In this document: positions 1-64,000 of the stretch, piece by piece
Numbering within the stretch: the first letter of the stretch is position 1
Layout: each line of letters starts with the position of its first letter
Program-made: the position numbers and the translations under genes
Source: Methanomicrobiales archaeon
GTDB lineage: Archaea; Halobacteriota; Methanomicrobia; Methanomicrobiales; JACTUA01
Direction: 5' to 3'
Assembly (NCBI GenBank): GCA_030019205.1
Contig: JASEFH010000009.1
Span: 1-64,000, forward strand
Length of the DNA stretch: 64,000 nucleotides
Notes under the pieces: model-generated
The model's input: the letters and a program-made list of their open reading frames with translations, nothing else
What the model was told of the DNA's origin: nothing
The model's database searches: none

Positions 1-187
1 TCTTCAGCAGCAGGATCTCGTCGGTGTTCGGCCTTCCTCCGATCTCATCATTGCTTTCGTAGAGATTGCTCAGGATTGGTCTGAATGACTCCCACTCGAT
101 CAACGATTCGAGCTCTGCAAGCCTGTCTCCCAGTCTCTGGATGCGCTTGTACTCCTCGTTCAGGGTGAAATCGGTGAAGGAATTCAT
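1..187 (-). CDS. IS5-family transposase, N-terminal part (cut by window edge)
   Basis: The 62 visible codons begin MNSFTDFTLNEEYKRI and include LGDRLAELESLIEWE and GGRPNTDEILLLK. This is the N-terminal helix region typical of IS5-family DDE transposases, ahead of the catalytic domain. No stop codon or frameshift is seen in this part, so the copy may be intact beyond the edge. The ATG lies at 185-187 on the reverse strand; no strong ribosome binding site precedes it. The assignment rests on the recognisable family start only. Confidence 0.75.
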   Translation of the reverse strand, partial: MNSFTDFTLNEEYKRIQRLGDRLAELESLIEWESFRPILSNLYESNDEIGGRPNTDEILLLK

Positions 188-350
188 TGTTCAGGAGATC
201 GACGAGCTGAGATAAAGCTTTAACGGTTTGAGGTGGGGGTTTATCGCAATTCTCTTTTGGATGATCTCCCAGAGATCGTCATCAATTTCCTGGAATGCCA
301 TGACCCTCGCCCTTGTAGATCAGGGGTCTTATAATTTAGGGATGACCTCT
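1..350 (-). mobile_element. IS5-type insertion sequence, one end
   Basis: The element runs off the left edge. It holds the start of a reverse-strand transposase gene and about 160 bases of leader. Its outer end is taken as the 12-base string GGGATGACCTCT at 339-350, because the same string closes a second IS5-like remnant at 15666-15677. That shared end is what a terminal inverted repeat should look like. The left end and any target duplication are outside the window. Confidence 0.6.
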
Positions 351-517
351 ATGTGTATCTGATTGTCGTGAAGGTCGTTGCGTCCCGGATCAGACGCAGA
401 TCTTCAAAGACGCTGATATTCAGACTCCAACTTAGTATCTATTGAACATAAAACATATAATACGAATTTTTAACACCGAACGTTGAACATAAGTAATACA
501 GGAAAAATATTGTGTTG

Positions 518-530
518 ATATATGTATAAG
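518..530 (+). promoter_or_regulatory. TATA box for the flippase-like gene
   Basis: ATATATGTATAAG lies about 23-35 bases before the ATG at 553. That spacing puts the transcript start close to the start codon, so the message is probably nearly leaderless. Confidence 0.45.
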
Positions 531-552
531 CCTTAAGTCAATTGCCGCATGA

Positions 553-1593
553 ATGAGTCCTCTCGGAAAAAATCGTGAAAACCTACTAAATATATCTGAA
601 AAGTTACAGGCATCCATGTCGCTTCCCGATATTCAGAAACTATCTATTCAGGGACTATTGCTGGGAGCAGGTCTGGTTATTCTCGCTTATACAATATTGA
701 ATTCTGGAATTATCAATAATGTCCGGATAATCTTGGGCGCCAACATCTTACTGCTGCTAGCAGCATTTTGCTTTTCTATTGGCAATATCTTGATAAAAGT
801 CTATCGATGGAAGTATCTCAGTTCGAAATACGATCTAGATCTCTCCTGGTACGAGTCAGCTTTAGTTAGCATTTCAAGTTTCTTCTTTGCGAATATTACA
901 CCAGGAAAAATTGGAGATGTCTATAAAGCCTATTTCATGAAAGAAAAATATTCATTATGTTATCCCGATGGTGCATCAATGCTTTTTTATGAGAGGTTCT
1001 TTGAACTGGCAATTCTATTCGTATTTGCTGCTTTGATGGTCTTTATAGAAATCCAGCAGTCATTATTAATAGTGTTAGGAGTCTCTTTATTATTGCTCGT
1101 AGCGTTGGGTCTTTTTTTTATGAAGGCAAGCAGTTTTGCAGATTTAATACAGAGATTAATTGTAAAAATCCCTTCATTCTCGAAAAATGAACTATGCCGG
1201 ATCAATATACGGAAGCTGTCCATTGTGCCCGTAACTGCAGTATTTTTCATCACTCTAATCTCTCTTGTGTTCGAATTTCTCCGTCTCTGGTGTATCGCTC
1301 TTGCTTTTGGATTCTATATGCATCCCTTATCTGCAGCCACTTTTTTCAGCCTCTCGATTATTGCAGGATTGGTTTCTCAAATACCCCTAGGCATTGGAAT
1401 CACCGAAGGATCACTGAGCTACCTCATCACCCAAACGGGTTGTGATACGGTGACTTCGATGGCGATTGTACTTACAGACAGACTGTTATCGATGTATTTT
1501 GCTCTCCTATTAGGTATAATTTTCTCGAGATTTTCTATGAAAGAGCTGAGAGAGGTGAAAAATGATCTCGATTGTAGTTCCCCTTTACAATGA
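553..1593 (+). CDS. Lysylphosphatidylglycerol synthase TM-region / AglD-like flippase family membrane protein
   Basis: A 346-residue integral membrane protein with about eight hydrophobic segments (near residues 34-52, 59-79, 148-188, 224-250, 255-285 and 300-325). Features of the UPF0104/LPG-synthase-TM family are visible: the FANITPGKIGDVYKAYFM stretch near residue 115 and the PLGIGITEGSLSYL stretch near 277. Family members are thought to move lipid-linked sugars or to act next to glycosyltransferases in N-glycan or S-layer glycan assembly. The stop overlaps the start of the following glycosyltransferase gene by 32 bases, which points to joint action on a polyprenol-linked sugar. The codons are clearly AT-richer than the rest of the window. 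A later in-frame ATG at 616 is possible. Confidence 0.75.
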   Translation: MSPLGKNRENLLNISEKLQASMSLPDIQKLSIQGLLLGAGLVILAYTILNSGIINNVRIILGANILLLLAAFCFSIGNILIKVYRWKYLSSKYDLDLSWYESALVSISSFFFANITPGKIGDVYKAYFMKEKYSLCYPDGASMLFYERFFELAILFVFAALMVFIEIQQSLLIVLGVSLLLLVALGLFFMKASSFADLIQRLIVKIPSFSKNELCRINIRKLSIVPVTAVFFITLISLVFEFLRLWCIALAFGFYMHPLSAATFFSLSIIAGLVSQIPLGIGITEGSLSYLITQTGCDTVTSMAIVLTDRLLSMYFALLLGIIFSRFSMKELREVKNDLDCSSPLQ

Positions 1594-2293
1594 GAGAGAG
1601 AACGTCCTAACCTACGACTCCTTACTGTTCCCTGTTATCGACTCGATCGCTGAAAGTGCGAGATTAGCTGTCGAATATGTTATGGTAGATGATGGGAGCC
1701 AGGATGACACTCTCCTGCAGCTGCAGATGATTGAAAGTATGCGAAAAGACGTGCGTGTCATTGCACATGGTACAAATAAAGGGATGGGTGCTGCAGTTCG
1801 AACTGGAATTAATCATTGTACTGGAAACCTCATCGTTACGATAGATTCCGATCTTACATTCAAGCCAGTGGAGATCGGTAAATTGATTGAGGCATACAAT
1901 CGAACAGGAGCAGATTGTGTTTCTGGATCGCCATATTTGTTAAAAAATTCTGTAAAGGATGTATCCTTATTTAGGCTTATTTTAAGCTGTATAATTAATT
2001 CACTTTATAGAATGATGCTTGGCTCGAACATTACCAGCGTCAGCCCGATCTTTCGGCTTTATAAAAGAGAAGTGCTCTGTTCAATGGATATTGAGAGCAA
2101 TGGATTTGATATTAATGCAGAGATCCTTGCGAAGTTAATTATAAATAACAAGAAAGTTGTTGAGATCCCGGTGGCACTTCATCGACGTGAAAGGGGGGAA
2201 TCGAAAATTAATGTGAAGAGAGAGATTATCAATCATGTTAGGCTCTTGCTAAAAATTTTTAAGGTAAAATATTTGGGAGTCCGTTGGAGTTGA
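1562..2293 (+). CDS. Family 2 glycosyltransferase, dolichol-phosphate-sugar synthase type
   Basis: A 243-residue GT-A fold glycosyltransferase. It opens ISIVVPLYNERENV, has a DDG nucleotide-binding motif at 43-45 (VDDGSQDDT), the metal-binding DSD at 95-97, and the RERGESKIN motif near 208 common to dolichyl-phosphate mannose/glucose synthases. It has no C-terminal membrane segments, unlike many GtrB-type enzymes. It probably charges a polyprenyl phosphate with one sugar at the inner face of the membrane. The overlapping upstream flippase-like gene and the convergent GT39-type gene suggest a three-gene glycosylation module. Base composition is AT-rich, as in its neighbours. Confidence 0.85.
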   Translation: MISIVVPLYNERENVLTYDSLLFPVIDSIAESARLAVEYVMVDDGSQDDTLLQLQMIESMRKDVRVIAHGTNKGMGAAVRTGINHCTGNLIVTIDSDLTFKPVEIGKLIEAYNRTGADCVSGSPYLLKNSVKDVSLFRLILSCIINSLYRMMLGSNITSVSPIFRLYKREVLCSMDIESNGFDINAEILAKLIINNKKVVEIPVALHRRERGESKINVKREIINHVRLLLKIFKVKYLGVRWS

Positions 2294-2308
2294 CGATTCG
2301 TATCAACC

Positions 2309-3826
2309 TTACCTTAAAGTAAACATATGAATCCCCGTGTGGCTCCAGATCCTCCTGCTCTTATCCTGCAGCCATGCCAGTGCATCTCCCTCTGGATTCT
2401 GAGCAATAATATCCGCGGTTACAACATAGAAGACCTTATTGTTACCCTTTTTATGCTGGGATATCTGCTCCAGCTCGGCAGCAGAGGATGCTCCAAACTG
2501 GAGAGTGTTATCGCTGATATTGCTATAGTAGTAATCCAATGGAAGATGGATATAATCAGGGACAGTAATAACAATATCACCATCCCCTGTCATCGCGGCT
2601 AATTGATCGGAGAATCCTCTCCAGTCCTCTTTTTGATAAGTTGTATAATATCCTTGCAAATAGGGCAGATTGACGGCAACCAGACAAAGAATAAGCAGAT
2701 AGACAGGGGTTTTATGAGAAAGAAAGCGCATAAAGAGGTATGAAAAATATGCAACGCCAATCAGGAACAATGGTAATAAGTATAGTAGATGGCGGGGTAT
2801 GAAAGGCATTCGGTAGGACATAAGGATGCTCATCGCGAGAGGGACGCAAATAAAAATTAGTATAAAAGCTGCCTTTTTCTTATCTGAGGAAAACCAAAAA
2901 GTCAATCCCAAAATAAACAATAACATGAAAGCAACGGCAATTGCATTGTTAAATCCAGAAAATTGGCTAAACGTCTGCTGGATAACCAGCCAACCCTGAT
3001 AGCCGAATGTAGGTGACGAAGCTGTCCGTTTTGCAAACAACGGAATGGCCACAAGGATTATTGGCAGAGTGAGGAGAAGAATCGTTGCTAGAGAAACTGC
3101 AAGATATCGGATGCGTTCCTGGATTTGTTTGGCACTAACCAGGAGTGCATGCATAAGAATCGCAGCTATCGCAAGGATCGTGTAAAAATGCAACCAGAAC
3201 GATACAGCGGCAGCAATTCCAAACAGCATCCAGAGCCGATAATCCTCAAGCTCCATCGCTTTTATGTAAAAAAGTGCCGCAAGAATCACGAAAAATACAG
3301 AGATGGTGTATGCCCGTGCATCCTGGGAATAAAATATATGCATCGGAGAGAATGTCAACAATATTGCTGCAATTAATCCTGTGGATTTATCTGCGAGCTC
3401 CTTTCCGAGACTGTAGGTTAGCGGTATTGTCAGAACTCCAAATAGAGCAGGAACAAACCGAAGAACGAACTCTGAATCCCCGAAAATGAGCATTAAGTGT
3501 TCTATCCAGTAAAAGAGTGGGGGGTTGAACTCCCCACCAGCAGCGATCTGCCAGATTTCTGCAGGGGATTGGCGTGCAAAATTCAGCGTTGCCGCTTCGT
3601 CCAGCCACAGCGAGTTGTAATCGAGGTGATAAAATCTCAGGAACGCACCAATCAGGGTCAACACGAAGAGGGCCTGGAGATACCGATCAGCTTTAACTTG
3701 GGCAATAATACTGGTTCCCCAGCTTGGCGTGGACGTTGGTGTCTCAGGCGGCGGCATCTCCTCATTCTGTTTTTCAATCCTTTTCACATGGGTCCTTTGT
3801 CGCTTTCCCGTATACGATTTGCCCAT
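2309..3826 (-). CDS. GT39-like mannosyltransferase, integral membrane
   Basis: A 505-residue protein of the dolichyl-phosphate-mannose-protein mannosyltransferase (PMT_2/ArnT-like) superfamily. A basic, proline-rich cytoplasmic tail (1-45) is followed by a first membrane helix and then the external loop SLWLDEAATLNFAR with the catalytic-type DE pair at 76-77. The EFNPPLFYW motif lies near residue 97. About ten further hydrophobic helices and a C-terminal soluble domain from about 400 follow. Such enzymes take a sugar from a polyprenyl phosphate outside the cell and pass it to a protein or lipid. It converges on the Dpm-like gene with only 15 bases between stops, so that gene may make its donor. 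AT-rich, probably acquired together with its neighbours. Confidence 0.8.
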   Translation of the reverse strand: MGKSYTGKRQRTHVKRIEKQNEEMPPPETPTSTPSWGTSIIAQVKADRYLQALFVLTLIGAFLRFYHLDYNSLWLDEAATLNFARQSPAEIWQIAAGGEFNPPLFYWIEHLMLIFGDSEFVLRFVPALFGVLTIPLTYSLGKELADKSTGLIAAILLTFSPMHIFYSQDARAYTISVFFVILAALFYIKAMELEDYRLWMLFGIAAAVSFWLHFYTILAIAAILMHALLVSAKQIQERIRYLAVSLATILLLTLPIILVAIPLFAKRTASSPTFGYQGWLVIQQTFSQFSGFNNAIAVAFMLLFILGLTFWFSSDKKKAAFILIFICVPLAMSILMSYRMPFIPRHLLYLLPLFLIGVAYFSYLFMRFLSHKTPVYLLILCLVAVNLPYLQGYYTTYQKEDWRGFSDQLAAMTGDGDIVITVPDYIHLPLDYYYSNISDNTLQFGASSAAELEQISQHKKGNNKVFYVVTADIIAQNPEGDALAWLQDKSRRIWSHTGIHMFTLR

Positions 3827-3838
3827 TCCGATCGAATT

Positions 3839-3850
3839 ATTATTTAAAAA
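3839..3850 (-). promoter_or_regulatory. TATA box for the GT39-like gene
   Basis: On the reverse strand TTTTTAAATAAT lies 13-24 bases before the ATG at 3826, a spacing that implies a leaderless or nearly leaderless transcript. Confidence 0.4.
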
Positions 3851-3924
3851 GTCAGTATAAAAGGTCTATGAAATGACAATTTGAGAATACAATCGCATCC
3901 TTATGACCGCTCAAACGCGGATAA

Positions 3925-5082
3925 TTATGAATATTTCAGAATGAACCCCCGGTAGATCTCCACCGCCTTCTCCAGTTGATGTACGGCCACCCGCTCGTCC
4001 ACCGCATGGAGCGTGGCGAGCTCCCCCGGCCCGTACTCCACCACCGAAAAACCGGCTTCTCGGAGGAACTTGGCATCGCTGGCGGCCCATTGCACGATCG
4101 GGACGGCCCTCTCCGCATACACGCGCTCGATCTCCGCCGACAGGACAGCGACGATGGGAGCGTCGGGCGCGGTGAATACCGGCTCCGCGCAGTCCATCAC
4201 GGTGACCGTGGCACGCGGCGCATGCCGCGCGACATACTCCATGAGATCCCGTACCGAACAGCCGAACGGCACGCGCATGTCCAGCTCCAGGCTGCAGTGC
4301 TGGGCGACAACATTCGCCTTCTCTCCGCCCTCTATCCGCCCGGGATTGAAGGTGACTCTCCGCATGACATCCTTCACACCGAAGATTCCCTCCAGCACCC
4401 GCGACGACTGGTCGACGATGCCAGCGAGTTGGGGCGGACCCTCGAACTCCTTTGCATGGATTACCTTCACGCGCTCCAGTAGCGCAAATGCCTCCATCAC
4501 CGCCGATATCCCCACCCGCGGATACAGCGATCCGTGGCCCGGCTCCCCGGCAAACTCCAGGTTCAGGCGGCACAGCCCTTTCTGCCCGATCACCGGGCTC
4601 AGGGGCGGAGTCGGCTCCGCGATCAGGCAGTCAGCGGGAGGGAGCAGATTCTTCCGGAGCAGCTGGCGGATGCCGTACTTTCCCCCGCTCTCCTCGTCAC
4701 AGACGAACGCGACGTTCGCCTTCGGCTCCCGCCCCGCATCCAGAACGGTCTTCAGGGCATGCAGGAGCGCAGCGCAGCCCCCCTTCATGTCGCTCGCACC
4801 CCGCCCCCAGACGAACCCCTCGTGCAGGCAACCGGCATACGGGTCGAACTTCCACCCGTCCCGCAGGGCCGGAACCACATCCACATGCCCGCACAGCAGG
4901 AGTCTGTTCTGGGGCGAGACCGCGATCAGATTGTCGCGCCCGCCCGAGTTCCGGATCACCGTGCTCTGGATTCCCAGGGCATCCAGGTAGCCGCAGATGT
5001 ACTCGATCACCTCCGCGGTCCTCCCCGGAGGATTCTCGCTTTCTATCTGGATCAGATCCGAGCAGAGGCGCGCCACATCCAT
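3925..5082 (-). CDS. M20-family metallopeptidase / deacylase (ArgE-DapE type)
   Basis: A 385-residue zinc-dependent amidohydrolase. The metal-binding landmarks are in order: LLLCGHVDVVPA (His and Asp near 80), GRGASDMKGG (bridging Asp near 105), the catalytic CDEESGGKYG pair (near 137) and a C-terminal HAVDER histidine (near 362). The lid domain lies between about 180 and 290. The family includes acetylornithine deacetylase, succinyl-diaminopimelate desuccinylase and general aminoacyl peptidases; sequence alone does not decide the substrate. It is 12 bases downstream of the unknown gene at 5095-5604, probably in one transcript from moaA. The ATG at 5082 is preceded by GGTGG. Confidence 0.8.
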   Translation of the reverse strand: MDVARLCSDLIQIESENPPGRTAEVIEYICGYLDALGIQSTVIRNSGGRDNLIAVSPQNRLLLCGHVDVVPALRDGWKFDPYAGCLHEGFVWGRGASDMKGGCAALLHALKTVLDAGREPKANVAFVCDEESGGKYGIRQLLRKNLLPPADCLIAEPTPPLSPVIGQKGLCRLNLEFAGEPGHGSLYPRVGISAVMEAFALLERVKVIHAKEFEGPPQLAGIVDQSSRVLEGIFGVKDVMRRVTFNPGRIEGGEKANVVAQHCSLELDMRVPFGCSVRDLMEYVARHAPRATVTVMDCAEPVFTAPDAPIVAVLSAEIERVYAERAVPIVQWAASDAKFLREAGFSVVEYGPGELATLHAVDERVAVHQLEKAVEIYRGFILKYS

Positions 5083-5094
5083 GCCGATCCACCG

Positions 5095-5604
5095 TCAGGC
5101 AGCTCTCTTAGCCAGGAAACTCTCGAATAGGTTGGCAAGCGAAGCGCCTTTGTACAGGCTTTTAATAAACGATTTGTCGAAGAACTCATCGATGGCATCG
5201 ATGAAGAACCGCGCCGGTATGGGCTGCGTGCTGTCCGGATCGATCACCAGACGGAAACTGCGGTAGCCCCCGCTGCTCTCGCGGTCGTATACAAGCTGCC
5301 ATACCATAGGCAGGGACTCGAACATCTCCTCATCATTTTCCTTCAGCCAGTTGATGAACTCGGGGAAATACGCCCGCTCCCCTTTCTTCTCCTCGTCGAT
5401 GCGCCACCGCAGGTATTCCCTCGACATCTCGTTCTTGATCGACATGAAGTTGAACGCCTGCACCCCCAGGGTATAGTCCAGGTGCGCCAGCGAGTCCATC
5501 AAGAAAAAATGCAGCACCGGATGAAAATCGCTGGGACTCTCCAGCATGAGGGATTTCTCGTAGAGGTGCCGCAGCGCGTTGAAATATTCGTTAACGATTT
5601 GCAT
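5095..5604 (-). CDS. Conserved-looking protein of unknown function (169 aa)
   Basis: Not recognised. The open frame extends further upstream but there overlaps moaA and reads as an arginine- and serine-rich shadow. The ATG at 5604 opens MQIVNEYFNALRHLYEKS, from where the composition becomes normal. The protein is acidic, rich in aromatic residues and mostly helical by eye, with no signal peptide, membrane helix or metal-binding cysteine. Its position between moaA (70 bases upstream) and the M20 peptidase (12 bases downstream) suggests co-transcription. No function is claimed. Confidence 0.7.
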   Translation of the reverse strand: MQIVNEYFNALRHLYEKSLMLESPSDFHPVLHFFLMDSLAHLDYTLGVQAFNFMSIKNEMSREYLRWRIDEEKKGERAYFPEFINWLKENDEEMFESLPMVWQLVYDRESSGGYRSFRLVIDPDSTQPIPARFFIDAIDEFFDKSFIKSLYKGASLANLFESFLAKRAA

Positions 5605-5674
5605 ACACTCCCGTAGGAGTCGGCTTGATAAAACCGTTGCTGTGCGCCGGGGCTCGGATAGTGGAAGAGCGCCG

Positions 5675-6550
5675 CTACCGGAAAAACGGCGCTCTCCTCG
5701 CGGTCGCCGTGCGGAAGAGCTCCTCGAGCTCCGCGCCCCGCCTGCCGCGTACGTCCACCAGGTTATCGTTGCGCAGGAGACAGGGTTTGAGTTTCCCGTC
5801 CGAGGTGACGCGCAGGCGGTTGCAGAAGGAGCAGAACTCGGTGTTGTGCAGTGGCCGCACCACCTCCACCTCCGCACCGTCGAGGCAGTACTTCTTGCGG
5901 TGGTGCATCCGCCGGGTTAGAATCTCACGCGAACGGTTCGCCAGATCGCTTTCGATGGCATCGATGTTGCCGTGCAGCTTGCAGTCGTTGAACTCCATCA
6001 GCTCGATCAGCTGGAGGATGAGATCGCGGTTGCCCCGCACGAACGCCAGAAAGTCCGGGATCTCGTCCTCGTTCATCCCCTCGATGAGAACCATGTTCAG
6101 CTTTACCGGTGCCAATCGGGCGTCGAGCGCAGCGTCTATACCCTCGAGCACCTGCGAGAGGCAGTCCCTGCCCGTGATCTCTCGGTAGCGATCTGGATTC
6201 AGGCTGTCCAGGCTGATGTTCACCCGCGAGAGCCCGCCCTCCTTCAGCTCGTGGGCGCGGTCAGCGAGAAGCGTCGCGTTGGTGGTCATGGACGACTCCA
6301 TCGTCTCCGGAACAGATTCGATGATCTCGACAAGATCCTGCCGGAGGAGCGGTTCGCCGCCGGTGAACTTGACACTTTTTATGCCCAGACCTGCAGCTAC
6401 GCGCAAAATCTCTCCGATCTCGTCGGCAGCGAGCTCGGACGCGGGGGAGACTTCCCCTTCTGCGTGGCAGTATATGCATTGGAGGTTGCACCTCTGCGTG
6501 AGGCTGACGCGCAGGTTCGTCACAGGCCTGTTGTAGGAATCTCTGAGCAC
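5675..6550 (-). CDS. moaA: GTP 3',8-cyclase MoaA (molybdopterin/tungstopterin synthesis)
   Basis: Radical SAM enzyme that, with MoaC, turns GTP into cyclic pyranopterin monophosphate, the first step to the pterin cofactor of formate and formylmethanofuran dehydrogenases. The N-terminal cluster motif is CNLQCIYC (Cys 21, 25, 28), followed by KFTGGEPLLR. The second cluster is held by FCSFCNRLRVTSDGKLKPC near the C-terminus. The start was set at the GTG at 6550 (VLRDSYNRPV), nine bases after GGAG; the longer upstream frame has no MoaA character. The protein is 291 residues. It ends RAPFFR, without the Gly-Gly tail that bacterial MoaA needs. Confidence 0.92.
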   Translation of the reverse strand: MLRDSYNRPVTNLRVSLTQRCNLQCIYCHAEGEVSPASELAADEIGEILRVAAGLGIKSVKFTGGEPLLRQDLVEIIESVPETMESSMTTNATLLADRAHELKEGGLSRVNISLDSLNPDRYREITGRDCLSQVLEGIDAALDARLAPVKLNMVLIEGMNEDEIPDFLAFVRGNRDLILQLIELMEFNDCKLHGNIDAIESDLANRSREILTRRMHHRKKYCLDGAEVEVVRPLHNTEFCSFCNRLRVTSDGKLKPCLLRNDNLVDVRGRRGAELEELFRTATARRAPFFR

Positions 6551-8943
6551 CGTAGCCTTCTCCTGGTGAATGGATGGGGAACGAAAGTGCCATGCCGGCG
6601 AATCGCATGCCAGCTCAGCACCAGCCCACCTGTCAATACACGTCGGTCGTATGAGAGCATAAACCGTTGTATCGGAACGAAGAACCGTCAAACACGCGTG
6701 CCCTCTCCGAAGGCGGTTTGAGGCCGATACAGCTCCGGTGCCCCTCGGGTTCCGCCCCACCGGATACGGGCAGGGAACACGTGGAGGGCAGGGGCTGCCA
6801 TATCGTCAGGCGCCGTGAGACCGGAAGGGATGCTGCCTCCGAAAAATAACACGGATATGCTGACCCGGTCTTGACGGGGGATATGGGCGAGGCAACTCGC
6901 GGTGCCCCGGTGATCTCCCCTCCGATGCGGCGCATCGCTGGTGCATTCCCCCATGCTGAAGATGGGCGCAGATCTGGTTTGAGAGCTACCGCCCGCTCGA
7001 TGGCCGAAGGCATCCCGATCTTCTGCCTGCGTCGGGCAGCCGAGTCTGGCCACCTCGGGCCTACCGGCCGGAACGGAGGGGAGTGGGTGCACGGAGTCCG
7101 GGCGACCACCTGCCGGGGCAGACCCGCAATCAGGGTCCCGATCCCTGCATCCCGGATCCCTCCATGAATCCGTCCCCGACCGCCACGGGCAGACTCCAAC
7201 CAATTTCCCGGGCGGCATCCGATTTCAGGTTGCCATCGATCGATTAGCATTTGAAGCCGCACGTCCTTCGAGGGCACCCCATGAAGGAGCTCGAGGGCTC
7301 GATCGAGATTGATGCGCAACCCGATACGGTCTGTCACTTTATGGCCGATTCCGATAAGATCAGGGCGAGATCCGGCGAGACCCGGGAGTTTCCGTAAGCG
7401 GGTCCGCAGATAGGGAGTCCGAACCCTCTTTTCGATCCGGGAGAGACGGGAAGACGGATATACACCCTGCACTCATCGCCACGAGTGGCTCGGGCCCGTA
7501 TATGTGTGTTCCGCAGAGTCTCCGGGGACTTCTTCGAGGCCTGCGAGGTGCGATGGCTCATCGAACCGAATCTCTCCACGGCACCCGGTTCTGACTCCGG
7601 GCAGGATCGAGCTCCAGGGCGGGCTGATCGGATGACTGCTGGAAATTGGTGAATAGCCGCGATCCCTGGAAAACACTCGCGAGATGCTGTGCAGTTTCCA
7701 AAAACAGGGGGAGAGCAGCACACCCGGAGCTCGGATCCCCGTCCCGCGTGACGGTCCAGGCGATCCGGCAATCGATCGGACTTCACGCCCCCCCAATCGC
7801 AGAGAGGGGCTTGTGGGTGCTTGCGCGGGATCGATCCGAATGGTTCAATGCCGCACCATCCATCCCAGTCGTGGCAGCCCGAGCCGGTTTTACCGGAGAC
7901 GTCCCGGGAGATTGGGCTGCCGGTGCAGCCCTTCTGGCCAAACCATACACATGTACCGAAAGGTGCGGCGATCTGTCGTGGCCGGCATGTGGTCGCATGA
8001 GAGGAATTCGGCTGACCGGGATCGGACACCACCGGCGCGGACGAGACCGCGACACATCTCTCTTGAGGTCTCTTACCGGGCTGACCGCCAGGCCATCGTG
8101 TTGCATTTACTCGATCCGAGCGGGGGCAGGAGAAACCTCCTTCTTCCGGATAGGGAATGAACCGCCACAGTTCGAACCGGATTCCTGGAAGGCGGCAGGG
8201 GCAGGACGATGCTTTCCCCGGTGCGTGGGAGAGCCCGTGCTGGGTGAGTGGAGACCCCCCGCCCGGTGCAGGGGGCTGAAAGGAAGAGAATGGCGGGATG
8301 ACCGTTAACCTGGATCTTCCGGGCGAATATGTCAGGAGAGGTAGGCGCGGAAGGGCGGTCGCTGGATGCCTTCTGCCGCATCCAGAAGCGGATCCGTGGA
8401 TCGGTGAAGAGGTGTGGAGAGGGGCGCAGCCGTTGATGGGGAAAGCTCCAGCGCGGGTCGATCAGAGCGGGATGCCGTGCGTGGGGCGGTGCGGATCTCT
8501 TCACGGAGGCGGCGGACGCACCCCGTCCAGACTCCGACTCCCCGGCATACTGGGCGGGGCGAACGGGGAGGGGAGTGCATCCCCCTCCAACTCCCCCGTT
8601 AAGAGCGACAGGATGAGGGTCGGAGAGGGTGAAATCGGTTGCGTTCCGGGAGAACACTGAATCGCACCTCCCCCTTTGCTTCTTCTTACACTGCAGAGGC
8701 TCGGTTCGACAAGTGGCGGGAGGGGTTATCCCAACTCCCGAGGTATCCCTGCCGCAGCAGAGCGGTCGAACCAGAATTCGGCGGTTTCTCACGAGGCGGA
8801 TTTGCCGTCCCCGTCGGACGCTGCTTTGGGAGTCAGCGGCATCTGGCACCGTTCCACTGCGTCGCTCCGAACCGGAAGCGAGGACTATGGCGACAGCCTG
8901 TCCCCCGAACTCTGACGCAGGGACGGGTAATGGTATCGCGATC
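6551..8943. other. 2.4-kb stretch with no supported gene
   Basis: Several long frames exist on both strands, but they are arginine-, proline- and serine-rich, lack ribosome binding sites and match no family I know. They are the by-product of high GC. A degenerate copy of the dispersed GC palindrome is present at about 8546-8612 (GGGGAGGGGAGTGCATCC core). The rest is probably decayed sequence. I see no tRNA or other structured RNA. Confidence 0.6.
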
Positions 8944-9543
8944 TCACGCTTCGGCGTCTTCTCGGCCGCGGAAATTCTTCGCGACGATGTAGACCTCGGC
9001 ACTCCCCTTTCGGGATGCGGCGGGGCGAAAGATCCTGACCGAGAGGAAGTGCTTCTTCACCTCGGAGTGGAGCTCGTCGAAGAGCGCCCCCTGGAAAGAC
9101 TTGACCACGAAGTTGCCCCCACGCTTGAGCGTGCTTCGCGCGAACCGGAGAGCCGCGAGACCCAGATCGATCGCCCGGGCCTGATCGTAGCTCTCGTTTC
9201 CCGAGAGCTTCGGGGCGGCGTCGCTCACGACTACGTTCGCCACGCCGATCTCGGATGCCACCCGCTGCTGGACCTTCGGATCGGTGAAATCCCCGGCGAT
9301 GGTGACCACCCCCTCCACGGGCGCGATAGGATTCCGATCCACGCCGACCACCTTCCCCTGCGTCATAGTCCGCAGCTCCTGCAGCCAGCTCCCCGGAGCC
9401 GCGCCCAGGTCTACGACGCTATCATCAGGGCGGATGACGTGGAATCTCCTCTGGATCTCCTCAAGTTTGTATACGGCACGGGAGCGGTAGCCCTCCCGCT
9501 TCGCTTTCCTGTAAAACCTATCGGTTGACCAAGGGCGACTCAT
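8944..9543 (-). CDS. rlmE: 23S rRNA 2'-O-ribose methyltransferase RlmE (RrmJ/FtsJ)
   Basis: A 199-residue SAM-dependent methyltransferase of the FtsJ family, which methylates the ribose of a uridine in the A-loop of 23S rRNA. Visible are the N-terminal lysine (RKAKREGYRSRAVYKLEE, part of the K-D-K-E tetrad), motif I VVDLGAAPGSW, the catalytic Asp in VVVSDAAPKLSG, and Lys in NFVVKSFQG. The archaeal TRAM extension found in some homologues is absent. It diverges from pcn across a 100-base AT-rich promoter region. Confidence 0.92.
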   Translation of the reverse strand: MSRPWSTDRFYRKAKREGYRSRAVYKLEEIQRRFHVIRPDDSVVDLGAAPGSWLQELRTMTQGKVVGVDRNPIAPVEGVVTIAGDFTDPKVQQRVASEIGVANVVVSDAAPKLSGNESYDQARAIDLGLAALRFARSTLKRGGNFVVKSFQGALFDELHSEVKKHFLSVRIFRPAASRKGSAEVYIVAKNFRGREDAEA

Positions 9544-9587
9544 CGCAACGGGTCCACTCCTTCAGCCGGGTCGGTAAGAGCCCTCCA

Positions 9588-9613
9588 CTATAATTAAAAA
9601 TATGCTTATATAG
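9588..9613. promoter_or_regulatory. Divergent promoters between rlmE and pcn
   Basis: For pcn, CTTATATAG at 9605-9613 lies about 31 bases before the ATG; AGGG eight bases before the start is a weak ribosome site. For rlmE, TTTTTAATTATAG on the reverse strand (about 9588-9600) lies about 45-57 bases before its ATG, with AAGGAG in between. The two TATA elements are side by side, so the two genes could compete for TBP/TFB. Confidence 0.5.
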
Positions 9614-9643
9614 TTAATAATAGAGTTTGTTTAGGGAATAACA

Positions 9644-10387
9644 ATGTTCAACGCCACAATTGACGCAGATACATTTCGCGAGGCGATTGATGCGATCGCA
9701 GCTCTTGTGACCGAGTGTCGCCTGCATGCCGATCCCAACGGGCTCCGGATGCGGGCCGTCGACACGGCAAACGTGGCCATGGTCTCCATGGAGCTGAGGA
9801 AAGATGCCTTTGCCCAGTACGCAGCCAACGCCGAGGAACTGGGCATGGATATCGCCAAGATGAAGAATATCCTCTCCATGATGGGCAAGGGCGATATGCT
9901 GACGATGCAGCTGGGAGATACTGGGCACAAGCTGGAGATCGTGTTTCGGAACTACAAGTACTCCATCACGCTCCTCGATCCGAACACCATCCGTAAGGAT
10001 CCCAACCCGCCGACGATTGAACTTCCCGGCTTCGCCGTTCTCACGGGAGAGGCGCTCAATTCGGCCATCAAGGCGGCGACGGTCGTCTCCGACAAGATTG
10101 CCCTGGGCATCGACCCGAAGAGGGAGACCTTCTACATGGTGGCCGAAGGGGACATCGATCACATCCGGCTCGAGCTCGGCAGAGACGAGCTGAAGATGCT
10201 CACGGCGGTGGAGGCCCGCTCGCTCTTCTCCCTCGACTACCTGAAGGATATGGGAAAGGTCATGAGCCGTGCGGCGGAGGTCGAGGTGCACCTGGGAATC
10301 GACCACCCCGTTCGGTTCGCCTTCGATATCGCCGAAGGGAAAGGCCATGTGGAGTACCTCCTTGCCCCGCGCATCGAGGCTGATTGA
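9644..10387 (+). CDS. pcn: DNA polymerase sliding clamp PCNA
   Basis: A 247-residue clamp subunit, normal length for archaeal PCNA; three form a ring that tethers PolB/PolD, Fen1 and ligase to DNA. The N-terminal domain opens MFNATIDADTFREAIDAI, and the centre carries RMRAVDTANVAMVSMEL. The interdomain loop and the C-terminal core (LDYLKDMGKVMSRAAEVEVHL) lead to the usual end VEYLLAPRIEAD. The stop shares one base with the start of priL, so clamp and primase subunit are translationally coupled. Confidence 0.96.
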   Translation: MFNATIDADTFREAIDAIAALVTECRLHADPNGLRMRAVDTANVAMVSMELRKDAFAQYAANAEELGMDIAKMKNILSMMGKGDMLTMQLGDTGHKLEIVFRNYKYSITLLDPNTIRKDPNPPTIELPGFAVLTGEALNSAIKAATVVSDKIALGIDPKRETFYMVAEGDIDHIRLELGRDELKMLTAVEARSLFSLDYLKDMGKVMSRAAEVEVHLGIDHPVRFAFDIAEGKGHVEYLLAPRIEAD

Positions 10388-11430
10388 TGAAGATCGAGCT
10401 GGATCTAAAAGACCTCGCCAAATACCCTTTCTTAAAAGAGTCCCAGGATTTCATGGGCACCTTCTCTCTCCAGGCCTTTCTGGAGAGCGATATCGGGAAG
10501 AACGCCCTGGAGCGCGCCGTGGAGCGGGTGATCGCCGCGCTCGCCCCGCGGCAGGAGGGGGATGAGAGCAGTTCCGTCTCGTCGGACGAGATGAGCGTAC
10601 GCCGGGAGGTGGCCGCATACGCGCTGGCCCGCGTGCTCGTCTCCTGCAGCGGGGACCGCTTCCTCATGGATCGTCTCGCCCGCTACGAGGCATCGAGGGC
10701 AGCCGCATTCCTGGAGCTGGATGAAGCCGTCGGACGGGGACGGAGCGCTCCCGGCGTGCGGGACTACGTCGCCGGGAGCCTGGGTCTGGATCTCAATGCC
10801 ACGGATATGCCGGTCACCCAGTATGTAGAGCTGGTCCCGCCCCTGCGCGACGACCGCTGGCGTCTTGTGAACCGCGATGTTCACCATGGGCGGGTGCATC
10901 TGGAGAGTGGAGACATCGAGATCCTGCTGCGCGAACGGATCTTCAGCCTCATCCGCCGCCAGCTGCCCCTCCGGGTGCCGGATACCCTCTGCGCCTCGCT
11001 CGCTCCCCAGCTCTCCCGAATCACCGCCGCGAACCAGCAGCAGCTGCTTCGGGAATTCGGAGATGTGGACGAAGGAGTCTTCCCCCCCTGCATGAAGGCG
11101 TTGATGCATGCGATAACAACCGGCGCCAACCTGCCCCATACGGGCAGATTCGCCCTGACCGCATTCCTCCACACGATCGGGATGAGCACGCCCCAGATCG
11201 TGGAGATCTACTGCAGGGCGCCGGACTTCGACCTCCAGAAGACCCAGTACCAGGTGGAGCATATATCCGGCCGAAGCGGAACCGAATATACGCCCCCTTC
11301 CTGCGCCACCATGCGGACCTACGGCATCTGCGTTGCCAGAGACGATCTCTGCGGTCACGTCAACCATCCGCTGACCTACTACAAGGTGAGGAAGAAAGAG
11401 AGGAAGGAGACCGATCAGGCGGCTTTGTGA
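10387..11430 (+). CDS. priL: DNA primase large (Fe-S) subunit PriL
   Basis: A 347-residue regulatory subunit of the archaeal primase, partner of PriS, which makes RNA/DNA primers for replication. The C-terminal iron-sulphur domain (from about 235) shows four spaced cysteines in FPPCMKAL, EIYCRAPDF, TPPSCATMRTYG and DLCGHVNHPLTYY, the order that holds the 4Fe-4S cluster. The N-terminal part is the helical PriS-binding domain. The ATG overlaps the pcn stop; a TTG one codon upstream is less likely. The 3' end overlaps the convergent small membrane gene by 16 bases. Confidence 0.95.
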   Translation: MKIELDLKDLAKYPFLKESQDFMGTFSLQAFLESDIGKNALERAVERVIAALAPRQEGDESSSVSSDEMSVRREVAAYALARVLVSCSGDRFLMDRLARYEASRAAAFLELDEAVGRGRSAPGVRDYVAGSLGLDLNATDMPVTQYVELVPPLRDDRWRLVNRDVHHGRVHLESGDIEILLRERIFSLIRRQLPLRVPDTLCASLAPQLSRITAANQQQLLREFGDVDEGVFPPCMKALMHAITTGANLPHTGRFALTAFLHTIGMSTPQIVEIYCRAPDFDLQKTQYQVEHISGRSGTEYTPPSCATMRTYGICVARDDLCGHVNHPLTYYKVRKKERKETDQAAL

Positions 11431-11609
11431 CTGACGACGTAGCCTGCAACGCTCATCGTGACGACAAACAGCGCAAGTGCGACGATGTAGAAGTAGCCGA
11501 TGCTCTGGTCCGTGAAGGTGCCGGGAAGGAGACTGGGAAGCGCCAGCAGTGCGATGAACACTGCCAGGCTGGCAACGCCGGTGATGATATCGATGAGACG
11601 CGCATCCAT
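11415..11609 (-). CDS. Small two-helix membrane protein
   Basis: A 64-residue protein with two clear hydrophobic helices (about 7-30 and 38-58) and a short polar tail ending VSHKAA. It overlaps the end of priL tail to tail. Codon use and hydrophobicity are those of a real gene. It resembles in size and layout small subunits of Mrp-type antiporters, but no diagnostic residue supports that, so no function is assigned. Confidence 0.6.
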   Translation of the reverse strand: MDARLIDIITGVASLAVFIALLALPSLLPGTFTDQSIGYFYIVALALFVVTMSVAGYVVSHKAA

Positions 11610-11663
11610 ACCCTCTACTATCGGACTGCCAACAGATATATTATGGTGATTGCGTAAGGTTCA

Positions 11664-12523
11664 CCCCCCCAACCTTTCGTTAGGAAGGGTGCTAAGGATC
11701 GCATGGTTTTCCGGGAGATCAGCAAGCTCGTTTCCGATGACCGATTGTCCCTCGAGTACCTCTGGAAGAAACGGGGAAAAATCGCGTGTCCTTCCTGTTC
11801 CCCGCCCGGGTCCTGCTATCACCAGCGATGGAGACTCCGGTACAATGCGTGCAAACGAGACGCCTGGCCTCTCCCGGGAACGAGATTCTCCCTCCCAGCG
11901 GCTCTCCCTGGTCAGGTTATTCGAGTTAGCCGTCTCTGCGAGGAAAAGCCTCCCGGGAAGTGCATCTGAGTTCCAGGACGGCCCTGAAAGCTACGACATC
12001 CTCCGGAGAGCCCTGGTGGAGGACCTGGCCCGGAGCGATGCGATTCTCAAGGGGGACTCGAAGCCGATGCGGCCTGCTTCGGAGGAAAGCGGAACGGGAA
12101 GAGAGGCAGAGGGGGGAGGAACAAGATTATTGTGTATGGGATCCTGGAGCGGGGAGGACCGGTCTCCGTGAGTATCGTACAGGACATTTCAGCGGATAGT
12201 CTCATGACCGGGACGGTGAAACGGATACGGCGAGGATCCATCGTCTCTACCGATCCAGGGCGGGGATCCGATTCCCCCATGTTCTGTGGCTACAGGCATC
12301 TCAAGATCGATCATCGGTAGACGTTCAAACGGGGAAAGGTCTACATCAACGGGATCGAGGGATTCCGGTCCTTCGCGAAGGAACGGCTGATCGAGTATCA
12401 CGGGATATCGAGAGAGAAGTCTCTCTACTACATCAATGAGATGGAATGGCGGTACAACAACGGAGGCCAAATTTATGTGAGGACCTGATCGATTTGATGC
12501 TTGACGAATAACAGTTGGTGGGG
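11664..12523 (+). mobile_element. Decayed IS1595-family (ISXO2-like) element
   Basis: A broken transposase gene is flanked by an imperfect inverted repeat: CCCCCCCAACCTTTCGTTAG at about 11664-11682 against the reverse complement of the region 12505-12523 (CCCACCAACTGTTATTCGTC). Both lie within about 35 bases of the coding remnant. The element is dead because the reading frame is broken several times. Confidence 0.6.
11703..12488 (+). pseudogene. IS1595-family transposase pseudogene
   Basis: The N-terminus (MVFREISKLVSDDRLSLEYL, then GKIACPSC and a CYHQRWRLRYNACKR zinc-ribbon segment) is readable from 11703. The middle is scrambled. From 12132 the C-terminal half reads YGILERGGPVSVSIV, IRRGSIVSTDPGRGSDS and MFCGYRHLKIDHR. 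It then meets a TAG at 12318-12320 and continues in the same frame as VYINGIEGFRSFAKERLIE and EMEWRYNNGG. These are the DDE-domain landmarks of ISXO2-like transposases. At least two frameshifts and one stop make it inactive. Confidence 0.8.
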
Positions 12524-13144
12524 AAGTTATCCAAGCACCCAAGAATAATTATCCGGCGCCATGCACAGTCCCATCCCTGCGACAGTTTGCGTTCCGCAGC
12601 TTCTCTCCTGCCCGATGGATTGAGTATGGAATTCAAGACAGCTGACCGGAGATGGGCCACCAGTCCACAGGGAGAATCATACGCGATCTATTCCAGCAGG
12701 TGCGGACACCGGCAGACACGGGATCGCATCCCGAGTACACTGCTTCGAAGATCGCACAGATAATGCCCCTCCCTGACGCACTCCTACACGGGATGGAAGA
12801 CATTGCGGACAGCAACGATTGCCCCCCGCGGAGGCGTCATGCCTATCCGCGACAGCGCGACCGAAGCGTTGCCAGCTCCACCGCCTCGGAGCGGTTCGCT
12901 TCCTGCCAGTATGACACCATCCTTATCTGGTGGATATCCTCCGACACAGTGCTGGAACCGGCCTGAATTTTTGCAGAACGTGAATTCCAATGACGATATC
13001 CGTATCCTCGCTTCCGACGCCGCTCGGGGGCGGATCGCATGGCTCGACCCGCATGACGGATGGCCTGCCAAGGGGTGAAAAAAGCCTCGATGGTCCCGAG
13101 CATCGCAGTCGTGGATACGCTGCCGGAAATACCGTGGCAGGGAT
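12524..13144. other. About 620 bases without a supported gene
   Basis: No frame here has a convincing start or family match. A short forward stretch near 12660-12800 (TGRIIRDLFQQVRTP) looks protein-like and could be a relic, but it cannot be assigned. Confidence 0.45.
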
Positions 13145-14518
13145 TTATGCACCGGTGCCGCGCTCAAAGTCGTCCTCGAAGCGGACGATGTCTTCTTCGG
13201 CGATATGCTCACCGTTCTGGACCTCGATGATCTCGAGGGGGATCATCCCCGCGTTCTCCAGGCGATGGCGGACGCCCGCCGGGACGAAGGTGGACTCGTT
13301 CGGCCGCAGGAAATACTCCCTCCCGTCCAGTGTCACCCGGGCCATGCCCGAGACGACCACCCAGTGCTCGCTCCTGTGGTGGTGGAGCTGGAGGGAGATG
13401 CGGCGCTTCGGGAGGATGGTGATCCTTTTTATTCGGTAGCCGTTCCCGTTCTCGAGCACCGTGTAGGAGCCCCAGGGGCGGTAGACCGTGGTGTGGATCT
13501 CCGCCCGTTCGTCACCGTCTTCCTTCAGCTTCTGGACGATCGTCCCGACCGCCTGGGCCTCGGATCGCGGACAGACCAGCAGGGCGTCTTTGGTGTCCAT
13601 GATCACCAAGTCGGAGACCCCGATCGTGGCGATGAGGCGGTCGCTGACGATGAAGTTCCCCCGCGAGCGGATGGACAGGCACTCGCCGCGGATCGCGTTG
13701 CCGTCGGCGTCCTTCTCGCTCAGGCGGTAGAGGGTGTCGAAGCTGCCCACATCGCTCCAGGCGGCGGTAAAGGGAACCACCGCCGCCCGATCCGTCCTCT
13801 CCATGATGCCGTAGTCAACCGAGATCTTCGGCGAGCGGCGGAAGGCCTCTTCAGGTGTATCGCTCTCAAAAGCTGCCACGACATCGGCGGCGTGCCGCCG
13901 GCACTCCTCCAGAAAGATCCCAGAGTCGAAGACGAACATCCCGCTGTTCCAGACGTAACCATCCCGCACGTACCGCTCCGCCGTGGCGCGGTCCGGCTTC
14001 TCCACGAAGGCGTCGACCGAAAACCCCGGCCCGACGGGGCTGCCCGGACGGATGTAGCCGTAACCGGTCTGAGGCGAGTCGGGCTTCACGCCGAAGACGA
14101 CCAGCCGCTCCCGTGCCAGCTCTTCGGCAGCCCGGATTGCGTCCCTGTAGCCTTCGTCCGCTGTGATGAAGTGATCGGAAGGGAGGATCGCCACCTGCCC
14201 GCTCTCGTCCTCTTCGGCGATCCGCGAGATGCCGTAGTAGATGGCGGGCAGCGTGTTCTTTGCCTCGGGCTCCTCCAGGATGGTGCAGCGATCGCAGAGC
14301 GCGCCCAGTTGATCCCGCACCAGAAACTTGTGCACGCGGTTGGTGACGATCGTGATCTCCTCGGGCTCCGAGAAGAGGAGGGCCCGCTGCACGGTCTTCT
14401 GGAAGAGGGACTCGTTCTGGAAGAGCGGAATGAACTGCTTGGGAAAGAGAGTCCGCGAGAGCGGGAAGAGGCGGGTCCCGCTGCCGCCGGCGAGAATGAG
14501 AGTCTTCAAACCTTCCAC
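13145..14518 (-). CDS. manC: Mannose-1-phosphate guanylyltransferase / mannose-6-phosphate isomerase
   Basis: A 457-residue bifunctional enzyme making GDP-mannose from mannose-1-phosphate and interconverting fructose-6-P and mannose-6-P. The N-terminal nucleotidyltransferase has LILAGGSGTRLFPLSR, the FVEKPDR motif near 170, and VDYGIMERT. The C-terminal cupin (from about 340) carries RRISLQLHHHRSEHWVVVSG, the metal-binding isomerase motif. Length is typical of AlgA/ManC. GDP-mannose would feed Dpm-like and GT39-like enzymes such as those at the start of the window. Flanked on both sides by IS remnants. Confidence 0.93.
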   Translation of the reverse strand: MEGLKTLILAGGSGTRLFPLSRTLFPKQFIPLFQNESLFQKTVQRALLFSEPEEITIVTNRVHKFLVRDQLGALCDRCTILEEPEAKNTLPAIYYGISRIAEEDESGQVAILPSDHFITADEGYRDAIRAAEELARERLVVFGVKPDSPQTGYGYIRPGSPVGPGFSVDAFVEKPDRATAERYVRDGYVWNSGMFVFDSGIFLEECRRHAADVVAAFESDTPEEAFRRSPKISVDYGIMERTDRAAVVPFTAAWSDVGSFDTLYRLSEKDADGNAIRGECLSIRSRGNFIVSDRLIATIGVSDLVIMDTKDALLVCPRSEAQAVGTIVQKLKEDGDERAEIHTTVYRPWGSYTVLENGNGYRIKRITILPKRRISLQLHHHRSEHWVVVSGMARVTLDGREYFLRPNESTFVPAGVRHRLENAGMIPLEIIEVQNGEHIAEEDIVRFEDDFERGTGA

Positions 14519-14756
14519 CCTATAGATCTCTTTTCAGGATTCTGCATCCGGTGCTGATAATCTTTCCAGTTCGATCGGGCATATCGTGAGAATACCCGAC
14601 AATACAGAAGATAGCATGCATTCTTGGCAGAGTACTTGAACCCCGGCACAGTTCCGGCAGCTGTCGGGCTGATGCTCCGCAGAGCAGATGCTGCGGAAGC
14701 CCTCTTCGGCGGATTTTGTGCTATCTCGTGGATATTTTCTCGCATTCGAGCGCGGA

Positions 14757-14893
14757 GAATCGTGCGATAGGCCTTCAGGAGTAGGGGAAAGAAGAATTTC
14801 CGGACTATCTCACGAAGGGGAGACGGCCCTATCCTGCAACGATACCGGCCATCTCGGAGCAAGGACTTGCTTCGATAGGATTTCAACGGAGCC
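14757..14893 (+). repeat. Tail of dispersed repeat (copy 1)
   Basis: Begins GAATCGTGCGATAGGCCT and ends AGGATTTCAACGGAGCC. The start, an internal CTATCTCACGAAGGGG block and the end all recur at 63548-63689, and on the reverse strand at 19648-19772. It lies just upstream of the IS5-like relic at 14.9-15.7 kb. Confidence 0.6.
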
Positions 14894-14899
14894 GTTCTG

Positions 14900-15672
14900 C
14901 AGCGTATCCTGCGCACGACGGGTAGGCTTCTGTTTGTACAGTCGCTGCAATCGGGCTACGCTCCGGTCAACCATTCCTCACGGCGCTGCGAGAACTGCTC
15001 CTATCCGAATGCGAGATCCATTCGGGATGGCCGCAACGGCGATCATCAGGATGGTTCTGCGATCCTCTGTCGGCTGCGTCCCCTGACCCCGCTCTCCGAA
15101 ACGCTCCCGGCACGCCATCATGCCCTGAAGGATGACCGCACTGCCGCTATCCGAAAGGAGTCGGTCCGCTGCATCACCGATGCCAAGGCGATTCCCGCGA
15201 ACGGGGGAGATATCGGCTTTGAAGGCTGTAAGAAGATAACCGGGACCACCTCATCGCAGCAGTCGATCCACAGGGTCTCTCCCAGCCCTGTCTGGTTACC
15301 CGGCAAAACATCCACGATTCTCGTCTCCTTGAATCAACGGTTGCAGGATGTATGATTCTCGGAACCACGGAGAAGCCGGCAGTGATTTCGGCCGATGCGG
15401 CGGATGATTCTCACGAGATCCGTCTGTCCAAGCGGAAACGGGGGATCATGGACAACATTCCGGTGAATCTTCGATGCCGGAACCATCCGAAGCGAGGACG
15501 ACCCGTCTGGTTCTATCGAGACCTTTACCAGAAACGAGGGGCGATTGAACGATTCTTCAGCGGGATTGAGGATTTCAAGAGAATGGTTCCTCGATACGAA
15601 CGCTATGTGCATTCATTCCCGGGGTTTATATATACGCCCTGTGCGATCCTGATCGGGAGATTCTTGGGATGA
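14900..15672 (+). pseudogene. IS5-like transposase pseudogene
   Basis: The C-terminal part is readable from 15352: VISADAADDSHEIRLSKRKR, then GRPVWFYRDLYQKRGAIERF and FSGIEDFKRMVPRYERY. This is the DDE-domain end with the catalytic Glu helix (ERFF). Upstream, in another frame, GFEGCKKITGT and SPSPVWLPGKTS near 15210-15310 match the central GxKxxGTK...LSPGN region. Frames are broken near 15355 and earlier, and the N-terminal third cannot be read. The stop lies inside GGGATGACCTCT at 15666-15677, the presumed element end shared with the IS at the left edge. Confidence 0.7.
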
Positions 15673-15927
15673 CCTCTGGGTAAGGATATTCGAGTGTACC
15701 ACTGCACAATCTCACCGGTTTGCCTGCCCCCTCCCGTGCCGGTCCTAGGGGGTCTTCCGGCGGAGGGACTTCACCCATCCCCCAGCCTGAACCCCTGCCC
15801 TTCGCCTCTCCCCCGGTACGGGAATGACCGAAAAGGTGCGTATCCCCGCTGGAACAGCTGGATCAGCAGCATGAATCCGTGAAAAGAGATACCGAACCTA
15901 TACGGCCCTCATCGGAAATGGTCGCTC

Positions 15928-16299
15928 TCATGATTTACTGCCCGTAACTCTCCTCTTCGGTGTGGTCACCCAGAATCCTCGATCCTCACTGTAGTAAATG
16001 CGATCCCCCGGGTGCTTGACCGCTTCGGCCTCTTCGCGGTTCCTGTAGTAGGTCCTCGTGTCCTGGACTTCGTGTCTCTTTCTTGGCTCTTGGATCGTAT
16101 TCAGCATTTTGCGGGCCAGATCCACGATCCCTTCTCCCTCCTTCACCTGAATCCGCTTTCCCGTGTCCACCAGATACATCTCCCCACCTTCACCCTTCCC
16201 CTGGATTCGCAGCGCCGAACGTGCAAACACCGTGTTCCTTCCGACGGATATCGTCACCGTCACCCAAAGATCTTCAAAAGGCGATTTTCCCGTATTCAT
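15928..16299 (-). CDS. Small hypothetical protein (123 aa)
   Basis: Not recognised. The composition is that of a real soluble protein, unlike the arginine-rich shadows around it: mixed charge, with YLVDTGKRIQVKEGEGIVDL in the middle and DRIYYSEDRGFWVTTPKRR near the end. No signal peptide, membrane helix or cysteine pair. The ATG at 16299 has no good ribosome site; a TATA-like TTTTATAG about 30 bases upstream on the reverse strand would give a leaderless message. It stands alone between IS relics, so it may be mobile-element cargo or a surviving old gene. Confidence 0.5.
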   Translation of the reverse strand: MNTGKSPFEDLWVTVTISVGRNTVFARSALRIQGKGEGGEMYLVDTGKRIQVKEGEGIVDLARKMLNTIQEPRKRHEVQDTRTYYRNREEAEAVKHPGDRIYYSEDRGFWVTTPKRRVTGSKS

Positions 16300-17253
16300 A
16301 TAAGAGATTCAATGGAAGCGGCGGATCTATAAAATTCTTTCCCTCGCATTTGTCTTCTGGCAAAATATAATGAATTCGGTCTCTGCATTGCGATCTAAAA
16401 ACGTATGGGTATTTCCGTTCATGACGGATTGGTGTGGGCCGTACTGCGCTCCGGCAACCGATGCAGAAAGCGTAAGTGCCGGAATATGATCACGATCTGG
16501 CAGCCTTATCTCCATACTCGGTCTGCTGCACTCCGTCCCGCAGCCTCTGCGCCGTTCGGGTTCGCTCCTGTGCTGCCGGATCACGTCCGTAGTCTCATTC
16601 CATCCGTACCGGGATGATACTGCCGCAGTCCTCCTCCCGCTCGACTCCTGCACCATGGCGGAAACGGCAGGGGGGTTGGAGGGTGCGTGCTTATCCTGCC
16701 TTCCATACGGCGAGTCGGATTCTGGGCGATTCCCCCCGGCGGCAGGAAGGGCTATCGCGGAGGGTGAATGGCTCAAGAGACCTGCTCTTTCCTAACACCC
16801 GAAGATCGTCCTGCATTCCGGCGCTGGTCTGGCAGGGGAGTCCGGGGCATGGGATCGACTCCCGGGCATGCCGGAGGCGGCACTGGGTTCGAAAATCCAG
16901 GCAGATCTAGCGTCATCGGACCCCGGGATCTCGTGATGCCTGCAGACGCTCCTCGGCGACCTTTGCATGCAGAGATCGGAATCGCTCAACTGCCGGGATT
17001 CGGTGCTGGTGGTCTCTTCTCTCAAGGGTGCTCCGAAGAAAGGGTGAGCGGATAGGATAATGGGGCACCGGGCGGGAGCGATGTATCACGTATCACGTCC
17101 GCTGATCGAGTAATTTCTTCCCGCGGGGAACTCGAACCGCGGAGTGACGCTCACTCTCTGACCCAGGCGGATATCCCGGAGGCGGAAAATCCTGCACCCG
17201 GTCTCGGATGCACCTGCGTTCCCCCAGGAGGGAGCACTAGGGGATGCAGCAGG
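16300..17253. other. Gene-free stretch downstream of the epimerase gene
   Basis: About 950 bases with only GC-driven open frames. A degenerate GC palindrome (CAGGGGGGTTGGAGGGTGCG) is visible near 16669-16688. Nothing else could be assigned. Confidence 0.45.
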
Positions 17254-18198
17254 CTAAACGAGACTTGCCTGCCGCTGCGCTGCGAACCAATCGACCGTCC
17301 TGGCGAGCCCTTCCTTCAGCGGATACCGCGGCCTCCAGCCCAATCGCTCTCTCGCCCTTGCGATGTCGGCGTAGGAGTCGCGGATGTCGCCGGGGCGGGC
17401 AGCGCCATGGACGGGCTCGAGATCGGTCCCGAGAATCTCCTGGATCATCCGCGCCAGATCGTTCACGGACAGCGGGGTGCCGCCGGCGATGTTGAAGATT
17501 CCCGTGGCATCCGACTCCATTGCAGCGATGTTCGCCCGCACCACGTCCTGCACGAAGACGAAGTCCCTCGTCTGGCTCCCCTCGCCGTGGATCAGGGGCG
17601 GCTCACCGGCGAGGAGGCAGGCGGTGAACTTCGGGATCACGGCGGCGTACTCGGAGGCTGGGTCCTGACGGGGCCCGTATACGTTGAAATAGCGGAGGCA
17701 GACCGTCCGGAGTCCGAAGAGAGCGGAGAATGCACTGGCGTAGTATTCGCCGGTCGCCTTCTGGGCTGCGTACGGCGAGAGAGGATTCGGGAGCATCCCC
17801 TCGTGTTTTGGGAGGGTCGGGTCGTCGCCGTAGACGGCGGACGAAGAGGCGAGCACCACCTTCGGGACGCCGGCGTCCCGGGCGGCGACGAGCACGTTCA
17901 GGGTGCCGGTCGCGTTCACCGCATGGGTGGCGATGGGATCGGCTACAGAGCGCGGCACACTCGCGATCGCCGCCTGATGAAAGATGCAGTCAGTCCCCCG
18001 GAAGACATCCTGGAGGAGGTGGAGATCGGTGACGCTCCCTTCGATGAAGCGAACCCGATCCCCGTCGAGGAGGTGGCGAATATTTGCCTCCTTCCCGGAC
18101 GAGAGATCATCGAGGATGATCACGTCTCCTCTCTCCCGAAGGGCCTCGGAGAGGTGCGAACCGATGAAGCCGGCACCTCCGGTTACTACGAATTGCAT
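17254..18198 (-). CDS. NAD-dependent sugar epimerase/dehydratase (GalE-like)
   Basis: A 314-residue extended short-chain dehydrogenase. The NAD-binding TGGAGFIGSHL is at the N-terminus, followed by DDLSSG, and the catalytic YxxxK is in SPYAAQKATGEYYAS near residue 143. The RYFNVYGPRQDP motif near 170 is shared by UDP-glucose/UDP-GlcNAc 4-epimerases and related enzymes. It most likely supplies a UDP-sugar for surface glycans; which sugar cannot be told. GGAG precedes the ATG by eight bases. The 5' side diverges from the DUF1616 gene. Confidence 0.88.
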   Translation of the reverse strand: MQFVVTGGAGFIGSHLSEALRERGDVIILDDLSSGKEANIRHLLDGDRVRFIEGSVTDLHLLQDVFRGTDCIFHQAAIASVPRSVADPIATHAVNATGTLNVLVAARDAGVPKVVLASSSAVYGDDPTLPKHEGMLPNPLSPYAAQKATGEYYASAFSALFGLRTVCLRYFNVYGPRQDPASEYAAVIPKFTACLLAGEPPLIHGEGSQTRDFVFVQDVVRANIAAMESDATGIFNIAGGTPLSVNDLARMIQEILGTDLEPVHGAARPGDIRDSYADIARARERLGWRPRYPLKEGLARTVDWFAAQRQASLV

Positions 18199-18233
18199 GG
18201 GATACTCCTGCAGCTAGCAGATCAAGGCGTCCC

Positions 18234-18340
18234 GGAGATAATAACGTATTGATACTGGGACGTCTCCAAACGGAAAGGGGGAGCACTCCGCTCACGAGCC
18301 ATGAATTTATTGCGGGGATCCCCCTCAAGCTTTTTAACCT
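18234..18340. promoter_or_regulatory. Divergent promoter region, epimerase / DUF1616 gene
   Basis: Reverse-strand ACGTTATTATCTC (about 18234-18246) lies 36-48 bases before the epimerase ATG at 18198. Forward GCTTTTTAACCT (18329-18340) lies 24-35 bases before the ATG at 18364. Both fit archaeal TATA spacing. Confidence 0.45.
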
Positions 18341-18363
18341 AGCACGATAAGAGTAGATTCCAC

Positions 18364-19341
18364 ATGGAAGAACCGAGTCAGTGTGCGCAGAGCCGGGTCG
18401 GAGCGGTGAGCCAGCGGGGGATTCCGCTGGATCTGGCAGGCACATACATCTGGACCATCTGCACGCTCATGGTCGTCTACATCCCTGTCCTGAGCGCCAC
18501 GCCTCTGCGCCTCCTCTTCGGGCTCCCACTTGTCCTCTTCGTCCCGGGCTACGCCCTGATCGCGGCCCTCTTCCCGAGGAAGGGCGACCTCGACGGCATC
18601 GAACGTGTGGCTCTCTCCTTCGGGCTCTCCATCGCGGTGGTACCCCTGATCGGCCTGGGGCTGAACTATACGCCCTTCGGGATCCGCTTGGATCCGATCC
18701 TGGCGTCCCTGGTGGCGTTCACGGTCGCGATGGCGGCAGTCGCCCAGTACCGGCGGCATCTGCTGGGTCCGGAGGAGCGCTACGAGGTTTCGTCCGGCGC
18801 GATGCTGGCCGCCATGCGGGACGGTTTCGGCGGCAAGGGGGGGACCCGCACGGACCGCGTTCTCTCGGTTGTCCTCGTCGCCTCCGTCGTGGTCGCGATC
18901 GGCACTCTCACGTATGTGGTGCTGGTGCCCAGGGAAGGGGAGCATTTCACCGAGTTCTACATCCTGGGGGAGGGGGGGAAGGCGACGGGATACCCGACAG
19001 CCTTCTCCGCGGGCACACCGCAGAAAGTGATCATCGGCATCGGGAACCACGAGTACCGCACCGTCAACTACACCGTGGAGACCTACCTGCTGGAGAGCCG
19101 GTTCGACGAGCGCACCAACCTGACCACGATGGAAGATTCGCGGCGCCTGGACCGGTTCAGCCTGGCGGTCCCCCATAACGCGACAGAGGAGCGGCTCTAC
19201 ACCTTCACGGCACCCGATCCCCGCTACAACCGCATCGAGTTCCTGCTCTTCAACGAGAGCGTTCCCGATGGTGCGATGCCGTTGGCGGAGCGGCTCAACA
19301 GCAGCTACCGGGACCTGCACCTCTGGATCGACGTTACCTGA
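18364..19341 (+). CDS. DUF1616-family membrane protein
   Basis: A 325-residue protein. Four hydrophobic helices (about 22-44, 46-66, 82-103, 111-128) carry the family stretch LPLVLFVPGYALIAALFPRK, followed by LSFGLSIAVVPLIGLGLNY. A further helix lies near 170-192. The C-terminal half (200-325) is outside the membrane and has several N-x-S/T sites (NYT, NLT, NAT, NES). DUF1616 proteins are common in archaea near surface-glycan genes, but their function is unknown. The adjacent epimerase gene fits an envelope role. The ATG has only a short leader. Confidence 0.82.
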   Translation: MEEPSQCAQSRVGAVSQRGIPLDLAGTYIWTICTLMVVYIPVLSATPLRLLFGLPLVLFVPGYALIAALFPRKGDLDGIERVALSFGLSIAVVPLIGLGLNYTPFGIRLDPILASLVAFTVAMAAVAQYRRHLLGPEERYEVSSGAMLAAMRDGFGGKGGTRTDRVLSVVLVASVVVAIGTLTYVVLVPREGEHFTEFYILGEGGKATGYPTAFSAGTPQKVIIGIGNHEYRTVNYTVETYLLESRFDERTNLTTMEDSRRLDRFSLAVPHNATEERLYTFTAPDPRYNRIEFLLFNESVPDGAMPLAERLNSSYRDLHLWIDVT

Positions 19342-19647
19342 ACTCATCTCAAAGAAACTATTTTTTGCATCCCGTAGAGAGCTCGCAGCGCTTCCCGGCG
19401 GCCCTGCAGGTTCGGCGAGGCCAGGGATTCCTGCCGATACGGGGGAATCATCCCGCTCTCCTGAGGTATCGAGGTTCGGAGAGGCTGCAGGGTCTTCTGA
19501 ATGCATGCCGCAGATGGGATTTTCTGTCACAGTTTAATCGCGTTCATATCCCTGGAAGGTAGGGACGGCTTCTGAAACCTGGAGAAGTCCCATCATCCGG
19601 GGGATCGGGGAGACAGGCAAGGAACGTTTTATCCAAGCTTGGAAGAG

Positions 19648-19772
19648 GGCTCCGTCGAAATCCCCCCGAGGTTGACGGCTCTCCGGTCTTCTCAGGGAAG
19701 GGGTCGCACTCCTCTCCCACGTCGGGCGATAGAGAGGTTTCTCCTCGGTATTCACCCTCCAGGCCTATCGAA
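19648..19772 (-). repeat. Tail of dispersed repeat (copy 2, reverse)
   Basis: Read on the reverse strand it begins TTCGATAGGCCTGGAGGG, contains CTCTCTATCGCCCGACG and ends GGATTTCGACGGAGCC. It matches the copies at 14757-14893 and 63548-63689. It is directly joined to the GC palindrome at 19766-19855, showing that palindrome and tail belong to one element. Confidence 0.6.
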
Positions 19773-19855
19773 CCAGTCCCCTCCCCTCGGAGAGGGGGGG
19801 CCGTTCCGGGCCGCGGGGAGGGGAGAGTTGGGTTCGACCCTCTCCCCCTGCGATA
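19766..19855 (-). repeat. GC-rich palindromic element, 90 bp
   Basis: Bounded by TATCGAA on the left and TGCGATA on the right, with long runs GTCCCCTCCCCTCGGAGAGG and GCGGGGAGGGGAGAG in between that can pair into hairpins. Same family as the copies at 57181-57266, 43404-43472 and in the 27.0-27.9 kb array. Confidence 0.6.
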
Positions 19856-20091
19856 GCCCCGGTATCCTGGGAGACTCAAGTGTACCAGAGAGTGAACGAC
19901 ATTAACCTTATACCCGTATACCTCGTGATCCATGAGATTGACGAAAGTCTCAAAGAGCGTTTCGAGATACGACTGTTCTCCCTGCAGACATCCCGGATCG
20001 GTGCTTATGACCCTGAGCCCCGAGCGGGGAGGATCGATGCGAGCGCGTGTACCCGCCCCTGCAGCCAGCAGTATCGGCTTCTCAAAATATT

Positions 20092-21093
20092 TTATGGGAC
20101 AGCGGGAGGATTTGCAGCTCCCGCCGGCGCCGCACCCGCACCCCCGTCCGGGAGCAGCCGGTACCTCGCGTCCAGCCTTCCCAGCACCTGGAGCGAGTAG
20201 TAGCGGAAGAAGGTCTCGAACGGAACGCGGATCAGCAGCACCGCCGGGATCGCCAGAATGAGGAAGGGGATCAGCAGGATGAGGAGAATCGTGTAAAATG
20301 GGATCGACAGGGCGAGCACCAGCAGCAGCCCGATCACCAGGAAGGGGAGGGCGATCACCAGGAGAGCGAGCAGGATCAAAATGAACATCAGGATCCCGGC
20401 CCCGATGGCGAGCAGGACCTTCGCCGCCACGTAGACGAGCGCCTGCTGCCACTCGCGGCGGAGGAGCGGCGCGAGCCGGCGCCAGGCATCGAGCACTCCG
20501 ACGTCGTCGCGGATCATGATCGGGACGGCGAAATCGACGGTGAGCATCAGCACCAGAGAGAGCGGGATCAGGAGGACGACGAAGAAGAGGATGAGCAGGA
20601 GGAGCGCCGGGAGCAGGGCGGCATTCGGCATCCCAGTGGCGGCGAATAGGGGGAAGAGGAGGATCAGGGCGAGCGCCCCGATGACCAGGAGCAGCAGGAG
20701 GGAGAGCCCCGCCTCGAAACCGAAGAGCCGCAGCCCCTTCCTCCATCGGTTCTTCGCATAGGGCAGGATCAGCACCCGCCCGCTCGTTAGGCTGTCCACA
20801 AAGACGAACTGCATCACGCCGCGGATCAGCCAGAAGATCAGCCCGAGCGCGATCACGATGGCGACGATAAGCAGGATGAACGGCAGATACGGCATCAGGA
20901 ATTCGGCCGCGCCCGGCGGTATATCCCTCTCGGACAGATTGTACTGGACCGGAGAAGAGATGGAGCCTCCTGCCGTGAAGAGGGCGATCACCGCGAGCCG
21001 CATCCAGATCCCGATCTGCGGCGGCCAGAGCAGTCGCTTTGCATGCTCGATCGCGGTGCCGATCTCGGAGACTCCGTAGTAACCGTCCGTCAT
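20092..21093 (-). CDS. Polytopic membrane protein of unknown function
   Basis: A 333-residue, very hydrophobic protein with roughly six to eight helices (clusters near 28-45, 68-95, 125-150, 158-190, 230-290). A cytoplasmic-looking segment PIMIRDDVGVLDAWRRLAPL sits near 205, the pattern of glycerophosphodiesterase-membrane-domain/DUF4013-like archaeal proteins. The tail is alanine-, glycine- and proline-rich. No catalytic motif is seen. It diverges from the sirC operon and is not part of it. Confidence 0.7.
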   Translation of the reverse strand: MTDGYYGVSEIGTAIEHAKRLLWPPQIGIWMRLAVIALFTAGGSISSPVQYNLSERDIPPGAAEFLMPYLPFILLIVAIVIALGLIFWLIRGVMQFVFVDSLTSGRVLILPYAKNRWRKGLRLFGFEAGLSLLLLLVIGALALILLFPLFAATGMPNAALLPALLLLILFFVVLLIPLSLVLMLTVDFAVPIMIRDDVGVLDAWRRLAPLLRREWQQALVYVAAKVLLAIGAGILMFILILLALLVIALPFLVIGLLLVLALSIPFYTILLILLIPFLILAIPAVLLIRVPFETFFRYYSLQVLGRLDARYRLLPDGGAGAAPAGAANPPAVP

Positions 21094-21115
21094 ACGAACA
21101 GATGAGAGGGATGCA

Positions 21116-21127
21116 GGTATTTATAGG
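21116..21127 (-). promoter_or_regulatory. TATA box for the membrane-protein gene
   Basis: Reverse-strand CCTATAAATACC lies 23-34 bases before the ATG at 21093; a good archaeal TATA box at leaderless spacing. Confidence 0.5.
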
Positions 21128-21223
21128 ATCCGAGTTGACCGGCACGATAAACAGTATTGCCACCGTAAAAACGCCCGAATGGATCAGCACTTTAATGAGA
21201 GTCCATCGCAAAAGATGTAACCA

Positions 21224-21850
21224 ATGATCCCCCTCCTGATCGATCTCGGCGGAAGAAGGGTTGTCGTCTTCGGAGGGGGCGATGTGAGCCTGCGGAAGGC
21301 TGCATTCTTCTGCAGGGAGGCGGACGTGGTGGTGGTGAGCCGTTCGTTTGTGCCGGATCTCAGGAGCCTCGCCGTGGAGATGCGTGAGCTGGATCTCGCG
21401 GCGGCGTCCGATGCGATGCTGGAGGAGATCCTGGCCGGGGCGTTCCTGGCGGTGGCAGCGACGGACGATCCCGCCGTCAACAACCGCATCGGGCGGATCT
21501 GTCGCCAGCTCGGCATTCACTTCAACAATGCCGAGGGGGAGAGCGGAGACGTAATCGTGCCGTCTGTCGTGAAGGGCGAGAACTTCGCCATCGCCATCAC
21601 CACCTTCGGACGCTCGCCCGCCATCGCCCGCTACCTGCGGATGGCGCTCGAGGAGACCTATCCCATGCTCGACGATATGATACGCCTCCAGGAGGATCTG
21701 CGGCGGGAGCTCCGCCGGGTCGAGCCCTCCCGCACGCGGCGTTCTGAAGTGCTCTGGGAGGTGTTGCGGGACAGGGAGGTCTGGGAGGCGATATCCCGCG
21801 GGCACGATGCCGCCTGGAGGGTGGTGCGGGGGAGGTACCTTCATGACTGA
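21224..21850 (+). CDS. sirC: Precorrin-2 dehydrogenase / sirohydrochlorin synthase (SirC/Met8 type)
   Basis: A 208-residue NAD-dependent enzyme oxidising precorrin-2 to sirohydrochlorin, the branch compound for siroheme, cobalamin, coenzyme F430 and heme d1/alternative heme routes. The N-terminal Rossmann motif is VVVFGGGDVSLRKAAFF. The middle has VAATDDPAVNNRIG, and the dimer domain NAEGESGDVIVPSVVKGENF with ITTFGRSPAIARYLR follows. It matches the CysG N-terminal domain, without the methyltransferase half, which is the separate cobA gene here. First gene of the operon; TTTAATG about 25-31 bases upstream may be its TATA box. Overlaps hemA by eight bases. Confidence 0.9.
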   Translation: MIPLLIDLGGRRVVVFGGGDVSLRKAAFFCREADVVVVSRSFVPDLRSLAVEMRELDLAAASDAMLEEILAGAFLAVAATDDPAVNNRIGRICRQLGIHFNNAEGESGDVIVPSVVKGENFAIAITTFGRSPAIARYLRMALEETYPMLDDMIRLQEDLRRELRRVEPSRTRRSEVLWEVLRDREVWEAISRGHDAAWRVVRGRYLHD

Positions 21851-23123
21851 CGCGCCGCTCCTCGCCCCCCTGGCGATCGCGACCATCTCCCACCACACGG
21901 CGAAGGGCGAGGAGCTCGAGGCCTGCCGCTTCCCCGACGAGATCGCGTTCCTGCAGGCGGCCGGAGAGCATTTCCGCGGAGTGCTCCTCCTCCAGACCTG
22001 CAACCGCGTGGAGGTGCTGGTGCAGGGGGACGCCGCCCGGCTCTCCGCCTACCTCTCCGGGCAGGGGAAGGGGGGTTTCTCCTGCCTCTCCGGGCGCAGC
22101 GTGCTCGTCCACCTGCTGGAACTCGCCGCCGGTATCGACTCCATGATCGTAGGGGAGGACCAGATCCTGGGGCAGATGAAGACCGCCCTTGCCACCGCCC
22201 GCCAGGCCGGTACGGCATCCCCCCTCATCGAGCTCTGCATCGACAAGGCGGTCCATGTCGGGATCCAGGTGAGGAGGCGCACCCAGATCAACCGGGGGGC
22301 GGTATCCATCGGATCGGCGGCGGTGCTGCTGGCCGAACAGCAGCTCGGGAGCCTGGAACGCCGCCACATCCTCGTCGTCGGCAGCGGGGAGATGGGCATG
22401 CTGGTCGCCCAGGCCCTCGCCGCCAAGCGGCTGACCGCCATCTACGTGGCGAACCGCACCTACGAGCGTGCGGTCATCCTGGCCGAGAAGATCGGGGGGA
22501 GGGCCGTGAACTTAAAAGACCTCTACCACTACATCGCCCTCTCCGACGTCGTCATCTCCTGCACATCCGCCCCGCATCCCATCATCCGCAGGGACGAACT
22601 TGCCGAGGCGATGAAGGGGAGGGTATGGCCCTCGGATCGCACTGCGCACCCGCTGATCCTGATCGACATCGCCCAGCCGCGGGACGTGGAGGAGGGGGCG
22701 GAGCGGATCGAGGGGGTGCGCCTCTTTAATATCGACAGCCTCCGCTCCATCAGCGACAGCAACCTCCTCTCCCGACGGCAGGAGGCGGAGAAGGCGCGGG
22801 AGTTCATCGAGGAGGAGACGTCCGAGTTCGTGCGGCTGGTCAACCGCGCCGCCTCCGACCACGTGCTCGCGGATCTCTACCGCTGGGCCGAGACGATTCG
22901 CATCCGCGAACGGGACCGAGCGCTCGCCCGTCTGGGGGCGAACGACGACCGGCGGGTCGCTGGCGTGGTGGACGATCTCTCGAGGGTGCTCGTGAAGAAG
23001 CTCCTCTCGGATGCGACGATTGCCATCCGCACGAGTTCGGAATGCGGAGATCTGCAGGGAGCCGAGGCCCTGGTACGGGCTATCACCCAGGGAGAGAAAG
23101 TATGTTTCCGGAGAGAAGACTGA
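21843..23123 (+). CDS. hemA: Glutamyl-tRNA reductase
   Basis: A 426-residue enzyme reducing glutamyl-tRNA(Glu) to glutamate-1-semialdehyde with NADPH, the first committed step of tetrapyrrole synthesis. The catalytic cysteine is Cys53 in LLLQTCNRVEVLV. SMIVGEDQILGQMK follows, then the NADPH domain (ILVVGSGEMGMLVAQAL near 180), and the helical dimerisation domain from about 300. The ATG at 21843 sits inside the end of sirC after GGAGGTACC; an earlier in-frame start adds an unlikely glycine-rich leader. The end overlaps hemB. Confidence 0.96.
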   Translation: MTDAPLLAPLAIATISHHTAKGEELEACRFPDEIAFLQAAGEHFRGVLLLQTCNRVEVLVQGDAARLSAYLSGQGKGGFSCLSGRSVLVHLLELAAGIDSMIVGEDQILGQMKTALATARQAGTASPLIELCIDKAVHVGIQVRRRTQINRGAVSIGSAAVLLAEQQLGSLERRHILVVGSGEMGMLVAQALAAKRLTAIYVANRTYERAVILAEKIGGRAVNLKDLYHYIALSDVVISCTSAPHPIIRRDELAEAMKGRVWPSDRTAHPLILIDIAQPRDVEEGAERIEGVRLFNIDSLRSISDSNLLSRRQEAEKAREFIEEETSEFVRLVNRAASDHVLADLYRWAETIRIRERDRALARLGANDDRRVAGVVDDLSRVLVKKLLSDATIAIRTSSECGDLQGAEALVRAITQGEKVCFRRED

Positions 23124-24076
23124 GAAGGCTGCGCCGGAAGGGGATCTGCGAGATCCTGTCCGAGAATACAGTGTCCAGAAAAGACCTGATCGCCCCGCTC
23201 TTCGTCGACGAACGGGCGGAGGAGCCGGTCGGAATCGGCTCCATGCCGGGCCAGATGCGCTACCCGATCGACGATACCGCGGAACGGGCTCGCGAACTGT
23301 GGGAGAAGGGGATCCGGAGCATCCTGCTCTTCGGTATCCCCGCGGAGAAGGACGCGGAGGGATCCTCTGCCTGGACGGAGGACGGCGTGGTGCAGCAGGC
23401 AGTGCGGAGAATCCGGAGAAACGTGCCGGAGATGGTGATCTGCACCGACGTATGTGCCTGCGAGTACACGGACCACGGGCACTGCGGGATCGTGGGCGAT
23501 ACCCATTGCGGACCGGATCTCCTGAACGATCCCTCTCTTGCGGTGATGGAGCGGATCGCGGTGAGCCACGCCCGGGCCGGGGCCGACATCGTCGCCCCCT
23601 CCTGCATGCTGGACGGGATGGTGCTCTCGATCCGGCGGGCCCTCGATGCCGCCGCGCGGGAGGATGTACTGATCATGTCCTACTCCACCAAGTTCGCCAG
23701 CGCCTTCTACGGCCCGTTCCGGGAAGCGGCGGAGAGCGGCTACGCCTTCGGGGATCGGCGTAGCTACCAGCTGAACCCGGCGAACGCGAACGAGGCCCTG
23801 CGGGAGTCCGAAGAGGACGCGATGGAGGGCGCCGACATCCTGATGGTGAAGCCGGCCGGGTTCTATCTGGACGTGCTCGCCGGGGTGAAGACCCTCGGTC
23901 TTCCGGTTGCCGCATACCAGGTGAGCGGGGAGTACGCGATGATCCGCGCGGCGGCGGAGCGGGGCTGGCTCGACGAGAAGGCCGCCGTGCTGGAGACCCT
24001 CACCTGCCTCAAACGGGCGGGCGCCGACCTGATCGTCACCTACTTTGCCGATGAGGCTGCGGGGTGGATACCGTGA
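23102..24076 (+). CDS. hemB: Porphobilinogen synthase (5-aminolevulinate dehydratase)
   Basis: A 324-residue enzyme joining two 5-aminolevulinates to porphobilinogen. Both Schiff-base lysines are visible: [15 protein letters not shown] and the second in [27 protein letters not shown] carries the three cysteines of the zinc-dependent class rather than the magnesium class. The ATG at 23102 follows GGGAGAGAAAG within hemA. The stop overlaps the start of hemL. Confidence 0.96.
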
Positions 24077-25308
24077 AGAGCGCCGACCTCTTCGAGGAGG
24101 CGAGAACACTGATGCCGGGCGGAGTGAGCAGCCCGGTGCGGGCGATCCGCCCCCATCCCTTCTACGCTGTGCGGGGCCAGGGCTCTCGGATCGTCACCGT
24201 GGAGGGGGAAGAGCTGATCGACTGCTGCATGGGCTACGGACCCCTCATCCTGGGGCACGCCCATCCGCTGGTGAGAGACGCGATCGCACGGCAGCTGGAG
24301 CGGGGCTGGCTCTACGGCACCCCGACGCCGCTGGAACTCGAGCTCGCGCGACGGGTCGTCGCCGACCACCCCGCGGTGGAGATGGTGCGGTTCGTCTCCA
24401 CGGGAGCGGAGGCGACCATGGCGGCGATCCGCCTCGCCCGCGGTTACACGGGGAGGCAGGACATCGTCAAGATCGAGGGCGGGTTCCACGGCGCCCACGA
24501 TGCGGTACTGGTGAAGGCGGGATCGGGGGCGACCACGCTCGGCATTCCGGACTCCGCGGGCGTCCTCCCCGACCTCGTCCGCCACACCCTCCAGGTGCCC
24601 TTCAACGACGCGGAGACGCTTGCAGAACAGCTCCAGAAGAATCCGGACACCGCCTGCCTGATCCTGGAGCCTGTCATGGGGAATATTGGCCCCGTCCTCC
24701 CCGAACCGGGCTACCTGGAGGAGGTGAGGAGCATCACCCGCGAGGCGGACGTGCTTCTGATCTTCGACGAGGTGATCACGGGCTACCGCCTGGGTATCGG
24801 CGGTGCCCAGGCGCGCTACAGGGTGCGGCCGGATCTCGCCACCTTCGGCAAGATCCTGGGCGGCGGGCTTCCCATCGGTGCGTTCGGCGGACGGCGGGAG
24901 ATCATGGAGCTCGTGGCTCCGGAGGGCCCCGTCTACCAGGCGGGGACCTTCAGCGGCAACCCTCTCTCCCTCGCCGCCGGCACGGCAACCCTGCAGTACC
25001 TCCACGCTCACCCCGAGATCTACCGCAGCCTGGAGACATCGGTGCGGGCGATCGGCGAGTCCGTCCGCGGGGACGGATCTTTCGTCTCCATCGGCTCCCT
25101 GTTCCAGTACTTCTTCCGCGGGAGCCCCCCGAAGAACTACCGCGAGGTGAAGGAATGCGATACGGAGGCGTTCGGCCGCCTCTGGAGGGGCATGCTCTCG
25201 CGCGGCGTCTTCCTCCCCCCCTCCCAGTTCGAGACGAACTTCCTCTCCGCGGCGCACACCGAGCAGGACATCGAAGCGATAGGAGCGGCGTACCGCCAAT
25301 GTCTCTGA
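24073..25308 (+). CDS. hemL: Glutamate-1-semialdehyde 2,1-aminomutase
   Basis: A 411-residue PLP enzyme turning glutamate-1-semialdehyde into 5-aminolevulinate. The PLP lysine is in [35 protein letters not shown] at the N-terminus and [18 protein letters not shown] are family hallmarks. I chose the GTG at 24073, whose last bases overlap the hemB TGA and which follows GGGGTGG; a GTG three codons earlier is also possible. The gene order places it after hemB although its reaction comes before. Confidence 0.94.
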
Positions 25309-26183
25309 GACTGGGTACGCGGGGCAGCCGCCTCGCGCTGGTGCAGACCGAGAAGGTGGCGCGGGCGCTCGCCGATCGGGGGATCGAGGTGGAGACGGTG
25401 ATCGTCCGCACCCAGGGCGACGTGGCGGCGGGTGTCCCCCTCCACGAGATCGGGGGGCAGGGTGTCTTCGTGCGGGCGCTCGACGAGGCGATCCTGGACG
25501 GCGAGATCGACGCGGCGGTTCACAGCATGAAGGACATACCTGCCAGACGCCCCGAGGGGGTGGTGACGGCCGCAATCCTGGCCCGCGACTCGCCGGCCGA
25601 CTACCTCATCTTCGAGGGCGACCTCGACGACGTGCAGGTGGTGGGGACATCCAGCACCCGCCGGCGGGCGCAGCTCCTGCGTCACGACCCCTCGCTCACC
25701 ATCCGCCCCCTGCGGGGGAACGTGGACACCCGCCTCCGCCGCCTCGCCCTCGGGGACTTCGATGCCATCGTGCTCGCCGAAGCCGGGCTGGAGCGGATGG
25801 AGATCGAGGCAAACGGCATGCGCCTGCCGGTCACCCAATTCGTCCCCTCCGCCAACCAGGGGACGATCGGCGTGGTCGCCCGGGACGATCCGGCACTCAT
25901 CAGCCAGCTGCGCCCGCTGGACGACACCGCGACCCGCGTGGAGATCGGCGTCGAGCGGGCGGTGATGGAGGAGCTCGGCGGGGGATGCTTCACCCCGAAC
26001 GGGATCTTCTGCAGCAACGGGAGGCTGATCGCCGAGGTGCTCTCCCTGGATGGGGAGCGGACGGAGCGGATCGATCAGAGGATCAGCACGCTGAAGGAAG
26101 CGCGGGAGTGCGGGCGGATGCTGCGGGAGAAGGCGTCGGACCTGATCGCCGACGCCGCACGGCAACTGAGGCTGACGGAATGA
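25299..26183 (+). CDS. hemC: Hydroxymethylbilane synthase (porphobilinogen deaminase)
   Basis: A 294-residue enzyme polymerising four porphobilinogens into hydroxymethylbilane. It begins [37 protein letters not shown] and [11 protein letters not shown] form the substrate channel, and the dipyrromethane cofactor is held by the cysteine in [12 protein letters not shown]. The long frame containing it starts far upstream in the hemL region, but the ATG at 25299, overlapping the hemL stop, is the real start. hemD, whose product normally closes the ring next, is not adjacent. Confidence 0.95.
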
Positions 26184-26935
26184 CGGGCAGAGTCTACCTG
26201 GTCGGAGCCGGCCCGGGGGTGCCGGGGCTCCTCACCCTCCGCGCCCGGCAGGTGATCGATGCGGCGGACGTGATCCTCTACGACCAGCTGGCCGGAGAGA
26301 TCCTCCGCACGCTCCCCGAGCATGCGGAGCGGATCGACTGCGGGAAGTACGGGGGGCGGCACACCCTGGAGCAGGATGAGATCGAGGCGATCCTGGTGGA
26401 CCGGGCGCGCGCGGGGCGGACCGTCGTGCGGTTGAAGGGCGGGGACCCTTTCCTCTTCGGGCGGGGTGGCGAGGAGCTGGAGGTGCTCCGGGCTCACGGG
26501 ATACCGGTGGAGGTCGTTCCCGGCGTGACGAGCGCGATCGCGGTGCCCGGCTGCGTCGGGATCCCGGTCACCCACCGCAGGTGCGCCTCCACCGTCATCT
26601 TCGTGACGGGACACGAGGATCCAACAAAGGCGGAGTCCGGGATCGACTGGGCGGCGCTCGCGAAGACGCGGGGGACGATTGTGATCCTGATGGGCGTGAA
26701 GAACCTGGAGGGCATCGCGAAGACTCTGCAGGGTCACGGCATGGATCGGGAGACGCCGGTCGCGATCGTCGAGCGCGGGCTCTCGGAGGGGCAGCGGGTG
26801 ACTGTGGGTGTCCTCGGGGACATCGCCGTGCGGGCACGGACCGCAGGAGTCCGACCGCCGGCCATCATCGTGATCGGGGATGTGGTGCAGCTCTACCGGG
26901 GCGAGAACCTCTATAGCGAAGAGCTCCAGGATTGA
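26180..26935 (+). CDS. cobA: Uroporphyrinogen-III C-methyltransferase (SUMT)
   Basis: A 251-residue SAM-dependent enzyme methylating uroporphyrinogen III at C2 and C7 to give precorrin-2. The tetrapyrrole methylase signatures are complete: VYLVGAGPGVPGLLTLRA, VVRLKGGDPFLFGRGGEE and EVVPGVTSAIAVPGCVGIPV with THR. It overlaps the hemC stop as ATGA. It is the last gene before the repeat array; its product feeds SirC at the head of the operon and CbiL at the next one. Confidence 0.95.
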   Translation: MTGRVYLVGAGPGVPGLLTLRARQVIDAADVILYDQLAGEILRTLPEHAERIDCGKYGGRHTLEQDEIEAILVDRARAGRTVVRLKGGDPFLFGRGGEELEVLRAHGIPVEVVPGVTSAIAVPGCVGIPVTHRRCASTVIFVTGHEDPTKAESGIDWAALAKTRGTIVILMGVKNLEGIAKTLQGHGMDRETPVAIVERGLSEGQRVTVGVLGDIAVRARTAGVRPPAIIVIGDVVQLYRGENLYSEELQD

Positions 26936-28037
26936 AGGATCCGGGGCATCCCCTTCTCTATCCTTTGAAAGACATTGCACAGCGGCGGGAGGGCTTGGTG
27001 GTGTATCTCTTGCAATCCTGCCGCCCCGAGCTCCGATCAGAATCATGTATACGGATTCTCCTGGGGTATCATACCGGCGGGGGAATAGGGGGAGGGGGTG
27101 CGCCCCCCCCCGGTGCGATAGGGTCTGTAGGAGAGAGTGCGGCGGAGACCCTTGTTCGAATCCGACATTGATGTTCGGGGGTATTTGAGGCGACACCGAG
27201 CACCCCCTGCCAGGATTATCGCACCGAAAGGAGAGAGGGAGAAGAAGCCCAGCTCTCATCCCTACCTGGGTTGTCGAGGCATTCTCGAATCTCGGGGATG
27301 CAGAAGGGAATTGGGTATACGGATTTCCACCCGGCCATCGTACTGGCAGAGGTGGGGGCACTTGGGGGAGGGGGCACCGCCCCCTCCACCCTTATTGCGA
27401 TAGGCCTGGATGGAGCAGAAGATCGGTTGGGCATCTAGTGTCTGAATTCTGCTATGCTGGGATTGGCGGAGGCATCCTGGAGCACCCGCACCAATGTTAT
27501 CGCACTGCAAGCACGGCTTGGGTGCGAAATCACGCACTGTCTATTCTGCCTAACCGATCGAGCACCCGGAAGAGCCGGCTTCCGGTATACGGATTATCCA
27601 GGATCTCGCTATGCAGGGAGGATGGGAGCACGGGGGAGGTGATGTCATCCTCTCCCCCCGCTAATGCGATAGGGCCTGAGTGAACAGAAAGATCGGATGG
27701 CTATCTCGCGCGGCCGACCAGAATCGTGGCCATACCGCCACCGTAAAAATCGGTATCCCCTTTTCCGAGGTGCGATGGGGCTGGTGCGCGGACCTGGGGA
27801 TCGGACCGACGTTCTGCGCAGTTGTGGCTATTACAGGGATACTTCTCCATTCAGGACAGGTCAGGCATCCCGGAGCAGGCTTCTATCGTGCTGCAGGGGA
27901 TGGGGACTGGGGAGGAGATGCGCCTCCTCCAAGCAGCGATAGGGCGTAACCCGGAGAGCGAGGAATTCGAAGATAAGAATAATACGACGATCAACCCAGG
28001 TTATTATTAACACAACCAAATTTTCGTAAGGTGTGAT
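26936..28037. repeat. Array of GC-rich palindromic repeats between cobA and cbiT
   Basis: No gene is supported. Four related units with a spacing of about 250-275 bases are visible. Each has an upstream GTATACGGATT-type string (27049, 27315, 27588; degenerate in the last), a G-run/C-run palindrome, and TGCGATAGG at its right edge (27114, 27396, 27665, about 27935). Units two and three continue into a shared segment containing CAGAA and GATCGG. Extra TATCGCA strings lie near 27218 and 27497. The last unit contains a near-perfect hairpin, GGAGGAGATGCGCCTCCTCC. Palindrome cores: 27067-27120, 27336-27402, 27603-27671, 27884-27941. The promoter of cbiT lies within the last 60 bases. Confidence 0.7.
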
Positions 28038-28568
28038 ATGGGTCTTCCAGGCGGACCGACACAGGATGAGATCATGGCGGTCGCCCTCCAGAAACTGGGA
28101 CTCCGACCGACCGATCGGGTGGCTGACATCGGCTGCGGGACCGGAAAGGTCTCCATGGCGATTGCGCGGCAGGCAGAGCGGGTATACGCGATCGACCGCC
28201 GGGAGGAGGCGATCGCCGAAGCGCGGGGGGCGGCAGCGGGTGCGGGCGTCTCGAATATCGACTTCCTGCCGGGCGAAGCCCGGCAGATCCTCGGCGGACT
28301 GGGGGAGCTCGATGCCGCCTTCGTGGGCGGGTCCCGGGACCTTCCCGAAGTGCTCGGCATCCTCGCACGGCAGGTGAAGGGCACGATCGTGGTGAACGCG
28401 GTCCTCGTGAACACGCTTGCGACGGCGATCTCGACCATGCGGGCGCTCGGCATCTTCCGCGAGGCGGTTCTGGTGCAGGTGGCGCGCTCCCGAGAGGTCG
28501 GCGGCGAGATCATGTTCCGCCCCATCGACCCCGTTTACATCGTCGTGGGGGGTGCGGCATGCTCGTAG
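28038..28568 (+). CDS. cbiT: Cobalt-precorrin-6B C15-methyltransferase (decarboxylating) CbiT
   Basis: A 176-residue Rossmann-fold SAM methyltransferase that methylates C15 and removes the C12 acetate carboxyl in the anaerobic cobalamin route. Motif I is VADIGCGTGKVSMAIA, then VYAIDRREEAI; the AFVGGSRDLPEVL loop is typical of CbiT. It is unfused from CbiE, which lies at the far end of the operon. AAGGTG precedes the ATG by a few bases. First gene of the cbi operon; a TATA-like ATTATTAAC lies about 28-36 bases upstream. Confidence 0.92.
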   Translation: MGLPGGPTQDEIMAVALQKLGLRPTDRVADIGCGTGKVSMAIARQAERVYAIDRREEAIAEARGAAAGAGVSNIDFLPGEARQILGGLGELDAAFVGGSRDLPEVLGILARQVKGTIVVNAVLVNTLATAISTMRALGIFREAVLVQVARSREVGGEIMFRPIDPVYIVVGGAACS

Positions 28569-29164
28569 GGCTGGGCCTGGGGCCGGGCGATCCCGAGCTC
28601 CTCACGCTCCGCGCAGTCCGCCTGCTGCGGGAGGCGGACGCGGTCTTCGTCCCGGGGCGCATCGCCCGCGATCTGGTCGCCCCCTACCGCGATGCAGAGA
28701 TCCTCTCCTTCCCCATGACCGAGGACGAGGCGGCGATCCGGAAAGTCATCGAGGAGCATGCAGACCGCATCGCACCCCATGCGGAGCGGGGTCTCGCGGT
28801 CTTCGGGCTCCTGGGGGATCCGAATCTCTTCTCCACCTACGGGCGGCTCGTGCAGGTGATCCGGGAGAAGCACCCGCAGATCCCGTGCACGTCCGAGCCC
28901 GGAGTGAGTGCCATCACCGCCTGGACCGCCGCGGCGGGAATCTCCCTCTCGGAGGGGTTCGAGGTCTCTGATGGCAGCGAGCCCCGCTGCCGGATCCTTC
29001 TTAAAGTGCGGAACCCGCGGGAGGACGCGGAGAGGCTCAAACGCCTGGGCTACAGCGAGTTCATCCTGCTGGAGCGGATGTACATGCCCGACGCCCGCAT
29101 CTACCCGGGAACGGCGCTGCCCGAGAAGAGCGATTACATGAGCATCCTGGTGGCGAGGCGATGA
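28559..29164 (+). CDS. cbiL: Cobalt-factor II / precorrin-2 C20-methyltransferase CbiL
   Basis: A 201-residue tetrapyrrole methylase that adds the C20 methyl, committing the ring to corrin. GLGLGPGDPELLTLRAVRLL at the N-terminus, FGLLGDPNLFSTYGRL and SEPGVSAITAWTAAAG are visible. It is shorter than many CbiL proteins (usually about 220-240), with a compact C-terminal domain. Overlaps cbiT by ten bases and cbiF by four (ATGA). Confidence 0.9.
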   Translation: MLVGLGLGPGDPELLTLRAVRLLREADAVFVPGRIARDLVAPYRDAEILSFPMTEDEAAIRKVIEEHADRIAPHAERGLAVFGLLGDPNLFSTYGRLVQVIREKHPQIPCTSEPGVSAITAWTAAAGISLSEGFEVSDGSEPRCRILLKVRNPREDAERLKRLGYSEFILLERMYMPDARIYPGTALPEKSDYMSILVARR

Positions 29165-29871
29165 CGAAGGTCTACTTCGTGGGCGCCGGACCCGGGGATC
29201 CCGACCTGATCACGGTGAAAGGCCGCAGGCTGCTCGAACGGGCAGATGTCCTCATCTACACCGGATCCCTGGTGAACCCGGCCCTCGTCGCCCTCTCGGG
29301 CGCACCCCTGAAGATGAACAGCCACGGTATGCACCTCCCCGAACTTCTGGAGGCGATGGCGTCGAACGCCCTTGCCGGGCGGACCGTCGTCCGCCTCCAT
29401 TCCGGCGACCCCTCGCTCTACGGGGCGATCGTGGAGCAGATCGACGGGCTCGCGGAGCGGGGCGTGGACGTGGAGATTGTGCCCGGCGTCTCCTCCCTCT
29501 TCGCTGCGGCGGCGGCTCTGAAAACCCAGCTGACGCTGCGGGGCGTCTCCGATACCCTGATCGTGACCCGCCCGCGGGGCAGGACGCTGGGGGATGACGC
29601 CCTTGCCGAGCTCTCACGCCACGGCGCGACGATGGTCGTCTTCCTGGGAGCCGATAAACTGCAGGAGGTGGTGTCTGCGGTGGAGTATCCGCCGGAGACG
29701 CCCGTGGCGGTCGTCTACCACGCCTCCTGGGATGACGAGCGGGTGGTGAAGGGAACGCTCGCCAACATCGTGGAGAGGGCCCGCTCGGCCGGCATCGAAC
29801 GGACGGCCCTGATCGTCATCGGGGGCGTCGTGGAACCGGATGGATATGCCAGGTCGGTGCTCTACGCATGA
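29161..29871 (+). CDS. cbiF: Cobalt-precorrin-4 C11-methyltransferase CbiF
   Basis: A 236-residue tetrapyrrole methylase adding the C11 methyl group. VYFVGAGPGDPDLITVKG, the CbiF-specific IYTGSLVNP, VRLHSGDPSLYGAIVEQI and EIVPGVSSLFAAAA are visible. Length is close to the family norm of about 250. Co-translated with cbiL and cbiG by ATGA overlaps. Confidence 0.94.
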   Translation: MTKVYFVGAGPGDPDLITVKGRRLLERADVLIYTGSLVNPALVALSGAPLKMNSHGMHLPELLEAMASNALAGRTVVRLHSGDPSLYGAIVEQIDGLAERGVDVEIVPGVSSLFAAAAALKTQLTLRGVSDTLIVTRPRGRTLGDDALAELSRHGATMVVFLGADKLQEVVSAVEYPPETPVAVVYHASWDDERVVKGTLANIVERARSAGIERTALIVIGGVVEPDGYARSVLYA

Positions 29872-30743
29872 CCGGCACTGTCGTCATCACCATGCCGCAC
29901 GCTCTCGGGAACGGGGAGCTGATCGCCCGCACCCTGGGGGCGGACCTGGTGCCCTACTCGGGAGACGCCTTCCGCGACGCCTTCTCACGCTACCGCCGGA
30001 TCGTTGCGCTCATGGCCGCCGGGATCGCGGTGCGGCAGCTGGCCCCTCTGATACAGAGCAAGTGGGAGGATCCGGCGGTGGTCGTCGTCAGCCCGGACCT
30101 CGCCCATGCCATCCCCATCCTCGGCGGGCACCATGGCGGGAACGCCCTCGCCAGGGAGCTTCAGGCCTGCCTCGGGATCCAGGCGGTGATCACCACGGCA
30201 ACCGAGGCTGCGGGCAGGGAGTCGGTCGAGGGGATCGCTGCCCGCGAGGGTTGCACCGTCCTGAATCGAACCTCCACCCGGGCAGCGAACGCCGCGATGC
30301 TGGAGGGTGACGTGCCGCTCTACGCGATCCCGGGTCCGGGGGTGGTGATCGCGGGCCCTTCCGTATCGATTCTGCTGCGGGGAGGCGAGTACGTGGTCGG
30401 AATCGGCTGCCGCCGGGGCGTGTCCCGCGACGAGGTGCTGTCTGCCCTCTCGAAGGGTCTGCGGGACGCCGGGATCGGTCCGGATTCCGTGCTTGCGTAT
30501 GCCACGACAGAGCGGAAGCGGGGGGAGTCCGCTCTCTCCGAGGCCGTCTCCGCCCTCTCGGGAAACCTGGTCTTCCTGCAGGACGCGCAGATTAATGCCC
30601 AGCCGCCCGGCACCCCGTCCGCCGCCGCGCGGCTGGGACTGCAGGGCGTGGCCGAACCCTGCGCCCGGGCGCTCTCAGGGAGAAAGGAGATCGTCATGGC
30701 GAAGAGAGCCTACGGGAGGGTGACCGTTGCCGTCGCCCGATGA
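29868..30743 (+). CDS. cbiG: Cobalt-precorrin-5A hydrolase CbiG
   Basis: A 291-residue enzyme opening the delta-lactone of cobalt-precorrin-5A and releasing the C20 unit as acetaldehyde. N-terminal domain: RRIVALMAAGIAVRQLAPLI with SKWEDPAVVVV, then HAIPILGGHHGGNALARELQ. C-terminal domain: YVVGIGCRRGVSRDEVLSAL. Some archaea fuse CbiG with CbiH; here they are separate but overlap by 17 bases. Confidence 0.93.
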   Translation: MTGTVVITMPHALGNGELIARTLGADLVPYSGDAFRDAFSRYRRIVALMAAGIAVRQLAPLIQSKWEDPAVVVVSPDLAHAIPILGGHHGGNALARELQACLGIQAVITTATEAAGRESVEGIAAREGCTVLNRTSTRAANAAMLEGDVPLYAIPGPGVVIAGPSVSILLRGGEYVVGIGCRRGVSRDEVLSALSKGLRDAGIGPDSVLAYATTERKRGESALSEAVSALSGNLVFLQDAQINAQPPGTPSAAARLGLQGVAEPCARALSGRKEIVMAKRAYGRVTVAVAR

Positions 30744-31509
30744 GTCCTGCGGCCGTCTCTGCATTGTGGGGACCGGGCCGGGGGATATCGCCTGCATGAC
30801 CGAAAGAGCGCGGAGGGCGATCGCGGACGCCGAGTACGTCATCGGGAACGGCCGCTACCTGGACCTGATCGAAGACCTGATCGCGGGCAAGACTGTCCTG
30901 CGGAGCGGCATGGGGCGGGAGGTCGAGCGGGCGGAGACGGCGGCAGAGCTGGCGGCGGAGCACCGCGTCGCCCTGGTGAGCGGCGGAGATCCGGGCATCT
31001 ACGGCATGGCGTCCATCGTCCTCGAGGTGATCGAGCGGCGGGGACTGGACGTGGCGGTGGAGGTGGTTCCCGGGGTAACTGCGGCCCAGGCAGCCGCATC
31101 GCTCCTGGGATCGCCCCTCTCGGGCGACCACGTCACGCTCAGCCTCTCCGATCTCCTCACACCCTGGGCGGTGATCGAGAAGAGGCTGGATCTCGCCTTC
31201 TCGATGAGGGTGCCGGTAGTCATCTACAACCCAAAGAGCCGGGGGCGGGCGGAGCACTGCGCGCGGGCGCTGGAGATAGCCCGCGCGCACCTACCCCCGC
31301 AGACGCCGGTCGGGATCGTGCGGAACGCCTATCGCCCCGAAGAGCGGGTCGTCGTCACGACGCTGGAAGAGATTGCAGACTTTCTGAAGGACGTGGACAT
31401 GCACTCCACCCTGATCGTCGGCGGGGAGGAGAGCAGGATCTGGAGGAGCGGTTCGGATGCACGGGGAATCATCACGCCGCGGGGATACCACCGCAAATAC
31501 GTATACTGA
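30727..31509 (+). CDS. cbiH: Cobalt-precorrin-3B C17-methyltransferase CbiH
   Basis: A 260-residue ring-contracting tetrapyrrole methylase. LCIVGTGPGDIACMTERAR, YVIGNGRYLDLI, ALVSGGDPGIYGMASIVLE and EVVPGVTAAQAAASLLGSPL followed by SGDH match the CobJ/CbiH subfamily. The start is a TTG at 30727, seven bases after GGAGGG; no ATG is available before the essential GTGPGD motif. Overlaps cbiG and, by 53 bases, cbiC. Confidence 0.92.
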   Translation: MPSPDESCGRLCIVGTGPGDIACMTERARRAIADAEYVIGNGRYLDLIEDLIAGKTVLRSGMGREVERAETAAELAAEHRVALVSGGDPGIYGMASIVLEVIERRGLDVAVEVVPGVTAAQAAASLLGSPLSGDHVTLSLSDLLTPWAVIEKRLDLAFSMRVPVVIYNPKSRGRAEHCARALEIARAHLPPQTPVGIVRNAYRPEERVVVTTLEEIADFLKDVDMHSTLIVGGEESRIWRSGSDARGIITPRGYHRKYVY

Positions 31510-32143
31510 TCCGGGGGCCGTCACCGAGGAGGCGTACGGCATCTCGAGGAAGAGCCGTCAGATCGCGCGGGAGCGGGTCGGGGACAGCGGTCCCGAGGAC
31601 CGCATCCGCCAGCGCTGCGCCATCGCCGTCGGGGACTTCGACATGGCGGACTTGATGAGGTTCGCGAACCGCCCGGTGCAGGCGGGACTGCGGGCGCTCG
31701 CCGGTGGGGCTCCCATTGTCACGGACATCCGCATGGTGCAGGCTGGCATCCAGAAGAAGGGGCACACCAGCCGCATCCTCTGCGCCCTCGATCACGGCGA
31801 GGAGATCGCCCGGGAGAGCGGCATCACACGCACGTCCGCCGGGTTCCTGGCGCTGCGCCGTCGCCTGGACGGAGCGATCGTCGTGATCGGGAACGCGCCT
31901 TCCGCCCTGCTCACGATCTGCAGCCTGATCGGGGAGGGCGTTCGGCCGGCGCTCGTAATCGGGACCCCCGTCGGGTTCGTGAACGCCGCCGAGAGCAAGG
32001 AGGCGCTGCGGAGCCTGGATGTCCCTTCCATCTCCTGCGAGGGGACGCGGGGCGGCACCCCGGTGGCAGTCGCCGCCCTGAACGAACTGATCACCCTCCG
32101 CATCGAGGAGCAGGATGCTGCGGGATCCGGTAACGGGATTTGA
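31457..32143 (+). CDS. cbiC: Cobalt-precorrin-8 methylmutase CbiC
   Basis: A 228-residue enzyme shifting the C11 methyl to C12, giving cobyrinate. PIVTDIRMVQAGIQKKGH, HTSRILCALDHG and AIVVIGNAPSALLTI followed by VIGTPVGFVNAAESKE are family landmarks. At the place where bacterial CobH has its catalytic histidine (RLVHACG), this protein reads RCAIAVGDFD, with Ile in the His position by eye alignment. The start at 31457 gives a 25-residue leader; GGAGGAG precedes it by about ten bases. The 53-base overlap with cbiH is long for this operon. Confidence 0.9.
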   Translation: MHGESSRRGDTTANTYTDPGAVTEEAYGISRKSRQIARERVGDSGPEDRIRQRCAIAVGDFDMADLMRFANRPVQAGLRALAGGAPIVTDIRMVQAGIQKKGHTSRILCALDHGEEIARESGITRTSAGFLALRRRLDGAIVVIGNAPSALLTICSLIGEGVRPALVIGTPVGFVNAAESKEALRSLDVPSISCEGTRGGTPVAVAALNELITLRIEEQDAAGSGNGI

Positions 32144-33128
32144 GTACCCGGAGACCTGGGCGGCGGCCTGCCGGGACCCGCAGCGCCGTGCGCTCGTGGC
32201 GGCGGGGCTCGCCGTGCTCACGGCATCCGGGGCCGCGCTCCGGCGGGGCTTCACCACCGGGACGACGGCAGCCGCAGCGGCCAAGGCGGCGGTTCTCTCG
32301 CTGGCAGGCGGCGAACCCGCGTCCGTCGATCTTACTCTGCCCTGCGGGATCGCGGTTTCCATACCCGTGACGGCCCGGCAGGGACGTGCGACCGCACGCA
32401 AGGATCCCGGTGACTACCCGGAAGACGCGACAGCGGGTGCGGAGTTCGTGGCGGCCGCCAAACGGATATCCGGAGGAATCGAGATCGACGCCGGCGAGGG
32501 GATCGGGCGGTGGATGCGGGACACCCCGCGGGCGCGGCGGGGGGAGCCTGCGATCAGCCGCACCGCTCTGGAGAGTATCGAGCGCGCGGTCGCCGAAGCG
32601 GTGGAGGCGGCCGGGCTCGCAGGAGCGCGGGTGGAGCTCTCCGTCCCGCAGGGTCGGCGGATCGCTCGGCAGACCCTCAACCCCCGCATCGGGATCGAGG
32701 GCGGCATCTCCATCCTGGGCACCACGGGGCTCGTTGAGCCCTGGGACGACCACCTCGTGGAGTCGGTGATCGAGCGGATCGAACGATCGCGGCGGGTGGT
32801 GCTGGCGACCGGCCGCACGGGCCTCCGCTATGCCCGACTGCTCTTCCCCGCCCACGAGGTGGTGCTGGTCGGCAGCCGGATCGGAGCGGCGCTGGATGCG
32901 GCAAAGGGGGACGTCGTCCTCTGCGGCCTCCCCGGGCTGATCCTGCGGTTCATCGATCCCGGTATTCTGGAGGGAACGGGCTGCGCGACCGTCGAGGAGC
33001 TCGTCCTCTCCCCCTCATGGGAAGCGGCGCGAGAGAGGGCGCTCGGGGCGTACAGAGAGCGGTATCCATGGGTTCGGGTCGTCCTGCTCGCGCGGGAGGG
33101 GCGCATTCTAGGGGAGAGCGGATGCTGA
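32115..33128 (+). CDS. cbiD: Cobalt-precorrin-5B C1-methyltransferase CbiD
   Basis: A 337-residue methyltransferase, unrelated to the other tetrapyrrole methylases, adding the C1 methyl. The glycine/threonine-rich LRRGFTTGTTAAAAAKAA, KDPGDYPEDATAGAEFV, INPxIG-like LNPRIGIEGGISILGTTGLV and ATGRTGLRYAR are visible. The first 35 residues carry a VTGFEYPETW segment that is unusual at the N-terminus of CbiD but reads in the same frame. Overlaps cbiC by 29 bases and cbiE by seven. Confidence 0.93.
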   Translation: MLRDPVTGFEYPETWAAACRDPQRRALVAAGLAVLTASGAALRRGFTTGTTAAAAAKAAVLSLAGGEPASVDLTLPCGIAVSIPVTARQGRATARKDPGDYPEDATAGAEFVAAAKRISGGIEIDAGEGIGRWMRDTPRARRGEPAISRTALESIERAVAEAVEAAGLAGARVELSVPQGRRIARQTLNPRIGIEGGISILGTTGLVEPWDDHLVESVIERIERSRRVVLATGRTGLRYARLLFPAHEVVLVGSRIGAALDAAKGDVVLCGLPGLILRFIDPGILEGTGCATVEELVLSPSWEAARERALGAYRERYPWVRVVLLAREGRILGESGC

Positions 33129-33694
33129 TCGTCGGTGTCGGCTGCGGGCCGGGGATGATAACAGAGCAGGCGATCGCCGTCCTGCGGACCGCACGGCGCG
33201 TCTACGGCTCCGAACGGGCGATCGCGCTCGCCAGCGCCCACCTGCCCGAAGGGTGCGACGTGCGGGTGATCGAGGACTACCGGCGCCTGAAGGACCTCCC
33301 GCAGGACGCGGTGGTCCTGTCCACAGGGGACCCGATGCTCGCCGGGCTCGGCTATCTCCCGGGCACGGTCGTCCCGGGCATCTCCTCGATGCAGGTCGCC
33401 TTCGCCCGCCTCCGCATCCCGCTCGCCCGCGCCGCCATCATCGCCGCCCACGGGAGAGATCATGCACGGGCGATCGAAGAGGCGCGGAACGAGGTTCTCC
33501 GGGGTCGGGTCGCCTTCATCGTCGCCGACCCGGCCTTCCCGGTCGCGCCGCTGGCATCCGCCCTTCCTCCCGGGACGCGGGTCGCCCTCTGCGAGAATCT
33601 GGGATACCCGGAGGAGCGGATAGCACTGGGTACGGCGGAGGAGCCGCCCGAACCGCGGGCGGACCTCTTCGTCGTTGTGGCCGGTTCCTTCTGA
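33122..33694 (+). CDS. cbiE: Cobalt-precorrin-7 C5-methyltransferase CbiE
   Basis: A 190-residue tetrapyrrole methylase adding the C5 methyl group. LIVGVGCGPGMITEQAIAVL, YGSERAIALA, DAVVLSTGDPMLAGLG and TVVPGISSMQVAFARLRIPL are visible. The ATG at 33122 follows GGGGAGAGCGG and overlaps the cbiD stop; the upstream extension of the frame is a shadow. It ends the cbi operon, facing the pyk gene with only seven bases between stops. Confidence 0.93.
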   Translation: MLIVGVGCGPGMITEQAIAVLRTARRVYGSERAIALASAHLPEGCDVRVIEDYRRLKDLPQDAVVLSTGDPMLAGLGYLPGTVVPGISSMQVAFARLRIPLARAAIIAAHGRDHARAIEEARNEVLRGRVAFIVADPAFPVAPLASALPPGTRVALCENLGYPEERIALGTAEEPPEPRADLFVVVAGSF

Positions 33695-33701
33695 TGCCCC
33701 G

Positions 33702-35141
<1,440 letters not shown>

Positions 35142-35268
35142 GGATACCATCTCACGCAATGGCCCTATCTTCGGAGGAGACTCGGCTTCCCCCTTTAAAT
35201 CCGTTTCGCCGTGCCGCTGCCATGCCGGAGCGGAAGCGCGGGCTCGCATCAGCAGGTTTATCAATCAA

Positions 35269-35310
35269 AACTTATAAAATAAATTTGAGTTAAATCAAAA
35301 TAACCTGATT
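35269..35310 (+). promoter_or_regulatory. Promoter and candidate operator of the cobalt importer operon
   Basis: ACTTATAAAATAAAT is a good TATA box about 40-53 bases before the cbiM ATG. Overlapping it and just downstream are two inverted repeats: TTTGA-N6-TCAAA (35284-35299) and AATCA-N8-TGATT (35293-35310). A repressor bound there would block initiation. The regulator is unknown; cobalt- or B12-sensing would make sense. Confidence 0.4.
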
Positions 35311-35321
35311 TGGGTGATGCG

Positions 35322-36017
35322 ATGCACATCATGGAAGGATACCTGCCAGGTATATGGTCGCTGTTCTGGTTTCTGGTCTCGATGCCGTTCCTCCTCTACG
35401 GCATGTACCAGGTGAAGAAGGTGTTCCGCGACAGGCGCGAAGCCCTGCCCCTGCTGGCAGTGGCCGGAGCGTTCGTCTTCGTGCTCTCCTCGCTCAAACT
35501 GCCGTCGATCACGGGCAGCTGCTCTCATCCTACCGGCACGGGTCTCGCCGCGATCCTCTTCGGGCCGGCCGCCGCCTCCATCCTGGGCGTCATCGTCCTC
35601 CTCTACCAGGCGCTCTTCCTGGCCCACGGCGGCCTCTCCACCCTCGGCGCCAATGTCTTCTCCATGGGCATCGCCGGGCCGCTGGCAGCATACGGGATCT
35701 ACCGCGCCGGCAGGCGGCTGAACCTGAACACCTATGCAACGGTCTTCCTGGCCGCCGCCATCGCAGATCTCTCCACGTACGTGGTGACCTCCCTGCAGCT
35801 GGCGCTCGCCTTCCCCGCCGGGGCGGGAGGTGTCTGGGCTTCCTTCGTCGCCTTCGGCTCCATCTTCGCCATCACCCAGGTACCTCTCGCCATCCTGGAG
35901 GGCGTGGTGACCGGGCTCATCTTCAAGTATATCATCGACCTCCGCCCCGACATCCTGGTCCGCCTGAACGTCCTGCCCGCCCAGGCTGTCGCGAGAGTGA
36001 AGGAGGCGAGGGCATGA
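35322..36017 (+). CDS. cbiM: Cobalt ECF transporter substrate-binding subunit CbiM
   Basis: A 231-residue membrane protein with about six helices. The N-terminus MHIMEGYLP provides the metal ligands (free amino group and His2) that bind cobalt in the CbiM/NikM family, so the start at 35322 is functionally fixed. SITGSCSHPTGTGLAAILFG near residue 65 is a family signature. GGGTG lies just upstream. Its stop overlaps cbiN as ATGA. Confidence 0.95.
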   Translation: MHIMEGYLPGIWSLFWFLVSMPFLLYGMYQVKKVFRDRREALPLLAVAGAFVFVLSSLKLPSITGSCSHPTGTGLAAILFGPAAASILGVIVLLYQALFLAHGGLSTLGANVFSMGIAGPLAAYGIYRAGRRLNLNTYATVFLAAAIADLSTYVVTSLQLALAFPAGAGGVWASFVAFGSIFAITQVPLAILEGVVTGLIFKYIIDLRPDILVRLNVLPAQAVARVKEARA

Positions 36018-36313
36018 AGAGGAAGGGCGAACTGATCGCAGCGCTCGCGATCGTCATCATGGCGATCGTATTCCTCTATCAGAACGCCCAGATCCAGGCG
36101 AATCTGGCGGAAGGCGAGGAAGCCTGGGGCGGCGCGGACGGGAGCGCAGCTGAGCTGCTGGAAGAGCAGGGCTACGTCCCCTGGATGCAGCCGATCTGGG
36201 AGCCGCCGAGCGGAGAGATCGAGAGCCTCCTCTTCAGTCTTCAGGCCGCGATCGGGGCCGGCATCATCGGCTACTTCTTCGGCTACAACCGCGGGAAGAG
36301 ACAGGGTGAGTGA
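36014..36313 (+). CDS. cbiN: Cobalt transporter small subunit CbiN
   Basis: A 99-residue protein with a helix at each end (about 7-24 and 74-93) and an acidic periplasm-side loop between them with GADGSAAELLEEQGYVPW. This is the CbiN layout; CbiN loads metal into CbiM. It ends YFFGYNRGKRQGE. Translationally coupled to cbiM. Confidence 0.93.
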   Translation: MKRKGELIAALAIVIMAIVFLYQNAQIQANLAEGEEAWGGADGSAAELLEEQGYVPWMQPIWEPPSGEIESLLFSLQAAIGAGIIGYFFGYNRGKRQGE

Positions 36314-36382
36314 GGTCTGGCAGTCCGGGAGAAGATGGGCTTTTTGCGTCTTGGCGGCAAAGAGTGATCTGCAGGAGAGACG

Positions 36383-37168
36383 ATGACCGAGACGATCCTC
36401 GACGATTTCGCCAACACCAATGCCCTCTCCTCCGTAGATCCCCGGCTGAAGGTGGCGCTTTCCATCGGCGCCATCCTGATCAGCGTATCGTCGACGAGCC
36501 CCGTCGCCCCGGCATTCGTCGCGGCGACGATGGGGCTCGCTACCGTCCTGCTGGCGAAAATACCGCTCTCCTTCTACCTGCGGGCCCTTCTGGCGCCCCT
36601 GCTCTTCATCGTCACAGGCGGCGCCGTGATCCTGTTCGTAACGGGCAGCGGCGATCCCCTCTTCTCCGTGCCACTCTCCGTCGTCACCCTGACGGCGACG
36701 CGAGATGCGGCGAACCTCACGATCCTCGTGGCGGCACGGGCGCTCGGAGGCATCTGCTCGCTCTTCTTCATCGCGCTCACCACCCCCCTGATCGAGATAT
36801 TCTCGCTTCTGCGGTCGGCAGGGCTCCCGCGGGAGTTCGTAGACCTATCCATGCTCGTCTACCGCTCCATCTTCGTCCTGATCGGGGAAGCGATCGCGAT
36901 CGGCAACGCCCAGGTCATGCGGCAGGGCTACACGACATTCCGCAACTCGATATCTGCCCTCTCCATGCTCGGCTCGATGCTCTTCGTACGGGCGTGGGAG
37001 AGGGGCGAAGATCTCATTCTCGCGATGGACGCCCGCTGCTACGACGGAAGGCTGGAACTCCTGGAGAACGAGCGGAGGATCTCGATCCGGGGCACCCTGC
37101 TGGTGATCGGGTACTTGGCAGGCGCCGCCGCCCTGATGGTCGGAACCGCGTCGCTGGAAGTGCTGTAG
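36383..37168 (+). CDS. cbiQ: ECF transporter transmembrane subunit CbiQ
   Basis: A 261-residue T-component linking the CbiM substrate unit to the ATPase. It starts with DDFANTNALSSVDPRLKV, the usual opening before the first helices, and has about five helices. A coupling helix with LVYRSIFVLIGEA and the GSMLFVRAWERGEDLILAMD motif, which contacts the ATPase, follows near 190-215. GGAGAG lies eight bases before the ATG. Ten bases separate it from cbiO. Confidence 0.93.
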   Translation: MTETILDDFANTNALSSVDPRLKVALSIGAILISVSSTSPVAPAFVAATMGLATVLLAKIPLSFYLRALLAPLLFIVTGGAVILFVTGSGDPLFSVPLSVVTLTATRDAANLTILVAARALGGICSLFFIALTTPLIEIFSLLRSAGLPREFVDLSMLVYRSIFVLIGEAIAIGNAQVMRQGYTTFRNSISALSMLGSMLFVRAWERGEDLILAMDARCYDGRLELLENERRISIRGTLLVIGYLAGAAALMVGTASLEVL

Positions 37169-37178
37169 GAGACCGATC

Positions 37179-38378
37179 ATGGATGCCGCGATAGAGTTTC
37201 TGGATGTCCACTACGCCTACCCCAACCGCCCGGAGGCGCTGCGGGGCGTGAACGCCGCCATCGGAACGGGGAAGAAGATCGCCGTTGTCGGTCCGAATGG
37301 TGCAGGTAAGACTACGCTGCTGTTGATGTGCAACGGAACGCTCCGCCCGAACCGCGGGGAGGTGCGGCTCTTCGGATCTCCTCTGCAGTACGACGGGCGA
37401 TCGCTCCGGGAAGCGCGCCGCCGGGTGGGCATGGTCTTCCAGAACTCCGACGCCCAGCTCTTCGCGCCCACGGTCTACCAGGACGTCGCCTTCGGGCCCG
37501 TGAACCTCGGTCTCCCGCAGGAACATGTGAGGCGCCGGGTGGAAGACGCCCTGTACGCTGTGGGGCTCGGCGGGTACGAGAAGCGCCCTCCCCACCGCCT
37601 CTCGGGGGGCGAGAAGAAGCGCGCGGCCATCGCCGGCGTCCTGGCGATGGAGCCGGATATCCTCATCTTCGACGAGCCCACGAGCTCCCTGGATCCCGCA
37701 GGTGCCGCAGAGACGATGGATCTGCTGGACGAGCTCCATGAACGCGGCACCCTGGTTGTCATCTCCACGCACGACGTCGAGCTAGCCTACCGCTGGGCGG
37801 ACGATGTGATCCTGATGGCCGAGGGGACCGTGCTTCGGCGCGCACCGCCCGGGGTGCTCTTCGCCGACCCGGAACTGGTGCGGCGCGCCCGTCTCACCAT
37901 GCCGCAGCTCCTGGAGCTCCACTCGGCCCTGACGGCTCGGGGCCTGCTGGACGGCGGCGATCCCCCCTCCGGCGTGCTGGAGATGGTGCAGAACATCGAA
38001 CGCGCGGCGGGCCGCGGTGCCGCTGGAGAGCGGGGCGCGATCTACCTCATGGATGCGAAGGCCTGTGACGGCGGTACGGTGCACCGGATGCTCGCGAGCG
38101 GGCAGATCTGCGCTATCGGCGCCATGGGCACCCATGCGAAGCAGCGCCTCGAGCAGGAGCGGATCGTCCCGCAGTTCACGCACGACGTGATCGACCGATG
38201 CCTGATGGAGGCGATCCTGGGGCGGAGCACCCTCATCGTCACCTCCGGGGGAATGCTGCAGCGCGTCCAGCAGCGGGTGGAGGCGTTCTGCGAGAGGAGC
38301 CGCCTGCGGGTGTCCGCGATCCTCCTCGAGGCGACGGTTCCACCCGGCAACCCGCGGACGCAGGATGATAGCGCATGA
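37179..38378 (+). CDS. cbiO: ECF transporter ATPase CbiO with C-terminal extra domain
   Basis: A 399-residue protein. Residues 1-240 are a normal ABC ATPase: Walker A VVGPNGAGKTT, the Q-loop MVFQNSDAQLFAPTVYQDVA, signature HRLSGGEKKRAAIAG, Walker B ILIFDEPTSSLDP, and the switch His in STHDVELAYRW. Residues from about 275 form an additional domain absent from bacterial CbiO (normally about 270 residues): AIYLMDAKACDGGTVHRML, ICAIGAMGTHAKQRL and STLIVTSGGMLQRVQQ. I recall similar tails on other archaeal CbiO proteins; function unknown. Stop overlaps the next gene. Confidence 0.93.
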   Translation: MDAAIEFLDVHYAYPNRPEALRGVNAAIGTGKKIAVVGPNGAGKTTLLLMCNGTLRPNRGEVRLFGSPLQYDGRSLREARRRVGMVFQNSDAQLFAPTVYQDVAFGPVNLGLPQEHVRRRVEDALYAVGLGGYEKRPPHRLSGGEKKRAAIAGVLAMEPDILIFDEPTSSLDPAGAAETMDLLDELHERGTLVVISTHDVELAYRWADDVILMAEGTVLRRAPPGVLFADPELVRRARLTMPQLLELHSALTARGLLDGGDPPSGVLEMVQNIERAAGRGAAGERGAIYLMDAKACDGGTVHRMLASGQICAIGAMGTHAKQRLEQERIVPQFTHDVIDRCLMEAILGRSTLIVTSGGMLQRVQQRVEAFCERSRLRVSAILLEATVPPGNPRTQDDSA

Positions 38379-39727
38379 ACACGTACGGATCGATCGGGAT
38401 GATCCGCATTCCGCGCATCGTCGTCGCCGGAACCCACAGCGGCTGCGGCAAGACCACGGTGGCGAGCGGACTGATGGCCGCCCTCGCAGCCCGCGGGCTG
38501 CACGTCCAGCCCTTCAAGGTGGGGCCGGACTTCATCGATCCCACGCACCACACAGCCATCTGCGGCCGCCATTCGAGGAACCTGGATCCTTACATGATGG
38601 GGCGGAAGGGTGTGGAGGAGACGTTCGCTGCAGCGGTTCGGGGTGCCGATATTGCGGTCATCGAGGGCGTGATGGGGCTCTACGACGGCATGGACGGCTC
38701 CGAGACCTCCAGCACCGCGGAGGTGGCGAAGATTCTGCAGGCGCCGGTGGTGCTAGTAATCGACGCACGCGGCATGTCGAGGTCGATCCATGCGGTGGTG
38801 CGGGGTTATGCGGGGTTCGATCCCGCAACGCGGATCGCCGGCGTCATCCTGAACCGGGTGGGAAGCGAACGCCATCGGAGGTCGATCGAACCTGCACTGG
38901 AGATACCCGCCCTCGGCTGGATCCCCCGCCGGACGGATCTGTCGGTGCAGAGCCGCCACCTCGGACTTGCCATGGCCCACGAGAGCGGCAAAATGAGCCT
39001 CTTCGGGCGCATCATAGAGGAGACCTGCGATCTGGAGGGGATCGTGAAGGTGGCCGGAACGGCGCCCCCGCTCCCCGGGACGGATCTGTCCGCCCCTCTC
39101 CCCGAACCGGACGTCCAGATCGGGGTTGCCCGGGACGAGGCGTTCTGCTTCTACTACCCGGACAACCTTGAGCGGCTTGCCGCTGCCGGTGCCGGGGTGC
39201 GGTTCTTCAGCCCGATCCGTGACTCCCTGCCCGCGGTGGATCTGATCTACCTCGGCGGGGGATACCCGGAGCTCCATGCAGCCGCCCTCGAGCGATCGCC
39301 CTGCACGAAGGAGATCCGGAAGGCGGCGGACGGCGGCATGCCCATCTACGGGGAGTGCGGTGGACTGCTCTACCTCACCGGCGGGCTCGATGCGGAGAGG
39401 TTCTACCGCTTCGGCGGCATTCTCCCCGCCCATTCGGTGATGGAGGATCGGATCCAGGGACTCGGCTACGTCGAGGCCTCGGTCCGGCAGGGCACGGATC
39501 TCCTGCCGTCCGATCTCGCCTACCGCGGCCACGAGTTCCACTACTCCCGCGTGGAGTGCGGCAGGGACGCACGGTTCGCGGTGTCGCTCCAGCGGGGAAC
39601 CGGGATAGAGAGGGGCCGCGACGGGCTGTTCGTGGATTCCGTCATGGGCTGCTATACCCACGCCTACTTCTCCACAGACTTCGCAGAAGCACTCGTCGCT
39701 GCGGCACGGCGGTTCCAGCGAAGGTAG
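38375..39727 (+). CDS. cbiA: Cobyrinate a,c-diamide synthase CbiA (or paralogue CfbB)
   Basis: A 450-residue ATP- and glutamine-dependent amidase. The N-terminal P-loop AGTHSGCGKTTVASGLM, KVGPDFIDPTHH and IEGVMGLYDGMDG form the synthetase domain. The C-terminal glutaminase has YLGGGYPELHA and the catalytic Cys in YGECGGLLYLTGG, with a late HAYF histidine. Methanogens also use a close paralogue, CfbB, to amidate Ni-sirohydrochlorin for coenzyme F430. The ATGA overlap with cbiO and the cobalt genes favour CbiA, but sequence by eye cannot exclude CfbB. A second ATG lies nine codons in. Confidence 0.88.
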   Translation: MNTYGSIGMIRIPRIVVAGTHSGCGKTTVASGLMAALAARGLHVQPFKVGPDFIDPTHHTAICGRHSRNLDPYMMGRKGVEETFAAAVRGADIAVIEGVMGLYDGMDGSETSSTAEVAKILQAPVVLVIDARGMSRSIHAVVRGYAGFDPATRIAGVILNRVGSERHRRSIEPALEIPALGWIPRRTDLSVQSRHLGLAMAHESGKMSLFGRIIEETCDLEGIVKVAGTAPPLPGTDLSAPLPEPDVQIGVARDEAFCFYYPDNLERLAAAGAGVRFFSPIRDSLPAVDLIYLGGGYPELHAAALERSPCTKEIRKAADGGMPIYGECGGLLYLTGGLDAERFYRFGGILPAHSVMEDRIQGLGYVEASVRQGTDLLPSDLAYRGHEFHYSRVECGRDARFAVSLQRGTGIERGRDGLFVDSVMGCYTHAYFSTDFAEALVAAARRFQRR

Positions 39728-39900
39728 CGGAATCCCGTCTGAAACGGCGGCACGGCTGACATATCCCATCTGCGGTAGACCCCGTGACTGCCCCCGGCAT
39801 CTCACACGGTACGGCGATGGCGCATTATTCGGGCCGATATCCTGTCAGTTTCGAACCGGAGCGGTATGAGTTGAGCATGATCATGACGACGGCAGATAGC

Positions 39901-39914
39901 TTTTTATATGATAG
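39901..39914 (+). promoter_or_regulatory. TATA box upstream of the KGG-repeat gene
   Basis: TTTTTATATGATAG is a strong TATA-like element; it predicts a start near 39937 and a leader of about 50 bases containing GGGAGGGG just before the gene. Confidence 0.5.
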
Positions 39915-39985
39915 TACTATATGGGGGGCGCAGGGCGTTGAAAATCCGGATACGGAGATGGTACACCGAATGGGAGGGGATGAAG

Positions 39986-40474
39986 ATGGCACAACGATCC
40001 AGGGAGGATAAACCCAGGAGGGGTCTTGCTTCCGCGGACAAAGAGACCCGAACGCGGGTGGCGAGGGCCGGGGGCAGGGCTCCGCACGCAGAGCGGGGCC
40101 TCGAGGCCGCCAGCAAGGAGACCCGGATTCGGGTAGCGCAGGCCGGGGGGAAGGCGCCGCACGCGGCGCGGGGGCTGCAGGCGGCTCCCCCGGAGACGCG
40201 GGAGCGAGTGGCCCGGGCCGGGGGACGGGCGCCGCACGAGGAGCGTGGACTGCAGGCGGCATCGGCGGAGACCCGTGAACGGGTGGCGCAGCTCGGCGGG
40301 CGTGCTTCCCACGGCGGAGGGCGGACTGCCCGGGGACGGCAGTTCATCAGCTACGACGAGAGCGCCGGGCAGTGCCGGGACCGGAGCGGGCGGTTCGTGG
40401 AGTGCCCGCCGGAGCTGAAACCGTCCAGTACGGCAGAAGCCCTCGGGAAGGAATGGACTATCCGCAGAGAGTGA
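39986..40474 (+). CDS. KGG-motif repeat protein (stress/LEA-like)
   Basis: A 162-residue, very hydrophilic, basic protein built of four tandem 25-residue repeats of the form GL-x-A-x3-ETR-x-RVA-x-x-GG-R/K-APH-x-ER. The glycine-pair motif appears as ARAGGRAPH, AQAGGKAPH, ARAGGRAPH and AQLGGRASH. The KGG (Con-10/GsiB) family is linked to desiccation, salt and general stress in bacteria and fungi. The C-terminal 50 residues (FISYDESAGQCRDRSGRF) are not repeats. The ATG at 39986 is six bases after GGGAGGGG; earlier in-frame starts are weaker. Probably monocistronic. Confidence 0.75.
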   Translation: MAQRSREDKPRRGLASADKETRTRVARAGGRAPHAERGLEAASKETRIRVAQAGGKAPHAARGLQAAPPETRERVARAGGRAPHEERGLQAASAETRERVAQLGGRASHGGGRTARGRQFISYDESAGQCRDRSGRFVECPPELKPSSTAEALGKEWTIRRE

Positions 40475-40721
40475 ATCACGGTTAATCCGCAATTTTGGCG
40501 ATGCGGGCGGCTGCAGAGGCTTCGGTCGCCCTGCCGGCCCCTCCAGCCCTGGAAGCGCAACAGAAAATCTAAAATGCATTCCGCGGCGACATATCTCTGC
40601 TGGGAGACGGGGGATATGCACCCCGCTCCGGCGATGCCTGCGGGGATCCGCATGGGAGCGGTGGCGATTGCGCGCAGGGATCCTGCGGCGAGGCACAAAT
40701 GCATTACCTGGAGAATGCTTC

Positions 40722-41303
40722 ATGATCGATAAGTTGCTGGAAGGAAACACCCGCTTCATGGAAGAAGAGTTTCAGAGTCACAGGGATTGCTACGCTGAAC
40801 TCGCAAAAGGGCAGAGCCCGACAGTGCTCTGGATCGGCTGCTCGGACTCCCGCGTCATCCCCGAACGGATCACCAGAGCGAAGCCCGGGGAGATCTTCGT
40901 GCACCGCAACATCGGCAACATCATCCCCAACAATGACTGGAGCTTTGCCACGGTCCTGGAGTATGCCATCAATCACCTGAAGGTCAAGGACATCGTCGTC
41001 TGCGGCCATTCGGACTGCGGTGCGATGAAGGCGCTCGACAAGGAGACGCAGGACACCTACATACCCCTCTGGCTGAACAATGCCCGGCGGGCACGGCTCA
41101 ACGTGGATGCCGCGATGGGCGCGGTCGTCACCGCGAAGGATGCCCGCGAGCGGAAGAAGAACATCGAGCTGGAGAACATCCGGCTGCAGATGGAGCACCT
41201 CCGCAACTATCCGCTCGTGCGGAAGGCGGAAGAAGAGGGCAGGATCGGTCTGCACGGCCTGTACTACGACATGGAGAGCGGAAAGCTCTCGAAGATACTC
41301 TAA
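40722..41303 (+). CDS. Beta-class carbonic anhydrase
   Basis: A 193-residue zinc enzyme interconverting CO2 and bicarbonate. Zinc ligands and the Asp-Arg dyad are in IGCSDSRVIPE (Cys40, Asp42, Arg44) and VVCGHSDCGAMKAL (His96, Cys99); the HRNIGNIIPNNDWSF segment between them is typical. In a CO2-reducing methanogen it would supply CO2 or bicarbonate to formylmethanofuran dehydrogenase, carboxylases or carbamoyl-phosphate synthase. GGAG lies nine bases before the ATG at 40722. Confidence 0.94.
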   Translation: MIDKLLEGNTRFMEEEFQSHRDCYAELAKGQSPTVLWIGCSDSRVIPERITRAKPGEIFVHRNIGNIIPNNDWSFATVLEYAINHLKVKDIVVCGHSDCGAMKALDKETQDTYIPLWLNNARRARLNVDAAMGAVVTAKDARERKKNIELENIRLQMEHLRNYPLVRKAEEEGRIGLHGLYYDMESGKLSKIL

Positions 41304-41647
41304 CCGCGGGTTAACCGCTTTTCCACCTCCTTTTGTATCAGTGGCCAGGAGATCCTGCCGATGGGGGTCAGCCGGCCGTTCACCATCACGATCGGTAGCG
41401 GAGGGTGGTGCTTCTCGATGATCTCCCGAACGGCGTCGGGCACGCCCTCGTCGAGATTTGTGAACTTCACCTGCACGCGATCGCCATAGGCTCCGCGCAT
41501 GCACGACTCGAGCGCTTTGCAGGCGTCGATCAGCGTGCCGTCGGGGTGGCAGTCGGAGAGCTCGCATGTACGACTCTCGTCGCAGGGAAACGGGCCGCAG
41601 GTTGCCGATTGAAAACCGACGATCTCGATCACGATATCAGGCTTCAT
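41300..41647 (-). CDS. Thioredoxin-fold-like small protein with cysteine cluster
   Basis: A 115-residue soluble protein. IVIEIVGFQSATCGPFPCDE followed by SRTC and LSDC gives four cysteines near the N-terminus. A later LPIVMVNGRLTPIGRISW segment resembles the cis-proline loop of thioredoxin-fold proteins. It may therefore be a redox or metal-carrying protein, but no known family was identified. It overlaps the carbonic anhydrase stop tail to tail. Confidence 0.65.
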   Translation of the reverse strand: MKPDIVIEIVGFQSATCGPFPCDESRTCELSDCHPDGTLIDACKALESCMRGAYGDRVQVKFTNLDEGVPDAVREIIEKHHPPLPIVMVNGRLTPIGRISWPLIQKEVEKRLTRG

Positions 41648-41952
41648 GCAGGTACTCTACGCGGCGGATTGCCTTTTAGCTTCCCCTGGACGGATGCCGA
41701 AGAATGCCGCATTGTTCCGGGTCTGGTGCGGATCTCCCGTGTTTCGGGAGTTCCGTGCACGTTCGAGCCTGACCATGCCGCATTCGGTGTTTAAGACAAT
41801 ATGCGGATTTATTTTTCCAATATGGGCCCATATTGGAGCGCAATTATAACCGCATGGTATTTACCTATGCAATGGATTAAGTATTTATTGTTTAAGAATG
41901 ATATCTGGCTGGATAGGTAGTTCTGGACAGGCATGCCTTCGGCATCGATACG
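41648..41952. promoter_or_regulatory. Intergenic region with TATA box of the TPR gene
   Basis: About 300 bases with no gene. The right half is AT-rich; AAGTATTTATTG at 41879-41890 is the best TATA candidate, predicting a start near 41913 and a leader of 40-80 bases depending on the true start codon. Confidence 0.4.
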
Positions 41953-43005
41953 GTGGACGAGGAACAGGGGTCCGAACAGGGAGGGGCAGTTTTGTGGGAT
42001 CTTTTTAAGAAAAGGGATATTTCGAAGTGGGTCAGGGAAGGGGACGTCTTCGCCGAGCAGGGTAAATACCGTGACGCTCTCCAGTCCTACGACCGGGCGC
42101 TGGAGGTGGATCCGAACGAGCCGGAGACGCTCTTCAAGAAAGGGCTGGTCTACAAGGAGCAGGGGAAGTATATCGAGGCCATTGAGTTCTTCGACAGGGC
42201 GCTCGTAAGGGATCCGAAGAACGCCCAGATATGGTACCAGAAAGGGGTGGCGCTCGGGAACATGGAGAGGATCGAGGATGCCCTGAAGTGCTTCGACCGC
42301 ATCCTGGAGATCGATCCCAAGTATGCCGTGATCGCCTGGTACCACAAAGGGCTGACTCTTGGCAAACTGGGTCGTTACGAGGAGGCGATCCAGTCCTACG
42401 ACGTTGTGCTCGAGATGGACCCCAAGTACGCCATCGCCTGGTACAGCCGTGGGATCATCCTGGAGTACATGGGTCGGTACGAGGAGGCGCTCGAGTGTTT
42501 CAACAAAGCCCTGGAGATGTACAAGAAGAGTGCCGATCTCTGGTATCACAAGGGTATGACGCTCGTGAAGCTCGACCGGCAGGGAGATGCCCTCCATGCA
42601 TTCGACACGGCGCTCAAGCTCGATCCCCTCCATGTGAAGGCATACCTGGGCAAGGGATCCATTCTCGAGGAGAAGGGGCAGTACGACGAATCCATCGCCC
42701 TCTACGATCGTGTCCTCCGCATGGATCAGCGTAATGCTAAGGCCTGGTACCAGAAGGGAACCAGCCTCCAGAAGCTCGGACGGCCCGGCGAGGCGATCGA
42801 ATGCTTCAACAAGGCGCTGGAGATCGTGCCCGGCAACGTCATCGTCCTCCTGAGCAAGGGGGTCGTACTGGCATCGCTAGGACAGTACCGGGCTGCCCTG
42901 ATCTGCTTTGACGAGGCGCTCGCCATCCAGGACATTCCTGAAGTGCGCAATATCCGCGATGCGGTGGCAGAAGAGCTCACCGCGCAGGATACTCAGGCCG
43001 CATGA
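41953..43005 (+). CDS. Tetratricopeptide repeat protein (nine TPRs)
   Basis: A 350-residue protein made of nine consecutive 34-residue TPR units, each with the W-Y/KG...G/Y-A...F/Y-D-A-L-x-DP pattern, for example AWYHKGLTLGKLGRYEEAI. TPR arrays bind other proteins; the partner is unknown. No signal peptide or membrane helix. Two starts are possible: the GTG at 41953, or a TTG at 41992 (LWDLFKK) five bases after GGGAGGGG, which has the better ribosome site and removes a glutamate-rich leader. Confidence 0.85.
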   Translation: MDEEQGSEQGGAVLWDLFKKRDISKWVREGDVFAEQGKYRDALQSYDRALEVDPNEPETLFKKGLVYKEQGKYIEAIEFFDRALVRDPKNAQIWYQKGVALGNMERIEDALKCFDRILEIDPKYAVIAWYHKGLTLGKLGRYEEAIQSYDVVLEMDPKYAIAWYSRGIILEYMGRYEEALECFNKALEMYKKSADLWYHKGMTLVKLDRQGDALHAFDTALKLDPLHVKAYLGKGSILEEKGQYDESIALYDRVLRMDQRNAKAWYQKGTSLQKLGRPGEAIECFNKALEIVPGNVIVLLSKGVVLASLGQYRAALICFDEALAIQDIPEVRNIRDAVAEELTAQDTQAA

Positions 43006-43954
43006 CCCCTATTAACGGGTCTGCGGCGCCGCCAGGTGTCCTGGTCCCCCGTGAGTTTGATCGAGGGGCAATCTGCTGATGTATTAATCGGCCCGAATAT
43101 TTCCCCCCGTCTTTCAATCGGTAGTGAGGAACGGGCATACCGGTATGGGTTTCATTCCCCCACACCGATGCCTGCCGACTATATTCCTTTTCCTGTTCGG
43201 CCGGATTCCCATGCGGCGGCATTCTCTTGACGCAGTCGTGATTTGAGTCCCCCCTGCAGAAAGGGCTCCCTCCGATGTACTCTCGTTCCGCTGTGAAAGA
43301 GATCCTCTGTAAAGATACAGAATCTCTGCGTACTCGCGAGAATATATTCGATACTGACCAGAACCGGATGCGCTTCCCGGGTTTCTCTACCTGTGCCCAT
43401 TCCTATCGCTATTATGTGGGCTCTGTTGCGGGCGAGGAGCGCACCCCTCCCTCCTTCCCCGCCAGTACGATATCCTGCGGAAAGGAAGTATGGATGGCCC
43501 ATATTCGACATCTTCAGCATCCTCCTGCCCCAGGATAGATTTATCCCCCAGAGGCCAGTGCGGACTGAGCCGGTTAAGCCCCCCAGATAGGCTAGCGGTA
43601 CATACGGAGTGCATATCGATGGTCTCTCCGGGTATCCTGCTCCGCCAATCCAGGCTTTTCTACAGTCAGGACGGCGGCGATTCCACCCGCACCTTGCTCC
43701 GAATCTCCGACAGGATGGAGAGAAAGCCTCCCCCTGACCTGATCCTCCCCTCGGTCAATAGGCCACAGAATAGATGACAGAGTACCGAAAAACCGGGGAT
43801 AGTCGCCGAGAGGAGCCCGACCCGTTGTTGCCCAAGCATGAAATGCAGCGCGCATCGCCGCCGGGCATACCGTCTGGTCGTACGCAGGCGCCGAACCGAG
43901 CGCATCGGTGCACTACCGTTAAGAACTCGAGACCACCATGTACTATGGTAATTC
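43006..43954. other. Gene-free stretch upstream of carA
   Basis: About 950 bases with no supported gene. It contains one palindromic element at 43404-43472. The promoter of carA is not obvious; a weak GTACTATGGTAA lies just before the start. Confidence 0.5.
43404..43472 (+). repeat. GC-rich palindromic element, 69 bp
   Basis: Bounded by TATCGCT and TACGATA; the core GCGAGGAGCGCACCCCTCC and the right arm TTCCCCGCCAG closely match the copies at 57181-57266 and 62800-62914. Confidence 0.6.
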
Positions 43955-45013
43955 ATGAAGGCAGTCCTGGGTCTTGAAGACGGTACCTACTGTGTCGGGA
44001 ACGGGTTCGGCGTCGAGGGATGCGCTTCAGGGGAGCTGGTTTTTACAACGCAGATGAGCGGTTACATGGAGGCATTGACGGATCCCAGCTATTGCGGCCA
44101 GATCCTGATGTTCACCTACCCCCTGATCGGCAACTACGGTGTGGATTTTGAGAACTTCCAGAGCCGGAGAGTGCATGCGATGGGGTGCGTCGTCCGCGAC
44201 CTCTGCTCCGCACCCGTGCGTCTGCCGTCGATTCCCGCCTATTTCCTCGAGAACGACCTGCTCGGCATCAGCGGTGTCGATACCCGCATGCTCACCATCC
44301 GCCTGCGGGAACACGGTACCATGCGGGCGACGCTTCTCGTGGGCGACGACGACGGGGCGGAGGCGGTGGAGCGGGCCCGCCGTGCGCCGCAGATCTCCGA
44401 CTGCGAGGTGATACCTCAGGTCACCTGCTCCGCCCCCTATCATCTCCCCGGGCCCGGAAAGAGGATTGCCGTCTTGGACCTCGGGATCAAGCGGAACATG
44501 ATCTTCAGCCTCCAGCAGCGGGGGGCCGACCTCCATATCTTTCCGGCGGACGCGGTATACGGCGAGGTGGCCGCCTGCGAACCGCAGGCTCTCTTCATCA
44601 GCAACGGACCGGGGGACCCGCGGCGCGCTGTTCGGGCGATCGAGTGCGTCCGGCAGGCGATCGGGGAACTGCCGATCTTCGGGATCTGCATGGGCATCCA
44701 GGTGACGGGGCTGGCCCTGGGCGCCGAGACCTACAAGCTGAAGTTCGGGCACCGCGGCGCCAACCAGCCGGTGCGCCACAACCTCGACGGGCGGATCTTC
44801 ATCACCACCCAGAACCACGGATTCTGCGTTGATCCGGATACGCTCCCCGAAGGCTGCGTCATCTCCCATACCAACGTCAACGACGGCACGATGGAAGGTT
44901 TTTCGCTACCGGACCTGGACATCTCCTGCGTCCAGTTCCACCCCGAAGCCCATGGCGGACCTCGGGATACGGAAACTCACTACTTCGAGGATATGTTCCG
45001 GAGGATCCCCTGA
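43955..45013 (+). CDS. carA: Carbamoyl-phosphate synthase small subunit
   Basis: A 352-residue glutaminase subunit delivering ammonia to CarB. The N-terminal domain has FTTQMSGYMEALTDPSY and GVDTRMLTIRLREHG. The GATase domain has SNGPGDPRR, the nucleophile in IFGICMGIQVTGLALGA, and the His-Glu pair in VQFHPEAHGG. The usual GxCLGHQ reads GICMGIQ here, so the residue after the second glycine is Ile instead of His. The ATG at 43955 has no clear ribosome site; its stop shares a base with carB. Confidence 0.95.
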   Translation: MKAVLGLEDGTYCVGNGFGVEGCASGELVFTTQMSGYMEALTDPSYCGQILMFTYPLIGNYGVDFENFQSRRVHAMGCVVRDLCSAPVRLPSIPAYFLENDLLGISGVDTRMLTIRLREHGTMRATLLVGDDDGAEAVERARRAPQISDCEVIPQVTCSAPYHLPGPGKRIAVLDLGIKRNMIFSLQQRGADLHIFPADAVYGEVAACEPQALFISNGPGDPRRAVRAIECVRQAIGELPIFGICMGIQVTGLALGAETYKLKFGHRGANQPVRHNLDGRIFITTQNHGFCVDPDTLPEGCVISHTNVNDGTMEGFSLPDLDISCVQFHPEAHGGPRDTETHYFEDMFRRIP

Positions 45014-48000
45014 TGCCCCGCAAACCGCACATCAAAAAAGTGCTCCTGATCGGCTCGGGGCCGATCCAGATCGGCCAGGCGGCCGAGTTCGACTTCTCCG
45101 GTTCGCAGGCCTGTCGCGCCCTGCGGGAGGAGGGGGTAAAAGTTGTCCTGGTGAACTCCAATCCCGCGACGATCCAGACCGATCCGGAGATGGCGGACGT
45201 GATCTATCTCGAACCGATCCGCCCCGAGATCGTGGCGAAGATCATCGAGAAAGAACGCCCCGACGGCATCCTCTCTGGTATGGGGGGGCAGACGGGATTG
45301 AACATGACCGCGGAACTGGCGGAGCGTGGGGCGCTCCAGGGCATGGAGATCCTGGGCACCCCGCTCGAGGCGATCTACCGCGGCGAGGATCGCCAGCAGT
45401 TCAAGGATCTGATGGAGAGCATCGGCGAACCGGTCCCGAAGAGTATGATCCTCCGCTCCCTGGACCAGCTCGACGAGGCACTCGCGAAAGTCGGGCTGCC
45501 CGCGATCATCCGCCCGGCATATACTCTCGGCGGCAGTGGCGGGGGGATTGCCAATACCGTGGACGAGCTCAGACGGATCGTGGAACTCGGCCTCTCCCGC
45601 TCACGGATTCACCAGGTTCTCATCGAGGAGAGCGTGATCGGCTGGAAGGAGATCGAGTTCGAGGTGATGCGGGACGCCGCCGACACCTGCATCACGGTCT
45701 GCGGGATGGAGAACGTCGACGCGATGGGGATCCACACCGGAGAGAGCGTCGTCGTCGCCCCCATCCAGACTCTGCGGGACGACGAGTTTCAGACCCTCCG
45801 CAGCGCTGCCATCAAGATCATCCGAGCACTCGGTGTGCAGGGCGGCTGCAACATCCAGTTCGCCTACCGGGACGGGGACTACCGCGTGATCGAGGTGAAT
45901 CCGCGTGTATCCCGGTCATCCGCCCTCGCATCCAAGGCTACCGGTTACCCGATCGCCCGCGTCGCCGCCAAGATCGCGATCGGGCTTCATCTGGACGAGA
46001 TCACGAATACCGTCACCGGTTGCACGCCGGCATCGTTCGAGCCAGCCATCGATTACGTTGTGGTGAAGGTCCCCCGCTGGCCCTTCGACAAGTTCCGCAA
46101 GGCCGATCGGACGCTCACCACCGCGATGAAGAGCACGGGGGAGGTGATGGCGATCGGAAGGACTCTCGAGGAGGCCTTCAAAAAGGCGCTGCGGTCCCTC
46201 GACACGGACGTGACACGCCACACCAGCCCGGCCGAGATCCGCATGATCCTATCCCAGCCCACCGACGAGCGGTTCGCCACCCTTTTTGACGCCATCCGCG
46301 AGGGCTTCTCGATCGAGGAGATCGCCAGCCTCACCCACATCGACCCTTTCTTCCTCCAGAAGATCAAAAACATCGTCGATATGGAGAATCGTCTCCGCGA
46401 ATCGCGGGATCCCGGGCTGATCCGAACCGCGAAGGAGTACGGATTCTCCAATGCGGAGATCGTGCAACTCTCGGGAGTCTCCTGGGAGGAGGTGGAGCGG
46501 ATCAGCGGACTTCCCACCTTCAAGATGGTGGATACCTGTGCGGCGGAGTTCCCGGCGAGGACGCCGTACTTCTACTCCACCTGGGACGCCGCCTGCGAGA
46601 TCGAGCCGAGCGACCGCCAGAAGGTGCTGATCCTGGGTTCCGGACCCATCCGCATCGGCCAGGGGATCGAGTTCGACTACTGCACGGTTCACGCGGTCCA
46701 GGCACTCCGGGAGGAAGGCGTCGAGGTGCACATCGTCAACAACAACCCCGAGACCGTCTCCACCGACTTCGATACGTCCGACCGCCTCTTCTTCGAGCCC
46801 ATGCAGCTCGAAGACGTGGTGAACATCCTCAAGAAGGACTACTACTCCGGCGTGATGGTGCAGTTCGGGGGGCAGAACTCGATCAATCTGGCCGTGCCCC
46901 TGGAGAGGGAGATCGCCCGCCTCGGTCTTGCCACCCGCATCCTGGGCACCAGCCCCGACGCGATGGACGTAGCCGAGGACCGGGATCGGTTCAGCGTCTT
47001 CTTGGCGAGCCTCGGCATACCGAGCCCGCCCAACAGTTCCGCTTACTCCGAGGCCCAGGCTAGGGAGATCGCCGAACGGATCGGGTATCCCGTGCTGGTG
47101 CGGCCGAGCTACGTGCTCGGCGGACGCGCAATGGAGATCGTGCACGATGCCGTGGAGCTCGAGTCCTATATCAAAGAGGCGGTGCGGGTGAGCCGCAGGC
47201 ATCCGGTGCTCATCGATCGCTTCCTGAGCGACGCCGTCGAGATCGACGTGGACGCCGTCTGTGACGGCAGGGAGGTGCTGATCGGAGGGATCATGGAGCA
47301 CATTGAGGAGGCGGGCGTCCACTCCGGCGACTCCGCGTGCGTGATACCGCCGCAGTCCCTCACGTCCTCCCAGGTGGAGCGGCTGCGGGACTACACGCAG
47401 AAGATCGCCCTCGGGCTCGGGGTGGTCGGCCTGATCAATATCCAGTACGCCATCAAAGATGACACCGTATACGTGCTGGAGGCGAACCCGCGGGCCAGCC
47501 GCACGGTGCCCTTCGTCTCCAAGGCGACCGGAATCCCTCTGGCTAAGGTCGCCGCCAAGGTGATGCTGGGCAGGCGGATCGCGGATCTCGGATACCACGA
47601 GCAGCCCATCCGCCACGTAGCGGTGAAGGAGGTGGTTCTCCCCTTCAACAAGCTGCCCGGCGTGGACACTGTTCTCGGCCCCGAGATGAAGAGCACGGGC
47701 GAGGTGATGGGTATCGACTACGGATTCGGCAGAGCCTTCTACAAGGCCTGCATCAGCGCCGACAATGCGCTCCCGGTCGAGGGGAATGTATTCCTCTCGA
47801 TCGCCGGCGACCAGAAGGACGAGGTGGCGCCCATCGCGCGGAAGCTGCGAGAGCTGGGACTCTCGCTCTACGGAACCAGCGGAACGATCGAGTTCCTGAA
47901 CTCGATCGGGATCGAGGCCCATATGGTTCGGAAGGTGCAGGAAGGCTCCCCCAACGTGATCGACATGGTGCGGAGAGGGGAGATCCAGCTGATCATCAAC

Positions 48001-48180
48001 ACACCGGCCGACAAGCAGTCCCGCCAGGATCACTACCAGATCATGCGGACGGCGGTCGACTTCTCCATCCCGTACATCACCACGGTCCAGGCGGCGCGGG
48101 CGGCGGCGATGGCAATAGATGCCATCAAGAAGGAGAAGATCACGATCGAGCCGCTCAACCACTATCTCGGGCTGTCCTAG
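45013..48180 (+). CDS. carB: Carbamoyl-phosphate synthase large subunit
   Basis: A 1055-residue subunit making carbamoyl phosphate from bicarbonate, ammonia and two ATP for arginine and pyrimidines. Both ATP-grasp halves are complete: the first opens KKVLLIGSGPIQIGQAAEFD, the second (near 535) KVLILGSGPIRIGQGIEFDY. EVNPRVSRSSALASKATGYP and EANPRASRTVPFVSKATGIP mark the two active sites. The MGS-like allosteric domain (from about 925) has LYGTSGTIEFLNS and INTPADKQSRQDHYQI. Unlike in some archaea the gene is not split. Confidence 0.97.
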   Translation: MPRKPHIKKVLLIGSGPIQIGQAAEFDFSGSQACRALREEGVKVVLVNSNPATIQTDPEMADVIYLEPIRPEIVAKIIEKERPDGILSGMGGQTGLNMTAELAERGALQGMEILGTPLEAIYRGEDRQQFKDLMESIGEPVPKSMILRSLDQLDEALAKVGLPAIIRPAYTLGGSGGGIANTVDELRRIVELGLSRSRIHQVLIEESVIGWKEIEFEVMRDAADTCITVCGMENVDAMGIHTGESVVVAPIQTLRDDEFQTLRSAAIKIIRALGVQGGCNIQFAYRDGDYRVIEVNPRVSRSSALASKATGYPIARVAAKIAIGLHLDEITNTVTGCTPASFEPAIDYVVVKVPRWPFDKFRKADRTLTTAMKSTGEVMAIGRTLEEAFKKALRSLDTDVTRHTSPAEIRMILSQPTDERFATLFDAIREGFSIEEIASLTHIDPFFLQKIKNIVDMENRLRESRDPGLIRTAKEYGFSNAEIVQLSGVSWEEVERISGLPTFKMVDTCAAEFPARTPYFYSTWDAACEIEPSDRQKVLILGSGPIRIGQGIEFDYCTVHAVQALREEGVEVHIVNNNPETVSTDFDTSDRLFFEPMQLEDVVNILKKDYYSGVMVQFGGQNSINLAVPLEREIARLGLATRILGTSPDAMDVAEDRDRFSVFLASLGIPSPPNSSAYSEAQAREIAERIGYPVLVRPSYVLGGRAMEIVHDAVELESYIKEAVRVSRRHPVLIDRFLSDAVEIDVDAVCDGREVLIGGIMEHIEEAGVHSGDSACVIPPQSLTSSQVERLRDYTQKIALGLGVVGLINIQYAIKDDTVYVLEANPRASRTVPFVSKATGIPLAKVAAKVMLGRRIADLGYHEQPIRHVAVKEVVLPFNKLPGVDTVLGPEMKSTGEVMGIDYGFGRAFYKACISADNALPVEGNVFLSIAGDQKDEVAPIARKLRELGLSLYGTSGTIEFLNSIGIEAHMVRKVQEGSPNVIDMVRRGEIQLIINTPADKQSRQDHYQIMRTAVDFSIPYITTVQAARAAAMAIDAIKKEKITIEPLNHYLGLS

Positions 48181-48191
48181 GCCCCCTGCAG

Positions 48192-48206
48192 CCTCTTTTA
48201 AAAAGG
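48192..48206. terminator. Possible two-way terminator after carB
   Basis: CCTCTTTTAAAAAGG is a short palindrome with a T-run and A-run, lying between the convergent carB and lipoprotein genes. The call is tentative. Confidence 0.3.
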
Positions 48207-48221
48207 TGAGATACCGGTTCT

Positions 48222-49421
48222 CTAGTAGTAGTGGATGTCCAGCACTTTGGAGTTGTCGATCATCCAGAGGGCTCCCCGGGCGTCGTGGCGGTTATCGAGC
48301 ACGAAGGCCTGGACGCTCCGAATCGCATCGAGCGATTCTGTGTAGTACTTCAGCTTCGCCTTCATCTGTTCCCGCTTCACGATATCCTTCAGCGCCTCGT
48401 CGTCGTCGCTGTAGGATTCCGTCCGAAGTTTCTTCGTCAGGTTCTTGATGTCGCCGTCGATCCTCTGGATCTCGCCGCTCATGAATGCGACCGTCGCATT
48501 CAGCTTCTCCAGGCAGTGCACCAGCCGCACCGCCTCGTTCACCCGCGTATACCGGAGCGTTCCGTTGCCCACGGGGCGGACCAGAGGCTGAAGGGCGCGG
48601 GTCTCGTTGGGGCACTCCCCCAGGAAGGCCGGGTGCTCCGGTTCGATGAAGAGGTATTTCCTCGCCCGGTGTTCATAGTACGGGAAGGAGGCTTCGGAGG
48701 TCGCGTAAATCCGGATTCCCACCCCGGAGCGGTCGATCTCCGGGAAGTAGAGCATCGCCACGTCGTAGCCCTCAGACGCCAGCAACCCCAGGAGGAGCAG
48801 GGTCTTCTCATGGCGGGTCCCTCTTGCGTCGCCGATCACCTCGATGGGATACCGCGGGGCCCGCGCCTCGCCGGCATCGGGCGGTATCTGCTGCACGAAC
48901 TGCATCGCGAGCTCCACGTACTCGTCCTGGTTGAGGTTTCCTCTTCTGCTGATCTGCTGCAGGCTGTCGGAGATGGCAGCGTAGAGTTCATCCTGCGTGG
49001 GATCCTCGATCATCGCGACGTAATAGTCGCAGAGGGCTTCCGGGTCACCTGCATCCGTGAGGTTCTGGATGCCGCCCCTATGGGCGGCGCGGGCGCCCTC
49101 GTATACGGACATGTTCACGGGAATCGAGATCACATAGCCGTCTTTCCGGAAGAGGACGCTCAGACTGCGGTAATCGTACGTGGTATTGGCTGAAGGCGCG
49201 ATCCGGGGCGCGGTGTACCCGGTATCAGACTGCCCATCCGACGGTGTGACTTCCCCCATCTCCGCACTGCCCGGCGTGGGAGCAACGGATTGCGCGGACT
49301 CTTCTGGCACGCCGCCCAGGTCGCTCCGGGCGGCGATGCAGCCGCACAGGAGCAATGCGGCTACGATGAACGCGATGGCCAGGGCGTATTCCAAACTACC
49401 GGTGCGTTTCATGAGCCTCAC
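48222..49421 (-). CDS. Putative lipoprotein with degenerate transglutaminase-like domain
   Basis: A 399-residue exported protein. An N-terminal helix ends in a lipobox-like AALLLCGC (Cys26 or Cys28), followed by a serine/proline-rich linker to about 75. The middle (about 150-260) resembles the archaeal transglutaminase-like fold: LAMQFVQQIP, RYPIEVIGDARG and LLLLGLLASEGYDVAMLYFP, ending SGVGI. The usual GDCEDxS nucleophile motif reads GDARGTRHEKT, so the catalytic cysteine is absent. A coiled-coil-like charged region (about 310-380) follows. Likely a structural or binding protein at the cell surface. Function unknown. Confidence 0.72.
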   Translation of the reverse strand: MRLMKRTGSLEYALAIAFIVAALLLCGCIAARSDLGGVPEESAQSVAPTPGSAEMGEVTPSDGQSDTGYTAPRIAPSANTTYDYRSLSVLFRKDGYVISIPVNMSVYEGARAAHRGGIQNLTDAGDPEALCDYYVAMIEDPTQDELYAAISDSLQQISRRGNLNQDEYVELAMQFVQQIPPDAGEARAPRYPIEVIGDARGTRHEKTLLLLGLLASEGYDVAMLYFPEIDRSGVGIRIYATSEASFPYYEHRARKYLFIEPEHPAFLGECPNETRALQPLVRPVGNGTLRYTRVNEAVRLVHCLEKLNATVAFMSGEIQRIDGDIKNLTKKLRTESYSDDDEALKDIVKREQMKAKLKYYTESLDAIRSVQAFVLDNRHDARGALWMIDNSKVLDIHYY

Positions 49422-49855
49422 GTCACCTTGCCTGAATGATCCGCAATAAATGTTTTGGTGATGCGAAATGTCTGCCCGCCGGGACGCGGTCGCATCGATG
49501 AAGAATCTTTAATAATGGCCCGGATTCTTGCTAGAAATTAGATAGCGAGAGCATCGTGCGTAAAACCATCATCCCGCGGAGATTTTAAGGGCAGATCCCG
49601 GTGTGCGGTCCCGATCGTCCGTTACCTTTATATCGGATTCTGCAGTATTATCCGATTCTGTTGCGCTGAGCGCGGGGTGCTGGAGTGAGGGGGTGCAGCA
49701 TGCGTATCCGTCGGGCCTGCCCGCCCGCATGACCATCCTTTAAATCTCAAAAGACTCAGGTATTAGGGTAAGAATGATCTGACGTCCCTGTGCGCTGGAG
49801 AGTTCTGGATAACGGCAGTCGATGCAGGCTGCTCTCCCAAGACGGAGGACATGGA
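49422..49855. promoter_or_regulatory. Intergenic region upstream of argG with several TATA-like elements
   Basis: AATCTTTAATAATGG (about 49504-49518), CCTTTATATCGG (49625-49636) and TCCTTTAAATCTC (49737-49749) are three TATA-like elements on the forward strand. The middle one is followed by the near-repeated strings CGGATTCTG and CGATTCTG. The last would give a leader of about 80 bases for argG. A small RNA from one of the upstream promoters is possible but not shown. Confidence 0.35.
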
Positions 49856-51055
49856 ATGGGAAATGGTACTGTGGTGCTTGCATACTCCGGAGGTCTGGAT
49901 ACCTCGATATGCATTCCGCTCCTCAAGGAGCACTATTCGTACGAACGCGTTGTCACGGCGGTTGTGGATGTGGGTCAGCCAAAGAGCGATATCGACCTGG
50001 CAGAGAAGAAGGGAAGGGCACTCGCCGACGATCATTACACGATCGATGCCCGAGAAGATTTCGTCAACGGGCACGTCTTCCCCTCCATTCGGGCGAACGG
50101 CTGCTACGAGGGCTATCCTCTGGGCACCGCTCTGGCACGCCCTCTTATCGCCGGCAAGATCGTCGATCTGGCCAGGGATGTCGGAGCCGATGCCATCGCC
50201 CATGGCTGCACCGGCAAAGGAAACGACCAGCTCCGCTTCGACTTCATCATCCGGAGCGCCGGGTTCCGCCTGATCGCCCCTGTCCGCGAACTCAATCTCA
50301 CCCGTGACTGGGAGATCGAATACGCACGGAAGCACAATATCCCGTGCCAGGCGGTGAAAGAGAACCCCTACAGCATCGACGAGAACTGCTGGAACCGCTC
50401 CATCGAGGGGGGGAGGCTGGAGGATCCCGCCTTCCATCCTCCCGAGGAGATCTACCGCTGGACCGCGTCCGTCGCCAATTCGCCCGACACTCCCGAGGTG
50501 GTCAGTATCGGCTTTTCGGATGGTGTGCCCGTCTCGCTCAATGGCGAGCGGTTGAAGGGCATCGACCTGGTGCAGCGGATGAACGCGATCGCCGGAAGGC
50601 ACGGTGTGGGGCGGAACGACATGATCGAGGACCGAATCCTGGGGCTGAAGGCCCGCGAGGTGTACGAGCACCCTGCGGCAACCGCCCTGATCACCGCTCA
50701 CCGCGATCTCGAAGGGCTCGTGCTCACCCGCCAGGAGCTCGCCTTCAAGGCGATCGTGGACGAGCGCTGGTCGGAGCTCGCCTACATGGGTCTCGTCCAC
50801 GAACCGCTGTTCGATGCCCTCAACGCCTTCATCGACAAGACGCAGGAGCGGGTGACCGGCATCGTGGATCTGCAGCTCTTCAAGGGGCAAGCCCGCCCGA
50901 TAGGCCGCTCGTCTCCATTCGCCCTCTACGCCGGCGACCTGGTCTCGTTCGACAGCACTGCCCTCGATCAGTGCACAGCCGAGGGGTTCTCGCGCTACTT
51001 CGGGCTCCAGGCTCAGCTGCTCCAGCAGGTGCGGCGGAGAGCGCGCAAAGAATAG
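49856..51055 (+). CDS. argG: Argininosuccinate synthase
   Basis: A 399-residue enzyme condensing citrulline and aspartate with ATP. The PP-loop [33 protein letters not shown], and the substrate-binding [15 protein letters not shown] and [15 protein letters not shown] segments are intact. Start set at the ATG at 49856, seven bases after GGAGG; the in-frame extension upstream reads as non-protein. Together with carAB and argF it covers the ornithine-to-argininosuccinate branch. Confidence 0.96.
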
Positions 51056-52008
51056 AATGGGATGAATCATCCCCGGCTTTTTCCAGCTTCTTACCAAGGG
51101 CTGCATGGGTTTCAGGATCAGCCGTTCGATTCCGCCTTTCCTCCATCGACCGCATCCTGGCGGTGCCGGTTCGGGCGGAGGAACGCGGCCGCCGATAAAT
51201 TCGGCGGTATCAACCGAGCCCGCCCCCGATGGAGCAGAGGCTCGCACGTATGCGCCGGTAAAGGCTGACCAGCGCCCTCCCGGTCCCCGGGGAAGATGAA
51301 CAGGTTCTAGGTCTGCCGGTGGCCCAGCACGGATACTCGGGGCATCGGATCAATCCCGCAGGATACGCTCGAGATATTGTTCCCGCATCAGAAATAACGG
51401 CTCCGTGCAAACGGCAAACGGAGACGAGGATACGGAACAGTCCACATACGGACTCTCCATTCGAGGATATCGAACTAGAGGACATAGGGCTCACGAACAG
51501 TATTGCCCTCGATCCTCCCCCCGGGTTATCGTGCTGGCGGGATGGGGCATTGGTCCGCTGGTTCCCGCTTCGACGCCATCGCAGGGACGGGCGAGGAGCC
51601 CTCACCAGTGCGATATACCTGAATCGGGCAACCGTGGCGCGAATCGACGCTCTATGCACATCAGCCCGGCTTGAACTTCTCCTTCTCAGGGTGTTGCAGG
51701 AGGGGGATTCATCCTTTTCGGTGCGACATGGCTTGTAGGAGGCAGAATCGGGGGATTTCTGAAGGAGAGCGGGCAGACGTAGGCGCAACCCAGCGGAAGA
51801 ATGCACGAGTATTCAAAACCGGGAGGCAGTCGCGAGAGCGATGGGCGGTCTCGCCTCCGATGGTATTCGCCAGGCTGCAGGGGCTTCTGCAGCCCGGAAA
51901 CCGCTCGGTCCCTTTCTAATCCCGGGAGCCGGGAGAATCCGCCCTCCCCTGCCGCGGGAGTGCCGCCGTCCCGAAGAAGATGGCGGTGTTCCGCTCTCTA
52001 CGCGGAGT
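51056..52008. other. Gene-free stretch downstream of argG
   Basis: About 950 bases with only GC-driven frames. A CCCCCCGGGTTATCGTGCTGG string near 51518 resembles part of the palindromic repeat family but is too degenerate to delimit. Confidence 0.45.
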
Positions 52009-52413
52009 CTAGAGCACCTTCTTTCCCGCGTTCTTGCCCGGCGTGCACTCGAACACCTCTTTCACCGAGAGCACGAGGAGGGACTTGGCCGGGTACGCCT
52101 CGTTCTTCGCCTTCATGGTCGCCTTCATCTTCTCATAGCGGGCACCGCTCGTCTCCACGCGAACGTCGCCTTTCACCTGGAAGCAGCGCTTGCTGTCGGG
52201 GTCCCAGAAGAAGATCGCCATCTTCGGGTTCTCTTTCACGTTGGCAAGCGTCTTGACCATGTAGTTGTCCCCCACCCAGATCGTCTCGTCGTCGGCGATC
52301 TGCACGAAGGCGATCGGCGCCACGTTCGGCACCCCCTCTCTGGATGCTGTGGCGACGGGGAAGATCTTGTTCTTCGCAAACACGGCTTTTATCTCATCAG
52401 TCAGTGTTACCAT
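52009..52413 (-). CDS. Pyridoxamine 5'-phosphate oxidase-like FMN-binding protein
   Basis: A 134-residue split-barrel protein. FPVATASREGVPNVAPIAFV is the canonical N-terminal strand pair, followed by TIWVGDNYMVKTLANVKENP and MAIFFWDPDSKRCFQVKGDV. Such small proteins bind FMN, F420 or heme; the substrate is unknown and many act in redox defence. The start chosen is the ATG at 52413, seven bases after GAGGTG; a GTG three codons upstream is less likely. Confidence 0.85.
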   Translation of the reverse strand: MVTLTDEIKAVFAKNKIFPVATASREGVPNVAPIAFVQIADDETIWVGDNYMVKTLANVKENPKMAIFFWDPDSKRCFQVKGDVRVETSGARYEKMKATMKAKNEAYPAKSLLVLSVKEVFECTPGKNAGKKVL

Positions 52414-52597
52414 TCTCTTCACCTCATCCGTGCGTTCTGCTGACCCTATCCGGTCAAATTCCGGCGAAGTGTCAATGGTTAATAATCGTTCACTCTATTT
52501 ATGGGTATTGGCCGAAACCATTTTCTTCCGCGGTGCCGATATATTCCCGGAAGAGCAGGGGAGGAGCGCGGTGCTCGCCGCTGCGGTTAATTAGAAA

Positions 52598-52607
52598 GGT
52601 ATAAAGG
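52598..52607 (+). promoter_or_regulatory. TATA box of the marker-14 gene
   Basis: GGTATAAAGG lies 23-32 bases before the ATG at 52630, so the transcript starts at or very near the start codon. Confidence 0.45.
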
Positions 52608-52629
52608 AGTACAGGAAAGACCAATCACT

Positions 52630-54126
52630 ATGTGTGCGCGATTTTTTGGGCGTTTTTTCAAACCCAGGCCCCATATCGTCAAGAGCCCGCCTCCCCCCTC
52701 CATCGCCCACGGGGCGGGCATGAATATCCCCGAGTACCGGGTAAAGCCCTATTTTATCTGCGCTTCCGTGGAGATGGGTAACACCACCACCAAGTGCATC
52801 CTGACCGGCACGAACCTGGAGACCGGCCAGAGCTACGTCATCAACAAGACCGTGGGGATGAGCCGGGACATCCGCAAGCCGAAACCGGGCGAGGAGATCT
52901 TTGGAGAGACGCTGGACGGCACACAGATTACGCGGGAGTCAGTGACCGAGCTCATTCGGGACACACTGGTGAAGTGCCACCGGGACGCGAATCTCTCGAT
53001 CCAGGACGACCTGGACTTCGTGGTGCGGAGCACCGGGGTGGTGGCGGAGATGGAGACGCCTGACCAGGTGGGCGAGTTCGTGATCGCGCTCGCGAACGGC
53101 TGCCTGCTGGCCGGGGTCCCGCCCCGCAAGATGACGCCGCCGATGTCCAAGGACAATCTGCCGAAGAGGCTGCAGCCCTACAGCTACGCCGACAAGGTGG
53201 TCTTCGTCGGCGCCGTGGCCGGAGTAATCCCGCCGCTCGGGAGCACGGGCGTGGAGATGGTGGCGAACGAGATGGAGGGGGAGCTTGCGATGGCCGGAAT
53301 CAAGGAGGGGGCGAAGTGGACCCCCGTGGACTTCCGGAACCCCTGCGTGACCATCGATTTCGGGACTACACTCGACGGGCGCATCACCAGCGACGTCCCC
53401 CCGGATGCGGAGAATCCATTTGCCAAGACGATCGGTAACTTCTGCGGTCTGGCAGGGGCGATCCCCGACGCCATCGTGCGAGGGACCGGTCTCGTGGAGA
53501 AGCAGAAGGGCACTGCCCTGGATCTCCTGGGGGAGAGGAGTGTGGAAGGCGGTCTGGCGCGGCGAAAGAGCGCGCTGGTGGAGGAGTACGTGGAGCGCTG
53601 CCATGCGCATATCGACATCCGTACGGTGCCCCCGGACCGGAGGAAGTTCGGGCGGGTGCCCGTCTATGCCGACGTGGCAGAGAAGAGTGGCGTCACTCTG
53701 ATCGGCTGCGACTGTGGTGTCAACGGGAGTGATATCGGGAAGCTGGAGGAGATTGGAGCCGATATCCAGGAGAATCACGACATCGGGCTGCTCACCGCCG
53801 TCGTGGATTCCGTCTGCGCGAGAATGGCCCTCAGGCTGGTGGATGTGGCCGTTCATCAGGGGCTCGTCCCGCCGAACGCCTCGATCGGTTTCACGGGGAG
53901 GGCCGCCATCTCCGGACGGAAACCGGAGTACATCCTGGAGGGTATCGCGGAGCGGAATCTCTTCGAGAACCCCGGCGATCACCTTGTCTTCGTGGACGAT
54001 GGGCTGGCGCGGGGCGCCGCTGTCATGGGGCGGTGCATGCTATCCCTGGGCAAGCCGAAGAATCCTCTGGGCGGGGTGCGGGGCGGACGATGCATCATGG
54101 CACGAAGGATAAATGTAGGCAAATGA
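52630..54126 (+). CDS. Methanogenesis marker protein 14
   Basis: A 498-residue protein of a family found in methanogens (marker 14). The core shows an actin/sugar-kinase-type ATPase fold: ICASVEMGNTTTKCILTGTN as the first phosphate loop, VTIDFGTTLDGRITSDV as the second, and SIGFTGRAAISGRKPEYILE as the adenosine motif. This resembles activases of corrinoid or Fe-S enzymes, so an ATP-driven reactivation role is plausible. A 40-residue leader precedes the domain; another ATG lies at residue 31. Followed nine bases later by a small gene. Confidence 0.88.
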   Translation: MCARFFGRFFKPRPHIVKSPPPPSIAHGAGMNIPEYRVKPYFICASVEMGNTTTKCILTGTNLETGQSYVINKTVGMSRDIRKPKPGEEIFGETLDGTQITRESVTELIRDTLVKCHRDANLSIQDDLDFVVRSTGVVAEMETPDQVGEFVIALANGCLLAGVPPRKMTPPMSKDNLPKRLQPYSYADKVVFVGAVAGVIPPLGSTGVEMVANEMEGELAMAGIKEGAKWTPVDFRNPCVTIDFGTTLDGRITSDVPPDAENPFAKTIGNFCGLAGAIPDAIVRGTGLVEKQKGTALDLLGERSVEGGLARRKSALVEEYVERCHAHIDIRTVPPDRRKFGRVPVYADVAEKSGVTLIGCDCGVNGSDIGKLEEIGADIQENHDIGLLTAVVDSVCARMALRLVDVAVHQGLVPPNASIGFTGRAAISGRKPEYILEGIAERNLFENPGDHLVFVDDGLARGAAVMGRCMLSLGKPKNPLGGVRGGRCIMARRINVGK

Positions 54127-54135
54127 GGTATATTC

Positions 54136-54384
54136 ATGGAAGAAACGGAACTGTTCGATGTGCTCATCCCGCCGGGCGTCCCCCGGACGATCATTCGGGA
54201 TGTGATCGAGAAGTACGACGTGGAGCTGGTGGAGCGCTCCAGGCCGATCCGGATCGGGATCATGCAGGGCGAAGAACGGAACCTGCTCGCCTTCCGCGGA
54301 CGGCGGGAGGTGGTGGAGGAGGTCGAGCGTTATATGCTGGAACGCCTCCGCACGTTCATCGAGGGGGAGGAGAGTCCCCGGTAG
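54136..54384 (+). CDS. Small acidic protein paired with marker 14
   Basis: An 82-residue soluble protein, PPGVPRTIIRDVIEKYDVEL near the N-terminus and RRGREVVEEVERY-like helix (RGRREVVEEVERYMLERL) near the C-terminus. Size and layout suggest a small alpha/beta domain. I do not recognise the family with certainty. Nine bases from the marker-14 stop, so probably one operon and perhaps one complex. The 3' end overlaps the argF 3' end by 29 bases. Confidence 0.75.
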   Translation: MEETELFDVLIPPGVPRTIIRDVIEKYDVELVERSRPIRIGIMQGEERNLLAFRGRREVVEEVERYMLERLRTFIEGEESPR

Positions 54385-55303
54385 GCAGCGGCGTGCCCAG
54401 GATGAGACTGACGAGGAGCGCCTTCTGTGCATGCAGCCGGTTCTCCGCCTGCTGCCAGACGACGCTTCGATCCCCCTCGATCACCGCATCCGTGATCTCC
54501 TCCCCGCGGTGTGCGGGAAGGCAGTGCAGCACGACAACATCCGCCCGCGCAAGCCCGATCAGCGCCTCGTCCACCGTGTAGCCCCGGAATGCCGCCATCC
54601 GCGTCTGCCGCTCCGCCTCTTCTCCCATCGAGACCCAGACGTCCGTGTAGATCGCATCCGCCCCGGCAACGGCGGTTTCGGGCGACTCGACCACCGTCAC
54701 TCTCCCTCCGCGATCCCGCGCCTGCCGCACGACCGCCTCCTGCGGCTGATAACCTGCCGGGCTGGCGACTGCCACCTCCATCCCCGTGAGGGCGGAGGCC
54801 AGGATGAGTGAGTGGCAGACATTGTTCCCATCCCCCACCCAGGCGATCCGCCGCCCCTCCACCGATCCGAAGCACTCCTCGAGGGTCATGATGTCCGCCA
54901 GAATCTGGCAGGGGTGCTCCCGGTCCGAGAGACCGTTGATCACGGGGACGCTCGACCATCTCGCGTACTCCTCCAAGGTGCTGTGCAGGTAGGTGCGGAT
55001 CATCACCGCCGATACATAGCGCGAGAAGACCCGCGCCGTATCCCGGATCTCCTCACCCCGCCCGAGCTGAAGGTCGCGGGGGTTCAGGAAGAGGGCGTGT
55101 CCGCCCAGCTCGTGCATCCCCACCTCGAACGAGAGCCTGGTTCTGGTCGAGGCCTTCTCGAAGAGCATCGCGAGCGTGTGCCCCCTGAGGATCCCGTTCC
55201 GCCTGCCGGCGCACCGGTCCCGTTTCATGCGGTGCGCCGCATCCAGCAGATCCCGCAGTTCGACGGCGGTCAGATCCAGGATGGAGAGAAAATCGCGCTT
55301 CAT
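54356..55303 (-). CDS. argF: Ornithine carbamoyltransferase
   Basis: A 315-residue enzyme making citrulline from ornithine and carbamoyl phosphate. The carbamoyl-phosphate loop is in [15 protein letters not shown], then [19 protein letters not shown]. The ornithine loop is in [11 protein letters not shown], and the catalytic [11 protein letters not shown] is present. The ATG at 55303 overlaps the purD stop (ATGA) and follows GGAG. Its substrate comes from carAB about 6 kb away. Confidence 0.96.
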
Positions 55304-56586
55304 CGCAACTCCTGCATGTGGCTGCAACGCTTTGCCAGAAGGGCTGCCGTTCCGATATCCTTGCGGTGGTAGACCCGCCCCCGCACCGATGAAGCGGCGG
55401 TTTCTGCAATGCTCTCGGCCTCTTCAAGGGAGTCTCCGATGCCCACGAAGGCCAGGGTGCGCGATGTCTGGGTATAGATCCGACCATCCTTCTCCTCCGC
55501 ACTGGCGTAGTACAGACGGGCGGGCCCGTAATCGCCAAGCACGAGGGGCTCATTCGCCCGAGGGGCCTCAGGGTAGCCCTCCGGCACGATATACTTGCAG
55601 ACCGTCGCTTTCTTCGCGAAATCGACATCGTTGGACGAGAGCGTGCCGGCGAGCATGTGGCAGAGGATCTCGACGAAGCTGGAGCAGAGGATGGAGAGCA
55701 CGTTCATCGCCTCCGGGTCCCCGAACCGGGCGTTGAACTCGATCACCTTCGGACCTTCCCGGGTGCACATGAACTGTCCGTAGAGGATGCCCCGGAAGGG
55801 GTAGCCTTCCGCCGCAAGCGCCTGCACCGCATCGTTCATGATGCAAATGGCCCGATCCCGATCCGCCTCCGACACGAACGGGAGACAGTGGTCCGGCAGG
55901 GAGTAGGATCCCATTCCGCCGGTATTGGGGCCGCGGTCTCCCTCGTACGCCCGCTTATGGTCCTGGACGAGCGGCATCGGGACGAGGTGGATTCCGTCCA
56001 CGAACGCCTGCAGGGTGAACTCCTCCCCCTGCAGACGCTCCTCCAGCACCACGTCCCCCCCGAGCTGCCGGACGTAGGCGATGGCACCCTCGGCATCGAA
56101 ATGCTCGCCCATGATCCGCACGCCCTTGCCGCCGGTGAGCCCGATGGGTTTGACCGCCAAAGGGCCTTCATGTTCCCGGATAAAGGCCGCCGCCCCCTCG
56201 GCGTCGTGGAAGATCCGGTACTGCGGACACCCGTCGATGCCGTGGCGGGTCATCATGGCCCGACAGAATGCCTTGTCCGTCTCGAGTCGCGCCGCCAGGC
56301 TCGACGGGCCCACGCAGGGAATCCCCGCTTCCTCGAGCACGTCCACGATCCCCGCCTCAAGCGGGGCCTCCGGGCCGATGATGGCGGCATCGGCCCCGGC
56401 ATTCCGTGCGAATTCGGCCACTCTGCGTGTGTTCGTCTCCTTTTCGATGAGCACACGCTCTGCCAGCCGTGCAATCCCGGGATTCCTTCTGGCCATCGCG
56501 GATAGGATGGATACTTCAGGGTTGCGGGATAGCGCCTCCGCTATCGCGTGCTCTCTGCCTCCGCCACCCACAACCAGGATCTTCAT
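55300..56586 (-). CDS. purD: Phosphoribosylamine-glycine ligase
   Basis: A 428-residue ATP-grasp enzyme, second step of purine synthesis. [18 protein letters not shown] at the N-terminus, [40 protein letters not shown], and the metal-binding [18 protein letters not shown] are present. The C-terminal domain (from about 330) is complete. Co-translated with argF, an unusual pairing of purine and arginine genes. Confidence 0.96.
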
Positions 56587-57790
56587 GGAACTGGATCACC
56601 GCACCCCTTACATGTTCGTTTTCGGACTGGAGTCGATATGTCAGGGCCGCTCTGGCGTCTGATCGCGGGTGCGATCCGCTCTGTTCCATCGCCGGATTGG
56701 TGAGGCAGCCTGCGGCAGCACATATACAGAGTGTTTGCTATGAGGAGAGTAAAAAGTTCTTCGATTGAGGAATGCATGGGCGCCAGCGCCCGCAGATGCC
56801 AGGATGGACTGCATGACGGCGCCCCGTCTCCCCGGTGCGCCCCTCGCGGGATCGGTGCAGTGTCCGCGCATACCCCGATGCGGGCGGCGCAGAATCCGGT
56901 GGACGCAATCGCGGCGGAGATGGAGGGCGCACCACCCAATCTTAGCGGCAGCCACATGGGACGATCCGTCTCGGCACGATACTGCTTGCGTCCTCCCATG
57001 GGAGGCCTGTGATGGATCAGAACGGTCTGAAATCCCCGAATAGCCCTGCCGCACCCTCTGGAGGAGGGATCTCTTTCCTGATTGTCTTCCGCTCCTGCAT
57101 GCGATGCCCATGCGGGGATGCTGGAAACGGACCCCCGGTCCACGTACAACAATTCCCCCCACCTCCCTCCAACCCAGGCTTATCGCAACGACTGGGGGCA
57201 GGGGTTATGGCGGGGAGAGGGGGAGGACGCACCCCCTCTTGACCCACTCCCCCTGCCGGTGCGATAGTCCCCGAACGACCAGAACGATCAGCCAGAACCG
57301 TTTCTGAACTGACAGCATCTCGGACGGCACGGTGTTGGGCCGCAGAGGATGAGCAGGGGTGGGGCTTCGCTTCCCGATGCGAGCTCGTTCACCCGGGAAC
57401 GTTCGGGATCCACAGGACTGACAGGAGAATCCGGTCCGAGTACCCAGGCCTCTCCCATTCTCGGCCCGGTGCTGATGGAGGCCTCCCGCGCATCCTCCCA
57501 TGATGAGTGCGGCAACTCCTCCCGTGCACGCAGGAGACGGATCGCAGGATCCGCCATGACGCAGGATCGGGATGTGTCCGCAATGAGGAAGGAGTTCCTC
57601 TTCCCTACCCCCGCGTCACGCTGTCCAGCGCTATCCCGGGAAGCCCATCCGAAGCCAGATCCTCGCCGTGCTCTGCCCCCTCCCAGCATTTCGATGCCGC
57701 GGGAGCGAGCAAACCACGCCCGTGCTCCGCGTCGGATGCGCATCCGAACTCATGGCTACTCGTGCGGGCTCCATCCTGCCGTCCGGATCG
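56587..57790. other. Gene-free stretch between purD and pyrE
   Basis: About 1.2 kb with no supported gene on either strand. It holds the best-defined copy of the palindromic repeat at 57181-57266. The remainder is high-GC sequence without recognisable motifs. Confidence 0.5.
57181..57266 (+). repeat. GC-rich palindromic element, 86 bp (best copy)
   Basis: Perfect 7-base terminal inverted repeats TATCGCA and TGCGATA. Just inside lie GGGGGCAGGGG and its partner CCCCCTGCC, and the centre has GGGGGAGGACGCACCCCCTC. The whole element can fold into one long imperfect hairpin. Confidence 0.7.
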
Positions 57791-58300
57791 TCACCGTAGC
57801 AGTTCGCTCGCCCGTACGAGGGGATGGAGCCTGATACCCTCCTTCTCCAGCATCGCCGCCGCTCCCTGCTCGCGGTCGACCACGCTGACAACCTGCTCAA
57901 CACGGGCTCCGCTCTCGCGGAGCGCACGCACGCCATAGAGGACGGAGCCGCCCGATGTGGTCACATCCTCCACGAGAAGGACGCGCTTGCCCGCCACCTC
58001 CCCGATCACCAGGTCCGCTCTCCCGTGGGTTTTCGGCTCGCGTCGGACGATCGCATAGGGTCTGCCGCTCGACAGGGCGGTGGCGACGGCAATCGGAATG
58101 CCCCCGACGGCCACACCCGCCACCACGTCGAAGGTGCAGGCCTCTGCGATTCGGTCGCCGATGCGGCGGAGGAGAACAGGATCCAGCAGTGCGCTCTTGA
58201 TGTCGATGTAGTAGCTGCTCTTCTTCCCGGAGGCGAGGGTGAAGTCGCCGAAGCGCACCGCACCCCTCTCCTTGAGCATTTTCACGATCTCCATCACCAT
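57791..58300 (-). CDS. pyrE: Orotate phosphoribosyltransferase
   Basis: A 169-residue enzyme joining orotate and PRPP to orotidine 5'-phosphate. GDFTLASGKKSSYYIDIK at the N-terminus, VAGVAVGGIPIAVATAL, and the PRPP-binding loop VLLVEDVTTSGGS. It is a little shorter than bacterial PyrE, as is usual in archaea. The ATG at 58300 follows AAGGAGGTTCC, one of the strongest ribosome sites in the window, placed inside the end of carS; the genes overlap by seven bases. Confidence 0.95.
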   Translation of the reverse strand: MVMEIVKMLKERGAVRFGDFTLASGKKSSYYIDIKSALLDPVLLRRIGDRIAEACTFDVVAGVAVGGIPIAVATALSSGRPYAIVRREPKTHGRADLVIGEVAGKRVLLVEDVTTSGGSVLYGVRALRESGARVEQVVSVVDREQGAAAMLEKEGIRLHPLVRASELLR

Positions 58301-58854
58301 GGAACCTCCTTGACGCGTATGCGGTAGCCGATGATATTCACGATCCTATGCAGGAGCGGCGTCAGGACGAGGATGACGAGCGCCACGGCAGGTGTCACGT
58401 ACTCCATCACCCACTGCGGCTCGAAGAGGAGGAGAAGGACGAATGCGCCGAATACCAGATCGTACTGGTCAAAGACGGGCCACTTCTCTCCGCGCTTTTT
58501 GCCGAGCCTTCTCTTGAAGAAGCTCTTGCCCAGATCCCCCAGGAGCGCTCCGACCGCCATCAGGGTTACGGTGGGCGGCGTATGGAGCGGGAGGAGCGCA
58601 AATCCCGGCAGGGCCGAGAGAGCTACTTGCACCAGTCCGACCAGGATACCGGCGAGCACGCCCGCAACAAAACCGCGGTATGTCTTGCCATCCCCGAAGA
58701 GCCTCCTGCCATCCGGGAGAACAGCGCCGAAGTCGATCGGGGTTCCCCCTCCCGTGGCTGCCGCAACCGGGTTCGGAACGTAGGCGGGGATCATGAGCCA
58801 GAAGGCCGATAGGACCGGAATCGCCACGCCGTTCCACAGTGCCTCCGCATCCAC
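58294..58854 (-). CDS. carS: CDP-archaeol synthase CarS
   Basis: A 186-residue membrane enzyme that activates digeranylgeranylglyceryl phosphate (unsaturated archaetidic acid) with CTP, the gateway to archaeal phospholipid head groups. About five helices; VPNPVAAATGGGTPIDFGAV, the GDGKTYRGF motif near 54 and LGDLGKSFFKRRLGKKRG near 104 are family hallmarks. Translationally coupled to pyrE. Across a 450-base gap it diverges from the Tes-like radical SAM gene, whose likely substrates descend from its product. Confidence 0.93.
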   Translation of the reverse strand: MDAEALWNGVAIPVLSAFWLMIPAYVPNPVAAATGGGTPIDFGAVLPDGRRLFGDGKTYRGFVAGVLAGILVGLVQVALSALPGFALLPLHTPPTVTLMAVGALLGDLGKSFFKRRLGKKRGEKWPVFDQYDLVFGAFVLLLLFEPQWVMEYVTPAVALVILVLTPLLHRIVNIIGYRIRVKEVPW

Positions 58855-59304
58855 CGCTCTCTACCCCGAACAGCCCGACGACAGAGAAACCGTCCCGCAC
58901 ATCCCACGCGCATCCAGCATAGAAAGTCCCATGAAAGGTTGTCCTGACGCTGTAAATGCTTTTCTGCCTCGCCGGGAGCGATCCCGTGGCTCCGCAGACG
59001 GGTTCTGCGGAGACGGAAGAGCGCGTGAAATCCCGCATGCACGTCTGGCCGGATGCCACCGCCAGCGCAGTCCCATGGACAAAGATTTAAGATTCGAGAA
59101 CAAATTTAAAATAGATGCGGTTCCAACCACGGCGGATAGTGGAGAGGGCAGAGCGATGGGGGCGTCCCTTCACGGGGAGCCGGCACGTCGGAAGCGGGTG
59201 AAAATCGAGGATTGCTTTACCCCCGCTGCAAAAGTCGAGCAGGAAAATATACACTTATTGCGGATTCAAGATAATTATCGAGATATACGCACCGGTGAAG
59301 ACTC
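58855..59304. promoter_or_regulatory. Divergent region between carS and the Tes-like gene
   Basis: No gene seen. The right half is AT-rich, with forward TATA candidates AAGATTTAAGATT (about 59084-59096), ACAAATTTAAAATAG (about 59100-59114) and AAAATATACACTTA (about 59244-59257). The last is about 48-61 bases before the ATG at 59305. No clear TATA box was found for carS. Confidence 0.35.
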
Positions 59305-60792
59305 ATGCTGCTGAAGAAGACGAAGACGCTCTGTCCGATCTGCAATTCTGTCCTGGACGCCTCTGTCGAGGAGGAGGGGGGGCGGGTATGGCTGATCCGC
59401 ACCTGCCCGGACCATGGCCCGTTCCGGAACCTTTACTGGGCGGATGCGGAGATGTACAAACGTTTCGACCGGTATGAGTCCCTGGGAACCGGCATCCAGA
59501 ATCCTCGCCCGGCTCTGCCTGGCTCCGCCTGCCCATCGAACTGCGGTCTCTGCAGCAGCCACCGCTCCAGCACGCTGCTCGCGAATATCGACGTGACCAA
59601 CCGCTGCAACCTCTCCTGTGATTTCTGTTTCGCGAATGCCCGTGCATGCGGATACGTCTACGAGCCGACGTTTGCGCAGATCGTCGATATGATGCAGCTC
59701 CTCCGCTCGGAGAAGCCGGTGCCCCCGCCAGCGGTCCAGCTCTCGGGAGGGGAGCCCACAATGCGGGAGGATCTGCTCGATATCATAAAAAAAGCGAAAG
59801 AGGTGGGATTCTCCCAGGTGCAGCTGGCGACGAACGGCATCCGCCTCGCCAACGAACCGGATTTTGTCGGGGCGCTCAAAGAATCCGGACTCTCGACGGT
59901 GTACCTTCACTTCGACGGGATCACGAAAGAGACGGACCCCCACTACCGGAAGCACATGCAGGCGGTGGAGAACTGCTCCCGGGAGCACATGGGGGTGGTG
60001 CTGGTGCCCACCGTGATCAATGGTAAAAACGACCACGAGGTGGGAGGAATCATCCGGTATGCGGCCGAGCATATCGATGTTGTGCGGGGGGTCAACTTCC
60101 AGCCGGTCGCCTTCACCGGTGCGGCGAGCGAGGACGATGTCGCCACGGAAAGGATCACCATTCCGGATCTTCTCCGGAGGATCGAGGCGCAGACGGACGG
60201 GGCCATCCGAAAGGACGACTTCTACCCCGTCCCCTGCGTGGTCCCGATCTCCGATCTCGTGGAGGCGTACAGCGGCCGCCCCCAGATTCGGTTTACGGCC
60301 CACCAGCACTGCGGTGCGGCCACCTATGTCTTTGTCACCGGGAACGGTCTTGTACCGATCAACCGCAGCGTGGATGTGGACCGCTTCTTTGCCGCGATCT
60401 CCGATATGGCTGATAACCTGAAGAAGGGCGGGGCGATCAACAAGTATCTCACCCTTCTTGAGGGTGTGAAGGCGATGCATGCTTCGGTCAAACGAGGCGA
60501 TCAGATGGACGGCGGCACTCTCTGGAAGCTGATCACGAAAGCGCTCGTCCTGCACAACTTCGAGGCCCTGCGGGACTTCCACTGGAATGCGCTCTTCATC
60601 GGCACCATGCACTTCATGGACCGCTACAACTACGATCTGGACAGGGTACAGCGGTGCTGCATCCACTATGCAACCCCGGACGGCCGCATCATCCCATTCT
60701 GCAGTTACAACAGCGGCAAGGTCTACCGAGAGGAGGTCTGGAAGAAGTTCTCCGCTCCGCTCACCGAGAGAGAGGGATCAGGGAAACGGTAA
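59305..60792 (+). CDS. Radical SAM protein of the Tes (tetraether synthase) / MJ0619 type
   Basis: A 495-residue enzyme. An N-terminal rubredoxin-like knuckle (LCPICNSVLDA, with TCPDHGPF) is followed by a second cysteine group (ACPSNCGLCSSH). The radical SAM motif is TNRCNLSCDFCFANA near residue 97, and VQLSGGEPTMREDLLDII follows. The barrel ends near 330. A C-terminal domain has the cysteines QRCCIHYATPDGRIIPFC. This layout matches archaeal MJ0619/MA_1486-type proteins, shown to couple archaeol chains into tetraether lipids; MJ0619 was earlier proposed to methylate a pterin precursor. The nearby carS gene supports a lipid role. GGTGAAG precedes the ATG. Confidence 0.78.
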   Translation: MLLKKTKTLCPICNSVLDASVEEEGGRVWLIRTCPDHGPFRNLYWADAEMYKRFDRYESLGTGIQNPRPALPGSACPSNCGLCSSHRSSTLLANIDVTNRCNLSCDFCFANARACGYVYEPTFAQIVDMMQLLRSEKPVPPPAVQLSGGEPTMREDLLDIIKKAKEVGFSQVQLATNGIRLANEPDFVGALKESGLSTVYLHFDGITKETDPHYRKHMQAVENCSREHMGVVLVPTVINGKNDHEVGGIIRYAAEHIDVVRGVNFQPVAFTGAASEDDVATERITIPDLLRRIEAQTDGAIRKDDFYPVPCVVPISDLVEAYSGRPQIRFTAHQHCGAATYVFVTGNGLVPINRSVDVDRFFAAISDMADNLKKGGAINKYLTLLEGVKAMHASVKRGDQMDGGTLWKLITKALVLHNFEALRDFHWNALFIGTMHFMDRYNYDLDRVQRCCIHYATPDGRIIPFCSYNSGKVYREEVWKKFSAPLTEREGSGKR

Positions 60793-61737
60793 CTCCGTCC
60801 CCCTCCGTCCCGCGCTCTGGAGGGCGAGCCGGGCGATGGCCAGGTCCTGAATGGCGAGGCCCGTGGAGTCGAAAATGGTGATCTCGCTCCCGCTCTCCCT
60901 TCCTTTCTTGCCGATCACCACCTCGCCGAGCGTGCCGGCGATCTCCTCGGGGCGGAAGAATCCTTCCCTGATCGGCACGTTCACCTCGCCGGAGTGGACT
61001 GCCTGCTCCCGGTCGTCGACAAAGACCCGCGCCCTCTTGAGCAGCCGGGGATCGAGTTCCTGCTTTCCCGGTGCATCCGCGCCGATGGCGTTGACGTGCG
61101 TCCCCTCGCGCACCCAGGCGTCCATCACAAGCGGTTTTCGGGAGGGGGTGGCGGTGACCAGCACGTCCGCATCGCAGGCTCTCTCGATCGGGACACATCG
61201 GGCATTCAGAGTGCGGAAGAGAGCCGCAAGCCGCTCCGCCCGGCTCGGGGTCGGACCCCAGATACGCACCTCCTCAATCTCCCGCTCGAACGCGATGGCA
61301 CGGATCTGCGCTTCCGCCTGCTGGCCGCAGCCGATGATGCCGAGCGCGATGCGCTTTCTGGGTGCCAGGTGCCGGCAGGCGATGGCGCCGGCCGCCCCGG
61401 TGCGGAGATCGGTGAGACGTGTCGCGTTCAGGATCGCCTCCGGGGCGCCCGTGCGGACATCCAGGAGAATGGTCAGCGCCATCACGGTCGGAATCCCCAT
61501 CGCGCGGTTATCAGGGTGGACGGATACGATCTTGACGCCGGCGGCCTCGAGATCAGGCACATAACCCGGCATGGTGCGGAAATCCCCGAAGGGAAGGTTG
61601 ACATACACCTTCGGGGGCATCTGGACTTCTCCCCGCGCATGGGCAGCGAATACGGCCTCGATGGCGTTGTTGATCGCCATGCCATCCAGACCTTCCTCCG
61701 GATCGGCGAGATAACGCATACCAACGTATTTCGGCAC
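60778..61737 (-). CDS. Alanine dehydrogenase, ornithine-cyclodeaminase/mu-crystallin family
   Basis: A 319-residue NAD(P)-dependent enzyme. KVYVNLPFGDFRTMPGYV in the substrate domain, ATRLTDLRTGAAGAIACRHL, the Rossmann motif LGIIGCGQQAEAQIRA, and VNAIGADAPGKQELDP are characteristic. Archaeal members (as in Archaeoglobus) are alanine dehydrogenases; others are ornithine cyclodeaminases, so the substrate is a family-based call. The 3' end overlaps the Tes-like gene by 15 bases. Confidence 0.85.
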   Translation of the reverse strand: MPKYVGMRYLADPEEGLDGMAINNAIEAVFAAHARGEVQMPPKVYVNLPFGDFRTMPGYVPDLEAAGVKIVSVHPDNRAMGIPTVMALTILLDVRTGAPEAILNATRLTDLRTGAAGAIACRHLAPRKRIALGIIGCGQQAEAQIRAIAFEREIEEVRIWGPTPSRAERLAALFRTLNARCVPIERACDADVLVTATPSRKPLVMDAWVREGTHVNAIGADAPGKQELDPRLLKRARVFVDDREQAVHSGEVNVPIREGFFRPEEIAGTLGEVVIGKKGRESGSEITIFDSTGLAIQDLAIARLALQSAGRRGTELPFP

Positions 61738-61810
61738 TCTGCGGTAAAAGAATTGTTGAAGTGCGCTGGAGCGGCGGGTATTTCAAGATCCGGATATGGT
61801 TCACTGACGA

Positions 61811-62735
61811 TCAGGCATCTCCGAGCACGGCGCCGTACGCCCGCTTCTCGATCGCATCCTGGCAGGCGAGGGCATCACGGAGGTGCCCGGGATCCCCCCC
61901 AGGCGAACCGCCCCTGCAGGGACAATCGCCGGATCCGGCGGTCCGCGATCTCCGTGCTGCCCTCGAAGAGAGAGGCGTGGAAATCCCGATCTTTGTCCCG
62001 GCAGAATCGAACTCCAGGATCGGCGCCGGATCCCCGTGCAGGCGATCCCCGGCGAGCTGGGTGTGGTACCCCGGGGAGCGGTTCCCTCGATGGATCATCA
62101 TCTCCTTCACATCGAGATTCCTGAAGCGCCGAAGCTCCGGGATATGGATGAGAGGATAGAGATTGCTCGCAGCGGCAGTCTCTGCCATGGCTGTATCGCG
62201 GGCGCCGCAGATCGCGTTGTGCAGTACGAAGGAGCGCACAGGAGGGAGGTCGCGGAGCGCCACACTCTCGTGCATATCCCGGCTGCTCTCCTTCAGGAGG
62301 TATATGCGGGCATTCCGCAACGACTCCAGCAGCCGCGCGATGCCGGGGGAGCGGGTCTTCGTGTCCCTGAGCGTATCCAGGTAGATCTGCTCCATGCCTC
62401 TCTGCATGGTGCGGACATCGAAGGAGAGGGCCCCGATCTCCCCTTGCGCAGAAGCGGCCCCTTCCATCAGCAGCAGGACGCGGTTCTCCCCGATCCGACG
62501 TCCATGAGCAATCCCAGCTGCCGGGCGGGAGAGACGATGATGAGCCGGGCGCAGTCATAGGGGGTGAGGGTCCGAAAGGATAACCCCCTTCCGGTGCGTC
62601 GGGAAGATGGCGGAGAAGTACCTCTCCCCCCAGCAGCTCCTCGGCATGCCTCAAGAGATCGCAGAGAGCCGGAGATACGGGGATCGTGGATTTCAGGGAG
62701 AAGCCGTCTCGGGATCGAGCCTTTGACCGGTGCAT
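61811..62735 (-). pseudogene. Frameshifted gene of unknown function
   Basis: The protein can be followed only by changing frame. The start at 62735 reads SLKSTIPVSPALCDLLRHAE to HLPDAPEGGYPF. A second frame gives RTLTPYDCARLIIVSPARQL and GLLMDVGSG. A third, from about 62490, gives ENRVLLLMEGAASAQGEIG and on to PILEFDSAGTKIGISTPL. A further shift gives FEGSTEIADRRIRRLSLQ, and the end reads DALACQDAIEKRAYGAVLG. At least three frameshifts make it a pseudogene unless the assembly is wrong. The segments look like one soluble protein of about 290 residues. Family not recognised. Confidence 0.6.
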
Positions 62736-63010
62736 GAAGGGTGGATCCGGGTTCTAGTCAACATTCCGCATCGCTATTCCTGCCGCGGAATGCATGGGTT
62801 CTGCGTCCCCTGCGGGATGGCGGAACGGGCGGCAGAATCGGTTTTCCCGTAGCGGGGGAGCGGGGGGAGCGCACCCCTCCAATCCTCCTGACCTCCTACC
62901 CCGCCGGTGCGGTAGGATGCGGATAATTGAGGAGAGGGCAGGCACTGCCGTGAGACAATTTCCGTAGGCCATCGTGCCGATCTGGCCACCAACCTTCATC
63001 TCCGGCAACT
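62736..63010. other. Gene-free stretch with a palindromic repeat copy
   Basis: No gene; contains the repeat listed at 62800-62914 and a short spacer. Confidence 0.4.
62800..62914 (+). repeat. GC-rich palindromic element copy
   Basis: GCGGGGGAGCGGGGGGAGCG, then CACCCCTCC and CTACCCCGCCGGTGCGGTA at the right edge, matching the copies at 43404-43472 and 57181-57266. The left border is not sharp. Confidence 0.55.
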
Positions 63011-63310
63011 TCAGAATGCGATTCGATTTCTTTCTGCCGCTCTCCTGTCTGTGATTGAACCTCCAGATCCTTTCTCCATCTTATTCAAGATCAGGATGTA
63101 AAGGATTTCAGCCTCCACAGTCTCGACCCCCTCTGCCAACACCTGTCCATTACGATATGGCTGCCGAATACAGGCTGTTTTTTCGTTCCTCTTCTTCGCG
63201 TGGTTCCCGGATCCCTGATGGATTTTCTTTTTGCTCCTCCACTCTCCGCCGGGATATGTCTCGTCCACCTCAACAATGCTGGAGAATGCAGCAGGAGCAT
63301 CCTTGACACG
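63011..63310 (-). pseudogene. Second IS1595-type transposase relic
   Basis: On the reverse strand, SSIVEVDETYPGGEWRSKKK near 63245-63290 is the first catalytic-Asp segment (VDETYVGG) of ISXO2-like transposases, and HAKKRNEKTACIRQ follows. The zinc-ribbon N-terminus and the C-terminal half are missing or unreadable. It is a different remnant from the one at 11.7-12.5 kb, which lacks this part. Confidence 0.6.
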
Positions 63311-63547
63311 GACTCCTCAAATCCATGCGAGTGCCATCAGTACCCTTTTGCATTCTGCCCGGTTCTACCGGAGATTCTCTGACCGCTCTTTTCGATGAGA
63401 AACCCGGTGATTATGTCTTTCCACTGCTCTCTCGGCAGGTAAAGAGGCAATTTGTGGGCTCTGGAGAAACGCTCCCCGGCGTATTTTCCACCTGTCCCGC
63501 GGGTGGACCCATCGATGATCCGCGTTCACCCCTCCCCCCGGGGAAGG

Positions 63548-63689
63548 GAATCGTGCGACAGGCCTATATCGGACCGGGAATGCCGGGCAGGATGCTCTCT
63601 GTCGCACGAAGGGGTTGAGGAGAGATGCCCTTCCCCGGAGAACACCCGAGAGCCGTACACAGACTCCTGATGAGGATTTCGACAGAGCC
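63548..63689 (+). repeat. Tail of dispersed repeat (copy 3)
   Basis: GAATCGTGCGACAGGCCT at the left, CTCTGTCGCACGAAGGGG inside and GAGGATTTCGACAGAGCC at the right, matching 14757-14893 and 19648-19772. It is preceded by CCCCTCCCCCCGGGG, a shortened palindrome. Confidence 0.6.
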
Positions 63690-64000
63690 ACTTTGTGAGG
63701 TCTGAATTCGTACCGGCATCGGGCGCATCTACGTTTCCCATCAGCCGGTCTGCACAACCTCTCGCAGTGGCACCCGGGCATTCGTGCCATTCTCCCCACG
63801 CAGGATTTCAAGGTGGTGGCTGAAATGGAACGATATGCCTATTGCACGGTCGATAATCGGAAGCCTCATCAGGATCGGTGATGAACAGGCAGATCGCTGG
63901 AGTTGAACCGCCATCGTCGAAGAGAAAAAGACGAAATGGAGGCAGCACCGTGCGTTTCTGGACCGGGCAGACGAGCATGAGCTGCAGGCGTATCTGCTGG
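63690..64000. other. Right edge, possible relic of a protein gene
   Basis: From about 63838 the forward strand reads PIARSIIGSLIRIGDEQADR, then a stop, then in the same frame AIVEEKKTKWRQHRAFLDRA and DEHELQAYLL to the edge. This looks like protein rather than a shadow and may be a broken gene or the start of one continuing beyond the window. No family recognised. Confidence 0.35.

Follow-up and report, generated by a model that had tools for sequence, protein, structure and literature searches.

What kind of element is the palindrome with TATCGCA/TGCGATA ends at 57181-57266, and how did it come to have relatives elsewhere in the same DNA? A sequence-only reading of the 64,000-nucleotide stretch analyzed here (the window) had listed several intergenic places with related ends and a G/C-rich palindromic core and had proposed a MITE or a REP-like family. 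To examine this, we used 23 copies of the family, which we designate F1, to build a covariance model, R1. The related ends and the palindromic G/C core are present at every listed place, and R1 recovered eight of the places, two of them weak, as F1 copies (Table 1).

The 7-base ends read at 57181-57266 are real, but they extend by one base on each side, to TTATCGCA (57180-57187) and TGCGATAG (57260-57267), and thus span 57180-57267. Oriented by its conserved outer arm, this copy reads on the minus strand. The element itself is larger than had been proposed: iterated nhmmer profiles give a repeated F1 unit of ~265 bp, in which a second, weaker hairpin (unit B) lies downstream in the same orientation. 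A profile started from L116 covers window positions 57275-57019 (E 1.5e-38), and the unit B region has a blastn match to L067 (213 bp, 71%).

Table 1. Positions of F1 and F2 features in the window.
Feature	Position	Strand	Score
F1 hairpin unit A (copy first noted)	57158-57289	-	R1 68.8 bits, E 2e-15
Same ~265-bp F1 repeat, downstream spacer and weaker hairpin unit B (CATCCCCGCATGGGCATCGCATGCAGG...)	57019-57180	-	
F1 unit, first in array	27044-27143	+	R1 59.5 bits
F1 unit of array	27313-27425	+	R1 72.5 bits
F1 unit of array	27581-27694	+	R1 32.6 bits
F1 unit of array	27861-27964	+	R1 39.6 bits
F1 unit	43381-43495	-	R1 47.8 bits
F1 unit absent from the sequence-only list	51504-51638	+	R1 31.4 bits
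Degenerate F1 unit	62822-62937	-	R1 23.6 bits, weak
Very degenerate F1 unit, approximately the central hairpin alone	8525-8639	+ (model match 8560-8597 on -)	R1 18.8-20 bits
F2 copy, both ends present (GGCTCTGTCGAAATCC / GGCTCTGGAGAAACGC)	63457-63689	-	E 8.6e-27
Left target-site duplication of this F2 copy (AATTTGTG)	63449-63456	+	
Right target-site duplication of this F2 copy (ACTTTGTG, 7/8 identical)	63690-63697	+	
F2 copy, right end lost, followed by F1-like end (CTCTCCCCCTGCGATAG, to 19856)	19648-19826	+	E 4.9e-40 to F2 consensus

The approximate consensus of the family is CTATCGTACCAGCGGGGGTGGGGGCACGGGGGGAGGGGGTGCGCCCCCTCCCCCTTCAAATCCCCCTCCCCCnnGGTGCGATAG, outside which the arms extend as ...AGGC and GCCTGGATTGGGGGAGC. 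From the outside inward, the inverted arms comprise an outer AGGC/GCCTGGATTGG, the word CTATCGYAC/GTGCGATAG, and G-runs/C-runs, and they enclose a G/C hairpin. The boundary words are near invariant in the alignment, with outer arms beside them, and are candidate ends; repeat similarity continues past the hairpin over ~265 bp. Even very diverged copies retain the words and the central hairpin well, which could reflect constraint. When folded as single strands, the best-kept copies form a single long hairpin, imperfectly paired, whose inner stem is G/C. Their z-scores against dinucleotide shuffles range from -0.9 to -2.3, so folding energy by itself is unremarkable for such G/C-rich DNA. A canonical G-quadruplex (G4) motif occurs in 33 of 88 F1 places, compared with 1.9 in shuffles and 29 of 2,205 random windows (1.3%) from the same loci; this enrichment is a property of the sequence and no evidence of function. 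An RNA reading drawn from strand-specific G-U wobble in the words was rejected as confounded by the model's orienting of the copies, and a MAFFT alignment of the raw right flanks was uninformative.

Four of the copies in the window form an array at 27.0-28.0 kb, all in one orientation. TRF detected no array over 26900-28100, the divergence between units being too great. Unusually long stretches lacking called genes include 26936-28037, 56587-57790, 6761-8943, and others, with a median of ~0.9 kb around F1 copies; the gene caller was crude and missed some genes, calling 63% of the window coding.

We searched the whole of the source genome (G000; 2.73 Mb in 73 contigs). The pattern CCTCN{0,30}TGCGATAG gave 66 forward and 23 reverse matches, several of them overlapping at one site, versus 5 and 6 for a reversed control. 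R1 gave 135 matches at ~80 or more distinct places (best E 1e-21). Because R1 scored 150 of 1,852 first-look candidates, ~80 is a lower bound, and copy number rests on search matches; closer search of 60 loci brought the count to 88 places. The family is therefore present genome-wide in excess of chance. The placement of the copies between genes in the sequence-only reading also holds: with a home-made gene caller, 67 of the 68 F1 places that have a called gene on both sides are intergenic. Of these, 25 lie between convergent, 33 between tandem, and 9 between divergent genes, and the median distance to the nearest genes is 300 to 380 bp. The two arms of a copy fit each other no better than they fit the arms of other copies (outer z -0.9, inner z -2.2). 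Since the arms decay independently, we read F1 as an old MITE-like palindrome family that is inactive here.

We next consider how F1 might have moved. No target-site duplication stood above permuted controls across 74 copies (offsets of 0 to 50 bp, lengths of 2 to 12), and F1 is for this reason not filed as a MITE. No precise empty site was found; at the L175 locus, some species lack the entire intergenic stretch. Nor did arm pairs of the F1 type enclose a transposase where examined, in two Methanoculleus genomes and at one locus of G000. One inverted F1 arm pair in G000 (contig C23) holds two main open reading frames without a Pfam family match. In G033, two arms separated by 4.5 kb, considered as a transposon, enclose a RecQ helicase and represent two ordinary elements. 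Because none of target-site duplication, precise empty site, and autonomous element was found for F1 in these searches, its past transposition is something we infer.

The MITE proposed for the listed hairpins does exist in this genome, as a second family, F2; for F1, neither a target-site duplication nor, at the loci examined, a partner element was found. F2 elements are 230 to 285 bp long, have IS5-like ends GGCTCTGTCGAAATCC and (inverted) GGCTCTGGAGAAAAGC, and occupy ~35 places in G000; the left end has 84 near matches versus 9 in a control. They are flanked by 8-bp direct repeats whose identity is 0.62 observed versus 0.26 expected, with a peak at 8 bp and little excess at other lengths, and the repeats are perfect at L057, L144, L151, and L161. 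An insertion sequence of ~762 bp on contig C49 (L210, 2335-3096) encodes a DDE_Tnp_1 transposase and has ends GGCTCTGTAGAGATCC/GGCCCTGTAGAAACCC that are similar, not identical, to those of F2; related copies occur on C52 and C53. Elements of this type are the likely mobilizers of F2. The combination of an 8-bp duplication and a DDE_Tnp_1 transposase presumably fits the ISH1-like branch of IS5. Together, these features identify F2 as a genuine IS5-type MITE.

F2 is a relative of F1. The interior of F2 contains two hairpins ending in GTGCGATAG, one of which continues with GGCCTGTATGG as in F1; F1-type hairpins have thus traveled within a MITE. The place at 19766-19855, which had been counted with the hairpin at 57181, falls in an F2 copy with the end GGCTCCGTCGAAATCC, and its right end is indeed F1-like.

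We looked for relatives of F1 outside G000. An exact F1 pattern scan of 84,980 GTDB species genomes, a set that may leave out records of G000 or of very near genomes, gave 4 matches, approximately the chance expectation; F1 with exactly these arms therefore appears confined to this lineage. By contrast, 43 of the 150 genomes examined from the order have R1 matches, with E-values that rest on a short calibration; these are strongest outside G000 in f4 g9 (g9 being Methanoculleus) and f5 g10. The number of matches per Methanoculleus genome ranges from 0 to 15, indicating that base composition alone does not account for them. The Methanoculleus elements share the order of parts seen in F1: an outer arm, either P (ACACGGATTTCCA..GGATATCGCC) or Q (CAGTGGACCGTGGGGATATCGCC), is followed by G-runs, the G/C hairpin, then C-runs and GGCGATA. 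The TATCGC/G-run/G/C-hairpin/C-run/GCGATA architecture is thus present in genera other than that of G000. Allowing up to 3 mismatches, arm P has 30 copies in G038 and 36 in G033, versus 0 and 0 control matches. Judged by the same architecture and R1 scores of 30 to 48 bits, the Methanoculleus elements are likely homologs of F1 by common descent. At a contig end in another genome (L239; G156 C38), a run of dozens of G starts within the hairpin core and resembles an assembly artifact.

Orthologous loci in Methanoculleus reveal how these palindromes change. At all three loci compared, species differ in the orientation of the core that lies between TATCGC and GCGATA, while arms P and Q stay fixed: locus A (G033 versus G111), locus C (G038 versus G115), and L175 (G038, G131, and G033 versus G058). 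In the G038/G115 pair, the better-kept flank is ~95 to 98% identical at the compared sites. Among 26 elements, the core adjoins P in 16 (P-X) and Q in 8 (Q-X), and in 2 it is flanked by P at either side (P-P). The far half is usually longer as well in inverted copies, which therefore differ by more than the inversion. In G000, the same flip of the core relative to the outer arm is not clear. In addition, hairpins of ~45 bp lie within an element in one species and not in the other (G075 versus G033 and G111 versus G033), and such nested hairpins are common in G038. They constitute a further family (TCGCACCTTCGGTGCTCGAACTCCGCTCCTGCGGAGCGTCGC; L340, L341, L342, and L343 in G038, and L286 and L288 in G075 and G111) and sit in the G/C core or beside the arms. 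Core inversion and nested hairpin insertion are the unusual part of this system, and core inversion in Methanoculleus is its novel and testable part.

Taken together, F1 is probably an old, MITE-like family of noncoding, palindromic intergenic repeats that was once moved in trans by a transposase and is now decaying by mutation. Under this reading, a trans-acting transposase that is no longer recognizable would have spread F1 in the past; part of the spread of F1-type hairpins has come from hitchhiking within F2. The copies sit in long gene-poor stretches, as arrays and as singles, and would now be decaying. In Methanoculleus, the outer arms keep their place at a locus, and it is the core that flips or acquires nested ~45-bp hairpins; the flip presumably arises when the palindrome recombines or when replication switches templates across it. 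We infer that F1 has no present function.

Could the hairpins instead be selected DNA or RNA structures or G-quadruplex sites, such as terminators, mRNA 3' ends, or nucleoid or replication sites? We consider this unlikely, if the most credible of the alternatives. The share of convergent gene pairs (25 of 67, versus 3 of 22 long gaps counted in the window alone), the canonical G4 motifs, and the words kept across genera are in its favor, as are central stems whose two sides match in length: they are equal in 35 of 40 Methanoculleus copies (permutation P 0.0006) and, weakly, in 8 of 12 G000 copies (P 0.05). The matched lengths argue that selection, conversion, or correction of the palindrome maintains the innermost hairpin to some extent. 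However, the typical distance to the nearest genes is far for a terminator, presence is patchy within one genus, and Rfam has no match at the gathering score in the window, the loci giving just subthreshold animal microRNA models. Per-copy compensation between the arms is also absent, as expected for unselected relics. The REP-like family proposed for these hairpins, in which REP/REPIN-type elements moved by a Y1 (HUH) RAYT transposase leave no target-site duplication and form arrays, would account for extragenic hairpin arrays and for the absence of duplications in F1. It nevertheless seems the most remote of the readings weighed here, since neither G000 nor the hairpin-rich Methanoculleus genomes that were tested have a match to PF01797 (Y1 transposase), while three Methanoculleus genomes that do bear Y1 genes (G013, G018, and G099) are poor in or lack F1-type hairpins. 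Moreover, F1 units measure ~90 to 265 bp rather than 20 to 40 bp, and their ends, CTATCGYAC/GTGCGATAG, carry neither GTAG nor CGTC, the two tags described for REP (PMC3733652).

The inverted cores raise a different alternative, that of invertible DNA in which a putative site-specific recombinase flips the hairpin core between TATCGC and GCGATA. The inversions within fixed outer arms, including the one between the closely similar G038 and G115 flanks, and the occurrence of both core orientations among paralogs are consistent with such a system. The inverted repeats are just ~10 bp long, however, the inverted copies bear further changes, no flip is evident in G000, and the same outcome would follow from conversion among the dispersed copies or from template switching at a palindrome during replication; we regard this alternative as very doubtful. 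Its broadest form, an order-wide Methanomicrobiales palindrome whose core is actively inverted by a dedicated putative recombinase and into which small nested hairpins insert, strikes us as improbable to a nearly equal degree, if marginally less so.

With F1 and its likely relatives, an order for which we found no described palindromic repeat gains a repeat family that extends over several genera. The sequence-only reading had known of no named repeat of this form in this group, and we likewise found no description in the open-access literature, where absence is weak evidence. At orthologous Methanoculleus sites, core inversion and nested insertion can be traced directly, so that the way in which palindromes evolve becomes open to test.

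Among known systems, invertons are invertible intergenic segments between inverted repeats. The Methanoculleus cores are likewise short intergenic segments between inverted repeats and present in both orientations; they differ in that the flip is seen just between species and in that the repeats are very short. F1 resembles REP, REPIN, and BIME elements with their RAYT transposases (PMC3733652, PMC3116915) in its extragenic hairpins, many copies, arrays, and lack of target-site duplications, but it resides in a genome without a Y1 transposase, carries no GTAG/CGTC tag, and has a longer unit with multipart arms. The IS5-family-derived MITEs of archaea include those tied to ISMma12, ISMac15, and ISMba19 (PMC3852290). 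F1 differs from these in having no target-site duplication and no partner element found, whereas F2 is like them in its short, noncoding sequence, its target-site duplications, its tens of copies, and terminal inverted repeats common to a DDE transposase element, and is set apart from them by 8-bp duplications and by the two F1-type hairpins that it carries inside.
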